This document shows positions 1 to 64,000 of a DNA stretch of 64,000 bases, piece by piece. Both the position numbers and the translations under genes were made by a program. Origin of the DNA: Idiomarina aquatica (GTDB lineage Bacteria > Pseudomonadota > Gammaproteobacteria > Enterobacterales > Alteromonadaceae); NCBI RefSeq assembly GCF_004362895.1, contig NZ_SNXI01000006.1, positions 1 to 64,000 on the forward strand. The letters are read 5' to 3'. Positions within the stretch are counted from its first letter, which is position 1; every line of letters begins with the position of its first letter. The notes under the pieces were generated by a model that worked only from the letters and a program-made list of their open reading frames with translations, had not been told where the DNA came from and did no database searches.

Positions 1-69
1 ATCGGGGATCGGCGTCAAGAGGTAATCGGTAAATTGGCGATCAATCGCTCATTTATTGGACAGTTCTAA
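1..69 (+). other. Possible 3' end of an unidentified plus-strand gene
   Basis: Frame 1 is open from the window edge for 22 codons and stops at TAA 67-69, so any gene here begins outside the window. Its stop interlocks with the TAG of the convergent protease gene (66-68 on the minus strand). I do not recognise the C-terminal residues (they end SFIGQF). The frame is short enough to be open by chance, so this is only a candidate. Confidence 0.25.
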
Positions 70-2435
70 ATCCGAATATTGGTGCGGAATAACGGGTATA
101 CCGCAATAGCGTCTCGACTTGCCAACTCCGCTGCGCTGCCCTTCCAAGTATCCGAATGTAAAGAGCCTTTATGTCGATTCTTTTTGCCAATCACCCAGTT
201 CGAGTCATTGTCATTTCTATTTGTGTGTTCGTCATCATCTCTGGCCGCCGCATTGATTCTGGCACGGAAATCTACCTCACTTTCTAAAGGGCGTTTCACG
301 TCAAAGCGAAGACCATGAGACTCATACCGATAGCGTGAGGTAACTCCACGAGCCGAGGGGTTAGGCTCAATAAAATACGACAATGTTACACGCATTTCCA
401 CGGAAGTTTCGCCAAGTGCTTCGAGCTCTTGTAGGGGCCAAGGCAGATTGTGAAGTTTCATATCACGGAGCTGAGGTTCTTTTCCCTTTTCGCGTTTGAA
501 CGGATTTAAAAACTCTTCACAGATCATGGTTAGTGAATTATCTGTGCTCCATATGGCTCGTTCGATGCTCGGCTCACCAAATCCGCAATGTCTTACTAAT
601 TCTGTTGTCTGTGCCTTGGTCGGCTCTCCTTTAGCTGGAAGAAACATGCGTTTCATGGCGTCCGTCCACTGTGCTGAGTGTACTATCAACCCTCGAATAC
701 TCTCACACCATAGTTCGGGATATCTTGCCATCAACTCGGCAGCCATTTTTGCGCAAAGAGCTGAAGCTGCGCTTGTTGCATTGCTCGTAGTAAACATACG
801 CTCGGCTGGATTCAAATGAGTAGTGAGCAGGCTCAGGCTCCTCATCCAAGCTGCACCAATACCATCTTGGGCAACATTGCCACCTTCAAACACTACATCT
901 GGTTTGAGTGGCCAATGAGACTGCCACGTCTGTGATGTCGTACTAAATGGACTTAATCCGCCTAATTCTGCAATTGGTGTATAATGTTGGGTATCAGCTT
1001 CAGTAATTCGTGTAAGGTTAGTCATTGCTCCGACGGTTAGCGCATTCCATGCTTGTGCAGGATCGTGGATACCGTCGGTTGCATTGCTGTGTGGATATTC
1101 CATCCAGGCATTGGCATCGTTGATATTGCCAGCAGATATAACAAATAGCCTTGGACTCTCACTTTGTTCATCAGCATCGTATGCAAGTCGATCAATAGTA
1201 GCTGACCAGGCAGAGGGACGGCCTCTGTCCCGATTGTCTCTCGCTGTAATAGCCATACTGTAAACTCGTTTACGATGTGGCGCAGCTATGGTTGTTCGAT
1301 AGACGGCCTCTGATGTCAGGTATCCGTGTAACTGAGCATCTCCGCCATTAGCACCGTCCTGCGGTATAAGTTTAACTGATTCTAGACGATGTGATACGCC
1401 GACAGGCGAGTTGGTTTCAAGCACTTCCGACAGATTTCCAAGTACAGCAAGCCCGGCCATTTCCGTGCCGTGCCCCTCGATATCGTTTACTCCCCATGCG
1501 GGATCAACGCTATGCTTATCTTCATTTGAAATGAGTTCTTTTAACAAGGGGTGGCCATTGTTTACGCCAGTATCAAATAAGCACACATACGGCACATCTT
1601 GGTCTGGCATTATTAAACGCTCCCTCAGATCATCTACCCACTGTGGCTGCTCATCAGGTGCTAAGTCATCAAAAAATTCTGCTGTTTCTTTCGCTCGACG
1701 TAATTCTGCAATGCTGTTTAAAGTCATTACCGAGCGTTTCATTTGCCCTACAGAACCATAAACTAGTAATACAGAACGTTCGGGAAAGTATAGCTCGCCA
1801 GGCGCAAGGCGAAAGCCGAGCCCCTCCGCCATTTCTCTAAATTGATCAACCACACCAATACGATCGTCTCGTATAGGCAGCCAGACCTCCCACCAAAGGT
1901 GTTCTTCGTCATCTGTTGGCATGGAGTCGGAAGAGTCTGTCCACAATGCGTGTATTGTTGCCGCGCGAATCTCATAAATTGCGTTCAGGAGTTTACTATT
2001 AGCCGGGCCACTTTTTTTATCATTGCTTTCATCTAAATAAGCAGTAATGAGTTTCTCAAACACTTCGAGTTTACCATCAGGCACAAATACGGTCGCAAAG
2101 GTTCTATTAACGTCGTGGCGGACATTTCGCAGTTCGATTCCTGAGCGCTCTCTGGCTAAAGACTCAAAAGCCAACTCAACATCAGGGAAGCTCTCAAACT
2201 CAATTTGTAAGCCAAAACCTTCCTCAACACCAGCCAGCCTTTGCTGAGCTGCTGCATCATTCAAAACTGATGTTAATTGCTTAATTTTATTCAGCAGCGC
2301 GCCACCATGTGCGTTTCTATCTCTATCGGGTATGACTTTGCCACTACCGCCTCTAGGTGGTGAAGTAAAACGCTCTGGCTGTGCGCTGTTTTGAAAAATA
2401 AAATGCTGGTGATTATTTGGTTCCTTACCTGCCAT
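66..2435 (-). CDS. ietS: Subtilisin-like (S8) serine protease of an IetAS-type system
   Basis: A 789-residue protein with a subtilase domain at about residues 275-600. The catalytic triad is visible: Asp288 in FDTGVN, His322 in GHGTEMAG and Ser555 in SNATSAAS, with oxyanion Asn437 in SAGN. The 270 residues before it and the roughly 190 after it match no domain I recognise. There is no signal peptide, so it should act in the cytoplasm, unusual for a subtilase. It lies 15 bases downstream of an AAA ATPase gene on the same strand. This two-gene pairing is that of IetA/IetS, first described as a plasmid-stabilising toxin-antitoxin pair on an Agrobacterium Ti plasmid and later shown to act against phage. 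In that view the protease is the effector and the ATPase its regulator. The protease assignment is very safe; the system name rests on pairing and architecture. Confidence 0.85.
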   Translation of the reverse strand: MAGKEPNNHQHFIFQNSAQPERFTSPPRGGSGKVIPDRDRNAHGGALLNKIKQLTSVLNDAAAQQRLAGVEEGFGLQIEFESFPDVELAFESLARERSGIELRNVRHDVNRTFATVFVPDGKLEVFEKLITAYLDESNDKKSGPANSKLLNAIYEIRAATIHALWTDSSDSMPTDDEEHLWWEVWLPIRDDRIGVVDQFREMAEGLGFRLAPGELYFPERSVLLVYGSVGQMKRSVMTLNSIAELRRAKETAEFFDDLAPDEQPQWVDDLRERLIMPDQDVPYVCLFDTGVNNGHPLLKELISNEDKHSVDPAWGVNDIEGHGTEMAGLAVLGNLSEVLETNSPVGVSHRLESVKLIPQDGANGGDAQLHGYLTSEAVYRTTIAAPHRKRVYSMAITARDNRDRGRPSAWSATIDRLAYDADEQSESPRLFVISAGNINDANAWMEYPHSNATDGIHDPAQAWNALTVGAMTNLTRITEADTQHYTPIAELGGLSPFSTTSQTWQSHWPLKPDVVFEGGNVAQDGIGAAWMRSLSLLTTHLNPAERMFTTSNATSAASALCAKMAAELMARYPELWCESIRGLIVHSAQWTDAMKRMFLPAKGEPTKAQTTELVRHCGFGEPSIERAIWSTDNSLTMICEEFLNPFKREKGKEPQLRDMKLHNLPWPLQELEALGETSVEMRVTLSYFIEPNPSARGVTSRYRYESHGLRFDVKRPLESEVDFRARINAAARDDDEHTNRNDNDSNWVIGKKNRHKGSLHSDTWKGSAAELASRDAIAVYPLFRTNIRI

Positions 2436-2450
2436 GCAATGTCCCTATCG

Positions 2451-3446
2451 TTAACTGCCAGTACTTAACCGTTTAGAAAGTTTACAGCGCTCTTCCAGTG
2501 CATGCGAAATATCTTTTTCTGATACACTCTTTGCTCGTTCAATCAGTGCTGTTTTGAGTACTTCATCAGTTGAACGGGTTAGTTCGGCATAACTTAAGCC
2601 ATTGGCTTTGGCTGCCAACCTCTTCCATGAAATATTTTTGACTGACACGCGAGATAGGCGAGATTTGAGCACGTTAGCGATATGAACATCATCAGGTAGT
2701 TCATAGTGCAGCAAATCATCAAAGCGACGGAAAAGAGCATTATCCAGAATATCGGGGTGATTAGTGGCACCGATAATTATGCTGTGGGAATCGTCCTGTT
2801 CAATCATCTGTAAAAAGCTATTGAGGATGCGCCGAACTTCACCCACGTCGTTTGCTAACCCACGTTGAGAACCTATAGCGTCAAACTCATCAAAGAAATA
2901 TACCCCACGAGCCTGACGGGTGGACTCAAATATCTGTCGCAGCTTCGCAGCCGTTTCGCCCATAAACTTGGTAATTAACCCATCCAAACGCACCTGAAAC
3001 AACGGAAGTCCCAGTTCACCGGCGAGCACAGATGCTGTCATAGTTTTACCAGTTCCCGGAGGCCCGACTAATAAAAGCTTACGCCGAGGAGACAAACCGT
3101 GTGAAAGGATCTCGGCCGCATGGCGCTGTTCAAGAATGATGCGATTCAATTGCTGAGCCAGATCACTGCTGAGCACCATATCGCCCAAGCGAGCTTTAGG
3201 ATAACTAACGCTAAGCAGATTAGCCAACTCACCTCGTGGCTTGCTGATGGGCACTGTTTTCTTCTCTGACCCAATCACTCGACTAGCTTTGGCCTGATCT
3301 ACTAAAGTACGCAATTCTCCTGCAAGCTTGCCATGCCCTCTCTTAGCTTCATGCGCGGCCACCTGCATGGCGACTGAATAGAAACGGCTGTCGTCACCCT
3401 CCAAATGTGATTGAAGCAACGCTTTTAGTTGATTTGCATTGGCCAT
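2451..3446 (-). CDS. ietA: AAA ATPase of an IetAS-type system
   Basis: A 331-residue single-domain AAA ATPase. Walker A is GPPGTGKT at residues 128-135, Walker B ends in FFDEFD with Asp186/Glu187, sensor 1 Asn229 is in GATNHPD, and the arginine-finger pair is Arg240/Arg241. The fold resembles FtsH/spastin-like AAA modules. The N-terminal 90 residues are probably helical and could bind a partner. A strong GGAGG precedes the ATG. As first gene of the pair it probably controls or delivers substrates to the downstream S8 protease; in the Agrobacterium ietAS pair the ATPase partner is the antidote. Both active sites are intact, so the system looks functional. It lies in an apparent insertion beside a truncated transporter. 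Confidence 0.85.
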   Translation of the reverse strand: MANANQLKALLQSHLEGDDSRFYSVAMQVAAHEAKRGHGKLAGELRTLVDQAKASRVIGSEKKTVPISKPRGELANLLSVSYPKARLGDMVLSSDLAQQLNRIILEQRHAAEILSHGLSPRRKLLLVGPPGTGKTMTASVLAGELGLPLFQVRLDGLITKFMGETAAKLRQIFESTRQARGVYFFDEFDAIGSQRGLANDVGEVRRILNSFLQMIEQDDSHSIIIGATNHPDILDNALFRRFDDLLHYELPDDVHIANVLKSRLSRVSVKNISWKRLAAKANGLSYAELTRSTDEVLKTALIERAKSVSEKDISHALEERCKLSKRLSTGS

Positions 3447-3472
3447 AAAGTGATCCTCCCAAATGTGGAGTC

Positions 3473-3478
3473 ATTGTA
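3473..3478 (-). promoter_or_regulatory. Candidate -10 box for ietAS
   Basis: TACAAT on the minus strand, about 27 bases before the ietA start codon, differs from the sigma-70 consensus at one base. No good -35 hexamer lies 17 bases upstream. It is the only obvious promoter element between ietA and the truncated transporter gene. Confidence 0.35.
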
Positions 3479-3522
3479 CCTTGTCACGCGAGTAATCACG
3501 ACCAAAAACATCAAGTAACCAC

Positions 3523-4698
3523 CTAGGCTTCAAAACTCCGCTTACAATCTGACTTCCCGGGGCTTTTAATCTTGTCTACGACTTGTTTCCCAGCTTTTCC
3601 TGATTCTATATACGAGCCAATAAGGCGCGAGTAGAACCAGCATAAGCCTGATACTTGCACAAAGCAGATACGAGCAACAAACACGGCCATTAATGGTGTA
3701 TAACCAATAAACCAGGCAAAGAAAAATACTGTCCACCATTGCATCCACCAATCCGGAGCAGTATTTGTAGTCATCGTCGCCATAGCAAAGAACGAGCCAA
3801 GATATCTGCCCATGCCCTGTAAATAACTGTCTGCCAGGAACAGTGTTGGCCCAAATACGATAATCACAGCGGCAATAGCGAGTGCTAAAAACACGTTCAT
3901 TCGACTTAAAAACTGAATGCCTTTGTGCAGTCCGGTTAACGCTGAGGTCATATAAATCGCCGCCAGACATAACAAAATAGTCAGCTGCAGGGCAAAGCCA
4001 TCCGTTGCGCCAAACAACTCACTCAAGCCAAAGCTCACCTGCGTTGCCAGAAAACCAATAGGACCGACTGTTCCTGCAACCACTGCAATCACGCAGCAAG
4101 CATCAACAATACTACCTAACGCACCTTTTAAAACGCGCTCTCCCAACACCGGATACAACAATGTCCGCGGCTGCAGCGGCTTACCTTTAACATAGTGGGC
4201 GTAGGACAATACAATCGCAGACAATGAGCCCAGCACGGCCCAGGCCAAAAACCCCCAATGCATAAAACTCTGCGCCAAAGCGGGCGCTATTGCTTCAGCA
4301 CTTCCCCCATCGGCATCTGATGCCGGCGGACTGACCAAAAAGTGATAGACCGGTTCTCCTGCTGCGAAAAATACACCACCACCTGCAAGTAAGGTACACA
4401 AGATCATAGACAGCCAACGAAATGTGGTTATCTCCGGCTTATCAAGGGAGCCTATTCGTGCTTGCCCATAACGACTCATGGCCGTCGCGATCGCAATAAA
4501 AAAAGTAAGTATCAGCAGAACCTGGAAAAACGAGCCAAAATATTTGGCAGTCCAGGCAAAACCGCTGGCAATAGCGCTTGCCGTTAGCTCTATATCCCAA
4601 AGCGACAGGCCTAAAAACAAAACAATAAATCCCATTGTTAAGACGAGAACAATAGGGTCTCCGAAGCGTTTTTCCTGATTTACGTTCGCTTTATTCAT
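3523..4698 (-). pseudogene. Truncated BCCT-family (betaine/choline/carnitine) transporter
   Basis: Residues 1-344 are a good BCCT transporter: repeated membrane helices, a substrate-loop segment with AGEPVYHF, and the tryptophan-rich DWWMQWW followed by GYTPLMAVFVARI. BCCT proteins are usually at least 500 residues with 12 helices. Here similarity stops right after FVARI (DNA position about 3667), and 47 unrelated, charged residues run to a stop at 3523. The last helices are therefore missing and transport is unlikely. The ietAS genes start on the other side of the break, so the transporter was probably cut when that segment arrived or through a later deletion. It lies 35 bases after orn on the same strand. 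Confidence 0.8.
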
Positions 4699-4733
4699 TG
4701 CTCGGCCTTTGTCGGTCGGTTTATAAAGTGTAC

Positions 4734-5288
4734 TTAGGGAAGGCGTAAAAAGTTTTCCCGATAATGGCGAAGTTCTGCAACTGATTCACGAATATCTTCC
4801 AGAGCTTCGTGTGCGCCTTTCTTTTTAAAGCCATTCAGAACCTCCGGATTCCAGCGCTTTGCCAACTCTTTCAAGCTACTGACATCCAAATTGCGATAAT
4901 GAAAAAAAGACTCTAATTCAGGCATGTGTTTAACTAAAAAACGGCGATCCTGACAAATACTATTACCACACATCGGGCTACTATTGGGCTCGACCCATTG
5001 TTTTAGGAAGTCGAGGGTTGCTTGCACAGCGTGAGGCTCTTTAAATTCACTTGCCTTTATACGATCAACCAGGCCCGAGCCGGTATGCGTTTTTACATTC
5101 CAATCATCCATCCGATCAAGAAACTCTTGCGGTTGGTTGATAGCGATTACTGGCCCCTGCGCCAGTTCATTAAGGTCAGCATCCGTTACGATAGTCGCTA
5201 TTTCAATAATGTGATGTTGCTCAGGATCCAAGCCGGTCATTTCCAGATCAATCCAAATTAGCCTATCGTTTTTATTGTTATCGCTCAT
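4734..5288 (-). CDS. orn: Oligoribonuclease
   Basis: A 184-residue DEDDh 3'-5' exonuclease that degrades 2-5 nt RNAs, the last step of mRNA decay, and pGpG from c-di-GMP breakdown. The residues are visible: Asp14 and Glu16 in DLEMTG, Asp114 in CQDRRF, His160 and Asp165 in HEALED. Length and sequence are close to E. coli Orn. It is divergent from rsgA, as in many Gammaproteobacteria. pGpG removal makes it relevant to the two c-di-GMP proteins elsewhere in the window. Confidence 0.97.
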
Positions 5289-5360
5289 AATCCCACTCTA
5301 AACTGTTACTATTTTCAGGTATGATAGCGTCAATTCAGTTTCAACGACAGGTCGATTGGC

Positions 5361-6404
5361 TTGGTAAAAAAACGTCGCCTCAATAAAGGTCAGCAACGCC
5401 GGGTAAAACAAAATCAGCGTAAGCGGCTGGAACAGCCTGGCTTAGACTTTGATAGTGATCAATTAGGTCCGTCCGAGCAGGGACGCGTGGTTAGCCGTTA
5501 TGGGCAACACGCCGACATTATAGATAATGACGGCGTGTTGATACGCTGTCATATTCGCCGCGCCGTCGACAGCCTCGTCTGTGGCGATCGCGTAATCTGG
5601 CGCCGGGCCACGTCATCTACTGATGGCATGCAGGGCGTCATCGAAGCGGTTCATGATCGCGAATCGCTTCTCTCCCGGCCTGATTTCTATGACGGGCTGA
5701 AACCGGTCGCTGCTAATGTCGACCAGATTTTTGTGATATCCAGTGTGTTACCTGCTTTTAGTTCACAGATTATCGATCGTTATATTGTCGCCTGCGAAGA
5801 TATTCATATTGAACCCATCATCGTGCTGAATAAAATTGATTTGCTGGCTGAACTCTCGAGTAACGAGCAACAGTTGATCAACGACTGTTTAAATTATTAT
5901 CAAGAGATAGGGTATAAGGTTCTTAAAGTCAGTAGTGCGCTTGAGCACGGCCTAACCGCTATGACCGAAAAACTGCCCGGCCATATTTCGATTGTTGTCG
6001 GCCAGTCCGGCGTGGGTAAATCTTCATTGGTTAATAATATCCTGCCTGAAGTTGGCACCGCCACCAAGCAGGTTTCGGATAACTCAGGGCTCGGTCAGCA
6101 TACAACCACAGTTGCGACATGGTACGACTTGCCGGCAGGTGGATCATTGATTGATTCACCCGGCATTCGTGAGTTTTCCTTGTGGCATTTAGAAAAGGAC
6201 CGGGTCGCCTGGGGCTTTAAAGACTTCAGACCCTACTTAGGCGGCTGTAAGTTTCGCGACTGCAAGCATCGCAATGATCCTGGCTGCGCCCTTCAACAGG
6301 CGACAGACGCCGGCGAGATCGCCAGCTGGCGATTGCAGAACTATCACCGAATTATCGAGTCTATGGACTCACAGAAGCCCAATAGGGTTATGCCAAGAGG
6401 TTAA
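5361..6404 (+). CDS. rsgA: Ribosome small-subunit GTPase RsgA
   Basis: Circularly permuted GTPase that assists late 30S maturation. After an OB-fold the motifs run in permuted order: NKID (157-160), P-loop GQSGVGKSS (214-222) and DSPG (265-268). A C-terminal zinc finger follows with Cys296, Cys301, His303 and Cys309. The start is a TTG; the basic N-terminus with LNKGQQRRV matches E. coli RsgA, which supports this start over an internal ATG. Its stop overlaps the psd start (TAATG), so the two are probably translationally coupled. Confidence 0.96.
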
Positions 6405-7288
6405 TGAGCGTGTCAACGTCAGACAAAATTAAAATTGCAGCACAGTATGCTACCCCAAAACATTTACTTTCTCGCTTAGTCGGCCGGTTTGCTGCGGCTC
6501 GGGCGGGTATTTTTACCCAGTTATTCATTAAATGGTTTATCAAGCAATATGGCATTGATATGAGTGAGGCGATTGAGGAACACCCGTCGGCGTATAAAAC
6601 CTTTAATGCGTTTTTCACCCGGCGTCTCAAACCCGAGTTACGCCCTCTGATTGCCGCGGAAGGCGAGTTAGCACATCCTGTTGACGGGGCTGTCAGTCAA
6701 CTGGGCCAGATAAATGAAGACCGTGTGTTTCAGGCCAAGGGGCACGATTATTCATTACAAGAATTATTGGGCGGCGAGGCGCAGGATGCGAGCCAGTTCA
6801 TCGACGGTGATTTTGCCACCATCTATTTAGCACCGAAAGATTACCATCGTATTCATATGCCCTGCGACGGCGTGCTGAAGAAAATGACCTACATACCCGG
6901 CGACTTGTTTTCTGTTAATCCCCTGACAGCAGCAAACGTACCGAATTTGTTTGCCCGTAATGAGCGCGTAGTCGCTATTTTTGATACGGAAGTTGGCCCT
7001 ATGGCCATGGTGCTGGTTGGGGCAACTATTGTTGCCAGTATTGGCACTGTTTGGTCAGGAACGGTTACGCCTCCGCGCGGCGGCCGAGTTCAATCATGGT
7101 CTTATCCGACATCGGGACCCGAAGCGATTCGCTTAAACAAAGGTGAAGAGATGGGGCATTTTAAACTCGGTTCTACTGTGGTTCTGGCCTTTGCTAAAGA
7201 CGCCATTACGTTTGAGGAGTCGCTAAAACCGCGCTCAGTTACACGTATGGGGCAAATTATGGCTGTATGCAAGGAAGCTAACAGCTAA
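6404..7288 (+). CDS. psd: Phosphatidylserine decarboxylase proenzyme
   Basis: Inner-membrane enzyme converting phosphatidylserine to phosphatidylethanolamine. The self-cleavage motif LGST is at residues 255-258; Ser257 becomes the pyruvoyl group that separates beta and alpha chains. The length of 294 is typical of the gammaproteobacterial type I enzyme. It overlaps the end of rsgA by one base, an arrangement common in the group, and is followed with no gap by a glycerophosphodiesterase gene, giving a small phospholipid cluster. Confidence 0.96.
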
Positions 7289-7996
7289 ATGAAAATTTGG
7301 GCGCACCGGGGAGCCAGTGCAGAGGCTCCCGAAAACACCCTGGCGGCATTTAGTCGCGCGATGGATGCAAAGGTTCACGGCATAGAGCTGGATGTTTATG
7401 CTATCGATGGCGAGCGCTTCGTGTTTCACGATCGTTATTTACAGCGTTTAACCGCGACTCACGGGCGTTTAAAAGACCTTACCCAGCAGCAAATTCGCCG
7501 CTTAAAAGTGTTTGGCCAACAACCCATTCCAACCTTACGCGAAGCACTGCAACACATTGATGGTTACTGTTGCGTCAACATCGAGTTAAAAGGTGATGTG
7601 CCCAGCCCCGAGTTGATTAGCGACATTGACTGGGCACTGGCCAACACCCAGTTTGAGCTGCCGCAGATCTTGGTATCTTCGTTTAACCATCACTGGCTAC
7701 AACGCCTGACTCATCGTCGCCCTGACATTGCGATTGGCGCTTTAACGACCTGCTGCCCGCTGGATTATTGCGCATTCGCGTCACGGCTCAATGCTGTTGC
7801 CGCTCACGTCGATGTTGATTTTATTACGCAGGAACTGGTCGATGACGCACACCGGCGCGATCTACAAATTTATGTGTTTACCGTTGACGAGCAGCACGAT
7901 ATTGAAGAACTGCACGCCATGGGCGTCGATGGCATTTTTACCAACAACCCGGTGTTTGTCGACAACATTTTAAAAGGGGTTGGCACCTCCCGGTGA
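7289..7996 (+). CDS. Glycerophosphodiester phosphodiesterase, UgpQ-like
   Basis: A 235-residue GDPD-family enzyme that hydrolyses glycerophosphodiesters to glycerol-3-phosphate and an alcohol. Visible residues are His6-Arg7 in AHRG, Glu14 and Asn16 in APENT, the metal ligands Glu33 and Asp35 in GIELDV, and His47 in FHD. There is no signal peptide, so it is cytoplasmic like UgpQ rather than periplasmic GlpQ. It begins at the base after the psd stop. Its last codons form one arm of a strong terminator. Confidence 0.92.
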   Translation: MKIWAHRGASAEAPENTLAAFSRAMDAKVHGIELDVYAIDGERFVFHDRYLQRLTATHGRLKDLTQQQIRRLKVFGQQPIPTLREALQHIDGYCCVNIELKGDVPSPELISDIDWALANTQFELPQILVSSFNHHWLQRLTHRRPDIAIGALTTCCPLDYCAFASRLNAVAAHVDVDFITQELVDDAHRRDLQIYVFTVDEQHDIEELHAMGVDGIFTNNPVFVDNILKGVGTSR

Positions 7997-8009
7997 CAAC
8001 CCCTTTTAA
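7970..8009. terminator. Bidirectional terminator between GDPD and RND genes
   Basis: A perfect 13-base inverted repeat, TTAAAAGGGGTTG at 7970-7982 and its complement at 7997-8009, with a 14-base loop. A-rich and T-rich ends let it work both ways. The left arm lies within the GDPD coding end and the stop codon lies in the loop. It separates convergent transcription units. Confidence 0.85.
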
Positions 8010-8032
8010 CTTACTCAATTTGCCGCAGCGTT

Positions 8033-11000
8033 TTAGCTGTGATGGTCGGGATAGTCTTCCTGCATAGATTCCAGGCGTCGGGTAAGTGCTAATGGTGATG
8101 TTGTTTTCTTAGCCATCAACAAGTAAAGCGCCGGAATTACAAACAGAGTTAAAAACGCCGATACCGCAACCCCGGAAAATATAACAATACCAATAACCAT
8201 ACGGCTCTCATGCCCCGGACCTGACCCCAGAATAAGCGGTAGTGCGCTCATTAGTGTGGTAAATGCAGTCATAACGATAGGACGAAGACGCTGTTGCGAC
8301 GCGCGTAACACAGCCTCTTTAAAATCTAAGCCGGCATCACGCAACTGGTTGGCAAATTCGACAATCAAAATACCATTTTTAGCCGCCAGACCGATTAACA
8401 TCACAATGCCGATTTGAGAGTAAATATTAATGGTTTGCCCGGTAACGTAAAGGCCAATAAATGCGCCGACAATTGCCATGGGTACCGCCAGCATAATAAC
8501 CAGCGGATGCACGAAGCTCTCAAATTGCGCCGCCAATACCAGAAACGTGATTACCAGGGCCAGTCCAAACACAAAAATGATTGAGCTGCCACTTTCCTGA
8601 TAAAGCTGCGATTCGCCCTTATAATCAATGGATACATCTTCCGGCAATTTCTCATCGACTACCCCTTCCAGAAAACTGAGCGCCTCACCCAGTGAGTAGC
8701 CTTCTGCAAGGTTTGCTTCGATGGTCACGCTGCGCATTCGGTTATAGCGATTAAGCTGTCCGGAAGTAGCCTTTTCACTAATATTGACCACGTTAGACAG
8801 CGGAATTAACTCGCCGCTACGACTTGAGCGTACGTAAATGTTATCGATAGCTGCCGGACTGCGGTAGTCAGCTTTCTCGCCTTCCAGCATCACATAATAT
8901 TCTTCACCGCGATCAAGATAGGTGGTTACCCGACGCTGCCCAAGGATCGATTGTAAGGTAATACCGATATCCTGTACCGACACACCTAAATCAGCAGCCC
9001 GGGCTTCGTCTACTTCGATCAATAACTGCGGCAATGTTTCTTTATAATCGCTATCGACTTCCTGCAAACCCGGATTAGTCATCGCCTCTTCGATAACAAT
9101 ATCCCGGTATTGGGCCAGCTGCTCATAGGTATTGCCCTGCAGTACAAACTGAACCGGGCGGCCGCCACCACCACTAATACCACTGCGCATAAAGGCAAAG
9201 GCCTGTACACCGACAACCTGGTTAAGTTTGCTGCGCATCTCTTCCATCAGTTCGAACGTCGACCATTCGCGCTCTTCAAACGGAATAGCACCGACAATGG
9301 CAATACCGGCAGAGCCACCCCAGCCTGGCGCCCGCACAATGACACGGTCAATTTTATTTTGATCAAGGTACGGCAACAGTATTTGCTCAATTTCATCCAT
9401 ATGACGAGAGTTTGATTCAAAACTCGCACCCTCAGCGCCACGGATACTAATGTAAAACGTGCCTCGGTCTTCTGGTGGCGCAAACTCCTGGGGGATGAGT
9501 TTAAGTGCGCCAAAGCTAACAACACCCGCCATGATGACTAATATCAGGGCAAAAATCGGTCGCGCAACACTCGCCTCCAGTACCTTGCGATAGCTTTTCT
9601 CCAGCCACGAAAATACCGCGTCAAACGCCTTACCAAATTTGCTACTGCGCTCTTTATGGCTTAGTACCTTTGAACTTAGCATCGGCGTTAACGTCAACGC
9701 CGCAATGCTCGAAAACGCAACCGCCGCCGCTATGGCTAAAGCAAACTCCGTAAACAGCTTACCAATGTTACCTTCCAAAAAGGCTAACGGTACAAATACA
9801 CTGATTAGCACTAAGGTTGTTGCAACAACTGCAAAGCCAACTTCACGTGCGCCGCGATAAGCAGCCAACAGAGGCGGTTCGCCCGACTCAATGCGGCGAT
9901 AAATGTTCTCCAGCACTACAATAGAGTCATCGACCACCAGGCCAATCGCAAGCACCAGCGCCAGCAGCGTCAACAGGTTTATCGAAAAGCCTAAAGCAAA
10001 TAATACAATATAGGAGGCAATAATCGCGACCGGAACGGTGAGCGCCGGAATGATGGTGGCACGGACATTACCGAGGAATAAGTATATCACCACCACCACT
10101 AAGCACATGGCGATTAATAATGTGTTGTATACCTCGTCGATTGAACCCTGAATGAAAATCGATGAGTCATAACTGGTCGCCAGATACATGGTTTCAGGAA
10201 GCGTTTTTTCCAGCCGCTCCATCTCTTGCCGGACATTTTCGACAACTGACAGCGTATTGGCTTTGGATTGTTTAATAATGCCAATACCGACCATGTTAAC
10301 GCCGTTACCGCGGAAGTCGGTTTTATCATCTTCGGCACCGAGTTCGACACGTGCTATTTCTCCCAGCCTTACCAGGTACCCGTCGTCTCCCCGGCGAACG
10401 ACGAGGTTTTTAAAGTCCTCTTCGGATAGATAAGCACGCGCCATGCGCACCGAGAATTCTCGTTCGGTCGATTCAACCTGGCCCGCGGGCAGCTCAATAT
10501 TTTCTTCCCGCAGTCGGCTGACAATATCGGTAACTGTTACATCGCGAGCTGCCATAGCGTCACGATCAAGCCATACGCGCATCGCGTAGCGGCGGTCACC
10601 GCCAATCCGCACTCGCGCCACACCATCGACTACCGCTAAGCGATCGACAATATAGCGTTCGGCGTAATCGGTAAGCTCCAGAATCGACATGCTTTCGCTG
10701 CGCAGGTTGTACCAAACCACAGTGGTTTCATCTGAGGAAGCTTTTGAGACTTCAGGCGGGTCGGATTCTTCCGGCAGGTTGTCAAGGGCCCGGGAGACAC
10801 GCTCGCGTACGTCGTTTGAGGCCGCGTCGATATCACGTGTTAAATTAAACTCGATGCTAATATTAGAATAACCCGGACGGCTACTGGAACTAATATTCTT
10901 AATCCCTTCGATACCACTAATACGCTCTTCGATCAGCTGCGTAATTTGCGTCTCGACGACTTCTGCAGACGCTCCCGGATAGTCCGTGCTGACACTTACT

Positions 11001-11131
11001 ACCGGCGCGTCGATATCAGGAAACTCACGCAGTGGCAGCATAGTAAACGCGACAATGCCGAAAATTAGCAAGAGCACGTTTATAACCGTGGCGAAAACCG
11101 GACGCTTTACCGAAACATCAGATAAAAACAC
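8033..11131 (-). CDS. RND multidrug efflux permease (HAE1 family)
   Basis: A 1032-residue inner-membrane proton-drug antiporter of the AcrB/MdtB type. The N-terminal helix (FLSDVSVKRPVFATVIN), the large periplasmic loops and the duplicated helix sets are as in HAE1 permeases. The TM4 proton-relay pair is Asp401/Asp402 in GLVVDDSIV, and the TM10 lysine lies in GLAAKNG. It starts 3 bases after the adaptor gene. No outer-membrane TolC gene is adjacent, so it probably uses one encoded elsewhere. Substrates cannot be read from sequence. Confidence 0.93.
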   Translation of the reverse strand: MFLSDVSVKRPVFATVINVLLLIFGIVAFTMLPLREFPDIDAPVVSVSTDYPGASAEVVETQITQLIEERISGIEGIKNISSSSRPGYSNISIEFNLTRDIDAASNDVRERVSRALDNLPEESDPPEVSKASSDETTVVWYNLRSESMSILELTDYAERYIVDRLAVVDGVARVRIGGDRRYAMRVWLDRDAMAARDVTVTDIVSRLREENIELPAGQVESTEREFSVRMARAYLSEEDFKNLVVRRGDDGYLVRLGEIARVELGAEDDKTDFRGNGVNMVGIGIIKQSKANTLSVVENVRQEMERLEKTLPETMYLATSYDSSIFIQGSIDEVYNTLLIAMCLVVVVIYLFLGNVRATIIPALTVPVAIIASYIVLFALGFSINLLTLLALVLAIGLVVDDSIVVLENIYRRIESGEPPLLAAYRGAREVGFAVVATTLVLISVFVPLAFLEGNIGKLFTEFALAIAAAVAFSSIAALTLTPMLSSKVLSHKERSSKFGKAFDAVFSWLEKSYRKVLEASVARPIFALILVIMAGVVSFGALKLIPQEFAPPEDRGTFYISIRGAEGASFESNSRHMDEIEQILLPYLDQNKIDRVIVRAPGWGGSAGIAIVGAIPFEEREWSTFELMEEMRSKLNQVVGVQAFAFMRSGISGGGGRPVQFVLQGNTYEQLAQYRDIVIEEAMTNPGLQEVDSDYKETLPQLLIEVDEARAADLGVSVQDIGITLQSILGQRRVTTYLDRGEEYYVMLEGEKADYRSPAAIDNIYVRSSRSGELIPLSNVVNISEKATSGQLNRYNRMRSVTIEANLAEGYSLGEALSFLEGVVDEKLPEDVSIDYKGESQLYQESGSSIIFVFGLALVITFLVLAAQFESFVHPLVIMLAVPMAIVGAFIGLYVTGQTINIYSQIGIVMLIGLAAKNGILIVEFANQLRDAGLDFKEAVLRASQQRLRPIVMTAFTTLMSALPLILGSGPGHESRMVIGIVIFSGVAVSAFLTLFVIPALYLLMAKKTTSPLALTRRLESMQEDYPDHHS

Positions 11132-11134
11132 GTA

Positions 11135-12190
11135 TTAATCCTCCCGCACGCTTACGGGAACACCATCGCGAAGGCGCACCAAGCCCTCCACTATTACCTT
11201 ATCACCCGGCTCTACACCTTCAGTAATTTCTACAATTCCTAGCTTCCGGCGGCCTATAACCACTTCGACCTGCTTAGCACTGCCATCAGGCATCAACTTA
11301 AACACGTACTGCCGGTTTTGTATTGGCATCAGCGCCTTCTCAGGCAGCAACAAGGTTTTATCAATGCTACGTAGCAAAATGATCTGTAATAGCATGCCGG
11401 GTCGCAACAAATCGTCACTGTTAGGCAGTTGCGCACGCACGCGAACTGATCGAGTTACCGGATCCACGCGAGAATCGATACTGGTAATACGACCGACGAA
11501 TTGCTGGCCAGGATAGGCACGGTTGCGCGCGATAACTTCCTGATCAACAGCTAAGCTGGCAAAGTAGCGCTCAGGAACACTGAAATCGACTTTTATCGGA
11601 GTAATATCATCTAAAGTGGTAAATACGTCGCCAGGCGAAACTAACGCGCCCGGGCTAACTTCACGAATACCCACGCGGCCAGAAAAAGGTGCATAGATCT
11701 TCATCTCAGCGAGGGTTGCTTCCGCTACCTCAAGCTCAGCCTGCAGACCATTCACCCTAACTTGCTGCTCTTCTACCTGTTGCTGAGAAGCTGCATTTCC
11801 GCGACGAAGTTCATTGAGTCGTTTTAGTTGGCGCTCCGCTTCACCCAAACTAAACTCTAACTGTTGCACGCGGGCAATCTCTTTACGCGCGTTAAGTTCT
11901 GCCAGCAGTTGTCCTTGTTCTACAAAGTCACCGCTATCAAAATAAATTTTTTCGACAACTTCCTGGGTTTGCGAGGTGATTGCCACGGTCTCGTTAGCTT
12001 GTGCCGTTCCTAACGCCTCTATAACATCACGAAACTCACTAATTTCGGCAGTTTGCACGCGAACCGGTACACTGGGTTGCTCACGCGCCTGATTTTCCTG
12101 TTTAGGTGGAAAAGCAAAAAAATACACAGCTAGCGCTATCAATACAATAACGATTATCGTGAGCGGGTTTATCCAGGAACGTCGGGCCAT
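11135..12190 (-). CDS. RND efflux periplasmic adaptor (membrane fusion protein)
   Basis: A 351-residue adaptor with one N-terminal membrane anchor (about residues 8-28). A lipoyl half-motif and coiled-coil hairpin at about 85-160 are rich in Gln, Glu and Leu. The beta-barrel and membrane-proximal domains follow, including GRITSIDSRVDPVTRSV, a typical adaptor segment. It bridges the RND permease to an outer-membrane channel. First gene of a two-gene operon with the permease. There is no lipobox, so it is anchored by the helix rather than by lipid. Confidence 0.92.
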   Translation of the reverse strand: MARRSWINPLTIIVIVLIALAVYFFAFPPKQENQAREQPSVPVRVQTAEISEFRDVIEALGTAQANETVAITSQTQEVVEKIYFDSGDFVEQGQLLAELNARKEIARVQQLEFSLGEAERQLKRLNELRRGNAASQQQVEEQQVRVNGLQAELEVAEATLAEMKIYAPFSGRVGIREVSPGALVSPGDVFTTLDDITPIKVDFSVPERYFASLAVDQEVIARNRAYPGQQFVGRITSIDSRVDPVTRSVRVRAQLPNSDDLLRPGMLLQIILLRSIDKTLLLPEKALMPIQNRQYVFKLMPDGSAKQVEVVIGRRKLGIVEITEGVEPGDKVIVEGLVRLRDGVPVSVRED

Positions 12191-12240
12191 GCTTACCTCT
12201 AGGCATTAATAAACTGATGTTACTGTACCTATTGTACGCA

Positions 12241-12265
12241 AAACACCGCCATGTAGGCGGTGTTT
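12241..12265 (-). terminator. Terminator downstream of hemE
   Basis: Ten-base perfect stem AAACACCGCC/GGCGGTGTTT with a 5-base loop, 68 bases after the hemE stop, followed on the minus strand by a short T run. Confidence 0.7.
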
Positions 12266-12332
12266 CTAACGAGGATTACAGGGTGTTAATCGCAAAATAG
12301 TTAGCTTTTTAACAAACTTTACTCAGCTGCAA

Positions 12333-13403
12333 TCATTTATGATACTGCGGGCTATGCTTATGAATCGCTTCTATAAAGGCACCCGCATGCTCCGGATCGA
12401 CTTCAGGGTGAATACCATGACCCAAATTAAAGACATGTCCGGTACCCTCGCCAAAGCTTGCCAGAATCGTTTTAACTTCATCTTCGATACGAGCCGGGCT
12501 GGCATATAGTACACTCGGATCCATATTACCCTGTAGGGCTACCTGGTCACCAACCCGTGCCCGCGCGTCACCTAAATCGGTGGTCCAATCGACACCCAGA
12601 CCGGTCGTCCCGGTAGCGGCCATGGCCTCTAACCACTGACCACCATTTTTAGTGAATAGCGTAACCGGAACCGTTCGCCCTTCTGACTCTTTGGTTAAAC
12701 CGTTTACGATTTTCTCCATATAAGTCAGTGAGAACAGTTTATAATCGCGCGGCGACAATACTCCGCCCCAGGTGTCGAATACCATCACTGATTGCGCACC
12801 GGCTTCAATTTGAGCATTGAGGTAGTCGATAACTGAGTCCGCCAAGACATCTAATAGTTTGTGCATTGCTTCTGGCTCAGCAAACATTAACTGCTTAACT
12901 TTAGAGAAGTTCTTGGTACTACCACCTTCGACCATATAGGTCGCCAGCGTCCAGGGGCTACCCGAAAAGCCAATCAAGGGGACATTACCTTGTAATTCTT
13001 GACGGATCAGGCTGACGGCATCGGTTACATAGCGTAAGTCTGAACCCATATCCGGCACAGCCAGCTGTTCAATTTGCTCTACGGACGTGATCGGCTTAGC
13101 AAACTTTGGTCCCTCACCGGTCTCAAAATAAAGCTCTAAGCCCATTGCGTCAGGAATCGTCAAAATATCACTAAATAAAATGGCCGCATCTAAGTCATAG
13201 CGACGCAGCGGCTGCAACGTGACTTCACAAGCAAGCTCAGTATTACGACACAGTGACATAAAATCGCCGGCCTGCGCTCGTGTAGCCTTGTATTCTGGCA
13301 AGTAACGACCCGCTTGACGCATCATCCAGACCGGCGTCCGGTCGACGGGTTGCTTCATTAACGCGCGTAAATAGCGATCATTTTTTAGTGCCGGCTTATG
13401 CAT
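12333..13403 (-). CDS. hemE: Uroporphyrinogen decarboxylase
   Basis: Decarboxylates the four acetate side chains of uroporphyrinogen III to give coproporphyrinogen III in haem synthesis. The N-terminus carries the signature [11 protein letters not shown], and [13 protein letters not shown] is the second family signature. The start at 13403 gives 356 residues, near the E. coli 354, and has GGAAAC upstream; an open frame to 13448 would add 15 residues without family similarity. It follows nudC, as in E. coli. Confidence 0.96.
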
Positions 13404-13447
13404 TATTAAGTTTCCAGTTTTACAACAAGTAAGCGCAGATTTTACCA

Positions 13448-14254
13448 CTATTGGCTAGTTTTGCCGATAGCCTTTTCTATCAGGGTTCGGGCAATAGTAC
13501 CAGCCGGCGGAATAGGTGGAAGGTTATCAAACTCAAACCAATCGCCGGTTACCAACTCATGCGGATCAATGTGTAATTCGCCGCCTGCCCACTCAGCTGT
13601 ATAGCCCATCATAAGCGAGTGTGGGAAAGGCCAGGGTTGGCTTAAATGATAGGTTATATTTTTTACTTCAATCCCCGCTTCTTCGTGTACTTCTCTTTGT
13701 AAGGCCTGCTCGAGTGATTCACCTGCCTCGACAAAACCAGCGAGAATCGAATACATGCCCTGCTTGTGGCGTTTACCCTGCGCTAACAGGAGCTTGTCAC
13801 CCTTGGTAATCGCCACGATGATACATGGCGACACGCGCGGGTAACAACGATGCTGACACTGCTGACAGTGCATGGCGAGTTCCCAATCTACGGCTTGCAT
13901 GCGACTGCCACAGCGGCCACAGAACCGATGTGTGTTTACAAAGTCACTGAACTGCCGGGCACGTCCCGCTATGGCGAATTTTTCTAAATCATGCGCATCC
14001 AACAACGTACGCAAAGAGTTAAAAGAGCCGCCGACAAAGCTGTCATCTAAATAGTCTGCCATGACCAGGTAACAGGCTCGCTCCCGGAGTTCGCCAATAA
14101 ATATCACTTTGTATTCAGTCAGGTCCGGAAAAGGTAAATCCTGTAGACATCCGAAGGGTAAATCATTATCGTCTGTTAGGAAGATTTGATCTGAACTAAT
14201 AATGCACCACCAGGCAGGCTCATCAGCCGCGGGGCGGGAATAAGGCTTTACCAT
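13448..14254 (-). CDS. nudC: NAD(+) diphosphatase / NAD-capped RNA decapping enzyme
   Basis: Nudix hydrolase that cleaves NADH to NMNH and AMP and removes NAD caps from RNA. A zinc ribbon with Cys112, Cys115, Cys130 and Cys133 precedes the Nudix box (GFVEAGES at 173-180, then REVHEEAG). The NudC-specific SQPWPFP signature follows at 205-211, which separates it from other Nudix enzymes. AGGAG precedes the ATG. It is probably co-transcribed with hemE, with rsd divergent. Confidence 0.95.
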
Positions 14255-14344
14255 AAAAGGCTCCTATGGTCAGATCAGTAAACTGAAAACTTTGTGTCAT
14301 GGTTAGTTGTGATTGTGACAGATAACCGTTGTTCGGAGAAGCAC

Positions 14345-14821
14345 ATGTTAAGGAAAGGCGAACACGCCAAAAAGAAGTGGGGCGGAGCTAACGATAGTAT
14401 TGATCAGTGGTTGACTGAACGTCAGGACCTATTGGTTAACTACTTTAAGCTGGCCGCTCTCCCTCCGTACGAAACGGTGCGAAATGGGTTACCGGATATT
14501 ACTGACATCCGGGAGTTTTGTGGTCAGCTCGTTGATTATGTCTCCAGCGGACATTTTGAAATTTATGGGCAGTTGATTAATGCGGGTAAAGACCACCATG
14601 TTCAGTTGGATGATTTAATGGACGACTTATTTCCATTGATTTCGGATACCACAGATATCGCCCTGGATTTTAACGATACCTACGGTCAAGTGGATAACAA
14701 CAGTGACCTTAACAAGTTTGACCGCGATTTATCTGCGCTAGGCGAAGCGATTGAGCTGAGAATGGAATTTGAAGATCAATTGCTAAACCACCTGCACGAG
14801 AACGAGTTACTAAAGCGCTGA
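14345..14821 (+). CDS. rsd: Regulator of sigma D (Rsd/AlgQ)
   Basis: Anti-sigma factor that sequesters RpoD in stationary phase. The chosen ATG at 14345 has CGGAG just upstream and gives 158 residues, the E. coli Rsd length; the longer frame from 14294 adds 17 residues without a ribosome site. Family features are the helical core with QWLTERQDLL, LVDYVSSGHFEIY and the C-terminal GEAIELRMEFED. Divergent from nudC-hemE, as in other Gammaproteobacteria. Confidence 0.92.
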   Translation: MLRKGEHAKKKWGGANDSIDQWLTERQDLLVNYFKLAALPPYETVRNGLPDITDIREFCGQLVDYVSSGHFEIYGQLINAGKDHHVQLDDLMDDLFPLISDTTDIALDFNDTYGQVDNNSDLNKFDRDLSALGEAIELRMEFEDQLLNHLHENELLKR

Positions 14822-14830
14822 CTTGAAACG

Positions 14831-14860
14831 AAAAATGCCGGCAATTGCCGGCATTTTTTA
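14831..14860. terminator. Bidirectional terminator between rsd and the FkpA-type gene
   Basis: Stem ATGCCGGC/GCCGGCAT with an AATT loop, flanked by A and T runs, so it can serve both convergent genes. Confidence 0.88.
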
Positions 14861-14878
14861 TGGAACTCGAGCAAACTT

Positions 14879-15649
14879 TTAGTTTGTCTCGTCACCTGCA
14901 GTTGCATCAGCCTCAGCGGGTTGCTGGTCCTTTACGTCCAGTAACTCAACGGTAAAAATCAATGTTGAGTTCGGTGGGATCTGACCACCACCCACTTCAC
15001 GTTCACCGTAGGCAAGCTCTGCCGGGATAACAAAACGATACTTTGCTCCCTCTTGCATCAATTGCAGACCTTCAGTCCAGCCAGGGATAACTCGGTTTAA
15101 CGGGAATACAGTTGGTTCGCCGCGCTCGTAAGAGCTATCGAATACTTCTCCGTTGACCAGCGTCCCTTCATAATGAACTTCTACCGTATCTTCAGCTGCC
15201 GGGCTGGTGCCGTCACCGGCTTCCAGCACTTCATATTGCAGTCCTGACTCAGTTACCGTAACGCCTTCTTTTTTGGCGTTTTCAGCCTGATACGCTTCGC
15301 CTTGCTCCGCTGCTTTTGAGCCCAGTACATTTTGACGTTGTTCCATCACTGTAGAACGCAAATCGTTCAACAGTTTTTCTGCTTCTTCTTCGTTAAGTTT
15401 CACTTCGCCTTTTACAGCATCAACGAAACCGGCAATAACCATATTGCGGTCTAACATAACTTCCGCTTCTTCTTGCTGGTCAAGGTTACGACCAACGAAA
15501 CGTCCAACGGATGAGCCTAACGCATACGCTTGTTTTTGTTCTTCCGTTTTTAGTTCTTCCTGGCTCACTGGGTATTGTTCTGGTTGTGAACATGCCGCCA
15601 ACGCTAAAGTAAGAGCCGACAGCGCTAAAGGCTTTATCACTCGATTCAT
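14879..15649 (-). CDS. fkpA: FKBP-type peptidyl-prolyl isomerase, FkpA-like lipoprotein
   Basis: Folding helper in the cell envelope. The start at 15649 follows GGAG and opens with a signal peptide ending in the lipobox LAAC (Cys20), so the 256-residue product should be a lipoprotein. An N-terminal helical dimerisation domain (about 30-125) precedes the FKBP domain (about 140-240), with VHYEGTLVNGEVFDSS and GAKYRFVIP as landmarks. The longer open frame to 15805 lacks a ribosome site and would bury the signal peptide. E. coli FkpA is soluble and periplasmic; the lipid anchor points to the FklB/Mip-like branch, so the symbol is tentative. Confidence 0.88.
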   Translation of the reverse strand: MNRVIKPLALSALTLALAACSQPEQYPVSQEELKTEEQKQAYALGSSVGRFVGRNLDQQEEAEVMLDRNMVIAGFVDAVKGEVKLNEEEAEKLLNDLRSTVMEQRQNVLGSKAAEQGEAYQAENAKKEGVTVTESGLQYEVLEAGDGTSPAAEDTVEVHYEGTLVNGEVFDSSYERGEPTVFPLNRVIPGWTEGLQLMQEGAKYRFVIPAELAYGEREVGGGQIPPNSTLIFTVELLDVKDQQPAEADATAGDETN

Positions 15650-15744
15650 GTTTTTCTCCAATTCTCGTCCCGTAAATGACCGGACTATGCCATAATTCCT
15701 AAATGAGGTCAGCACCATACTACACAACCAAAGGAAGCTTGCCC

Positions 15745-16746
15745 ATGACTTTTCTTGACAAAGTACGTGCGGCTTTTGCTGTCGCATTGGTCGGCATAAC
15801 TGCAACTGCCTGCTCTCCGGCGCCTGATAAAGTGCATCAGAAAATCCATGCGCAGCAAGGGAGCTATGTTGCTGACATTGCCGATACCGGTGAATTCAGC
15901 GTCGTTTCAACCAACGAAAATGGTCTGTTGCTGTGGCCCCGCTATGCTAACGATCCCAAATTTCAGTGGCAGCACGATGACGACACCTCACAAATTATTG
16001 CTATCGATGCCAGCTTTGATGGCAGCGTAGTCGCCTCAGCCACACGTATCGAATTTGCCCTTTGGGATGCGCAAAGTGGTGAAAATTTAGGTTTTTGGAA
16101 AGTCGGCCAGGGCGGCATACAAGATATTGCCGTCAGTGATGGCGGCAGCACAATTGTACTGGCTAAGCGCGATGGCACCCAGATAGCCTTTAATCCTGCG
16201 TCTGGTCGACGCATCGAGTTCTATGGACATACTGAGCGAGTCAACGCTGTCGATGTCTCTGCCAACGGCTTCTACGTGCTAAGCGGCAGTAATGATGCCT
16301 CAGCCATTTTATGGGATACCCGCAGCGGACAAATCGTTCATCGATGGGAACACAAGAACCGGGTGACCCAGATAGCCCTTCACCCAGAAGCTAAGTATGT
16401 GTTTACTTCGGGCAGTACCGACAATGCTATTATATGGTCGTTACCCGGCGGCGATGAACACAGCAGACTACAATTTATCGACCGCCAGAAGATTTTCAGC
16501 GCGGCGCGTTTTAGCGCTTCGGGGGAGCTGTTAATCACCGGTGCTCCATCACGCCGTGTTACACTCTGGGCCACCGAAACTGGCGAATCGCTGAAACATT
16601 GGAACGTCGACCTGGTTGAGCAACGAAATCCCAACAGTGCGGTTGTTTTAGCCGTACATTATTACGAAACCGAAAACGTGTTACTTACAGAAAGTTCTGC
16701 CGGCCTTGCCGAATGGTGGCAGTTAAACGACGATTGGAAGCAGTAA
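15745..16746 (+). CDS. WD40-repeat lipoprotein
   Basis: The ATG at 15745 follows AAGGAAG and gives 333 residues. The signal peptide ends in TATAC with Cys23 as lipidation site. The rest is about six or seven WD40 blades; the clearest run from YGHTERVNAVDVS to ASAILWDT and on to NAIIWSL. It is probably a beta-propeller scaffold on the periplasmic face. The function is not known. The gene lies 4 bases before slyX and divergent from the FkpA-like gene, an arrangement I recall from related Alteromonadales. Confidence 0.82.
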   Translation: MTFLDKVRAAFAVALVGITATACSPAPDKVHQKIHAQQGSYVADIADTGEFSVVSTNENGLLLWPRYANDPKFQWQHDDDTSQIIAIDASFDGSVVASATRIEFALWDAQSGENLGFWKVGQGGIQDIAVSDGGSTIVLAKRDGTQIAFNPASGRRIEFYGHTERVNAVDVSANGFYVLSGSNDASAILWDTRSGQIVHRWEHKNRVTQIALHPEAKYVFTSGSTDNAIIWSLPGGDEHSRLQFIDRQKIFSAARFSASGELLITGAPSRRVTLWATETGESLKHWNVDLVEQRNPNSAVVLAVHYYETENVLLTESSAGLAEWWQLNDDWKQ

Positions 16747-16750
16747 AATT

Positions 16751-16981
16751 ATGACTGATAGTATGGCGTTATTAACACGCATAGAGCATCTCGAAAGTCA
16801 GCTCACGTTCCAGGAAGATACCATTGAGTCTCTCAATCAACTCGTTACTCAACAGAGTAGAGAGTTAACCGAAATCCACGAGCGTTTGCGCTGGCTGGGC
16901 CGGAAGGTAAGCCAGTTACAAAATGGCGACAATGGACCTGAGTCTGACCCCAGCCAAGAACCACCGCCACCACATTATTGA
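16751..16981 (+). CDS. slyX: SlyX family protein
   Basis: A 76-residue coiled-coil protein (heptad-like Leu/Ile spacing in residues 5-55) ending in the family signature PPPHY. The role is unknown; in E. coli the gene lies beside slyD, another FKBP-type isomerase gene. Here it follows the WD40 lipoprotein closely, with an FKBP gene just upstream on the other strand. Confidence 0.93.
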   Translation: MTDSMALLTRIEHLESQLTFQEDTIESLNQLVTQQSRELTEIHERLRWLGRKVSQLQNGDNGPESDPSQEPPPPHY

Positions 16982-17035
16982 ATACCATCGTCGGGTCAGG
17001 TATAACAGATGTTCACTTTTTGTTATTGAGCGTCT

Positions 17036-17935
17036 ATGTCTGCTAAACACCCTATTATTGCGGTAACCGGTTCATCCGGCGCCGGAACTACCACGACTGG
17101 ACAAGCTGTACGACACATATTCCGCTCGCTGGATGTGTCTGCCGCATTTGTCGAGGGCGATAGTTTTCACCGCTACTCACGTCCCGAGATGGAACTTGCT
17201 ATCCGCAAGGCTCAGGAGCAAGGCAAACATATTAGTTATTTTGGTCAGGAAGCCAATGACTTTGAACGACTTCAGGATCTATTTCAGTATTATGGGAAGT
17301 CTGGTCAAGGTGAAATAAGGCGTTACCTGCACACCTTTGACGACGCCGTTCCATACAATCAAATGCCCGGAACTTTTACTCCCTGGGAAGAACTACCGAA
17401 CGATACCGATGTACTTTTTTATGAAGGGTTACATGGTGGTGTATCCGGCGAGGGATATGACGTGGCACGCCATGTCGACTTGCTCATTGGCATGGTGCCT
17501 ATCGTTAACCTTGAGTGGATTCAAAAGCTAATTCGCGATACACAAGATCGAGGCCACTCGCGAGAAGCCGTTACCACAAGTATTGTGCGCAGTATGGAAG
17601 ACTACATTCACCACATCGTGCCGCAATTTTCTCGTACCCACATCAACTTTCAGCGCGTACCAACCGTTGATACCTCAAACCCATTTAGCGCTAAAGATAT
17701 TCCGTCGCTGGATGAGAGCTTTGTGGTGATTCGGTTCAGGGGCATTAAAAATGTCGACTTTCCCTACTATTTGCAAATGATAGAAGGTGCGTTTATGTCA
17801 CGCACCAATACACTGGTGGTACCCGGAGGAAAGATGGCGCTGGCAATGGAGCTGATCTTAACGCCGTTAATTGAGCAAATTATGGAACGTAAACTAAAAG
17901 CCCGCACACAACTCGACTGGATAAGTTCGAAGTAA
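17036..17935 (+). CDS. prkB: Phosphoribulokinase-like protein
   Basis: A 299-residue P-loop kinase of the bacterial phosphoribulokinase family, with GSSGAGTTT at 12-20 and the substrate segment EGDSFHRYSRPEM. Many non-autotrophic Gammaproteobacteria carry this gene without RuBisCO, so a Calvin-cycle role should not be assumed; the true substrate there is unclear. Its stop is immediately adjacent to that of the convergent rlmJ (17935/17936), leaving no room for a separate terminator. Confidence 0.88.
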   Translation: MSAKHPIIAVTGSSGAGTTTTGQAVRHIFRSLDVSAAFVEGDSFHRYSRPEMELAIRKAQEQGKHISYFGQEANDFERLQDLFQYYGKSGQGEIRRYLHTFDDAVPYNQMPGTFTPWEELPNDTDVLFYEGLHGGVSGEGYDVARHVDLLIGMVPIVNLEWIQKLIRDTQDRGHSREAVTTSIVRSMEDYIHHIVPQFSRTHINFQRVPTVDTSNPFSAKDIPSLDESFVVIRFRGIKNVDFPYYLQMIEGAFMSRTNTLVVPGGKMALAMELILTPLIEQIMERKLKARTQLDWISSK

Positions 17936-18802
17936 TCAAGACTCTTCAACCAGCCAACGGCAGCTTGCACTTGCACCTGCACTTTGGCCCAGTAGGTTTT
18001 GCAAAAACGGAAGGATCTGAGCCAGTTCGTTAACCACTCCAAAAGGCGGGTTAAGCCAGACAAAACCACAACCACTAAGCCCGCTGCCTTCGTCAGGTGT
18101 GCGAATCATTAATTCAATTAGCAGTGTTTTCGGCACGTTTTCAAGTGCCGCAACATTGTCATAAAAAGCCGCGGTTTTTACCGGATCCTTGATTGGAAAC
18201 CACACTGCATAGCTGCCGCTTTGCCAACGTTTTAGCGCAGCGTTTAGTGCTGTAACAACCTGATCATATTCGTCAGTTTGCTCAAATGGCGGATCGATCA
18301 ATACCAAACCACGTTTTTCGCGCGGCGGAAGCTTGGCACTCAGCGCCTGATAGCCATCCTGGGGAGCCAACACTTCCAATTTTGCCTGCGTTTTTAATGG
18401 CGCAAGATTGGTTTTTAAGGTAGTAGCATCATCGCGATGTAACTCGCATACAATGAGTCGATCCCCCGCGCGCATCAAGGCTTGACTAAGCCAGGGTGAG
18501 CCAGGGTATTGGGTAATGTCACTCGGCGCGCTATCTGCGTTAAGCTGTTTAACACAAGCCACGAAATCATCAGTAAAAGCTGGTAAGTCTTGCGCTTCTA
18601 AAAGACGCAAAATACCTTGCTCAAATTCCTGTGTTTTCTGTGCCTCTTCACCGCTTAAATTATATCGGCCAATACCGCCATGCGTATCCATTACCATGTA
18701 AGGCTTGGGTTTTTTATTCAAATAAACCAAGGCACGCGTGAGTAGCAAATGTTTGAAGACATCAGCAAAATTGCCGGCGTGATAGCTATGACGATAATTC
18801 AT
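17936..18802 (-). CDS. rlmJ: 23S rRNA (adenine-2030-N6)-methyltransferase
   Basis: 288 residues matching RlmJ (YhiR): the N-terminal RHSYHAGNFADVFKH signature, and the amino-methyltransferase motif DPPFE at 170-174, where the family has DPPY/F. It uses S-adenosylmethionine to methylate A2030. Its start overlaps the preceding OsmC stop by 4 bases, so it is the last gene of the ast-led cluster. Confidence 0.94.
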   Translation of the reverse strand: MNYRHSYHAGNFADVFKHLLLTRALVYLNKKPKPYMVMDTHGGIGRYNLSGEEAQKTQEFEQGILRLLEAQDLPAFTDDFVACVKQLNADSAPSDITQYPGSPWLSQALMRAGDRLIVCELHRDDATTLKTNLAPLKTQAKLEVLAPQDGYQALSAKLPPREKRGLVLIDPPFEQTDEYDQVVTALNAALKRWQSGSYAVWFPIKDPVKTAAFYDNVAALENVPKTLLIELMIRTPDEGSGLSGCGFVWLNPPFGVVNELAQILPFLQNLLGQSAGASASCRWLVEES

Positions 18803-19218
18803 GCAGCGTGAATAACGTAACCATGGCTCATTGCAACACTGGCCTCAAGCATTTTAGCTACCGAGCAATATTTATCTGCTGACAGCTGCACCGCCCGTTC
18901 CACGTGCTTTTCGGCAATATCATGGCCAGTGACATGAAATTCCAGATGAATAGACTTAAATACATTGGGTGTTTCACCGACACGCTCACCGGTAACTTTG
19001 CATTCACAGCGAGTGACCTGCTGACGCGCTTTTTCGAGAATACTGACAACGTCTACAGACGCACAACTACCGGCCGCCATTAACACCACTTCCATTGGGC
19101 TAGGAGCGGTTCCCGGACTGTTACCGTCTAAAACCACTTGATGTCCGCTACCGGACTCCGCAACAAAGGTTAAATCATCAACCCATTTTACCGCTGCGGT
19201 CATGCGATTATCCGCCAT
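18799..19218 (-). CDS. OsmC family protein, YhfA-like
   Basis: A 139-residue OsmC/Ohr-fold protein with both family cysteines, Cys52 in GSCASVD and Cys118 in KYCSVAKML, which in characterised relatives reduce organic hydroperoxides. Closest by eye to E. coli YhfA, whose substrate is unknown. It overlaps rlmJ by 4 bases and lies 10 bases after the DUF3802-like gene. A second OsmC-type gene lies at 40580-41032. Confidence 0.88.
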   Translation of the reverse strand: MADNRMTAAVKWVDDLTFVAESGSGHQVVLDGNSPGTAPSPMEVVLMAAGSCASVDVVSILEKARQQVTRCECKVTGERVGETPNVFKSIHLEFHVTGHDIAEKHVERAVQLSADKYCSVAKMLEASVAMSHGYVIHAA

Positions 19219-19228
19219 GCTGACTTCC

Positions 19229-19570
19229 CTAATGATTGAGCTTTTGATCGAATAGGTTTTTTACTAAACCTACAAATTCCAACACGAACTCTTCTTGTTC
19301 TGCGGTAGGATGATTGTTGAGGACACTGGATAACACCTCTTCTAAGTCGTACATGATGGCATCAGCTTCACGCACAATGTCCAGCCGTGTTTCCTGTTCA
19401 AGATCATTTTGCTCAAATACTGCCATCATACTTTCGCCAAGCTTCTCTTCGAGTAGCTCACGTAGCGTGTAATCAGCTGTACTTGTTGCACCTTTGTTCT
19501 GAGCAAACAACGGTAGCTGGCCCGTTAAATATTGGACCAGCTCGATATATCCATCGGTTTCAACAATCAT
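19229..19570 (-). CDS. Small acidic protein, probably DUF3802
   Basis: 113 residues, acidic and predicted helical, no signal peptide, membrane segment or catalytic motif. It resembles the uncharacterised DUF3802 family of Alteromonadales, judged from memory. It lies 12 bases after astD and 10 bases before the OsmC gene, so it is probably transcribed with the arginine operon. The operon position alone does not establish a function. Confidence 0.7.
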   Translation of the reverse strand: MIVETDGYIELVQYLTGQLPLFAQNKGATSTADYTLRELLEEKLGESMMAVFEQNDLEQETRLDIVREADAIMYDLEEVLSSVLNNHPTAEQEEFVLEFVGLVKNLFDQKLNH

Positions 19571-19582
19571 AAGTTGCCTTGA

Positions 19583-21052
19583 TTAAAATTTTAATCCCGG
19601 CGCTAAGATTTCTGGCATAGACTGGTTCTCAGCCTCTACCGAGGCAACCGGATACGAGCAGTAATCTGCTGCATAGTAAGCACTGGCACGGTGGTTACCA
19701 CTTGCCCCAATACCGCCAAACGGTGCCGCACTACTGGCTCCCGTAATCGGTTTATTCCAGTTTACTATACCAGCACGAATATGCTTGAAGAAGTAACGAT
19801 AGGTTTCTTCATCGTCGCACAAAATACCAGCCGATAAACCATAGCGCGTGTTGTTCGCTTCTTTTATTGCGTCATCCAACTTGGTGAAGCGATACACTTT
19901 TAGTAAAGGTCCAAAGTATTCCTCATCAGGAATATTATCAACACCCGTTACATCCACAATACCGGGTGTTACAAATCCGGTTTGCGTATCACGGTGAGTC
20001 GATTTTACCAACGACTTACCGCCTAAACGCACCAGCTCATTATGTGCATCGACCATTCCTGCCGCAGCTTTAGCAGAAATCATCGCGCCCATAAACGGCT
20101 GTGGCTCAGCTTCGTAGTCATCGACAACAATGTTTTTGGTCACTTCGACTAAGCGATCAAGTACTGCCTGACCTTTTTCACCGGCTTCTATAAACAGCCG
20201 ACGTGCGCATGTGCAGCGTTGACCTGAGGTAATATAAGCTGACTGAACGATGTTATGAACAGCCGCATCTACGTCTGATACATTGGTAACGATAAGTGGG
20301 TTATTTCCACCCATTTCTAAAGCCAGAATCTTATCGGGACGGCCGCCAAACTGCTTGTGTAATAAATGCCCGGTGTTAGACGAGCCGGTAAAGTACAAAC
20401 CATCAATTTGCGGATGCGCCGATAACGCTTTACCGGTGTCAACTTCGCCCTGAACCAAATTAAGGACTCCGGCAGGAATACCGGCTTTCTCCCATAATTT
20501 TACTGTGAACTCAGCGACTTTGGGGGTTAATTCTGACGGTTTGAATACCACTGTATTGCCGGCAATAAGCGCGGGCACAATGTGGCCGTTCGGCAAATGG
20601 CCGGGGAAGTTATAGGGCCCATAAACAGCAACAACGCCATGCGGTTTATGACGAATAAAGGCTTTTGCGCCGGGCATTTCGTTTTCTACCGTGCCAGTGC
20701 GTTCTTTGTATGCACGCTCGGAAATTGCTACTTTGCCGATCATTGCACCAACTTCGGTACGGGTTTCCCATAAAGGCTTACCTGTCTCTTCGGCCATCAC
20801 ACGCGCTAAATCTTCTTTATTTTCGCCCAGTAGTTCGGAGAAACGCTGACAAATTGCCAAGCGTTCATCAAAACTACGCGTAGACCACTCGGGAAACGCT
20901 TTTCTCGCTGCTATGACGGCACTTTCTACCTGGCTGTCATCAGCAGATTCACCTGACCAGACAGCCGTATTGCGGGCCGGATCAATTGAGGAAAATGTTT
21001 TACCTTTACCGGCTGACCAACAGCCATCAATAAACTGTACACTGGAACTCAT
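19583..21052 (-). CDS. astD: Succinylglutamate semialdehyde dehydrogenase
   Basis: Fourth step of the arginine succinyltransferase (AST) pathway: NAD-dependent oxidation of N-succinylglutamate semialdehyde to succinylglutamate. An aldehyde dehydrogenase of 489 residues with catalytic Cys280 in SGQRCTCA and general base Glu246 in LEMGGNNP. The N-terminus (FIDGCW) and the PNGHIVPAL segment are AstD-like. It follows astA by 29 bases. Confidence 0.95.
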
Positions 21053-21081
21053 TTGCTGATCTCCTGTTACAACGCGACGGG

Positions 21082-22107
21082 TTATAGCGCAACAATGCGC
21101 GCATCGTCGCCATGTTCTAAATTTAAATGTTGTGCCTGCTCACCGGTTAACGCTAATGAATCGATACCGGGCTTACATTGCACTTGAGCAGCACGGAATG
21201 CCTGCAGCTTGGTATTGCAGACAATATGCGGCTGCTGGTCGTCACCTTTCGCTGCTTCGTTAACAATCTCAACGGGCACGACTCTGCTATTACGTACACT
21301 GCGTAAATTGCAAACTTCTGCTTCAACTGTGGGTCCGGCGTCGAAAATATCGACAAAACCGCGAAATCGGAACCCTTCCGATTCGAGTAACCGCAGCGCC
21401 GGACGCGTATTATCATGAACTTTGCCGATTACAGCGCGAGCTTGCTCAGACAACAAACTGGTGTATATCGGAAAACGCGGCATTAACTCCGCAATAAATA
21501 CCTTATCACCCACACCACTTAAATAGTCGGCTTTAGGGAAGTCCATAGAAAAGAAGTGCTGCTCCAGCCACTGCCAAAAAGGCGAGTCACCATTTTCATC
21601 AGAGACGCCTCGCATTTCCGCAATAACCCAGTCGCTGAACCGTTGTTTAAACTGCGCCAAAAATAACATACGAAAACGCGACAAAGTGCGTCCGTTAAGG
21701 CTATGCCGATAAGGTTCGCGTAAGAACAAAGTGCACAACTCCGACACCCCGGTGTAATCATTACACAGTGTCAGAGTTTCCAACGCATTATAAATATTGT
21801 GCTTCTCTGAGTGGTGCACCACTTTACCGAGCCTATAGTGCCAGAAAGCCTCAGTTAAGCCGACAGCTGCTTCAATGCCACTGACACCAGCGATCTCGCC
21901 ACTCTCGGTGTCTTCCATGACAAACAAATACCCCTCGTCACCAGGTGCCTCGACATCCGCTTTTTTAAACGCTTCATTGGCGCGCGAAATGCGACGTTCC
22001 AGCAATGTCTGGTCAACAGGTAGCGACGTAAAGCCGTGTCCTGACTCTACAGCGCAACTGTAAAGAGCCTGATAATCGGCTGACTCGATCGGTCGGATCA
22101 GCAACAT
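21082..22107 (-). CDS. astA: Arginine N-succinyltransferase
   Basis: First step of the AST pathway, transferring succinyl from succinyl-CoA to arginine. 341 residues with the family N-terminus [12 protein letters not shown] and the segments SLPVD and [13 protein letters not shown]. One gene only; Pseudomonas has two subunit genes, aruF and aruG. It lies 15 bases after astC and before astD. Confidence 0.95.
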
Positions 22108-22122
22108 AATTCAGCTCCTTAA

Positions 22123-23349
<1,227 letters not shown>

Positions 23350-23515
23350 TCACTTCCTTATCGCTATCGCGAATTAATTTGATAAGAGTCATGGATTCAT
23401 AATTTAGCCGCCCATTATGCCAAAATTTAACCGAATTGTCTGTTTTTATTGGAAGCTCAGGCTTTTAGTGGCGGGGGCTCGGTAAGATTTTCACAAGAAC
23501 AGAATAAGTATTCAC

Positions 23516-23538
23516 TCATGCGCCAATAAGGCGCATGA
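23516..23538. terminator. Hairpin between astC promoter region and the HDOD gene end
   Basis: TCATGCGCC/GGCGCATGA, a nine-base perfect stem with a 5-base loop, 25 bases after the HDOD stop on the minus strand. No T run follows, so termination is only likely, not certain. The remaining bases 23347-23515 should hold the ast promoter; no clear box was found. Confidence 0.5.
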
Positions 23539-23562
23539 ATAAGCATTTTTCTAGCAACCGTG

Positions 23563-24738
23563 TTATTCCGGCACGATAACTTTGGGACGTTTGAGGTTGA
23601 CGTTATTCAAGATTTTTACCCGCTCTGCATCAATATTGTGCTTTTTAAGCAGGTGCAGCCCCTCTTCTACCGACGCAAGATCGACTTCTCGCAGTAACCG
23701 ATATTCACAAAAGGCATTCGCCTGCGCCAAAACCGCAGCATAATCAGTATAATCATCACGCGATTTCGCTTGGGTAAAACTCAGCAACTGCTGGCTGATC
23801 GGTACCCGTTGCAATCCCCAGCCCTCAGCCACCAAGTAACTGACTCGCTTATCCTGTTCGAGCATTAAATTGCGTAAAAAGCGCTCATCCGGTTTTAATT
23901 CGACCAGTGCATTGTGTTTGTCCGGCGTACTGTCTTTAATCGACTTCATTGCCATTTCACGTTGCACGTCATCAAAAACGCGCAAATAAAGCTTGGTCAA
24001 TGCTATTTTACCCAATTCATGAAACATGCCGATGGTGTATGCCAGAACCGGGTCACGGAGGCCTTCCTGGGTGGCTATTTCATGCGCCAAAATAGCGGTA
24101 CCCAAACTATGGTCCCAAACTTTGCGCCGAAATAGTGTAAACGGATGAGTCGAGGGTGGTAGCCAATATTGCATGATGTACGCGGGCGTCAGAATGCGCA
24201 GGTTTTCCGGCCCCATAAAGCTCATAGCCGTACGTAAGCTCTCTACTTTTACTTGCTTTTGCTTGCGACGCTTATCAATAAAAGGCGGCTGGTTAACTGT
24301 TTTGAGCACGCCATTGTGGAACCAGTCCAATCCCTGTACAACGTTTTCTATACGCCGCATGGACGCTGCTTTAGTACTTAATATATCCAGCAGCTCCGGA
24401 AGTTGCTCCGGCAACGGAATCAAGCGTTCACGTACATAAGTGGCATCGTCAATCCGCTCCAGGATGCGATGATAAATAGCCTCATGGAGTTCGTCTGACA
24501 CACGGTCTAAATAACGTTGGCGTGCTTGTTTAAGACGCTGCCTCTCATCATGATTGATTTGTTCAACTTGCAAGAGTCGACGTTTTTGTTCCTGCTCTTC
24601 ATCTTCTTTGCCATCGGCTTTATCACGACTTTTACGCGCAAAAGGGAAGCTGATCAAATAATTGATAAACCGCTTCTCCAGTCGCACGGCTGGATCCTGG
24701 CTGCCACCTTCGGTGGATACTGCAAAAAAGTCATACAT
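23563..24738 (-). CDS. HDOD-domain signalling protein
   Basis: 391 residues. The HDOD domain (about 115-310) is recognised from PLPEQLPELLDIL, the FMGPENLRILTPAYIM segment and DHSLGTAILAHEIA with IGMFHELGKIAL. HDOD is a degenerate HD phosphohydrolase relative found in bacterial signalling; the true HD pair is not in register, so enzymatic activity is doubtful. The N-terminal 100 residues are basic, charged and helical (many K, R, E, Q). It lies 19 bases after pabA and is probably the last gene of the rpe operon. Confidence 0.85.
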   Translation of the reverse strand: MYDFFAVSTEGGSQDPAVRLEKRFINYLISFPFARKSRDKADGKEDEEQEQKRRLLQVEQINHDERQRLKQARQRYLDRVSDELHEAIYHRILERIDDATYVRERLIPLPEQLPELLDILSTKAASMRRIENVVQGLDWFHNGVLKTVNQPPFIDKRRKQKQVKVESLRTAMSFMGPENLRILTPAYIMQYWLPPSTHPFTLFRRKVWDHSLGTAILAHEIATQEGLRDPVLAYTIGMFHELGKIALTKLYLRVFDDVQREMAMKSIKDSTPDKHNALVELKPDERFLRNLMLEQDKRVSYLVAEGWGLQRVPISQQLLSFTQAKSRDDYTDYAAVLAQANAFCEYRLLREVDLASVEEGLHLLKKHNIDAERVKILNNVNLKRPKVIVPE

Positions 24739-24757
24739 GCGTGTAAAACGCTCCCAC

Positions 24758-25351
24758 TTAGCCTAACGTCAAGACAAAATTCTTTAATAGCTGATGACCC
24801 GCATGGGTCATCACCGATTCCGGATGAAATTGCACACCAAACAGCGCCATTTCACGATGTCTAATAGACATAATTTCTCGCTCTGCTTCGCCGTCATCAG
24901 CCCAGGCGTCAACAATAAAATCTGACGGCACCGAGCTCGGCTTAACCACCAGCGAATGATATCGGGTCACCTGTAACGGACTGGCTATACCGTCGAATAA
25001 CCCTTGCCCCGAGTGCGTAATCATTGAGGTCTTGCCGTGCATCACTCGCTGCGCACGTACAATTTCTGCCCCATAAGCTTGGGCCAGAGCCTGATGCCCC
25101 AGACACACGCCCAGAATTGGAAACTCACCGGCAAACTCGTTAATGCCCTGAAGCGAAATACCCGCTTCGTTCGGGGTACAAGGGCCGGGCGAAATAACCA
25201 ACCCCTGCATCGCCTTTTTATCTGCCAGCTCACGCAATTGTTGGATAGTTATCTGGTTGTTACGGTAAACTTGGACCGGAACATTCAACTCAACAAAATA
25301 GCGCGCTAAATTGTGCGAAAACGAATCATAATTGTCGATCAGCGCCAGCAT
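24758..25351 (-). CDS. pabA: Aminodeoxychorismate/anthranilate synthase glutaminase subunit
   Basis: Class I glutamine amidotransferase, 197 residues, with triad Cys83 in GVCLGHQ and His176/Glu178 in QFHPESV. It feeds ammonia to PabB (folate) or TrpE (tryptophan). PabA and TrpG cannot be separated safely by eye; position next to trpS and away from other trp genes favours PabA. It follows trpS by 6 bases. Confidence 0.88.
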
Positions 25352-25357
25352 AAATAC

Positions 25358-26365
25358 TTACTCAGGGTAAGCAACAAAACCAACCGCTTTGTATACGTCA
25401 GCCAACGTCTGCGCCGCCTTTTCCCGAGCCTTGTCAGCGCCTTGCTTCATTACTTGCTGTAAAAACGCCGGATCATTTCGCATCTCACTATACCGCTGCT
25501 GAATCGGCTCAAGCATTGCCACCACGGCATCAGCTACGTCGGTTTTGAGGTGCCCGTACATTTTATCTTCATATTCCGGCACCAAGTCGTCAATATGACG
25601 TCCGGTTGCTGCCGATAAGATGCTAAGTAAATTAGACACACCTGCTTTTTCGGCAGGATCAAAATATATCCGCGCTTGTTCGTCAGAGTCAGTTACCGCG
25701 CGCTTTATTTTCTTAGCTATCTTTTTAGGTTCTTCGAGTAAGCCGACATAGTTATTCGGGTTATCGTCAGATTTCGACATCTTTTTAGTCGGCTCTTGCA
25801 GTGACATAACTCGAGCCCCAACTTTTGGAATCATTGGTTCGGGCACTTTAAAGACTTCGCCATAGAGATTATTAAAACGTTCGGCTACGTTTCGTGCCAA
25901 TTCCAGGTGCTGTTTTTGGTCATCACCCACCGGCACTTCATGTGCTTTGTATAACAAAATATCAGCCGCCATAAGAGCCGGGTAGGTAAACAGACCGGCA
26001 TTAATATTGCCGGCGTGTCGCTGCGATTTATCCTTAAACTGGGTCATTCGGTTTAACTCACCCATCTGGGTGTAACAATTCAATATCCAGGCCAGTTCCG
26101 CATGCTGTGGCACATGTGATTGAATAAATAGCGTGCTTTTATTCGGATCAAGTCCACATGCCAAATACAACGCCAATCCGTCCAGTGTCGCCTCGGTCAA
26201 CTTCTGCGGCTCCTGCCGCACAGTTATTGCATGCAAATCAACCAGCATGAACTTGCAGTCATGGGTATCCTGCATTTTCACCCAATTACTAATCGCACCA
26301 ATATAGTTACCAATAGAAAGCTGTCCTGATGGCTGACAGCCACTGAGTACAACGGGTTTTGACAT
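25358..26365 (-). CDS. trpS: Tryptophanyl-tRNA synthetase
   Basis: Class I synthetase, 335 residues, with the HIGH-type segment PSGQLSIGN (12-20) and KMSKS at 195-199, charging tRNA-Trp. Length matches bacterial TrpS. Only one base separates it from rpe; the rpe-trpS order is kept from the enterobacterial dam-rpe-gph-trpS group, with gph absent here. Confidence 0.97.
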
Positions 26366-26366
26366 G

Positions 26367-27044
26367 TTAATTTCCTGATTCTACTTGTGATATTTGTTGA
26401 CGCATCTTACTGATAGCATCAGCATAACTGGGTTGATTAAAAATAGCTGAACCAGCAACAAACATATCTGCGCCCGCTGCAGCAATATCTTTAATGTTGT
26501 CAGCATTAACTCCACCATCAACTTCCAACCGGATTTCTCGCCCACTGGCATCGATACGCTGACGCACCTGCCGCAACTTTTCTAATGTCGATGGAATAAA
26601 TGACTGACCTCCAAATCCCGGATTAACGGACATGAGCAATATAACGTCTAGTTTATCCATAACATGGTCCAGGTAATGCAGCGGCGTTGCCGGGTTAAAA
26701 ACCAGTCCTGCTTTGCAACCGTGTTCTTTGATCGTCTGTAAGGTCCGGTCAATATGTTCCGATGCCTCGGGATGGAAGGTAATGTAAGAGGCACCCGCTT
26801 TAGCAAAGTCGGGAATAATGCGATCGACCGGCTTTACCATTAAATGCACATCGATAGGTGCACTAATGCCATAGTTGCGCAGCGCCTTACAAACCATTGG
26901 TCCAATGGTCAGATTGGGCACATAATGGTTGTCCATTACATCAAAATGAACAACGTCGGCACCTGCCTCTAACACGTCCTGTACTTCTTCTCCCAGGCGG
27001 GCAAAGTCCGCGGATAAAATTGACGGAGCGATCAAGGGTTGCAT
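26367..27044 (-). CDS. rpe: Ribulose-phosphate 3-epimerase
   Basis: Interconverts ribulose-5-phosphate and xylulose-5-phosphate in the pentose phosphate pathway. A TIM barrel with [14 protein letters not shown], the metal/active-site segment [12 protein letters not shown] and the phosphate loop at [11 protein letters not shown] chose the ATG at 27044, giving 225 residues as in E. coli, because AGAGG lies 9 bases upstream; the TTG two codons earlier is too near that site. First gene of the rpe-trpS-pabA-HDOD unit. Confidence 0.96.
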
Positions 27045-27179
27045 AGTCAATAGCCTCTAAAACAGTAAGTGCGCGGATTATAGCAGGTTATGAATGACAA
27101 AAAAATTTCTCTTAAATTGCTAGTAATTGTAACAAATCGCTGATAAATTAGGCAGTATTAACCATCGGGGGACTGACAC

Positions 27180-27503
27180 ATGTCGTTGACAGTAAAATCA
27201 GTATCTATTGCAACCTCAATCATCGGCTTAGCGGCTGTTGGTTACCTGTTTGCAACACCCGCATCTCCGATCACCTCAGTCAGTAATTCCACACAGCAAT
27301 GCGAGCAGTTACTGTCCAACGCAGAAACAGGTGACATTAAAAAGCAGTGTGTAGCTGCCGCAAACGAAGTTACCTGGACAAACTGGGTAAAAGGCGAAAG
27401 CCGCTCTGCACAGTTTCACTTTATTGATTTATTCGAGTTGTTATTCAGCTCTAAAGACGCCTCACAACAAAAACAACGTTTTAATCAACAATCTTCATTG
27501 TAA
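27180..27503 (+). CDS. Small membrane-anchored protein of unknown function
   Basis: 107 residues with one hydrophobic segment (about 8-26) that could be a signal anchor or a signal peptide. The rest is polar, with Cys42 and Cys57 that could pair outside the cytoplasm. It matches no family I recognise. GGGGGA lies upstream of the ATG. The stop and the next gene's ATG share a base (TAATG), so it is translationally coupled to the DUF2970 gene. Confidence 0.7.
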   Translation: MSLTVKSVSIATSIIGLAAVGYLFATPASPITSVSNSTQQCEQLLSNAETGDIKKQCVAAANEVTWTNWVKGESRSAQFHFIDLFELLFSSKDASQQKQRFNQQSSL

Positions 27504-27718
27504 TGTCTGAATCGCAGAAGCGCCCGGGTATTGTCAGTACTATTTTTAGTGTCATCGCGGCCTTTTTTGGCGTGCAGAGTGAGTCCAATCGACAGCGCGA
27601 TTTTAAACACGGTAGTCCATTGGCTTACATCATCGTTGGCATTATTCTCGCCACGGTAATGGTGTTTGGACTCATTGGTGTGGTTAATTGGGTGCTGGCC
27701 GCAAGTAGCGGCCAGTAA
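27503..27718 (+). CDS. DUF2970 membrane protein
   Basis: 71 residues, with the DUF2970 pattern: SVIAAFFGVQSESNRQRDF followed by a single membrane helix (about 43-66). Short proteins of this family are widespread in Gamma- and Betaproteobacteria with no known role. It overlaps the preceding gene by one base. Its last codons form a GC-rich 8-base hairpin (27695-27715) that may help separate it from convergent prlC. Confidence 0.82.
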   Translation: MSESQKRPGIVSTIFSVIAAFFGVQSESNRQRDFKHGSPLAYIIVGIILATVMVFGLIGVVNWVLAASSGQ

Positions 27719-27730
27719 CTAACGCTCGTA

Positions 27731-29776
27731 CTATGCGGCTATTCCACTATGCCGCAGTAATGGTTCTACCTGAGGCTCGCGACCACGGAACTCGATAAAT
27801 AAATCTGCTGCGCTGCGTGTCCCGCCGCGCTCTAATATTGCCGTAAGAAAATCGCGCCCGGTGGCAGCACTGAATATTCCCTCCTCCTCAAACCGGGAAA
27901 ATGCATCTGCCGACAGTACTTCCGCCCATTTATAACTGTAATAACCAGCCGCATAGCCGCCGGCAAAAATATGACCAAAACTATGTTGAAAACGGTTGTA
28001 GTCAGGAGGAATGCGCACACTGACTTGTTCTCTGACTTGGTTCAGTATTTCGGCGATCCGCGCTCCTTCAGCAGCATTAAATTCATAGTGCAAGCGCATA
28101 TCGAATAAAGAGAACTCCAACTGGCGCATCATCTGCATGGCAGACTGAAAATTCTTCGCCGCCAGCATCTTTTGTAACAACTCGTCTGGCAGCGGTTCAC
28201 CAGTCTCATAATGCCCCGAAATATAGGCCAGCGCTTCCGGTTCCCAACACCAGTTCTCTAAAAACTGACTAGGCAACTCAACCGCATCCCACTCAACACC
28301 ATTAATGCCGGAAACTCCCGCGGTGTCTACCTGCGTCAACATGTGGTGCAACCCATGCCCAAACTCGTGGAATAACGTGACCACCTCGTCGTGTGTAAAT
28401 AACGCCGGCTTACCGCCTACCGGTTTGTTAAAGTTACAGGTTAGAAAGGCGATGGGGTTTTGTACCTGCCCTGATGCATGTTTGCGCCGACCGACACAAT
28501 CGGCCATCCACGCCCCTCCACGTTTGCCGGCGCGCGCGTATAAATCAAGATAAAAGCTTCCGCGTAACCGACCGTCTGCGTCATGAATACGGAAGAACCT
28601 GACATGTTCATGCCAGGCATTGATATCGGTTTGCTCGCTGACGGTCATTCCGAACAGGCGTTTCACCACCTCAAATAAGCCGTTTAATACCTGTTGTTCA
28701 GGAAAATAAGGGCGCAACACCTCATCGGAAATAGCGTACCGCTGTTGTTTCAGCTGCTCACTGTAATAGGGGACGTCCCAAGCTTCGAGTTGCTGTACCC
28801 CTTGTTGTTCTGCAAATGCTTCAACCTCTGCATATTCCTGCTTTGCTTGTGGCAACGACTTGGTCGCAAGGTCGTCTAAAAACGTCAATACTTGCGTCGG
28901 TTCATCGGCCATTTTGGTGTGCAATGACATTTCGGCATAATTGTTGAAGCCGAGTAACTCCGCTAGCTCATGTCTCAGCGCCAGTGTTTCATCCATAATA
29001 CTGGAGTTATCATATTCACCGGCATTGGGCCCTGTTTCAGACGCCCGGGTAGTAAATGCGTAGTACATTTCACGACGCAGTTCACGATCTTCGGCATACA
29101 ACATAACCGGTAAATAGCTGGGGATATCCAACGTGAACAACCAGCCGCCCTGATCGCCTGCGGCCTCGGCAGCTGCTTCCCTTACGCTTTCCGGTAAACC
29201 GGCCAAACGCGCTTCATCAGTAATATGACAGTGCCACGCGTGCGTGGCATCAAGTAAATTATTACTAAATTGTGATGATAAATCCGACAGACGACTTGAG
29301 ATTTTCGCGTAGCGCTGCTTTTTCTCCTCATCAAGATCAACGCCTGACAAGTGGAAATCGCGCAGTGTGTCGTTGATTAGCTTTTGTTGCGCCTCGGTCA
29401 ATTGCTCGAATTCGTCGCTATTACGCAGGCTCTGGTAGGCATCGAATAAGCCTTTGTGTTGCCCAACAAAAGTAGAGTAGTCAGATAACAGCGGCAGGCA
29501 ACTATCATGAGCTTCACGTAATTCCGGCGTGCTAACAACCGAATTTATGTGTGATACCGGCGCCCACACTTGCTCTATTTTCTCGTCTGCGTCAGTCAGT
29601 GGCTCGACTAAACCATTCCAACTGTAGTCTTCGCCAGCCAGAACGGTTTCGATTGTTTTTCTGGCCTCATCTAAACGTTGTTTCAGGGCCGGTACAATAT
29701 GATCAGGCTGGATTGCCTTAAAGTCAGGTAACACTTCACCCTGTTTTTCATCACTCAATAGCGGATTCTCGTTCAT
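27731..29776 (-). CDS. prlC: Oligopeptidase A
   Basis: Cytoplasmic M3 zinc peptidase degrading oligopeptides, including cleaved signal peptides. The zinc site is HEFGH at 470-474 with Glu500 as third ligand region. The start at 29776 (681 residues) has GAGGAAC upstream and begins MNENPLL, like the E. coli MTNPLL; an open frame to 29806 would add ten charged residues. Convergent with DUF2970 and divergent from the DPP-IV gene. Confidence 0.96.
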   Translation of the reverse strand: MNENPLLSDEKQGEVLPDFKAIQPDHIVPALKQRLDEARKTIETVLAGEDYSWNGLVEPLTDADEKIEQVWAPVSHINSVVSTPELREAHDSCLPLLSDYSTFVGQHKGLFDAYQSLRNSDEFEQLTEAQQKLINDTLRDFHLSGVDLDEEKKQRYAKISSRLSDLSSQFSNNLLDATHAWHCHITDEARLAGLPESVREAAAEAAGDQGGWLFTLDIPSYLPVMLYAEDRELRREMYYAFTTRASETGPNAGEYDNSSIMDETLALRHELAELLGFNNYAEMSLHTKMADEPTQVLTFLDDLATKSLPQAKQEYAEVEAFAEQQGVQQLEAWDVPYYSEQLKQQRYAISDEVLRPYFPEQQVLNGLFEVVKRLFGMTVSEQTDINAWHEHVRFFRIHDADGRLRGSFYLDLYARAGKRGGAWMADCVGRRKHASGQVQNPIAFLTCNFNKPVGGKPALFTHDEVVTLFHEFGHGLHHMLTQVDTAGVSGINGVEWDAVELPSQFLENWCWEPEALAYISGHYETGEPLPDELLQKMLAAKNFQSAMQMMRQLEFSLFDMRLHYEFNAAEGARIAEILNQVREQVSVRIPPDYNRFQHSFGHIFAGGYAAGYYSYKWAEVLSADAFSRFEEEGIFSAATGRDFLTAILERGGTRSAADLFIEFRGREPQVEPLLRHSGIAA

Positions 29777-29922
29777 TAGTTCCTCGGTCGCTTTATCTTT
29801 TCTCATAACCTAGATATTGGGCTAGTGGTCGATTCTTCAAGCCATGCCTCTGACTTTTGCTTACGCTTAGGGTAGTATCGTTGGCGGGACTAAATCAGAT
29901 TACAACATTATAAGGTTTTTCC

Positions 29923-32202
29923 ATGTCAGTGAAACAAGCGTTACGGGGCCCTCTTTTAATGGCCGGTATTATTGGCCTGACGGTTAGTGGCTGTGCACAG
30001 ACCTCCTCAACGGTAGAGTCAGTGGCGCAAACGAGTAGTTTATCCGTCGATACGATATACAATAGCGACACCTTTCGTTTGGATTATCCTGCGCCGACTC
30101 GTTGGCTAGAAGATGGTTCAGGTTATACAACGCTGGAATCATCAGCAACAAACGAGGGGCGAGATATCGTCCGTTATCATCCAGAAACAAATGAACGCGA
30201 TATCCTCGTTTCGGCAGAGCAACTCACACCAGCGGGTGCTGAAGCCGCGCTCGATATAGCTGATTACCGTTGGTCCGATGACGGTAACAAAGTACTGATT
30301 TTTACTAATACAAAACGCTCGTGGCGAACCCACACGCTCGGCGATTACTGGGTGCTTGACCGAGCTAACAATCAATTACAAAAGTTAGGTGGTACTGCGC
30401 CAGAGTCGACCTTGCAGTTTGCAAAATTTAATCCACAAGGTGACAAAGTTGCCTACGTAATGCAGAACAACATTTACGTGCAGGATCTGGCGTCGATGAC
30501 TATTACACCCATTACCACTGATGGTAACGACTATATTGTTAATGGGACCTTTGACTGGGTTAACGAAGAAGAGTTTTTCTTACGTGACGGCTTCCGCTGG
30601 AGCCCCGACGGTGAGCATATTGCCTACTGGCAGCTCGACACCGAGGGCACACCGCTGTTCACCATGATCAACAACACCGGAGAATTGTATCCAACACTCA
30701 AGCAGTTCCCTTATCCCAAAGTTGGTGAAACCAATGCCGCCATGCGCATTGGTGTAATTGACGCCGATGGCGGAGACACAACCTGGATGCAATTACCCGG
30801 CGATCCGCGCCAACATTATCTGGTACGCATGCAGTGGTCAGGCAACAATCAGCAGCTGTTAATTCAACAGCTAACCCGTAAACAACACATTAACCGCGTA
30901 TTCCTTAGCACTATTGATAAAGGGCGTACTCAGGAATTAATTCGCGAAACCACCGACTCCTGGGCTGAATATGTTGACGACGTTAAGTTTTTAGCCAATG
31001 GCAAACGCTTTACCTGGTTGTCTGAGCGCTCAGGTTTCCGCCATATTTACGTGGTTAATAAAAGCTCGGGTAAAATGACCGAAGTCACCCAGGGTAGCTG
31101 GGACGTGGTCGAGGTTTTGCGTATCAATGAGACCAGTGGCTGGGTGTATTTTATTGCGTCGCCGGATTCACCGCTCGAGCGTTATTTATTCCGTGCCAAA
31201 CTTGACGGCAGCGGAGTATTGGAGCGTTTAACACCACAACAAGCGGGCACTCATGCCTATAGTGTTTCGCAGGACGGAGCCTATGCTGAGCACACCTTTA
31301 GTGCGGTTGATCAGGTGCCGCAAACTCACATGGTTAAACTACCAAGCCACGAGATCATCCGTCCTGTCGTATTAAATGAGGATGTTCAACAACAGGTCAA
31401 TAGCATCGCACGCAAACCCGTTGAATTCTTCCGTGTCGAAGCGCGCGACGGCTTAGCACTCGACGGTTATATCATGCGTCCAGCCGACTTTGATCCAACT
31501 AAAAAATATCCCATTTTGTTTTACGTTTACGGCGAACCCTGGGGCCAGACCGTTGCGAATAAATGGGGAGGCTCGACCTTCTTGTGGCACACCATGCTAA
31601 CCCAACAAGGTTATATTGTGGCTTCAATCGACAATCGCGGCACCAAGTCACCACGGGGCTTTGACTGGCGTCGTTCGATATACAAAAACCTTGGGGTTGT
31701 TACCGTGCGCGATCAGTATGACGCGTTGCAGGCTATGAGCCAACGCTGGGACTTTATCGATACCTCACGAGTCGGCATTTGGGGTCACAGTGGCGGTGGG
31801 TCACAAACGCTAAACGCTTTATTCCGTTACCCCGATGCCTATCATATGGGTATGGCCCTGGCGCCGGTTCCTGACCTTACCCTGTACGACACTATTTACC
31901 AGGAGCGTTATTCAGGGCTGCTGCCGGAATCTGCAGAGCGTTATAAGGAAACCTCTGCCATTACTCACGCTGAGGGATTACAAGGGGATTTGCTGCTGGT
32001 ACATGGTACCGGTGATGATAACGTGCATTTTCAGGGCTCCGAGCGATTAGTTAACGAACTCATCAAGCACGGTAAGCAGTTCGACTTCTTCGCTTATCCG
32101 AACCGTTCTCATGGAATTTATGAAGGCCCGGGCACTGTCGAACACCTTCGCACCATGATGACCAAGTTTGTTAAAGAAAAACTACCAGCCGGCGGTCGCT
32201 AA
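29923..32202 (+). CDS. Dipeptidyl-peptidase IV family lipoprotein (S9B)
   Basis: 759 residues. The signal peptide ends in a lipobox-like VSGC (Cys24), implying a lipid-anchored envelope enzyme that removes N-terminal dipeptides (often X-Pro) from peptides. A beta-propeller domain (about 50-490) contains DWVNEEEF, equivalent to the paired-glutamate motif that binds the substrate N-terminus. The alpha/beta hydrolase domain follows with Ser623 in GHSGGG, Asp698 in GTGDDN and His730 in RSHG. Followed by a terminator. Confidence 0.93.
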   Translation: MSVKQALRGPLLMAGIIGLTVSGCAQTSSTVESVAQTSSLSVDTIYNSDTFRLDYPAPTRWLEDGSGYTTLESSATNEGRDIVRYHPETNERDILVSAEQLTPAGAEAALDIADYRWSDDGNKVLIFTNTKRSWRTHTLGDYWVLDRANNQLQKLGGTAPESTLQFAKFNPQGDKVAYVMQNNIYVQDLASMTITPITTDGNDYIVNGTFDWVNEEEFFLRDGFRWSPDGEHIAYWQLDTEGTPLFTMINNTGELYPTLKQFPYPKVGETNAAMRIGVIDADGGDTTWMQLPGDPRQHYLVRMQWSGNNQQLLIQQLTRKQHINRVFLSTIDKGRTQELIRETTDSWAEYVDDVKFLANGKRFTWLSERSGFRHIYVVNKSSGKMTEVTQGSWDVVEVLRINETSGWVYFIASPDSPLERYLFRAKLDGSGVLERLTPQQAGTHAYSVSQDGAYAEHTFSAVDQVPQTHMVKLPSHEIIRPVVLNEDVQQQVNSIARKPVEFFRVEARDGLALDGYIMRPADFDPTKKYPILFYVYGEPWGQTVANKWGGSTFLWHTMLTQQGYIVASIDNRGTKSPRGFDWRRSIYKNLGVVTVRDQYDALQAMSQRWDFIDTSRVGIWGHSGGGSQTLNALFRYPDAYHMGMALAPVPDLTLYDTIYQERYSGLLPESAERYKETSAITHAEGLQGDLLLVHGTGDDNVHFQGSERLVNELIKHGKQFDFFAYPNRSHGIYEGPGTVEHLRTMMTKFVKEKLPAGGR

Positions 32203-32245
32203 GAACTGATCTTTCGATTACGGTAATCGGTATTATCAACAGGCA

Positions 32246-32282
32246 AAGCCCCTCAGTTCGTTGCAACATGAGGGGTTTTTCT
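32246..32282 (+). terminator. Terminator after the DPP-IV gene
   Basis: Stem CCCCTCA/TGAGGGG with a 13-base loop followed by five or more T, 46 bases after the stop. Confidence 0.85.
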
Positions 32283-32326
32283 TCAAGATATGCGCATTCA
32301 AATTTTTCTGACAGGAGTTTAGTAGT

Positions 32327-33679
32327 ATGAGCAGACATTATGACTATTTGGCTATTGGCGCAGGTAGTGGTGGTATTGCGTCAGCTAACCGCGCTGCAAT
32401 CCGTGGTGCTAAGGCAGCAGTGATCGAAGCCAATGCTGTTGGCGGCACTTGCGTCAATGTCGGTTGTGTACCCAAAAAAGTCATGTGGTACGGCGCTCAT
32501 ATTGCAGAAGCAGTTAAATACTCCCCCGCGTACGGTTTTGATGTCGAGCAGAAAGGTTTTGACTGGGCAACCATGGTTAAAAACCGTGAAGCGTACATCG
32601 AGCGTATTCACGGCGGCTACCATCGCGGCTTTCAGGGTAATGGTGTTGAATTCATTGAAGGCTATGCAACTTTCGTGGATCATCGCACGGTTGAAGTGAA
32701 TGGCGAAAAAATCACTGCCGACCACATTACTATTGCCACTGGCGGACGCCCTATGATCCCGGATATTCCAGGCGCTGAGCATGGTATTGATTCAGATGGT
32801 TTTTTCGCGCTGACAAAACAACCAAAAAAAGCCGCTGTCATTGGCGCAGGCTATATAGCAGTAGAGATTGCCGGCGTATTTCACGCACTGGGCACCGATA
32901 CACATCTTTTAGTTCGCCGTGACCGACCGTTGCGTAACTTCGATAAGTACATCACCGACGGACTGCTGGAACGAATGAAGCAAGACGGCCCGACCTTACA
33001 CACAGAGACTACGGTCAAGGAAGTGGTCAAAGCAGACGATGGTACCTTGACGCTGCACTACGAAAACGGTGAATCACTTGCCGACGTTGACTGCCTGGTG
33101 TGGGCAATAGGGCGAGTGCCTGCAACCGATAAGATTAACCTTGATTGTACGGGTGTTGAGTTAGATGCTGACGGTTTTATCAAAGTCGATAAGTACCAAA
33201 ATACCAACGTACAAGGTATTTATGCGGTAGGTGATAACACCGGCGCAGCCGCATTAACTCCAGTCGCGATAAAAGCCGGTCGACAGTTAGCTGAGCGCTT
33301 ATTCAATGATATGCCGGATGCGCACATGGATTACGAAAATATCCCAACGGTAGTATTCAGCCACCCAACTATAGGAACCGTTGGATTAACCGAAGAAGAT
33401 GCGGTTGTTAAGTATGGCGCCAGTAACATTAAGACCTACACCTCGTCTTTTGCTGCAATGTACAATGCGGTAACACCACACCGCGCGTTAAGTTATTTCA
33501 AACTGGTTTGCTATGGGCCGGAAGAAAAAGTCGTGGGTATTCACGGTATCGGTGAAGGCATGGATGAAATTCTGCAAGGCTTTGCCGTTGCCGTGAAAAT
33601 GGGTGCACGCAAATCTGACTTAGATTCGACCGTTGCATTGCATCCAACATCAGCGGAAGAATTCGTTACATTGCGATAA
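32327..33679 (+). CDS. gor: Glutathione reductase
   Basis: FAD/NADPH disulfide reductase keeping glutathione reduced. 450 residues as in E. coli Gor. FAD motif GAGSGG at 11-16, redox pair Cys42/Cys47 in [16 protein letters not shown](P) motif GAGYIAVE, and the C-terminal active-site HPTSAEE. The sequence after the NADP motif contains LVRRDRPLR, the arginine-bearing pattern of NADPH-specific reductases. Flanked by terminators on both sides, so monocistronic. Confidence 0.96.
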
Positions 33680-33699
33680 ACAGCCTAACCATGCGAAGT

Positions 33700-33727
33700 A
33701 AAGCCGGCGACTCTGCCGGCTTTTTTA
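33700..33727 (+). terminator. Terminator after gor
   Basis: Stem GCCGGC/GCCGGC with flanking A and six T, 23 bases after the gor stop. Confidence 0.88.
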
Positions 33728-33801
33728 TGGTTAAAAGTTGTTACAAATTTTTAGACAAGGGATGAACCTCAATCGTTATAACAGTGTTAAAGTCTGGTCA
33801 A

Positions 33802-33807
33802 TATAAT
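33802..33807 (+). promoter_or_regulatory. Candidate -10 box for the pitrilysin gene
   Basis: A perfect TATAAT 24 bases before the start codon. The -35 region is weak. Confidence 0.4.
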
Positions 33808-33830
33808 TTAGGTAACTGAGACTTTTCACT

Positions 33831-36716
33831 ATGAAAAAACTATTCCTTGCTTCCGCTATCAGCGCAGCATTATTTGCCGCTGGTTGTGCGCAAACAGACA
33901 CATCAACAAACGCCAATAGCATCAGTACAGCGCCAGTAGCCGCTGATCAAGTTATTAAAAGCCCAAACGACCAGCGCCAATATCGCACCGTAACACTCGA
34001 AAACCAACTGCAGATACTTTTAGTGTCTGACCCTGATACTGAAAAATCGGCAGCTTCGCTGAGCGTCGATGTTGGTTTGCTACATGACCCAATGACCCAA
34101 CAGGGTATGGCACACTACCTTGAGCATATGCTATTCCTGGGCACCGAAAAGTATCCCGATACCAATGGCTACAGTGAATTTATGAGCAGCAACGGGGGTA
34201 GCCAAAACGCCTACACCTGGCTCGATATTACTAACTATATGTTTAAGGTTAATAATGACGCATATGACGAAGGGCTGGATCGATTCTCGGACTTTTTCAA
34301 GGCTCCTATGCTGTACCCGGAGTACGTCGACAAAGAGCGTAATGCAGTAAATGCCGAGTGGTCAATGCGCCGTGAAATGGATTTTTTTGGACAGTTTAAA
34401 TTAGGTCGCGCGTTACTCGGCGAACACCCGGCCAACCGTTTTTTAATTGGTAACCTGGAAACATTAAGCGATAAAGAAAACAGCAAGCTTCACGAGGAAA
34501 CCGTTAAGTTTTATAACCAGTATTACTCTGCCAATATCATGAAAGTCGCGATGCTAAGTAATCGTTCGCTGGATGAAATGGAAGCCCTGGCACGTAAGCA
34601 TTTTGCCAGCGTAGAAAATGACAATATCGAAAACCCGGAAGTGGACGAACAACTGAACTTTGCAGACGTAGGCGGCAAGCTCATCCATTACGTCCCTAAC
34701 GAGGATGTGAAGCAATTAAAGCTGGAATTCCTGATAGCCAATAACCAGGACCAGTTTGCGGTAAAACCTAATCGCTACGTAACCTATTTGCTAGGCTCAG
34801 AAATGCCGGGGACTCCGGCCGCCACGCTAAAAGAAGCGGGTTTAATCTCAAGCCTGAACGCATCAGCGTCGCCTGATTTTTATGAAAACTATGGCGTATT
34901 ATCCATTGATTTTGAACTGACTGACGCCGGCATGGAACAGCGCGAAGAAATTGTTCGCGTTATGATGGATTACATTAAACAGGTTAAATCTGAAGGGGTC
35001 GACGAGAAGTACTCTAAAGAAATACGTACGAGTTTACAGAATCGTTTTAGATTTCTCGAAAAAGGCGATGAGTTTAGCTATGTTTCATCGCTCGCGGAAG
35101 CTATGCAAAATTATCCTGCAGAGTACGTTATCAGCGCACCGTACGAATTTCAGCGCTTTAACCCAGACGCAATCAATAACGTACTTGACCAGTTAACGCC
35201 GGAACGGTTACGAATTTGGTATATCAGTCAACAAGAGCCGAGTGATAGTGAGCTGAAGTTTTACGATGGTAAATATAAAGTCGTGGAGCTGAGTGAGCAG
35301 CAGTTACAGCAATACCAACAACCCGCCGACTATGCGGTTAGCTTACCTAAAGTCAACGAATTATTACCCGAAAGCTTTGCAATTCGTGACAATGCGAGTT
35401 TCGCTAAACCGAAAATTGTTACACAAGAGCCAGGCCTTGAGGTATGGCAATATCCGAGCCAGAAGTTTGCTGACCAACCTCGCGGCATTCTAACCGTCAA
35501 TATAAATAACGAAGCACCGATTACTGATATAAAAAGTCACGTATTGGCTGCCCTTTGGCGCGATCTCTACAGCCTGAATACCAGTGCTTTGGATACTGAA
35601 GCGAGCATTGCGGGCATGAATTTGAGCCTTGCCAATGGTGTTGGTATGACGTTGACCGTATCTGGTTTTACTGACAAACAACCTGAGTTGCTGAATCGTG
35701 CATTATCAGCACTTGCATTTAATGTAGAGCCTCGTAGCTTCAAGCAAGCAGTCGACCGTTACATCCGGGCGATTAATAACAAGGGCCAACAATTCCCGCT
35801 ATATCAATCGTTCGACGCCTACGGCAGCTTGATCCGCGAAGGCAGCTTTGCCGAGGACGAGCTAATTAAAACCGCTCAGTCTCTCAGTGCAGCAGACCTC
35901 GAGCAGTTCATGTCGGCTCTATTAAGTAATAACACCATACGTGCGTTTGCATTCGGTAACTATAATCAACCCGATATCGATAAGGCAGTGGCTCAGGTTA
36001 AGACCAATCTACCTGATGACCGCAATATCACCGATTACCGCTACGCTAAGTTTTACAAGCCTCAACAGCAAAGCGCTATAGTGTTGCGTAAAGATCTCGA
36101 TGTCGCCGATGTTGGTTTAGTGGAAGTTCACATGCACCCGGAACCTGGATTTGCACCGCAAGCCGCCGGCACCGTGCTGCAAAGTCACTTCCGCACTGCT
36201 GCGTTTGATACGCTCAGAACGGAAGAGCAGTTAGCCTATGCGGTAGGCACCTTCGCTCCAACTCTGGATCGATACACGGGCCTGGGTCTATACATTCAAA
36301 CACCGGTGAAAAATGTTGCTGACATGCATGAGCGGTTTAATCGCTTTAAGCAGGAATACTGGCAGCAACTAAAAAACATGTCGGTCGATAAGTTTGAACA
36401 GTTAAAATCAAGCACGCTAATAACCCTTAACGAGCCGCCGAAAAACCTCAACGAGGAAGTCGCCCCAATCTTATCTGACTGGGCACTACAGCGGTTTGAC
36501 TTTGATAGTAAGCAAGCCCTAATACAGGCTGTCGAAGCGCTTACGTTAGAACAGCTGAAAGCTTTTTATCAAGCAACGTTGCTTAACCCTGAAGCTGCTC
36601 GCATTTCTGTTCAATTACGTGGCGAAAAATTCGCCGAGCAGCCATTTGCAGACATTCCTAACATGACCGTTATCGAGAGTCTTTCCGACTTTCATCAAAC
36701 TATGCCCAAACAATAA
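33831..36716 (+). CDS. ptrA: Pitrilysin-like M16 zinc protease, predicted lipoprotein
   Basis: 961 residues like E. coli protease III. The inverted zinc motif HYLEH is at 95-99 and the distal ligand Glu176 lies at the expected spacing (ERNAVNAEW). Four M16 half-domains are implied by length, with only the first bearing the metal site. The signal peptide ends in FAAGC (Cys19), so it should be lipid-anchored, whereas E. coli PtrA is soluble in the periplasm. It cuts peptides below about 7 kDa. Together with the DPP-IV lipoprotein it would trim peptides in the envelope. Confidence 0.93.
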   Translation: MKKLFLASAISAALFAAGCAQTDTSTNANSISTAPVAADQVIKSPNDQRQYRTVTLENQLQILLVSDPDTEKSAASLSVDVGLLHDPMTQQGMAHYLEHMLFLGTEKYPDTNGYSEFMSSNGGSQNAYTWLDITNYMFKVNNDAYDEGLDRFSDFFKAPMLYPEYVDKERNAVNAEWSMRREMDFFGQFKLGRALLGEHPANRFLIGNLETLSDKENSKLHEETVKFYNQYYSANIMKVAMLSNRSLDEMEALARKHFASVENDNIENPEVDEQLNFADVGGKLIHYVPNEDVKQLKLEFLIANNQDQFAVKPNRYVTYLLGSEMPGTPAATLKEAGLISSLNASASPDFYENYGVLSIDFELTDAGMEQREEIVRVMMDYIKQVKSEGVDEKYSKEIRTSLQNRFRFLEKGDEFSYVSSLAEAMQNYPAEYVISAPYEFQRFNPDAINNVLDQLTPERLRIWYISQQEPSDSELKFYDGKYKVVELSEQQLQQYQQPADYAVSLPKVNELLPESFAIRDNASFAKPKIVTQEPGLEVWQYPSQKFADQPRGILTVNINNEAPITDIKSHVLAALWRDLYSLNTSALDTEASIAGMNLSLANGVGMTLTVSGFTDKQPELLNRALSALAFNVEPRSFKQAVDRYIRAINNKGQQFPLYQSFDAYGSLIREGSFAEDELIKTAQSLSAADLEQFMSALLSNNTIRAFAFGNYNQPDIDKAVAQVKTNLPDDRNITDYRYAKFYKPQQQSAIVLRKDLDVADVGLVEVHMHPEPGFAPQAAGTVLQSHFRTAAFDTLRTEEQLAYAVGTFAPTLDRYTGLGLYIQTPVKNVADMHERFNRFKQEYWQQLKNMSVDKFEQLKSSTLITLNEPPKNLNEEVAPILSDWALQRFDFDSKQALIQAVEALTLEQLKAFYQATLLNPEAARISVQLRGEKFAEQPFADIPNMTVIESLSDFHQTMPKQ

Positions 36717-36742
36717 ACAGTTAGTCCTGCAATCACAAAAAC

Positions 36743-36773
36743 AAAAGGCAGTCTAAAAATGACTGCCTTTTTT
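36743..36773 (+). terminator. Terminator after the pitrilysin gene
   Basis: Stem AAAAGGCAGTC/GACTGCCTTTT with a 7-base loop and a T run. The A-rich side could also act on the other strand. Confidence 0.9.
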
Positions 36774-36864
36774 ATACTCTTTACAGGACATATCTGCACG
36801 GCTACTATGACCTTTATAATAGACAGGCGATCTACTGCGAGTATACGGTTGCCAAGGAGCCACG

Positions 36865-39567
36865 GTGTTAAACCAATTAACAGATAACCTCTCATCATCA
36901 TTGGTCCCGTTAATGGGGCTTGTGTGTCTATTATTTGGTCTGGTTGGCGTTATCGACCTTGCTGTTAGTGCCAACGCCGAAATCATGCCCGCATTAACAC
37001 CCGTGTTGTCTTTGGCAACAATAGTTACTGGCCTTGCTATTCTTAGCTACCTGGCCTCGTGGTGGCTTCTTACACGCATGCTAGGTGTAGTGATTATTAT
37101 TAGTGCGGTTTATTCCGCGTGGTTTGCTGAGACCCAAATGTCGGTTTTTTTGCCACCGGTTGCTCTATTAGTCGGTTCGGTATTTTTGTTGTCTTCTAAT
37201 CATAATTTCTCTTTTCGCTGGTCTAAATTTACAGGCTTACTACTAGCCACGTTATCCACCGCCCTCTTTATCTCGCTTTGGGTCCGTGGCTATACCACCC
37301 AATGGGCTACGAATCCAATTACTGTAACCGCAGCCATGGTTATAACGACCGCTGTGGCGTTAGCTTTTTTACTTTTGCCGAGTGCCAAGCGGCAAAATAC
37401 TTACCCCCATCCTGTTGGACTTTTTTTAGCCGGCGCCATTGTTACAGCAACCATCGCCATTTGGGCGGTTGTCTCTAACCAGCATATCGACAATATCAAG
37501 CACCGCGGTGAACTCAACCTGCGAACATCCAGCGAAACAATAAGTGAGCGTTTGGTAATTCAGGACGCGGCAATACAGCGATTGGTAAACCGTTGGGAAA
37601 ACGTTGGTGCGCAAGATTTGAAAACCTTGATCGAGATAGATTCGCAGACTTATATCAACGATTTTGGTTTAATTGAGGCCATTGCTATTTTTGAACAACC
37701 TAACCGGATGTTACCGGCATCCTCAGGTGTTGACGAAGCCCTCGATATTTTCTCTATCGAGAGTATCAAGCAATGGCGTGCTGACAACTTTAGCACTCAG
37801 GCAGCTGTAGTTGTCGAAAAAAGCCTGCACTCTAATCAGCCTCGCTTTGTATTAGTCTACCCGATCAATAGTCAGGACAAGCAACCGAAGCAGTTAGCAG
37901 TCGTGCTGAATATTAGTAAACTCTTAGATGTTCGGAAAATTCCCTATCTTGATTATTTCGACACTTACCTCAAGCTCAGCGCCGATTACTATTTACCGAT
38001 AGCGAGTAGTGAATTTTATACGCTATCTGAAGCTGAACTAGCCGACTTACACTTTTTCCAGTTATCTACCGAATTACCGGTTTTTGGCGAACAACCGATG
38101 GTATTTCATGCCGCGCTTAATAGCCCCAGCGTATTTTGGCACAACGCAATGATTAATCAGTTTATTTTAATCGTTGGCCTGCTGTTGAGCGTGCTTTTTT
38201 TAGCCACTTTCGATGTTAATCGCCGCTTAAACCGAGAGCGCAACAAACTTTATAACCTGGCGAATTTTGATACCGTCACCGGCTTAATACGACGCGATGT
38301 GCTCGAACAACGAATAGAAGACTATTTAGCTAAAAATAGGCACTTAGAATGCGGCGTGCTGTTTATTGACTTAGATGGCTTCAAAGCGATAAATGACAAT
38401 TTGGGTATTAACATTGGCAACCGGCTTTTACGGGCTGTTGCTGAGCGCTTAAAGGAGAAGCAATTAGACGACGTGGAAATTGCACGGTTCAGCGGCGATG
38501 AATTTATCGTGTTTCTCCGTTATTCATCTATCGATAACTGCATAACCGTTGCCGAGCGATTACTCAGCCGTATCCGGGAAAAGTTTTCTTTCGACGAACT
38601 CGAGCTCTATTTAACCGCCAGCATAGGTATCAGCCAGCCCAAATTAGAACAAACTACAGCAGAGCTGTTGATTCAAAACGCCGATGTTGCAATGAGTAAG
38701 GCCAAAGAACGAGGGGGCAACACCTTTCAGCTTTTCACTGAATCAATGGGAGTAAAATACGAACATGCATTGCATTTGCGCAATAAAATGCAAACAGCGA
38801 TAGAAGCGGACTCCTTTGAGGTTTACTTTCAGCCCTACGTGGCAGCCAATAGCAACAAAATAATTGGCGCAGAGGCGTTGGCCAGATGGCCACAGGCGGA
38901 CGGCAGTTTTATATCCCCGGCAGAGTTTATAGCCATTGCTGAACAAACGGGCCAGATTGTCCCGCTTTCGACCCTTATCATGCGCAAAGCATTTGCCCAG
39001 CTTGCAAAAATCCAACACAACTCTGACTTTGTGATGTCGGTTAACTTATCGGTGAAACAGTTTCAACGCGAAAATATCACGCAATTGGTTTCATCGCTTG
39101 CAACAGAATTCAATGTACCGTTACACCGCTTGCAGTTTGAGTTGACAGAAAGCGTGATGGTCGACGATGCTCAGCAAGTGTTTACCGAACTGGCGGAGTT
39201 AAGAACAATAGGATGCCAAATTGCAATCGATGACTTTGGTACGGGATTCTCTTCGCTGGCTTATCTGAATAAGTTGCCGGTTGATGTACTCAAAATTGAC
39301 CGCGAATTCACGCAATCAATTTATACTGACCCGGCCAGCCAGACTATTTGCAAAGCAATAATTAGCATGGCACACGGACTTAATAAACACATTATTGTAG
39401 AGGGTATCGAGACCACTGAGCAGGCTGATTTCTTTAAACGATTAGGCTGCATGGGCTTGCAAGGCTTTTTATTTTACAAACCCATGCCTTTTGAGCAGCT
39501 AGATAATTTACTCAACCCGAGTGACTCGAAAGCGTCGGTTAGCTCCTTCCCGCCCGAAAAAGAATGA
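36865..39567 (+). CDS. Membrane GGDEF-EAL c-di-GMP protein
   Basis: 900 residues from a GTG start with AAGGAG upstream. About six membrane helices in the first 210 residues, then a periplasmic-type region (about 215-430) of no recognised family, another helix (about 430-450), then GGDEF (about 465-620) and EAL (about 640-890). The GGDEF motif is SGDEF and has no RxxD inhibitory site before it. The EAL domain keeps EALARW, NLSVKQ, ELTES, IDDFGTG, LKID and GIETTEQ, so phosphodiesterase activity is likely; cyclase activity is possible. The C-terminal 60 bases overlap the convergent secreted-protein gene. Confidence 0.93.
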   Translation: MLNQLTDNLSSSLVPLMGLVCLLFGLVGVIDLAVSANAEIMPALTPVLSLATIVTGLAILSYLASWWLLTRMLGVVIIISAVYSAWFAETQMSVFLPPVALLVGSVFLLSSNHNFSFRWSKFTGLLLATLSTALFISLWVRGYTTQWATNPITVTAAMVITTAVALAFLLLPSAKRQNTYPHPVGLFLAGAIVTATIAIWAVVSNQHIDNIKHRGELNLRTSSETISERLVIQDAAIQRLVNRWENVGAQDLKTLIEIDSQTYINDFGLIEAIAIFEQPNRMLPASSGVDEALDIFSIESIKQWRADNFSTQAAVVVEKSLHSNQPRFVLVYPINSQDKQPKQLAVVLNISKLLDVRKIPYLDYFDTYLKLSADYYLPIASSEFYTLSEAELADLHFFQLSTELPVFGEQPMVFHAALNSPSVFWHNAMINQFILIVGLLLSVLFLATFDVNRRLNRERNKLYNLANFDTVTGLIRRDVLEQRIEDYLAKNRHLECGVLFIDLDGFKAINDNLGINIGNRLLRAVAERLKEKQLDDVEIARFSGDEFIVFLRYSSIDNCITVAERLLSRIREKFSFDELELYLTASIGISQPKLEQTTAELLIQNADVAMSKAKERGGNTFQLFTESMGVKYEHALHLRNKMQTAIEADSFEVYFQPYVAANSNKIIGAEALARWPQADGSFISPAEFIAIAEQTGQIVPLSTLIMRKAFAQLAKIQHNSDFVMSVNLSVKQFQRENITQLVSSLATEFNVPLHRLQFELTESVMVDDAQQVFTELAELRTIGCQIAIDDFGTGFSSLAYLNKLPVDVLKIDREFTQSIYTDPASQTICKAIISMAHGLNKHIIVEGIETTEQADFFKRLGCMGLQGFLFYKPMPFEQLDNLLNPSDSKASVSSFPPEKE

Positions 39568-40050
39568 GTTAAGTGCGCCACGTTCGATATAATAAGTGTC
39601 TTCTTCTTTCCAACTAAAATAGCCGACACTTTCCGTTTGCTTCCAGACCTGGCCATTGTCCAGTGTAATTATCCAATTGCCGTAAGGGTCCTGGCGGCGG
39701 CTTGCCACATTAACAATCAACTTCTCTATTTCGTCCATATCTTTGGCGTTTTTGTGTTCAAGTCCAAAGCGTTGTTCAGAGCTCTTCCCATTTTCGCTGC
39801 GTTTTTGCTGACCTTTTTTACGAGCTTGCTCGGCTACTTGCTGGCCATGGTTATTGCCTTTAGCCTGGCGTTCTTTACCAGAAACTGAAGTTTTATCAGC
39901 CTGCTTCTGCGCTAACTGGTCATAACACACCAAACGCTCCAGTGAATCTTCTATGGTTGCGCATCGTTGCAGCGGAGTCTGTTGTGCGGCTACCGATGCG
40001 GTCATTACGATTGATGACGCAATACATGCTAATGCTGCACGTTTTTGCAT
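39508..40050 (-). CDS. Secreted protein of unknown function
   Basis: 180 residues with a signal peptide (about 1-22, cleavage near VAAQ). Then comes the segment RCATIEDSLERLVCYDQLA with two cysteines, as in several periplasmic proteins annotated as VasI-like. A charged Lys/Gln/Glu linker (about 55-100) leads to a small domain (about 105-180) with DNGQVWKQTE, a pattern common in such proteins. No type VI secretion genes are near, so that label should not be used. It overlaps the GGDEF-EAL gene tail to tail by 60 bases. Confidence 0.75.
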   Translation of the reverse strand: MQKRAALACIASSIVMTASVAAQQTPLQRCATIEDSLERLVCYDQLAQKQADKTSVSGKERQAKGNNHGQQVAEQARKKGQQKRSENGKSSEQRFGLEHKNAKDMDEIEKLIVNVASRRQDPYGNWIITLDNGQVWKQTESVGYFSWKEEDTYYIERGALNSFFFGREGANRRFRVTRVE

Positions 40051-40092
40051 AATGCTATCCTCTTAAAATAGTTGTTTGACTCGATATCGGGG

Positions 40093-40596
40093 TTAGTATC
40101 GGATAGTCAGCGTATCGCCTTTTTGCGTTAACTCAAATTGTTTTAACGCGCTCATACCCAATAAAATAACGTCACCATCCATACCCGGTGTAATCGATGC
40201 TTCGACATCATTCAAGGTTATACCACCTAACTCAAGCGAATTAAGCTGCGTGCGGTAGGTTATAACCCGGCCATTAGCTGTTTGCGACATGCCTTGCCGA
40301 CCCCGTTTTAGGTTTAGCCGCTCAGCCAAACCTGCCGGTATGGCGACCAGAGTTGCTCCGGTATCCAGTAAGAAGGTTACCGGCGAGCCATTAATGCGCC
40401 CATCAGCAACATAGTGACCCATGCGGTTCTGCACTAGCTGGACAACCAACTGATTATCTCGCTGTTGGGCTTGTAATTGTTGGTTGGGGTTAAATTGTTG
40501 CTGCAACTTATCTTCAAAAAACCAAACCAATAATGCCAGTGCCAGGCCCCATGCGATAAACAAAAAGGGCTTACCAAAGCTATTCGTGGTCGACAT
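40093..40596 (-). CDS. Retropepsin-like aspartic protease, membrane anchored
   Basis: 167 residues: one membrane helix (about 10-26) then a clan AA aspartic protease domain with catalytic Asp78 in LLDTGAT and the hydrophobic IPAGLAERL flap region. It matches the TIGR02281-type family of short bacterial retropepsins, which act as homodimers. Orientation would place the catalytic domain in the periplasm. Substrate unknown. The start lies 17 bases inside the end of the upstream OsmC gene, implying coupled translation. Confidence 0.88.
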   Translation of the reverse strand: MSTTNSFGKPFLFIAWGLALALLVWFFEDKLQQQFNPNQQLQAQQRDNQLVVQLVQNRMGHYVADGRINGSPVTFLLDTGATLVAIPAGLAERLNLKRGRQGMSQTANGRVITYRTQLNSLELGGITLNDVEASITPGMDGDVILLGMSALKQFELTQKGDTLTIRY

Positions 40597-41032
40597 CTTT
40601 TACCTTGGTATTGTTGCTGTCATAGACCTTCACATCAACATCAATGCCATTACGTACGCTTTGGGTAACCACACAAAAGTCTTCAAATTTCTCCAGCGCT
40701 TGTTGCAAGTGTTCAAGGTTATCCTGCTCATTACCCAGAAATATTTCGACCGTAATGTTGGTAATTCGCCAACGTCCTTCTACTCGCTCTACTGAGCCCT
40801 CAACCTCAGCACTAACCTTGCCGGGATTATCTTTGTACTTGCGTAGCGCGAACATTAAACTGGCAGCCAGACAATTTGCCACTGATGCTGCAAGCATTCT
40901 TGAAGGGTTGGGACCTTCGCCCCCACCCAGCGGCTCAGGCTCATCGGTAGTGATTTCGCCAAATTGGCCAAAATCGACAACAAACTTATAGTCCTCTACA
41001 AGCTCCAGGCTTAACTTAAAATCGCCTTCCAT
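40580..41032 (-). CDS. OsmC family protein
   Basis: 150 residues with the two OsmC-family cysteines, Cys54 in VANCLAASL and Cys120 in EDFCVVTQ. The N-terminus has GGGEGPNPSRML, typical of the thiol-dependent peroxidase fold. It differs from the YhfA-like gene at 18799, so the window has two OsmC subfamilies. It lies 32 bases after hemH and overlaps the aspartic protease gene by 17 bases. Confidence 0.87.
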   Translation of the reverse strand: MEGDFKLSLELVEDYKFVVDFGQFGEITTDEPEPLGGGEGPNPSRMLAASVANCLAASLMFALRKYKDNPGKVSAEVEGSVERVEGRWRITNITVEIFLGNEQDNLEHLQQALEKFEDFCVVTQSVRNGIDVDVKVYDSNNTKVKDVDHE

Positions 41033-41064
41033 GATATCTCCTCTTGAAGCGACACAATCGATTT

Positions 41065-42165
41065 CTAATAAGGTAAACTTTGATTTTTTACCTTATCAGC
41101 CTGCGACTGTCTAACTGCCAACGAACCTGCTTGATCTTGCTCAACTACCCAGCCACTCAAGTTATGTGTTATGAGTTGAGTCAACGCCTCTATATGTTGC
41201 GGTTCTGCGTTTAACGCACTGATATACTCATATCGCTCACCGCCGCTCTCCATAAAGTACTCTTTATTCTCTTCGCCAATCTCTTCAATTGTCTCCAGGC
41301 AGTCTGCCGAAAAACCCGGACAGAAAACCTGTACTGATTTGACGCCTTTACTCGGTAGGCTTTTCATTGTCTCGTCGGTATATGGCTGCAGCCATTCTTC
41401 TCGGCCAAAACGCGACTGAAATGTGGTTAAGTACTCACTTTCGCTAAGCCCCAGCTTTTCTGCCAGAAGACGAGATGTTTTATAGCATTCACAATGATAC
41501 GGGTCGCCATTTTTTAAATAACGGAGCGGCACGCCATGATAAGAAAATATAAGTTTGTCAGCTCGCCCGTGCTCGCTCCAGTGGCGTGTAATGCGAGCCG
41601 CAGCCGCCTCGATAAACGGGTCAAAGTCATGATAATGCGTGATAAACCTAAATTCGGGAATCCAGCGACGACGGGTGAAGTCGTTTGCAATAGCGTCGAA
41701 CGTTGAGGCTACGGTAGATGCAGAATATTGCGGGTAAAGCGGCAATACTAATAACTTTCGCACTCCTGCCTGCATCATTCGCTCAATCGCATCTTCAATG
41801 CTCGGCGAGCCATAACGCATGGCAAACTCAACGACAATGTGTTCACCATACTGTTGCTGTAACTGCTCACGAATCGCATTCGCTTGATCTTCAGTGTGGT
41901 ACAGCAACGGTGAGCCGCGATCGGTCCATACCGTCTGGTAAGCTTCTGCTGAGCGCTTGGGCCTAATCCTTAGAATAACGCCATTCAAAATTAGCGACCA
42001 CAACAGCCTGGGAACCTCGACCACACGAGGATCAGACAAAAATTGTTTCAGGTAAGGTTTCAGTGCCGCTTTAGTCGGCGCGTTTGGGGTACCCAAATTG
42101 GTTACCAGTACCCCCAGTTTATCTGGCTGCTGATGAGAAAATGTGGGACTGCCCTTAAACTTCAT
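41065..42165 (-). CDS. hemH: Ferrochelatase
   Basis: Inserts ferrous iron into protoporphyrin IX, the last step of haem b synthesis, at the inner membrane face. 366 residues with LVTNLGTPNAPT, catalytic His210 in SYHGVPLRY and Glu291 in CPGFSADCLETIEE. The C-terminus carries about 25 polar residues beyond the family core. First gene of a hemH-OsmC-retropepsin group; divergent from the YqaA-like gene. Confidence 0.95.
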   Translation of the reverse strand: MKFKGSPTFSHQQPDKLGVLVTNLGTPNAPTKAALKPYLKQFLSDPRVVEVPRLLWSLILNGVILRIRPKRSAEAYQTVWTDRGSPLLYHTEDQANAIREQLQQQYGEHIVVEFAMRYGSPSIEDAIERMMQAGVRKLLVLPLYPQYSASTVASTFDAIANDFTRRRWIPEFRFITHYHDFDPFIEAAAARITRHWSEHGRADKLIFSYHGVPLRYLKNGDPYHCECYKTSRLLAEKLGLSESEYLTTFQSRFGREEWLQPYTDETMKSLPSKGVKSVQVFCPGFSADCLETIEEIGEENKEYFMESGGERYEYISALNAEPQHIEALTQLITHNLSGWVVEQDQAGSLAVRQSQADKVKNQSLPY

Positions 42166-42296
42166 GCGTCGCTTTCCTTTTGGTGACCACTAAAACAAAT
42201 TACCTGCTCATTACGTCATTTTTAAACGGTTCGATCCCTATTGCAAAGTTTTCGCGTTAAACTAGTTACGATTGTACCAATCGATAATGGAAAATT

Positions 42297-42899
42297 GTGA
42301 ACGACAGCAACGTCAAACCCACTAATAAGTCAGCACAAAAATGGCTGCAGCGATTACTTGAGTCTCCCCACGCTCTGGTTATTTTATTCTTTATGTCTGC
42401 GCTGGAAGCTACCCTAATACCAATTCCGCTGGAGTTGGTATTAATTCCCTTTATGATCCTCGAACGCGAACGTATCTGGAGCATCGCCTCGGTAGCCTTA
42501 GCAGGTTGCTTATTTGGTGCAGTTTGTGGCTACTATATTGGTTACACCTTGTTCGATACGGCTGGCCAGTGGTTTATCAACTACCTAAATCTTCAGGATT
42601 ACTACCAAGAGTTTAAGAAGACCCTGGAAAGTGACGGTTTTATCGCGATATTTTTAGTCGGCGTCACCCCGGTTCCGTTTCAAACAGCTATGCTAGCCGC
42701 CGGCGCAACTGCATTCTCGTTACCACTATTTTTACTGGCTTCCGGGCTGTCCCGGGGTATACGTTATTACGGTCTGGCAGTACTTGCATTATGGCTTGGC
42801 CCATACGCGCAGGAATGGTGGCAAAAAAATGCATCGCGTTTGGGTTGGTCGATTGCTATTATTTCAGCCATTGCATTGCTGATCTTTCAGTTTAGCTAA
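42297..42899 (+). CDS. YqaA/DedA-like membrane protein
   Basis: 200 residues with four to six membrane helices and the SNARE-associated/DedA pattern: the PLELVLIPF entry, GCLFGAVCGYYIGY, and the GVTPVPFQTAMLAAGA loop followed by an SRGIRYY segment. Relatives are linked to lipid scrambling or membrane homeostasis. The start is GTG, with GGA upstream; no in-frame ATG occurs before the first helix. The CNNM gene follows 11 bases later. Confidence 0.86.
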   Translation: MNDSNVKPTNKSAQKWLQRLLESPHALVILFFMSALEATLIPIPLELVLIPFMILERERIWSIASVALAGCLFGAVCGYYIGYTLFDTAGQWFINYLNLQDYYQEFKKTLESDGFIAIFLVGVTPVPFQTAMLAAGATAFSLPLFLLASGLSRGIRYYGLAVLALWLGPYAQEWWQKNASRLGWSIAIISAIALLIFQFS

Positions 42900-42910
42900 A
42901 TAGAGAGCCC

Positions 42911-43930
42911 ATGTTTTTACTTATTGTTTTTGCTGTTTTAGCAGTCGGTGTGTCATTTGTTTGCTCAATATTAGAAGCTGCACTGCTGTCGATTACACCG
43001 AGTTACATTGCTCAGCTAAAAGAGCACAAGCCAGAATTACACAACAAACTTAAAAAGCTTAAGCAAAATATTGATCAGCCGCTGGCTGCCATATTAACCC
43101 TAAACACAATATCGCATACTGCCGGCGCCGCAGGCGTCGGTGCTCAGGTTGGTATTGTGTTTGGTGATGGCTATCTTGGTATTGCTAGTGCGGTAATGAC
43201 ATTATTAATTTTAGTATTATCAGAGATCATTCCCAAAACCATTGGCGCAAAATTTTGGCGTGGCCTTGCCCCGGTCTTAGCTCCTACGTTAATTTTTATG
43301 ATATTTATTTTGCGTCCATTTATCTGGTTGTCCGACCAAATTACCCGCCGTATCGGTAGTACCGAACCCGACATTGACGTGCGGTCGGAAATTAAAGCCA
43401 TGGCGACAATGGGATTGGAACAAGAGGCGTTGGATAAAGACGAGCACAGGGTAATATGGAATATCCTCGACTTGCATGATATTCGCGTTAAGGATGTCAT
43501 GACCCCGCGTACTGTGTGTGAGACCATTCCGCCAGGTATGTCAGTTGCGGAGTTTGCTGAAAAAGCCCGAACTCTTCCTTTTTCTCGCTTTCCTGTTATT
43601 GATGTCGAGGAGGAACCCTTAGGATTGCTGTTCAGGAGTGACGCGTTAGACGCCGAGAGACACCAGGATGTCGCCGAGCTAGTTCGTCCGGTAGAAATTG
43701 TCACCGAAACGGTAAGCATCGAAAATTTGATGGCCTACTTACTAAAAGAACGCCAGCATTTGTGTCTTGTATACGACGAACACGGGAGTTGGCTGGGGTT
43801 AATTACCTTAGAAGATATCATCGAAACCATTCTGGGGACCCCGATTATGGACGAGACGGACAACGTATCCAGCCTACGCCGTTATGCCCGCCAGCGTTGG
43901 GATAAGCGTCTCAAACGCGACCCACAATAA
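42911..43930 (+). CDS. CNNM/DUF21 membrane protein with CBS pair
   Basis: 339 residues: a DUF21 transmembrane domain (about 1-160, with ILTLNTISHTAGAAGVG and SEIIPKTIG), then two CBS domains (about 190-310, starting VKDVMTPRT and ending GLITLEDIIETILG). The CorC/HlyC C-terminal domain is absent, giving the short form of the family. Members transport or sense magnesium. The last 57 bases overlap the convergent TSUP gene. Confidence 0.9.
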   Translation: MFLLIVFAVLAVGVSFVCSILEAALLSITPSYIAQLKEHKPELHNKLKKLKQNIDQPLAAILTLNTISHTAGAAGVGAQVGIVFGDGYLGIASAVMTLLILVLSEIIPKTIGAKFWRGLAPVLAPTLIFMIFILRPFIWLSDQITRRIGSTEPDIDVRSEIKAMATMGLEQEALDKDEHRVIWNILDLHDIRVKDVMTPRTVCETIPPGMSVAEFAEKARTLPFSRFPVIDVEEEPLGLLFRSDALDAERHQDVAELVRPVEIVTETVSIENLMAYLLKERQHLCLVYDEHGSWLGLITLEDIIETILGTPIMDETDNVSSLRRYARQRWDKRLKRDPQ

Positions 43931-44635
43931 GCGCAATGCTAATAGCGTTATAACCCAACTGAAGATCTGGTTAAAGCGATGATTGGAGATTCGCTTTAGC
44001 CAGTTTAAGCCAACCCAGGTACCAACAAAGCCCGCCACCATCATGGCGAAAATCAGTGCCAACCAGTCTTTAAATATAAAACCTGCCAAGCCAAACACTA
44101 ATGCCTTGGGAGCATGCTGCATGCTCATCGTGGCGGCAAAAGTAGCCACGGTGGTCATGCGTTCGTTAAATCTGGACTTAATAAATGCCGCCACTACAGG
44201 CCCGGAAGCCCCTACAAATAGCGAAATAAACCCAGTAATCAACCCTCCGGTAGCTAACCCGGCTCGTCCCAAAACCAATTGAGGTAATTTCGGCCCCCAG
44301 GTCAAATACAATAAAAACAGCGCAATACATAATTGCAGAATACTTGCGGGAAGTTGTACTAATAACAAACTACCCACATACGTTCCCAACAAACCAAACG
44401 GGACAAACCAAGCGACCGTAAACCAATTGATATAACGCCACGCTAAAATAGCGCGACCAATATTAGAGCCCATTTGTACAACACCATGAACCGGGATTAT
44501 GGCTTGAGCGGGCAACACCAAAGCCAAAATGGCGATAAGTACCGCGCCACCGCCGGCGCCAGCTATGGCAGTAAGCAACGAGGTTAGCGAAGAAATAAAA
44601 ACCAGCAACCAAAACAAGCCATCGCTTGCAGACAT
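43874..44635 (-). CDS. TSUP (TauE/SafE) family membrane protein
   Basis: 253 residues, about eight helices, with two TSUP repeats: AIAGAGGGAVLIAILAL in the first and GFISLFVGASGPVVAAF in the second. Family members export sulfite or sulfur-containing organic anions. No sulfur-metabolism gene adjoins it, so the substrate is unknown. It ends within the 3' end of the CNNM gene (57-base antisense overlap). Confidence 0.88.
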   Translation of the reverse strand: MSASDGLFWLLVFISSLTSLLTAIAGAGGGAVLIAILALVLPAQAIIPVHGVVQMGSNIGRAILAWRYINWFTVAWFVPFGLLGTYVGSLLLVQLPASILQLCIALFLLYLTWGPKLPQLVLGRAGLATGGLITGFISLFVGASGPVVAAFIKSRFNERMTTVATFAATMSMQHAPKALVFGLAGFIFKDWLALIFAMMVAGFVGTWVGLNWLKRISNHRFNQIFSWVITLLALRLLWVAFETLIPTLAGITA

Positions 44636-44721
44636 TGAGCAAAACTCCCTGAACGGTTATAATTCGCGCGATTTTAACGCCCCGGATTTACGTTCCGGCT
44701 AGCTGAAAAGGTAATTATTTT

Positions 44722-45651
44722 ATGTATATATGCGCGGCATTGTATAAATTTGTCGAGCTCAACGATTTTGAGCAACTTCGTGAACCCCTGTACCAAACCT
44801 TAATCGATAACGATGTTAAAGGCACTCTTCTTTTAGCTCGCGAGGGTATTAACGGGACTATTTGTGGTACCCGCGAGGGTATTGATAACGTGCTGAAATA
44901 CTTGCGCGCTGACCCTCGATTAGCGGACGTTGACCACAAAGAGTCACCGAGTGATACCCAGGCTTTTTACCGCACCAAAGTAAAATTGAAAAAAGAGATT
45001 GTCACATTGGGCGTTGACTGGGTCGACCCTAAGAATACTGTCGGCACCTACGTTGAGCCTGAACAATGGAATGATCTGATTTCGGATCCCGAAGTGCTGG
45101 TCATTGATACCCGTAATGAATACGAATACGCGGTTGGCACCTTTGAAGGCGCGGTTAACCCGAAGACCGAGGCGTTTCGCGAGTTTCCCGAGTATGTGAA
45201 ACAACACCTGGATCCGGCTAAGCATAAAAAAGTTGCCATGTTCTGTACTGGCGGAATTCGCTGCGAAAAGTCCACTGCGTACCTTAAGGAGCAAGGCTTT
45301 GACGAGGTGTATCATTTAAAGGGTGGCATTTTGAAATACCTGGAGATGGTGCCTGAGCAGACCAGTAAGTGGAATGGCGAGTGCTTTGTATTCGACCAAC
45401 GTGTTACTGTAAAACATGGTCTGGAACAAGGCGAGTACGACCAGTGTTATGCCTGCCGTATGCCAATTACCGAACAAGAAAAACAATCTGAGCATTATCA
45501 AAAAGGTGTGAGTTGCCCGCATTGTTTTGACAAAACAACCGCTGAACAAAAAGAGCGCTTTGCCGAGCGGGAACGTCAAATTCAATTGGCGAAGCAGCGC
45601 GGCGAGCAACATATTCGTGACGGTAAGCGGGAAGCTAGCGCTCAGAAATGA
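44722..45651 (+). CDS. trhO: tRNA uridine-34 hydroxylase
   Basis: A 309-residue rhodanese-fold enzyme (YceA) that makes 5-hydroxyuridine at the tRNA wobble position. An N-terminal ferredoxin-like domain (about 1-95, with AREGINGT) precedes the rhodanese domain, whose loop is CTGGIRC with Cys175. A C-terminal part has two CxxC pairs (CYAC and CPHC) that may bind zinc. Monocistronic. Confidence 0.94.
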
Positions 45652-45709
45652 TCACTTTATCCGCTTAGTTCGTAATTAATGATATTAAATTTTCGCGTAA
45701 GGAGACAGC

Positions 45710-46183
45710 ATGAAACAACTACAGGTTATCGGGTTAGACGAGAAGAAGTCGGCAAAACTAGGCGATAAGCTAAATGAGCTTCTGGCTAATTATCAGATTT
45801 TTTATATGAACGTGCGTGGTTTTCACTGGAACATCAAAGGTGAGCAATTCTTTGAGCTACACGTGAAGTTTGAAGAAACTTACAATGACTTGCTGTTGAA
45901 AGTGGACGAGATTGCCGAGCGTATTCTAACTCTGGGTCAGCGCCCTATGCATGCTTATTCAACCTATATTAAAGCGAGTGATATCGAGGAAGTAAAAGAC
46001 GTTCACGAAGGTCGCGCCTGCGTTGGCAATATCCTTGATAGTTACCAATCAGTGATTCGCTTGCAGCGCGAAATTCAAGCGCTGGCTAACGAAGCTGATG
46101 ACGAAGGCACAGCTGCATTAATGAGTGACTATATCCGCGAGCAAGAGAAGACAGCCTGGATGCTAACTTCATACCTGGGGTAA
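45710..46183 (+). CDS. dps: Dps-type DNA-binding ferritin
   Basis: 157 residues forming a dodecamer that oxidises and stores iron and protects DNA. The inter-subunit ferroxidase site is intact: His39 (FHWNIKG), His51, Asp66 and Glu70, at the family spacing. The N-terminus has a few lysines but no long basic tail, so DNA binding is not certain. AAGGAGA precedes the ATG. Followed by a strong terminator. Confidence 0.94.
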   Translation: MKQLQVIGLDEKKSAKLGDKLNELLANYQIFYMNVRGFHWNIKGEQFFELHVKFEETYNDLLLKVDEIAERILTLGQRPMHAYSTYIKASDIEEVKDVHEGRACVGNILDSYQSVIRLQREIQALANEADDEGTAALMSDYIREQEKTAWMLTSYLG

Positions 46184-46211
46184 GTCACCTGCCGTTTCAT
46201 TTGATAACAGG

Positions 46212-46243
46212 AGCCTGGCGATTTTTCGCCGGGCTTTTTTATT
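46212..46243 (+). terminator. Terminator after dps
   Basis: Stem AGCCTGGCGA/TCGCCGGGCT (one G-U pair) with a 4-base loop and six T, 28 bases after the stop. Confidence 0.9.
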
Positions 46244-46343
46244 TTGGTGTGATTATCGCCAAAACTAACCTGCTTGAATACCACCATAGCTGTGCTACAT
46301 TTGAAAAGAAACTAGCGGGAAATCAGATAACTAGGAGAATAAT

Positions 46344-46544
46344 ATGAATAAAGCGGTGGGATTAGTGCTAGTGGTAGTAGGGGCAATTTTACTCTTTTTA
46401 TCATATGAGGCATCACAATCATTGGCTTCAGAAGCATCTGAGGCGTTTACCAACCAACCGACCGATAGCACCCTTTGGTACCTAATTGGGGGCGTTGCAG
46501 CGGTTATTATTGGTTTGTATGCCTTACTCAAAGGCAAAAAGTAA
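46344..46544 (+). CDS. DUF3185 small membrane protein
   Basis: 66 residues, two helices (about 5-20 and 45-61) joined by a polar loop with SEAFTNQPTDSTLWYLIGG, the DUF3185 pattern. Function unknown. It has its own ribosome site (AGGAG) and is enclosed by two terminators, so it is monocistronic. Confidence 0.85.
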   Translation: MNKAVGLVLVVVGAILLFLSYEASQSLASEASEAFTNQPTDSTLWYLIGGVAAVIIGLYALLKGKK

Positions 46545-46556
46545 GCCATTAACAAT

Positions 46557-46580
46557 AACGGTGGCTCTCGAGCCACCGTT
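46557..46580. terminator. Bidirectional hairpin between DUF3185 and MFS genes
   Basis: Perfect ten-base stem AACGGTGGCT/AGCCACCGTT with a CTCG loop, separating the DUF3185 gene from the convergent thiamine operon. Only short T runs follow. Confidence 0.75.
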
Positions 46581-46591
46581 TACCCCGACAA

Positions 46592-47914
46592 TTAGTTTTC
46601 TTCACCCGACACATTTGGCAGTGCCAGCGCAGATATGAAGGCAAGCACACCGACAGCAACTAAAAACCATAGTACGGCTGCTACACCATAGGCTGAATCA
46701 AGCCAACCCAGCAAAATTCCCGCGAGTAATATCACGCCCATGACCGTGTTCGAGACTGCCGTTAATTGAGCTCGATTATCCTGCGTTGCCATGTCGACCA
46801 AATATGTTTTGCGGCCAACACGTGCTCCGTGATGCGCAACCGCTGATAAAAACAGGAGTGCGCCGGCTGCCCAGCCGGTTGCCAGTGCGTCCGGCATCCA
46901 GTAATAAATAGCCAGTGCCAATAACATAACCAGCGTCGACATAACCGAGGCCGCCGCCATTACACGATGACTGGCCACATCAGACCAACGTCCCCATACT
47001 CGGCCGGCCAGCAGCCCTGCAAGCCCACTAGCCAGCAATAAACTACCGAGGCTGGTTAATTCAGCATCACCCTGACGCTGTATCAAAACCACGATATAAG
47101 GAATCGCAAAGGCCGCAGACACTAATAATGCGCGGGTAATAACAAAGTGACCAAACTGTCCATTGCGCCATAACAGCGTCAAAGATCGTAGCGCCTCGTT
47201 AATGGCGTTACCGCCTCCTTCGGTTGAGCCGGCGACTTCCGGAATACCAGCATAAAGCAACGCCGCAGAGGCCCATAGAATCACGCCAGCCGCTAATAAC
47301 GCCAGGAATAACCAGCGTTCACCACTAATATCCGGCGCAAACATTATGACCAGCGCAGTGGCAAGAGTTAAAAAGCCGGCAGCTGACGCTGCAACACCTG
47401 ACAACCGGCCACGACGAGTTTTAGATACCGTCTTACCCGTTACGTCTTTATTCGCAACGGAACAAATGCCACGTGATAACGAAAAAATAGCTAACAAAAT
47501 GACTACAGACCAGCCCAATGCACTGTCGTTTAGAGTCGCTACGGCTACGATCATTAATGCCAGCGCGAGAGCCTGTCCCACGCTGCCAGCTACCCAAAAC
47601 CACTTTCTAACCGGCTGCTCCCGCAGCTTCTGCGCTACAAACAATTGCGGCAATAAAGCCAGTGATTCTCGCAGCGGTACCAACGCACTAATAAATATGG
47701 CAGGAGCACCCAGCGTACTTAGCATCCACGGCAGCACTAACCGAGCGCTGACTAACGTGTCGCCGAGTTTAGTCAAGGTAAGCGACAATAACATCAATAC
47801 AAATGAGCGCGGCTGATGATTGCAGGCAGATTCCGGGATATCCTTACAAACCCTGGCATCTTCGTCTTCAGCAAGATAGCCGTAGACGCGGTGGGTCAGG
47901 TCCTTATCACTCAT
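46592..47914 (-). CDS. MFS transporter at the end of the thiamine operon
   Basis: 440 residues with 12 predicted helices and a 35-residue polar N-terminal tail that precedes the first helix. The MFS loop motif between helices 2 and 3 is poorly kept; later GRVWGRWSDVASHRVM gives the second-half equivalent. Substrate unknown. It starts 16 bases after the kinase-like gene and is probably under the same TPP riboswitch, which suggests a link to thiamine or its precursors. An exporter is equally possible. Confidence 0.8.
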   Translation of the reverse strand: MSDKDLTHRVYGYLAEDEDARVCKDIPESACNHQPRSFVLMLLSLTLTKLGDTLVSARLVLPWMLSTLGAPAIFISALVPLRESLALLPQLFVAQKLREQPVRKWFWVAGSVGQALALALMIVAVATLNDSALGWSVVILLAIFSLSRGICSVANKDVTGKTVSKTRRGRLSGVAASAAGFLTLATALVIMFAPDISGERWLFLALLAAGVILWASAALLYAGIPEVAGSTEGGGNAINEALRSLTLLWRNGQFGHFVITRALLVSAAFAIPYIVVLIQRQGDAELTSLGSLLLASGLAGLLAGRVWGRWSDVASHRVMAAASVMSTLVMLLALAIYYWMPDALATGWAAGALLFLSAVAHHGARVGRKTYLVDMATQDNRAQLTAVSNTVMGVILLAGILLGWLDSAYGVAAVLWFLVAVGVLAFISALALPNVSGEEN

Positions 47915-47930
47915 TTATCGCTCCCTCGGG

Positions 47931-48644
47931 TTATTCCTGATTTAACAACGTCGTCCATTGCTGATTAAGCCAGCGCACAAATAACCGGTGGTCATTAAGT
48001 TCATGATTGTCGATTACAGTATCGCTGTACTGGCGATAATAATGGCACAAGGCATCAGCGCTGGGATCATCAAGTTGATTTATTTCTATACTACTGGCTA
48101 TATCTGTAAGCCGATCACCCCAACCTGCGTATTCCCAGTCGACAATCGTCAGTTTTTGGTTAACTAAAATATGTGCAAACGCCAGATCGAAATGACAAAG
48201 TACTTGCGCGCGATTGCTCTTTAATGCCTGCTTAAATTGTAACAGTTGGGAGCTTATTGCGCCGCCTAGTTTGGCTGCATATGCATCGCACTTTTGCCAT
48301 AGCGTGGTTCCCTGCCAGGCCGGCTGCTGCTGATGCACCAATGCCAATGCTTGCGCGGTTACTTTCAGCTTTTCAGTTTGACCCAGCGCAAACGAGTTCA
48401 TGGGCGTGCCTTCCACATAACGTTGCAAAACCCATTGCGTCGGGTCAAGCGCAATGACATCCGGCGCTAATCCGGTTGCAGCTAACTGTTGCTGTAACTC
48501 AAACTCAGCGCTGCGATCAAGACCAAAGCGTTGACTGTGCCGCAACCATTTAAAGATATAAGATTCAGTGCGCCCCTTTAGCCACAACACCTGATTTGCA
48601 GGCCCGGCAGTTAAGGTCTGAATTTCGATGGGCTTCTCTATCAT
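47931..48644 (-). CDS. Thiamine-kinase-like phosphotransferase
   Basis: 237 residues with an aminoglycoside/choline kinase fold. Brenner motif CHFDLAFAHIL, then the metal site VDWEYAGWGDRLTDIA, close to the IDWEYAGDGD of E. coli ThiK. The Asn that normally ends HxDxxxxN is His here. It would phosphorylate imported thiamine; TMP kinase (thiL) is not in the window. Its ATG shares a base with the pnuC stop, and the operon begins with a TPP riboswitch, which is the main support for a thiamine substrate. Confidence 0.78.
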   Translation of the reverse strand: MIEKPIEIQTLTAGPANQVLWLKGRTESYIFKWLRHSQRFGLDRSAEFELQQQLAATGLAPDVIALDPTQWVLQRYVEGTPMNSFALGQTEKLKVTAQALALVHQQQPAWQGTTLWQKCDAYAAKLGGAISSQLLQFKQALKSNRAQVLCHFDLAFAHILVNQKLTIVDWEYAGWGDRLTDIASSIEINQLDDPSADALCHYYRQYSDTVIDNHELNDHRLFVRWLNQQWTTLLNQE

Positions 48645-49255
48645 TAGGCTTCCGTCACCAACTCCGTGTGCTGATCCCGGCGCCAGCGATACATGGCGTA
48701 AATAACAAGCACGACGTATAGAACAAAAAGCAGGGCTGTAGCGACAAAACCTTTACTCCAGTATAAATAGACGTAGGCTGTGTCGATAATAAGCCAGTAC
48801 CACCAGGTTTCAAACGCTTTTTGCGCAATTAACCACGTCGCCAGCAAACTAAAACAGGTGGTAAAGGTATCTAACCAAACCGCATCAGCATCGGTGAATT
48901 GCTGCAATGCAAGGGCAATTGCAATAGCCAGCGGTGTAAGCCAAAGCCATTGCCTTAAGTGCCACCGCCATGAGAATTTGAACCCGGTCGATTGCGCAGC
49001 ATCGTCTTTATGTTGCCACTGCCACCAACCATAACCGGCTAGCGCAATATAAATGACTTGTAGCAACGACTCCATATAGAGCTTTGCCTGCCAAAATATT
49101 AGTGCATAAATGGTGCAGCTAACGGCCGCTGCCAGCCAACACCACTGGCGTTGGTGCGCCGCAAGCATAAGATAGACTAACGCCAGCACCAAAGCTATCA
49201 GCTCCCAGCCTGAGCTCATTACTAACTGGTCAGCCACCCACGTTAACTGCTCCAT
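48644..49255 (-). CDS. pnuT: PnuC-family transporter, probably thiamine-specific (PnuT)
   Basis: 203 residues, about seven helices, with the PnuC-family YGWWQW motif at 75-80. PnuC moves nicotinamide riboside; the PnuT branch moves thiamine by facilitated diffusion and relies on kinase trapping. The upstream TPP riboswitch and adjacent kinase gene favour thiamine. It starts 12 bases after the TonB receptor gene. Confidence 0.82.
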   Translation of the reverse strand: MEQLTWVADQLVMSSGWELIALVLALVYLMLAAHQRQWCWLAAAVSCTIYALIFWQAKLYMESLLQVIYIALAGYGWWQWQHKDDAAQSTGFKFSWRWHLRQWLWLTPLAIAIALALQQFTDADAVWLDTFTTCFSLLATWLIAQKAFETWWYWLIIDTAYVYLYWSKGFVATALLFVLYVVLVIYAMYRWRRDQHTELVTEA

Positions 49256-49267
49256 TATACAATACCC

Positions 49268-51367
49268 TTAAAACTTATATTCTGCCGTGAAGCCGACACG
49301 GCGTGGTTCGCCATACTGACGATAGGTTTCGGTAACATACTCATCACGGGGGTCATTACCAAAATAGAATCCGCGAATATCAGTTTGTTCGTCGGTTAGA
49401 TTGCGGCCCCAAAGCTTTAACTGCCAATTGCTCCAATAGTAACTGAGCTGTGCGTGCCACTGCACTGATGACTGCGCTCGTTGGTCGTGAGAGTTAGAAA
49501 AATAAAAGCTGTCCTTGGCATCAGCCTGAACTGACCAGGCCCAATTATCCCAAAGCGATCCTTGCAAACCGATATTTGCGGTATAGTTTGGCGCATGTGC
49601 CTGTTCTCGTCCTGAGATATCCGTGCCGTCTTCTCTGACAAAGCCATCAATACGTGTTTTTAACCAGCCAACATTGGCGAAGATTTCCAGCTCCGGCATT
49701 AGCTGATAATTAACCTCAGCTTCGAGACCGTAATTTTTACCGCTGGCTGCATTTTCTAAGAAACCGACAAACGACTGATCGCGATTAATCCAGCTTTTTA
49801 ATTGCACGTCATCGCGCCAGTTATAAAAACCACTTACACGCCCGGACATGCCGTCACCACTAGACCACTTAAATCCGCTCTCCAGGTTCCATAAGTGTTC
49901 GGGAGCAAATGTCGAGCGCTGTAAAAGATAGTTTTCGATTGATTCAAGCTGCTGATCCTTTGCCCGCCCGAGGGCTTCACCATTAACCCCACCAGCTTTA
50001 TAGCCGCGGGCTATGGTGGTGTACCAGTAGCTGTTGGTTGCTAATTGATAACGCAAACTTAAGTTACCACCCACCATCGTATCCGCGGGCCGCTCAACAA
50101 CATTATTACTGTCATTGTAGTCGGTCTCGTAACGCTCTAAACGCAAACCACTCAGTAAGCTCCAGCGCTTAGCTAACTGCTGAATGAGTTCACCGTAAAC
50201 GGCGTAATGACGGCGTTGCTGATCACTGTTAAAAATCGTTGCTATGCCGAGATCCCAATTAAAATAATCACGGCTAAGTTGTTGGTCTTTTTGATAGTGA
50301 TAAATACCTAACGTCCACTTGGTAGGTAAACCCAATAGGTCGCTGGACTGTTTAGAGGTCAACCGTACGTCCAGCGTTAGGTCATCACGTTGTCTGGTGT
50401 AGGCATCAAAAGAGGAATACTCCCATCCCGGCGCTATACCGACATAGGTCCAGTCTTCGTCAAAACTGTATAAGCTGTCTGCAGTTAATCCACTGACTGC
50501 TATCTCCAGTTGAGCCGAGTCAAAACCATGATACATTGCGCCAAGTCGCAATGCCGTTGAACGCAAATCGTCCTTACCTGGCTCATCTGAAAGGGTTTCG
50601 CGATTATTCTCCAGACTAAACGCATCATAACCATTATCGGTATCAATATGATGCAGCTGGGTTTGCAGCGACCAAAGCTCATTAATTTGGCTATCAACGC
50701 CTAGCCGGACAGCGAGCTCGTCTCGCTGTTCAGTATCATCGCGGTTCAGATAAACATTGTTGGTAAAGCCATCCTGATAAAATTGCTGAACCGAGAGCCG
50801 CGCATTACCCAGAACGCCTAAATTACCGCCTATAGCCAGCCCTATTCTACGTTCGTCATAATTGGCCAGCCCGAGGGCAAGCTTGCCACTCAATAGCTCT
50901 GTCGGCTGCTCGCTTTGCATCACCACCATACCAGCCAGAGAGTTGACTCCAAAGCGACCACTTTGCGGCCCTCTGAACACCTCAACCTGACCAATATCAA
51001 ATAAACTGGCAGCGCCGCCTAGCCCTGAATAATCAATACCATCGATGATAAGCCCTACCGACGGATTAACATTGTCAACAAACTGAGAACGCTCACCAAT
51101 TCCACGTATTTGAATAAATCGCGCTGTTGATGTCCCGCCCGAGAAATTAATGTTCCCGACCGTATTCAGCACCTCTTGCAGATGTTGGGCACTGAGTTTT
51201 TGAATTACCTCAGAGTCAATAATAGCAATACTCTGAGGGGTTTGATTAAGGGTTTGTTGCTGAAAGTCGGCGCTAACTTCGATTGTTTCGAGTGGTTCAG
51301 GGCTTTGTGCATGCGTCAGTGTTGATAGTGAAACCGCGCCTGCAAGAATAGCAAAACGTTTAAACAT
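49268..51367 (-). CDS. TonB-dependent receptor, predicted thiamine uptake
   Basis: 699 residues: signal peptide (1-20), plug domain (about 30-150, with SAQHLQEVLNTVGN and GVNSLAGMV), and a beta barrel ending in the aromatic-terminal EYKF. The family usually imports siderophores, vitamin B12 or sugars. The upstream TPP riboswitch points to thiamine or its phosphates. There is no TonB gene in the window. A translational riboswitch leader controls its start. Confidence 0.85.
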   Translation of the reverse strand: MFKRFAILAGAVSLSTLTHAQSPEPLETIEVSADFQQQTLNQTPQSIAIIDSEVIQKLSAQHLQEVLNTVGNINFSGGTSTARFIQIRGIGERSQFVDNVNPSVGLIIDGIDYSGLGGAASLFDIGQVEVFRGPQSGRFGVNSLAGMVVMQSEQPTELLSGKLALGLANYDERRIGLAIGGNLGVLGNARLSVQQFYQDGFTNNVYLNRDDTEQRDELAVRLGVDSQINELWSLQTQLHHIDTDNGYDAFSLENNRETLSDEPGKDDLRSTALRLGAMYHGFDSAQLEIAVSGLTADSLYSFDEDWTYVGIAPGWEYSSFDAYTRQRDDLTLDVRLTSKQSSDLLGLPTKWTLGIYHYQKDQQLSRDYFNWDLGIATIFNSDQQRRHYAVYGELIQQLAKRWSLLSGLRLERYETDYNDSNNVVERPADTMVGGNLSLRYQLATNSYWYTTIARGYKAGGVNGEALGRAKDQQLESIENYLLQRSTFAPEHLWNLESGFKWSSGDGMSGRVSGFYNWRDDVQLKSWINRDQSFVGFLENAASGKNYGLEAEVNYQLMPELEIFANVGWLKTRIDGFVREDGTDISGREQAHAPNYTANIGLQGSLWDNWAWSVQADAKDSFYFSNSHDQRAQSSVQWHAQLSYYWSNWQLKLWGRNLTDEQTDIRGFYFGNDPRDEYVTETYRQYGEPRRVGFTAEYKF

Positions 51368-51406
51368 GGATCATTTCCTATAATTAATGCGAAGAAACGA
51401 TCCGGT
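51368..51406 (-). promoter_or_regulatory. Riboswitch expression platform (start-site sequestering hairpin)
   Basis: On the RNA, bases 51403-51394 (GGATCGTTTC) can pair with 51377-51368 (GAAATGATCC), ten pairs with one G-U, next to the AUG at 51367 and overlapping part of the AGGA ribosome site. Bases 51406-51399 (ACCGGATC) can instead pair with GATCCGGT at 51465-51458 within the aptamer. The two pairings exclude each other, so thiamine pyrophosphate should favour the sequestering hairpin and turn translation off. Inferred by eye, no folding energy was calculated. Confidence 0.7.
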
Positions 51407-51437
51407 AAGGCTTTATTGGATAGGTTTTTTTATTTTT

Positions 51438-51521
51438 ACCATCCCTACGCCAGTATTAACCGGATCAGGTACAAAGGGTTCGCAAAAATGCATCTCAGCC
51501 CGGTAGGGCACCCCTTGGTAT
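51438..51521 (-). promoter_or_regulatory. TPP riboswitch (THI element) aptamer
   Basis: Reading the minus strand the conserved blocks are all present: GGGGTGCCC, GGGCTGAGATG, AACCC, ACCTGATCCGGTTAATACTGG and GTAGGGA, with TACC/GGTA as closing stem. These are the thiamine pyrophosphate-binding regions. It lies about 70 bases before the TonB receptor start and should control the four-gene operon. Confidence 0.95.
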
Positions 51522-51545
51522 TGCCGCGTTAGTGTAACGCAGCGT

Positions 51546-52247
51546 TTATATAAATGCTAACGCATCACCGTGCAATTGCGACATCGATAGGCCACGCGCG
51601 ATAAAATCGTCACGAATGACTCGCACCATTTCAAAACGGCCTGCCATGTAAATCTGGCAGTCACTTAAGTTATCACGCTCCGCCATTACCGCGTGATGCA
51701 CAAGCCCAACAGCATAGCTCCAATCTGCAGAAGCTTCTTCTATAACCGGGCGATAATTGAATAGCGGATGTTGCTCGGCTAACTGCTCAAGCTGCTGGTG
51801 CAAATATAAATCGCTCGCCTGACGTGCTCCCCAGTAAAGATACACAGGCTGTTGTAAGCCATCAGCAAGTAATTTCTGCAGTATCGAATAGGTATAGGAG
51901 AATCCTGTCCCACCCGCTATTAAAACAATAGGCTGCTGCTGGGGTAACTTTACAAACGCATCGCCTGCAGGCGCGTCGATAATAAGTTGCTGCTGTTGCT
52001 TAATTTGCGTTAGTACCTCGCCCGCATAACTGTTATCAGGTGTCGCACCAACGTGCAGTAACCATTGGTTATGTTCAGCAGGGTCTGACGCTATGCTAAA
52101 CGGGCGCTTGTCCCGTTCGCCCATAACAACCTGTAAGTACTGGCCCGCTTTAAAGTCAACAGGTTTCGGCAATTCTATACTCACTTCCCAGACATAATCA
52201 GCCAGTTGACGGGTTATAGCCGCCTTGCAAGTCAGCTGTTCTGACAT
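51546..52247 (-). CDS. fre: NAD(P)H-flavin reductase
   Basis: 233 residues like E. coli Fre: flavin-binding RPFSIAS, and nicotinamide-binding GGTGFSYTYSIL. It makes free reduced flavin, which helps reduce ferric iron and reactivate other enzymes, and can supply UbiD partner UbiX indirectly. It follows the ubiD stop with no intervening base, as part of the rho-ubiD-fre order. Confidence 0.95.
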   Translation of the reverse strand: MSEQLTCKAAITRQLADYVWEVSIELPKPVDFKAGQYLQVVMGERDKRPFSIASDPAEHNQWLLHVGATPDNSYAGEVLTQIKQQQQLIIDAPAGDAFVKLPQQQPIVLIAGGTGFSYTYSILQKLLADGLQQPVYLYWGARQASDLYLHQQLEQLAEQHPLFNYRPVIEEASADWSYAVGLVHHAVMAERDNLSDCQIYMAGRFEMVRVIRDDFIARGLSMSQLHGDALAFI

Positions 52248-53720
52248 TTACTTCTCCAGAATATTGAGTTGTTCCCAGAGCATATCAACGCGCTGTTTAA
52301 CGTCTTCACTCATGGTAATAGGTTCGCCCCATTCGCGGTCTGTTTCGCCCTGCCATTTGTTCGTTGCATCCATCCCCATTTTCGAGCCCAACCCCGAAAC
52401 CGGCGACGCAAAATCCAAATAATCGATGGGCGTATTTTCTACCATAGTAGTGTCCCGCGCTGGGTCCATTCGTGTTGTCATCGCCCAGATCACGTCCTTC
52501 CAGTCACGTGCATTGACATCATCGTCACAGACAATGACAAACTTGGTATACATAAATTGGCGTAAAAAAGACCACACACCCATCATCACCCGCTTGGCAT
52601 GACCCGGATATTGCTTTTTCATCGTCACCACAGCCAACCGGTATGAACACCCCTCTGGTGGCAAATAGAAATCAACGATTTCAGGGAATTGCTTTTGCAA
52701 TAGCGGAATAAAAACTTCGTTAAGCGCAACACCCAATACGGCCGGTTCATCCGGCGGACGCCCGGTATATGTGCTGTGATAAATCGGTTGTTTACGGTGG
52801 GTAATGTGGGTCACCGTAAACACAGGGAATTCATCGACTTCGTTGTAATAACCGGTATGGTCACCATAAGGCCCTTCCGGTGCTGTTTCGCCTGGCTCGA
52901 TATACCCTTCAAGAATCATCTCGGCATGCGCCGGTACTTGCAGGTCATTACTCACACTTTGCGTGACATGAGTTTTGCCGTCGCGCAATAGTCCGGCAAA
53001 GGCATATTCAGACAAACTATCGGGTACCGGCGTAACCGCTCCCAAAATAGTGGCAGGGTCAGCTCCCAACGCAACTGATACCGGGAATCGCTCACCCGGA
53101 TGTTGCTGGCACCATTCTTGAAAGTCCAATGCCCCACCGCGATGCGACAACCAACGCATAATGAGCTTGTTAGGTCCGAGTAGCTGCTGCCGATAAATGC
53201 CCAGATTCTGGCGCTCTTTATGCGGTCCCCGGGTTATGGTTAATCCCCAGGTAATTAACGGAGCGGCATCACCTGGCCAGCAATGTTGGATAGGTAATTT
53301 AGTCAGGTCAACGTCGTCACCACTTAACACAACCTCCTGACAGGGGGCTTTTTTAACCTGTTTAGGCGACATACTCAGCACTTTCTTGTATGTCGGTAAC
53401 AAGCTCAGTGCGTCTTTAAAACCTTTTGGCGGCTCCGGCTCCTTCAAAAAAGCCAGTAATTTACCGACATCCCGTAACGCTGTAACTGAATCCTGACCCA
53501 TTCCCATTGCTACGCGCTCGGGCGTACCAAACAAGTTGGCCAGTACCGGAATAGAGTGACCTTTCACGTTTTCGAATAACAATGCAGGACCGCCCGCCTT
53601 TAACGTACGGTCTGCAATTTCGGTCATTTCCAGATAGGGGTCAATCTCGGTACTAATGCGCTTAAGTTCGCCACGCTGTTCTAACTGCGCAATAAAATCC
53701 CGAAGGTCTTGATATTTCAT
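52248..53720 (-). CDS. ubiD: 3-octaprenyl-4-hydroxybenzoate decarboxylase
   Basis: Ubiquinone biosynthesis decarboxylase using prenylated FMN. 490 residues, with family segments [28 protein letters not shown] and [15 protein letters not shown]. The conserved Glu within PEGPYGD, part of the prFMN site, is present. The stop is directly followed by fre. It begins one base after the rho stop. Confidence 0.96.
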
Positions 53721-54989
53721 TTAGCTATTACGCTGACGCTTCATTGACTCGAAGAACTCGTCGTTGGTTTTAGTCATCTGCAGACGGTCAATCAGGAATT
53801 CCATCGCTTCAACTTCGCCCATCGGGTGCATAATCTTCCGTAGGATCCACATTTTCTGCAGTTCGTCCTGCGTTGTTAACAATTCTTCACGACGCGTACC
53901 TGAACGATTGAAGTCGATAGCCGGGAACACACGGCGTTCGGCAATCTTACGGTTAAGGTGTAACTCCATGTTACCGGTACCCTTAAACTCTTCGTAGATA
54001 ACTTCATCCATTTTCGAGCCGGTATCAATAAGTGCGGTTGCGATAATTGTTAAACTACCGCCTTCTTCGACATTACGGGCAGCACCGAAAAAGCGCTTAG
54101 GTTTATGCAGTGCATTGGCATCAACACCACCGGTCAAAACCTTACCTGAACTTGGGATAACAGTGTTATAAGCGCGTGCCAGACGAGTAATCGAATCCAG
54201 CAAAATAACGACGTCTTTTTTGTGTTCTACCAGCCGCTTAGCTTTTTCGATTACCATTTCCGCTACTTGCACGTGTCGGTTAGCCGGCTCATCAAACGTT
54301 GAAGCAACCACTTCGCCTTTTACCAGGCGGTGCATCTCGGTCACCTCTTCCGGGCGTTCATCGATCAGCAATACGATAAGCTCAGCTTCCGGATGGTTGG
54401 CAGCAATTGATGTTGCAACGTTCTGGAGCAATAAGGTTTTACCGGCTTTAGGCGGCGCCACGATTAGACCACGCTGACCTTTACCAATCGGTGCCGATAA
54501 ATCCAACACTCGCGCCGTAATATCTTCGGTACTGCCATTGCCGCGTTCCAGACGAAAACGCTCGTCTGCGTGCAGTGGAGTTAAGTTTTCAAAAAGGATT
54601 TTATTACGGGAGTTTTCAGGCTTGTCGAAGTTAACTTCTCTAATTTTTAGCAACGCGAAATAACGTTCGCTATCCTTCGGCGGGCGTATCTTGCCGCCAA
54701 TGGTGTCGCCCGTTCGTAAATTGAAACGTCGGATTTGACTCGGCGATACATAAATGTCGTCGGGGCCGGCTAAATAAGATGAGTCCGCTGAACGCAAGAA
54801 GCCAAAGCCATCCTGCAGGATTTCCAGCACGCCACCGCCATAAATATCCTCACCGCTTTTAGCGTGTGCTTTAAGGATTGCGAAAATAATATCTTGCTTA
54901 CGCAGGCGAGCCATATTTTCAAGGCCCATGCTGTCTGCAAGTTCAACAAGTTCGTTTACGGGTTTATTTTTAAGTTCTGTCAGATTCAT
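53721..54989 (-). CDS. rho: Transcription termination factor Rho
   Basis: 422 residues, almost identical in motif layout to E. coli Rho: N-terminal RNA-binding cold-shock-like domain (GFGFLRS), Walker A PPKAGKT (about 179-185), Walker [10 protein letters not shown] and the Q/R-loops. A hexameric helicase ending transcription. The start is fixed by the MNLTELKN N-terminus. No Shine-Dalgarno is visible: CCCTCCT, complementary in sense to one, sits right before the ATG. A structured leader of about 264 bases precedes it. Confidence 0.98.
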
Positions 54990-55253
54990 AGGAGGGTTTT
55001 CGAGTTATCGATTAATGGTTAAGTCTTTGGGACTCTCTGTGTAAAGTATTCTGTATAAAGTATTCTGTGTAAGGTTTAATACTTTTGCTTCACTATTGAT
55101 TTGGCCTGAATTCCGCGAGGTGCGGTGCCAACAACTGCAAGATTCGTTCAGATTTATTCCAGCGTTTCGGTGGTCAATGACGCCTGGATGTTCAGTTAAT
55201 GAGCAAAAACTATCATCAAATTGCTGATTCGTCCAGTTTTCACGACAATAAAC
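54990..55253 (-). promoter_or_regulatory. rho leader region with tandem repeat and alternative hairpins
   Basis: No gene is seen here. On the + strand TAAAGTATTCTGTR is repeated twice in tandem (55042-55069). AATACTTT at 55078-55085 can pair with either AAAGTATT copy (55057-55064 or 55043-55050), giving mutually exclusive 8-base stems. In E. coli the rho leader mediates Rho-dependent autoregulation; a similar role is inferred. One short ATG-initiated frame of six codons is present, not a convincing leader peptide. Confidence 0.5.
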
Positions 55254-55282
55254 AAAAAAACGGCGCTGATGCGCCGCTTTTT
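55254..55282 (-). terminator. Terminator after trxA
   Basis: Stem CGGCGC/GCGCCG with a 4-base loop, flanked by A and T runs, directly after the trxA stop on the minus strand. It separates trxA from rho. Confidence 0.88.
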
Positions 55283-55289
55283 TAATCAA

Positions 55290-55616
55290 TTAAATGTGCT
55301 GGTCTAAAAATTCGGTAAGTTGCGCGCGTGATAATGCGCCCACTTTGGTTGCGACTACTTCGCCATTCTTAAACAGCAGTAATGTCGGAATACCACGGAT
55401 ACCATACTTCGGAGGAGTCTGGTCGTTGTGGTCAACGTTCAGCTTACCAATAACGAGTTTACCCTCGTAATCACCGGCGATATCATCAAGAATCGGTGCT
55501 ACCATTTTACATGGCCCACACCACTCTGCCCAGAAATCAACCAGGACAGGCTTATCGGATTTAATGACATCTTCTTCAAAACTGTCATCACTTAGCTGAA
55601 CAATTACATCACTCAT
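55290..55616 (-). CDS. trxA: Thioredoxin 1
   Basis: 108 residues with the WCGPC active site (Cys33/Cys36) and the cis-proline segment GIPTLLLF. It reduces protein disulfides and serves ribonucleotide reductase. Divergent from rhlB, as in E. coli, and the terminator after it gives a monocistronic unit. Confidence 0.97.
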
Positions 55617-55709
55617 GGTACTCTCCGCTACGTTCTTCGCGTGGAAATATTTTAAAATACTATTATTTATGTTTTTGAATGCAAGCGCAAACTGATATGC
55701 TTATAACTT

Positions 55710-56987
55710 ATGACTAAAACACATCTTACAGAAACACGTTTTGCCGAACTTGGGCTCAATCCTCAAGTCGAGCAAGCAATTACTCATGCTGGATTCGAGC
55801 ATTGTACTCCTATTCAGGCGTTAAGTCTTCCCGTCGCCTTAGCTGGTCAGGATGTTGCCGGACAAGCCCAAACGGGCACGGGTAAAACCTTGGCATTTCT
55901 GCTCGCGACTTTCAACCGCTTGATGAACAAGCCCGCGGCGCCCGAACGCAAAGGGCCACGCGCCTTAATCATGGCGCCAACGCGCGAGCTTGCAATTCAG
56001 ATTGCCAATGATGCTGAGCCACTGACTAAAAACTGCGGCCTCAACATGGCAGTTATATACGGCGGTGAGGGCTATGAGGTTCAAAAACAACAGCTGGCTA
56101 ACCAACCTGACATCTTAGTTGGTACTACAGGTCGATTAATCGACTTTTATAAGCAAGGCTTATACGCGCTGGATAATATCGAAGTGGTCGTGTTAGACGA
56201 AGCCGACCGCATGTTCGACTTAGGTTTCATTGATGATATCCGCTATCTGTTGCGTAAAATGCCGCCGCCGGCAGAGCGCCTTAATTTGTTATTTTCAGCA
56301 ACGCTGTCCTACCGTGTTCAGGAACTCGCCTACGAACACATGAATGCACCGGCAAAAGTTGAAGTTGAGCCAGAGCAAAAGACTGGTGTGCGTATCAGCG
56401 AAGAATTATTTTATCCGTCTAAACCCGATAAAATGCCGTTGCTGCTGACCTTAATTGAAGAAGACTGGCCCGACAAAGCCATCGTTTTTGCAAACACCAA
56501 GCACACATGCGATAAGATTTATAATTGGCTGGCAGTCAATGACCATCGTGTTGGGCTGCTCACCGGCGATGTGCCGCAAAAGAAACGGTTAAAAATTCTT
56601 GAGGATTTTGCCCAGGGTCAACTCGACTTTCTGGTTGCGACCGACGTTGCTGCACGAGGCTTACACATTCCTGCCGTTAGTCACGTCTATAATTTTGACC
56701 TGCCTGACGACTGCGAGGACTATGTACACCGTATTGGCCGTACCGGTCGAGCCGGAGCAAGTGGTGCAGCAATAAGCCTGGCATGCGAAGAATATGTTTA
56801 TAACCTACCTGCAATTGAAGACTACATCGGGCACCCAATTCCGGTTACCAACTATGACGAGACGGCTTTACTGTCTGACCTAAAACGTCCACGGCCAAGC
56901 AATCGTCGACGCCGCCATAACAGCGGTGGTAATCGCGGCGGTAATCGCTCCCGACAACGAAAACCTGGCGGCCAACGTAAGAGCTAA
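55710..56987 (+). CDS. rhlB: DEAD-box RNA helicase RhlB
   Basis: 425 residues with [27 protein letters not shown] and HRIGRTGR, and the Q motif. RhlB unwinds RNA for the RNase E degradosome. The C-terminal 40 residues are basic (Arg, Gly, Asn repeats), a nucleic-acid-binding tail. Divergent from trxA. The stop is one base before the next gene's start. Confidence 0.94.
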
Positions 56988-56988
56988 C

Positions 56989-57915
56989 ATGAGCGCCAGT
57001 TTCAAACGCCTCGCAGCAATAGATATGGGCTCAAATAGCTTTCACCTGCTGCTTGCCGAGGTTTCTATGCGGGGTTTTTTCCCAAAGCCCCGCATTATTG
57101 CCCGATATAAGCACAAAGTTCGACTCGCAGATGGCTTCAATAAATCGCTGGAATTAGATGCAGCGGCCATCGCCCGCGCGAAGGACTGTTTAAAAGGGTT
57201 TTCCGACCAGTTAGCGCGCTTCAAACCGGACGCACTCAAGGTTGTTGCAACAGCGGCTTTACGTAAAGCAACAAATCAACATGCCGTCTTACCAGAGTTA
57301 GAAGCGGTACTTAATTATCCCATCGAGGTCATATCCGGCGAGCGTGAAGCGGCTTTGATTTTTTCTGGTGTTTGTGCGGCTTCAGAACAAAAAGGCCCGA
57401 TGTTAGTCATTGATATCGGCGGTGCCAGTACCGAGGTTATCGCCGGTGAACCACTTAAGGCAAAAGTCCTCAACAGCCTAGATATGGGCTGTGTCGTATT
57501 TCAAAATAACTATTTTGATCAACAGACAATAACGCGACAGCGCTTTAACGATGCTATACAGCAAAGTCGTTCTCAAATTAGCGGTCTTAAACAACAATAT
57601 CAGCAGGTTGGCTGGCAACATGTTTTAGGTGCTTCAGGCACATTTCGGGCAGTGGCGGAAATCGCCTTAGCGGAAAATCATGCCCAATTAACGACCGATT
57701 GGTTGGCTGTACTGATAGAACGATGTGTTGCCGCAGGCCACGTACAAAAACTAGACTTTGCCGGCCTTCGCGATGACCGCCGCGCAATTTTGTGCGGCGG
57801 TTTGGCTATCTTAATGGGAATACTAACCGAATTACAAATAAGCCATTTTGGAGTCACCAACGGTGCTCTTCGCGAGGGCCTCCTGGCCGAGCTTGTGGCC
57901 ACCGAAACAGCCTAG
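56989..57915 (+). CDS. gppA: Short Ppx/GppA family phosphatase
   Basis: 308 residues from the ATG at 56989 one base after the rhlB stop. Ribonuclease H-like ASKHA fold: AAIDMGSNSFHLLLAE near the N-terminus, and VIDIGGASTEV. It lacks the C-terminal HD domain of E. coli GppA (494 residues), matching the short single-module type. It would hydrolyse polyphosphate or pppGpp; which one is not decidable by eye. The rhlB-gppA order is as in E. coli. Confidence 0.88.
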   Translation: MSASFKRLAAIDMGSNSFHLLLAEVSMRGFFPKPRIIARYKHKVRLADGFNKSLELDAAAIARAKDCLKGFSDQLARFKPDALKVVATAALRKATNQHAVLPELEAVLNYPIEVISGEREAALIFSGVCAASEQKGPMLVIDIGGASTEVIAGEPLKAKVLNSLDMGCVVFQNNYFDQQTITRQRFNDAIQQSRSQISGLKQQYQQVGWQHVLGASGTFRAVAEIALAENHAQLTTDWLAVLIERCVAAGHVQKLDFAGLRDDRRAILCGGLAILMGILTELQISHFGVTNGALREGLLAELVATETA

Positions 57916-57920
57916 TTTAA

Positions 57921-60720
<2,800 letters not shown>

Positions 60721-60724
<4 letters not shown>

Positions 60725-61512
60725 CCGCTTGCCTCCGACAACGCAAACAGGCGACACGCATTATCAGTAGTTAATTTAGCTACTTCTTCCTGCTTTAAGT
60801 TTAAGTGCTGAGCCAGCGCACAGCCAACTTCCGGCAGCCATTGTGGTTCGTTAAGTTTAGGTCGGGGACGTAACGTACGAGGCAACAAGAAGGGCGCATC
60901 AGTTTCAATCAATAACTGATCTTGGGGCAGCAGTGGTAATGCCGCTACTAGCGCCTGGTTGCGGCGATCATCACACAACCAACCTGTTATTCCAAACCAG
61001 TGTCCTCTTGCTTTGTAGGCTTTAGCATCCTCCGGCCCCCCGGTAAAACAGTGAGAGATACATTCAGTCGATGCTGAGCACAATTTATCAAGCAATTGGA
61101 TCTGCTTTTCACGCGCATCGCGCTCATGCAGGTACAAAGGTAAGCCAAGCCGATTAGCCAGCTGAATTTGTTCGCTAAACACCTTAATCTGTTGTTCTGG
61201 CGGCGAATAATTTCGGTTAAAGTCCAGGCCGCACTCACCAATAGCGACTACTGCAGGATGTTTTGCAAGTTCCGTCAAACGCTCAAGGTAGTTTGCACTG
61301 ACCCCGGCTGCGTCATGAGGATGCACACCTACAGTAGTTACCAGCTGCTCAGGGTGTCGTTCGCATAGTGTAATGGCTGCCTGCGCTTCGCTTTCGTTAG
61401 TCGCGATAATAAGTTGCCGCGTTACACCTGCCGCCCGGGCACGCTCCATCACGCCGTCTAAATTGGTTAGCAGGCGTGTATTGGTTAAGTTAACTCCAGC
61501 ATCAAACCACAT
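60721..61512 (-). CDS. tatD: TatD family DNase
   Basis: 263 residues of the metal-dependent TIM-barrel hydrolase family. Asp4/Asn8 region DAGVNLTN (the usual metal site begins HxH, here D-A-G), Glu in GECGLDFN, His in CFTG and the ETDAPFLL segment. Family members are 3'-5' DNases in repair; they are not part of the Tat translocon despite the name. The DGC gene's ATG overlaps its stop. Confidence 0.88.
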
Positions 61513-61521
61513 CAGTGTTTA

Positions 61522-62244
61522 TTATTCTTGTTCCTTTTTGGGTTGATACCACCGTCCTATGACCAGCCCCAATTCAAATAATAGCCACATTGGAATCGCT
61601 AACAATGTTTGCGAAATAATATCAGGGGGAGTCAGCAACATGCCCAACGTGAATGCCCCAACAATAATGTACGGGCGCTTTTTACTGAGTGACTCCGGCG
61701 TACTCACCCCACTCCATATCAATAATACAATAGCGACTGGTGTTTCAAAGGCAATACCAAAAGCAATAAATATAGCTAAAACAAAATCAAGATAACGCGA
61801 AATATCGGTGGCTATAGCCACGTCAGCCGGGGCAACACTGGTAAAAAATCCCATCGCAAGCGGCAAAACGACAAAGTACGCGAACGCAATACCGGCGTAA
61901 AATAGCATGGTACTGCTCGCCAATAAGGGCACCACTAAGCGTTTTTCTGAACGATAAAGCCCAGGTGCAATAAAGGCCCAGATTTGCCAAAGCAAAAAGG
62001 GAATAGCGAGAGCAACCGCAATCACAAAAGTTAGCTTAAACGGCGTAAAGAAAGGCGCTGCCACGTCAGTGGCAATCATTTGTGTGCCGGCAGGCAGGTG
62101 TGCAATTAGCGGGTCAGCTAATAATCGGTACAGGTCATTGGCAAAATAAGCCAATGCGGCGAATACGATGACAATGACAACAATAGCCCGCAATAGCCGG
62201 TTTCGTAATTCCAGTAAATGATCTAGCAGTGGCGAATCGCTCAT
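61522..62244 (-). CDS. tatC: Twin-arginine translocase subunit TatC
   Basis: 240 residues with six membrane helices and the N-terminal [14 protein letters not shown], the TatC-specific start; the receptor core that binds twin-arginine signal peptides. The internal segment FALETPV-like [13 protein letters not shown] is kept. It overlaps tatB by 4 bases (ATGA). Confidence 0.96.
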
Positions 62245-62600
62245 ACATCCGAACCACGCTTACCGTCAGTTGAATCGTCAGAACAAGTAGACGCCTCATC
62301 GTCGGTGCGCTGATAAGGCCTTTGCACGCTATCTGCCGCGCTTTGTAACTCTACAATTGAGCGCTGTAACTCCGGGCTTAAATCGCTAAAATCGCTGGCC
62401 TCTGCCTTTTTGAGGTTTTCGTGCAACTCTTTAATGCGCAACTCGTGGTCAAGCTCATTTTGCATTCGCTGCCCATAGCTACGGATACCGGAAAGCGTTC
62501 GCTGAGCGCTGCGAAGCGCAGAGGGCAATCGTTCGGGGCCGAGCACCAATAGGCCGACTATCGCTATTAACAACAGTTCCCAGAAGCCGATATCAAACAT
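62241..62600 (-). CDS. tatB: Twin-arginine translocase subunit TatB
   Basis: 119 residues: an N-terminal helix starting [13 protein letters not shown], the LGPERLP hinge, an amphipathic helix and an acidic tail. With TatC it forms the receptor. Overlaps tatC by 4 bases and lies 2 bases after tatA. Confidence 0.95.
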
Positions 62601-62602
62601 GG

Positions 62603-62863
62603 TTACTTCCGCGAGGAATCAGTTTCTGATCGGTCAGATTCAGTTTTATGTGATTCGTTTTTTTGCTCAGATAGCTGGCTATCAGGCTTGCCTTCTTTAT
62701 CTGATTCCGCCTCATCCGCTTTATCACTGTCACCCATCGAGTTTTTAAACCCTTTAACGGCACTACCCATATCACTACCTAAGTTGCGCAAACGTTTGGT
62801 GCCGAAAAGCAGTACCACAATGACCAATAGAATAAGCAGTTGCCAAATACTAATGCCGCCCAT
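62603..62863 (-). CDS. tatA: Twin-arginine translocase subunit TatA
   Basis: 86 residues: membrane helix (about 5-20), FGTKRL hinge, amphipathic helix with [11 protein letters not shown], and a long charged tail rich in Asp, Glu, Lys and Ser. It forms the channel for folded, often cofactor-containing, proteins. First tat gene, 16 bases after ubiB. Confidence 0.95.
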
Positions 62864-62879
62864 AATTCACCTATCTTGA

Positions 62880-64000
62880 TTAAAGATTGTTAGCGCGGGG
62901 TCGCGACCGCCACGCCAAAGATCCCAGTATAACAGTAATCACACCGAAAGTGATCGGCCACAGAGGGGTGCTACTTTCTGTTACCAGCCATGCTGTACTT
63001 ACCACACCGCTAGCTGCTAACAGAGACCAGAAGGAGCTGCGTGACGCCTGCTGCTGATGCATCAACTGCTGTTGATGTTGGCGCTCGAGCTGACGCTGAA
63101 TATGTTGCTGAGAATTCAGGTTTTCATAGAGCAAATTAGGCAACTCCGGCAACTTCTCAGCCCAGTAGGGGGCGTTCTCTTTGACCGAACGAACCACAGC
63201 CCGCCATCCAAGCTGCTCGTTCATCCAACGCTCTAAAAATGGCTTGGCAGTTTTCCATAAATCCAGCTCCGGATAAAGCTGACGGCCTAACCCCTCGATG
63301 TACAATAAGGTTTTTTGCAATAACACCAGTTGCGGCTGTACTTCCATTTCAAATCGTCTGGCCGTATTAAATAAATTAATCAATACATGTCCGAACGAAA
63401 TTTCGGCTAACGGCTTCTCGAAGATAGGCTCACAAACGGTACGTATGGCGGACTCGAATTCTTCAATATTGGTGTGCCGTGGCACCCAGCCTGAATCTAC
63501 ATGCAGCTCCGCAACTTTACGATAGTCACGATTAAAAAAGGCCAAAAAGTTTTCCGCAAGATAGCGTTTGTCTTCACGGTTTAAGGTGCCAACAATGCCA
63601 AAGTCAATGCCGATGTAGCGTGGGTTTAACGGTTCATCCTTGGCAACAAAAATGTTGCCCGGGTGCATATCTGCGTGAAAGAAACTGTCCCGAAACACTT
63701 GCGTGAAAAACACTTCGACGCCACGTTCGGCAAGCTTCTTCATATCTACGCCACGGGCTTGCAACACCTCAACATCACTAACGGGTATGCCATCAATTCG
63801 TTCCATCACCATCACGTTATGACGGCTGTAATCACTGTAAACAGTCGGAATATAAAGTAGTTCTGACTCTTCAAAATTACGTTTTAACTGAATTGCATTA
63901 GCTGCTTCACGCAATAAATCCAACTCATCGAGTAATGTTTTACGGTACTCCTTTACCACTTCTCTGGGCTTTAGCCGGCGTCCATCGGGTAAGTGATGCG
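62880..64000 (-). CDS. ubiB: UbiB kinase-like protein (5' end outside the window)
   Basis: Atypical protein-kinase-fold ATPase needed for ubiquinone synthesis. The frame continues to the right edge ([13 protein letters not shown] before the first internal GTG), so the start and roughly 170 residues are missing. Visible motifs are HADMHPGN and GIDFGIVG. Two C-terminal membrane helices end the protein (about the last 50 residues). It heads the ubiB-tatABC order seen in E. coli, where ubiE and ubiJ precede it. Confidence 0.95.

What the first reader, a model, noticed from the sequence alone, without database searches (positions are those of the whole stretch)
66..3446. Intact IetAS-type defence pair
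An S8 protease with a full triad lies 15 bases after an AAA ATPase with all core motifs. The combination matches IetAS, known for plasmid stabilisation and anti-phage activity. The protease has no signal peptide, so it would act in the cytoplasm. Its 270-residue N-terminal and 190-residue C-terminal regions match no domain I know and could hold sensing or substrate choice.
Basis: partly seen in the sequence, partly recalled or inferred. Interest (0 to 1): 0.7.

Follow-up and report, generated by a model that had tools for sequence, protein, structure and literature searches.

The report
Truncated toxin-protease defence gene pair
A bacterium carries a known kind of two-gene phage-defence and plasmid-stability module that entered a transporter gene, but its protein-cutting half has lost its conserved tail to a repeated, mobile-looking sequence and is probably no longer working.

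Summary
PADLOC's IetA and IetS models hit them (254 and 128 bits); both stay far below NCBI's equivalog cut-offs, so they are divergent members. "Intact" is wrong. Window 1-94 is a repeat that also ends two other contigs. The IetS frame runs into it: homology ends at residue 781, then an 8-residue foreign tail. Of 78 homologues not cut by a contig end, 77 continue for 42-57 residues and one for 20. The lost part holds an invariant GWW (76 of 76) and a confidently modelled strand and was found nowhere else in the assembly. The pair sits in a broken BCCT transporter gene that is whole in 4 of 18 congeners; none of the 18 has the pair. Relatives lie on plasmids, viral contigs and, in 28 of 80 loci, near restriction-modification genes. 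Best reading: a recently acquired IetAS module whose toxin was truncated, with its ATPase still whole. Ordinary, with one correction that matters.

The parts
2451..3446 (-). ietA-like AAA+ ATPase, 331 aa, whole; predicted N-terminal three-helix region plus an AAA+ module of FtsH/PAN/p97 type; presumed antitoxin or regulator
   Evidence: 0 of 102 near-invariant positions changed; model mean pLDDT 79.6; Foldseek hits p97, FtsH, PAN
66..2435 (-). ietS-like S8 protease, 789 aa, catalytic residues whole (D288, H322, N437, S555), C-terminally truncated after residue 781
1..94 (.). end of a repeat (insertion-sequence-like by inference; no transposase seen) at the contig edge; supplies the last 8 codons and the stop of the truncated ietS
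   Evidence: identical at C22:1-94 and C18:49218-49311; ietS DNA homology to 6 relatives stops at window 93-94
3447..3665 (-). upstream region of the module; the part next to ietA (to 3480-3530) is shared with four close relatives; no second copy in this genome; runs up to the break in the BCCT gene
   Evidence: the promoter scan found no sigma-70-like site
3666..4698 (-). 5' part of a BCCT transporter gene (residues 1-345), interrupted; the ORF continues with foreign codons to 3523
   Evidence: the 3' part lies at the end of contig C25 (locus L043) beside two tRNA-Gly genes

Best explanation
This is a horizontally acquired IetAS-family module (AAA+ ATPase antitoxin/regulator plus cytoplasmic subtilase toxin/effector) that landed in a BCCT transporter gene and was then damaged. 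A repeated, insertion-sequence-like element cut the 3' end of ietS, removing about 50 conserved residues, including an invariant GWW motif and a predicted strand of the C-terminal beta-rich domain. In whole relatives the most likely mode of action is this: a subtilase with a prodomain-like N-terminal region, a catalytic core and a C-terminal beta-rich domain is held in check by, or fed by, an FtsH/p97-type AAA+ ring. Loss of the ATPase (plasmid loss) or phage infection frees the protease, which damages the cell. In this strain the protease is probably unfolded or inactive and the ATPase an orphan. Shown here: gene identity, truncation, disrupted transporter, mobile and defence contexts of relatives. 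Shown in print for relatives: subtilase toxic, ATPase neutralises. Inferred: the mechanism, the trigger, and loss of function.
For: Family: PADLOC IetA 253.9 and IetS 127.9 bits; IetA directly upstream on the same strand in 75 of 80 homologous loci. Truncation: of 78 homologues not cut by a contig end 77 have 42-57 more residues, one has 20; all 25 listed of 483 matching plasmid records stop at query residue 781; the repeat at window 1-94 occurs at 3 contig ends; DNA homology stops at window 93-94; the lost segment was not found elsewhere in the assembly. Insertion: BCCT whole (511-525 aa frames, 83-87% identity) in 4 of 18 congeners, with synteny from C25 to C6; pair in 1 of 19 genus genomes. 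Function of relatives: SgiAT and Mycoplasma TA132/133 work as toxin-antitoxin (PMC5006074, PMC8562856; passages read).
Against: The catalytic core is unchanged: of 174 near-invariant IetS positions scored, the 6 that differ all lie in the lost end, so residual activity is possible. One homologue (L110) is also short, by about 30 residues. The junction lies at a contig edge, so an assembly error or mixed population is not fully excluded. No structure was made of the truncated protein. The repeat is called IS-like only from copy number and contig ends; no transposase was found.
Confidence: 0.8

Rival explanations
1. The pair is still a working toxin-antitoxin or defence system; the lost C-terminal piece is dispensable.
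For: Triad and ATPase motifs are invariant; no other decay at near-invariant positions; homologue L110 also lacks about 30 of the C-terminal residues.
Against: The lost segment is as conserved as the protease domain (mean majority frequency 0.70 against 0.71), holds an invariant GWW in 76 of 76, and contains a strand modelled at block pLDDT 93.
Confidence: 0.15
2. The truncation is an artefact of the draft assembly: the contig was extended into a wrong repeat copy.
For: The junction is at base 1-94 of a contig in a 63-contig assembly, and repeats are where assemblers fail.
Against: Three contigs share the same repeat end and diverge at nearly the same point, the usual picture of a true repeat boundary; ietS homology ends where the repeat begins; the conserved C-terminal piece was not found in the rest of the assembly, although a very short contig could have been dropped.
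Confidence: 0.1
3. It is a housekeeping AAA+/protease pair and not a defence or stability module.
For: FtsH/PAN/p97-type ATPases are quality-control machines (fold match; function recalled).
Against: Patchy: 9 of 295 genomes of the order match, its own included and two of the nine only weakly, and 1 of 19 of the genus; relatives on 483 plasmid records, 339 typed conjugative, and at 47 viral-contig loci; 28 of 80 loci near restriction-modification genes.
Confidence: 0.03

Closest known systems
IetAS (pTiC58 toxin-antitoxin; anti-phage pair in PADLOC/NCBIfam as IetA/IetS or IteA/IteS)
   Same: Same two protein families, order (ATPase then S8 protease), strand and close spacing; PADLOC models hit.
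   Different: Far below NCBI's equivalog cut-offs (IteS 82.8 of 900 bits, IteA 206.4 of 510); truncation cannot explain the low IteA score. IetS lacks its conserved C-terminus. The original 2009 paper was not held and is cited through PMC8562856 and PMC5006074; the anti-phage test itself is recalled and carried by the model names.
SgiAT of Salmonella Genomic Island 1
   Same: AAA-ATPase antitoxin plus subtilisin-like toxin stabilising a mobile element; SgiA 50% and SgiT 36% identical to IetA and IetS of pTiC58 (PMC5006074, passages read).
   Different: SgiAT is whole and on a mobilisable island; here the module is in a chromosomal transporter gene and broken. Sequences were not compared directly.
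[quoted passage not shown]
   Same: Same pair type; the protease is toxic in E. coli and fully neutralised by the ATPase (PMC8562856, passages read).
   Different: Working pair of a 757-aa toxin and a 353-aa antitoxin; authors doubt a plasmid role. Sequences were not compared directly.
Full-length close relatives: Zhongshania marina L072, Alcanivoracaceae MAG L073, Lacimicrobium L098, Rheinheimera MAG L147, viral contig L160
   Same: 79-83% identical IetS up to window residue 781, with IetA adjacent.
   Different: All five are 833 aa with the C-terminal segment; L073 and L098 sit inside type I restriction-modification operons, L160 between a phage methyltransferase and AbiE plus lysis and terminase genes.

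Membership tests
IetAS | Adjacent co-directional AAA+ ATPase and S8 protease genes | tested here: met
   15-base gap; same arrangement in 75 of 80 homologous loci
IetAS | Both proteins hit IetA and IetS profiles of a defence library | tested here: met
   PADLOC PDLC02196 253.9 bits, PDLC02198 127.9 bits; full-length relatives score alike, 113-141 bits for IetS (4 tested)
IetAS (NCBI anti-phage equivalog IteA/IteS) | Scores over NCBIfam equivalog cut-offs | tested here: not met
   IteS 82.8 of 900, IteA 206.4 of 510; so not filed as an equivalog of the tested pair
IetAS | Complete catalytic machinery in both proteins | tested here: met
   D288, H322, N437, S555; Walker A/B and arginines
IetAS | Full-length IetS with conserved C-terminal segment | tested here: not met
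   about 50 residues missing, including GWW. The locus is therefore filed as a damaged member by descent, not as a working system
IetAS | Anti-phage or plasmid-stabilising activity | not testable with these tools
   needs bench work

The most novel reading that the evidence does not exclude
The broken toxin with a whole ATPase is not just decay: the orphan IetA could protect the cell against IetS-type killing by incoming plasmids, islands or phages that carry the full pair, acting as an anti-addiction module and making the loss of IetS advantageous.
Probability: 0.1. Interest if true: 0.5.

Novelty: new member of a known kind. Interest (0 to 1): 0.25.

Why it matters
Automatic profile scans would count this locus as a working IetAS system; it should be counted as damaged. 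The comparison points to a conserved C-terminal segment of IetS (GWW plus a terminal strand) as a candidate essential part or ATPase contact. It also shows relatives nested inside type I and type III-like restriction-modification operons and on viral contigs, settings in which the unknown trigger of IetAS can be sought.

Tried and rejected
Housekeeping protease reading: rejected on distribution. Duplication of the two N-terminal beta-alpha-beta-beta-alpha-beta-like blocks of IetS: profile-profile comparison gave 16-21% probability with about half a block aligned, so they are described by secondary-structure order only, and 'prodomain-like' is inference. IS5/IS903 identity of the repeat ending contig C25: its end looks like that family (recalled), a 77% match was found on one Shewanella plasmid, but the ORF remnant beside it matched no Pfam family, so the name is unproven. 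The repeat at window 1-94 had no match on plasmids and none in the 18 congeners. A sigma-70 promoter scan upstream of ietA found nothing, although a TACAAT-like stretch is shared with relatives by eye. Literature: 'IetAS' gave 23 papers, several of them unrelated words; further searches (one search found none, one search listed 10 of 17) showed, apart from the two toxin-antitoxin papers cited, no title or abstract start describing how IetAS works. Only listings and the passages named were read.

Neighbour ORFs were called mechanically; in 5 of 80 loci no ietA was called next to ietS, and in 4 of these a long minus-strand ORF in that place probably masked it. 6 of the 123 immediate neighbours (loci L122, L126, L127, same context as L121) were dropped before the PADLOC and Pfam tallies of 117. 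L119, L136 (contig-cut), L127 and L149 were left out of the 77-row IetS alignment A4. The IetA alignment A5 holds 53 rows: the window plus 52 of 67 length-filtered homologues. The PADLOC control on 48 other window genes gave at most one gene per family among the 25 families shown of 29. The missing 254-262 bases of the BCCT gene are read from local alignment ends.

Full report
What is there. Two minus-strand genes, 15 bases apart, sit at the very start of the window: a 331-aa AAA+ ATPase (2451-3446) and a 789-aa S8 protease (66-2435). Window base 1 is the first base of contig C6 of a 63-contig, 2.95-Mb draft genome. PADLOC names them IetA (253.9 bits) and IetS (127.9 bits). Pfam's strong hits are AAA (110.9 bits) and Peptidase_S8 (197.2 bits). 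NCBI's equivalog models for the tested anti-phage pair hit but far below cut-off (IteS 82.8 of 900, IteA 206.4 of 510). So this is a divergent branch of the IetAS family; four full-length relatives score PADLOC's best IetS model alike (113-141 bits). Catalytic residues D288, H322, N437 and S555 are invariant in 77 of 77 aligned IetS proteins. The IetA P-loop, Walker B and arginine positions are invariant in 53 of 53.

The protease gene is not intact. The first 94 bases of the window are identical to the ends of two other contigs, C22 and C18, and have no match in the 18 congeners searched. DNA similarity of ietS to six relatives stops at window 93-94, where this repeat starts. At protein level, homology ends at residue 781, followed by an 8-residue tail and a stop that lie in the repeat. 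Of 80 relatives from genome contigs, two are cut by their contig end. Of the other 78, 77 go on for 42-57 residues beyond the aligned part and one (L110) for 20. The 25 plasmid hits listed of 483 all stop at query residue 781. The missing stretch carries a GWW motif present in 76 of 76 other aligned sequences, and its mean conservation (0.70) matches that of the protease domain (0.71). A profile of it finds only the remaining 18-residue stub in the assembly. Of 174 near-invariant IetS positions scored, the 6 that differ in the window lie in the missing end; in IetA 0 of 102 differ. So the damage looks recent. That the repeat is an insertion sequence is inference; no transposase was seen.

Where it sits. 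Directly upstream (3666-4698) is the first part, residues 1-345, of a BCCT transporter. Four of 18 congeners carry this BCCT gene whole (frames of 511-525 aa, 83-87% identity), next to the oligoribonuclease gene on one side and, past tRNA-Gly genes and other ORFs, a histone-deacetylase-like gene on the other (gene names by eye). The 3' part of the gene lies at the end of contig C25, next to two tRNA-Gly genes, followed by 95 bases of a different repeat found at 7 places, its own included. Between the two halves 254-262 bases of the gene are missing relative to the four congeners (local alignment ends). The simplest reading is that the module entered the BCCT gene with a small deletion and that at least two different repeated elements now flank or cut it; the gap between the contigs hides the rest. 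No other genome of the genus has the pair: the only strong match among 19 is its own; eight others show weak, short hits (E 4.7e-5 or worse) that I take for other subtilases. In the order, 9 of 295 genomes match: its own, five nearly full-length, one fragment and two weak. G+C of the first 4 kb is like the rest of the window.

What the relatives say about function. The closest IetS proteins (79-83%) come from other genera (Zhongshania, Lacimicrobium, a Rheinheimera MAG, an Alcanivoracaceae MAG), so the module moves between genera. Relatives occur on 483 of 72,556 plasmid records, 339 of them typed conjugative, on 2 of 50,697 phage records and at 47 loci of IMG/VR. One viral contig (L160) has an IetS 80% identical to the window's over 783 columns, placed between a phage DNA methyltransferase and an AbiEii/AbiEi pair, with endolysin, spanin, HNH and terminase genes following. 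Among the 80 genomic loci, blastp clusters of neighbours, with one or more members of each identified by Pfam (membership checked), show: type III-like methyltransferase in 17, ResIII-type protein in 12, UvrD-type helicase in 13, HsdM in 6, HsdR in 7 plus 3. In all, 28 of 80 loci have at least one restriction-modification gene within the fetched flank, 21 of the 49 loci with at least 3 kb on each side. In L073, L074 and L098 the pair stands between hsdR/hsdS-side genes and hsdM. In L076, L093 and L097 it stands between a Mod-type methyltransferase and a UvrD-type helicase. In 117 immediate neighbours PADLOC's mad2 model hits 14, and most of the 25 families shown (of 388) are methyltransferases; Pfam counts N6_N4_Mtase 7, N6_Mtase 5, UvrD 5, phage integrase 4. 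In 48 other genes of the window PADLOC gives at most one gene per family shown. The other loci have varied neighbours. The sample is the best-scoring part, not random.

Likely mechanism. Published relatives behave as toxin (protease) and antitoxin (ATPase): SgiAT of SGI1 (PMC5006074, passages) and the Mycoplasma pair, in which the protease cuts E. coli counts by 3 to 5 logs and the ATPase neutralises it fully (PMC8562856, passages). The AlphaFold2 model of a full-length relative, L072 (mean pLDDT 83.1), has two beta-alpha-beta-beta-alpha-beta-like blocks at 75-158 and 179-247, the subtilase core at about 284-625 and a beta-rich C-terminal part at 636-810. Its best PDB matches are ProN-Tk-SP, KP-43 and SubHal (E 6.7e-19 to 2.8e-15, TM-score by query length 0.31-0.36, by target 0.48-0.65), proteases recalled to have a prodomain and/or a C-terminal jelly roll; the search gives no aligned ranges, so which domains match is inference. 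By sequence the profile matches only protease domains of solved subtilisins. IetA models as an N-terminal three-helix region plus an FtsH/PAN/p97-type AAA+ module. I infer a two-part AAA+ protease in which the ring restrains or feeds a cytoplasmic subtilase, freed when the ATPase is lost or when a phage interferes. The window protein lacks the last strand (801-810 of L072, block pLDDT 93) and the invariant GWW, and is probably non-functional; this is inference, as no model of the truncated protein and no bench data exist.

Verdict. The locus is a damaged member of a known kind. The conserved C-terminal segment and the nesting of relatives in restriction-modification operons are the two points worth carrying forward. 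Apart from the two toxin-antitoxin papers cited, the listings showed me no paper on how IetAS works, but that library lacks most subscription journals.

Noticed in passing
L076, L093, L097 (also L087, L092, L099, L100): Recurrent operon in relatives: ResIII-type protein, type III-like methyltransferase, ietA, ietS, UvrD-type helicase; ietAS looks like a standing module of a restriction-modification-like system (methyltransferase in 17 of 80 loci, helicase in 13).
   Followed up: partly
L073 3776-10547, L074, L098: ietAS sits inside type I restriction-modification operons, together with a SIR2-like gene in L073 (Pfam SIR2_2) and, in L098, a 945-aa gene that looks PHP-like by eye.
   Followed up: partly
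L160 3619-14499: Viral contig (a prophage by inference) with a DNA methyltransferase, ietAS and an AbiEii/AbiEi pair side by side before the lysis and terminase genes.
   Followed up: partly
window 1-94 and contigs C22, C18: The three copies of this repeat end abut similar bases (TATACC- or CATACC-like), hinting at target preference of the element.
   Followed up: no
L043 15502-15596: The repeat ending contig C25 inside the BCCT gene (7 places in the genome) has an end that resembles IS5/IS903 elements (recalled, unproven).
   Followed up: partly
L049 9406-10353: In another genome of the order only a C-terminal ietS fragment was matched, among genes that look Rhs-like by eye: perhaps a second decayed copy.
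   Followed up: no
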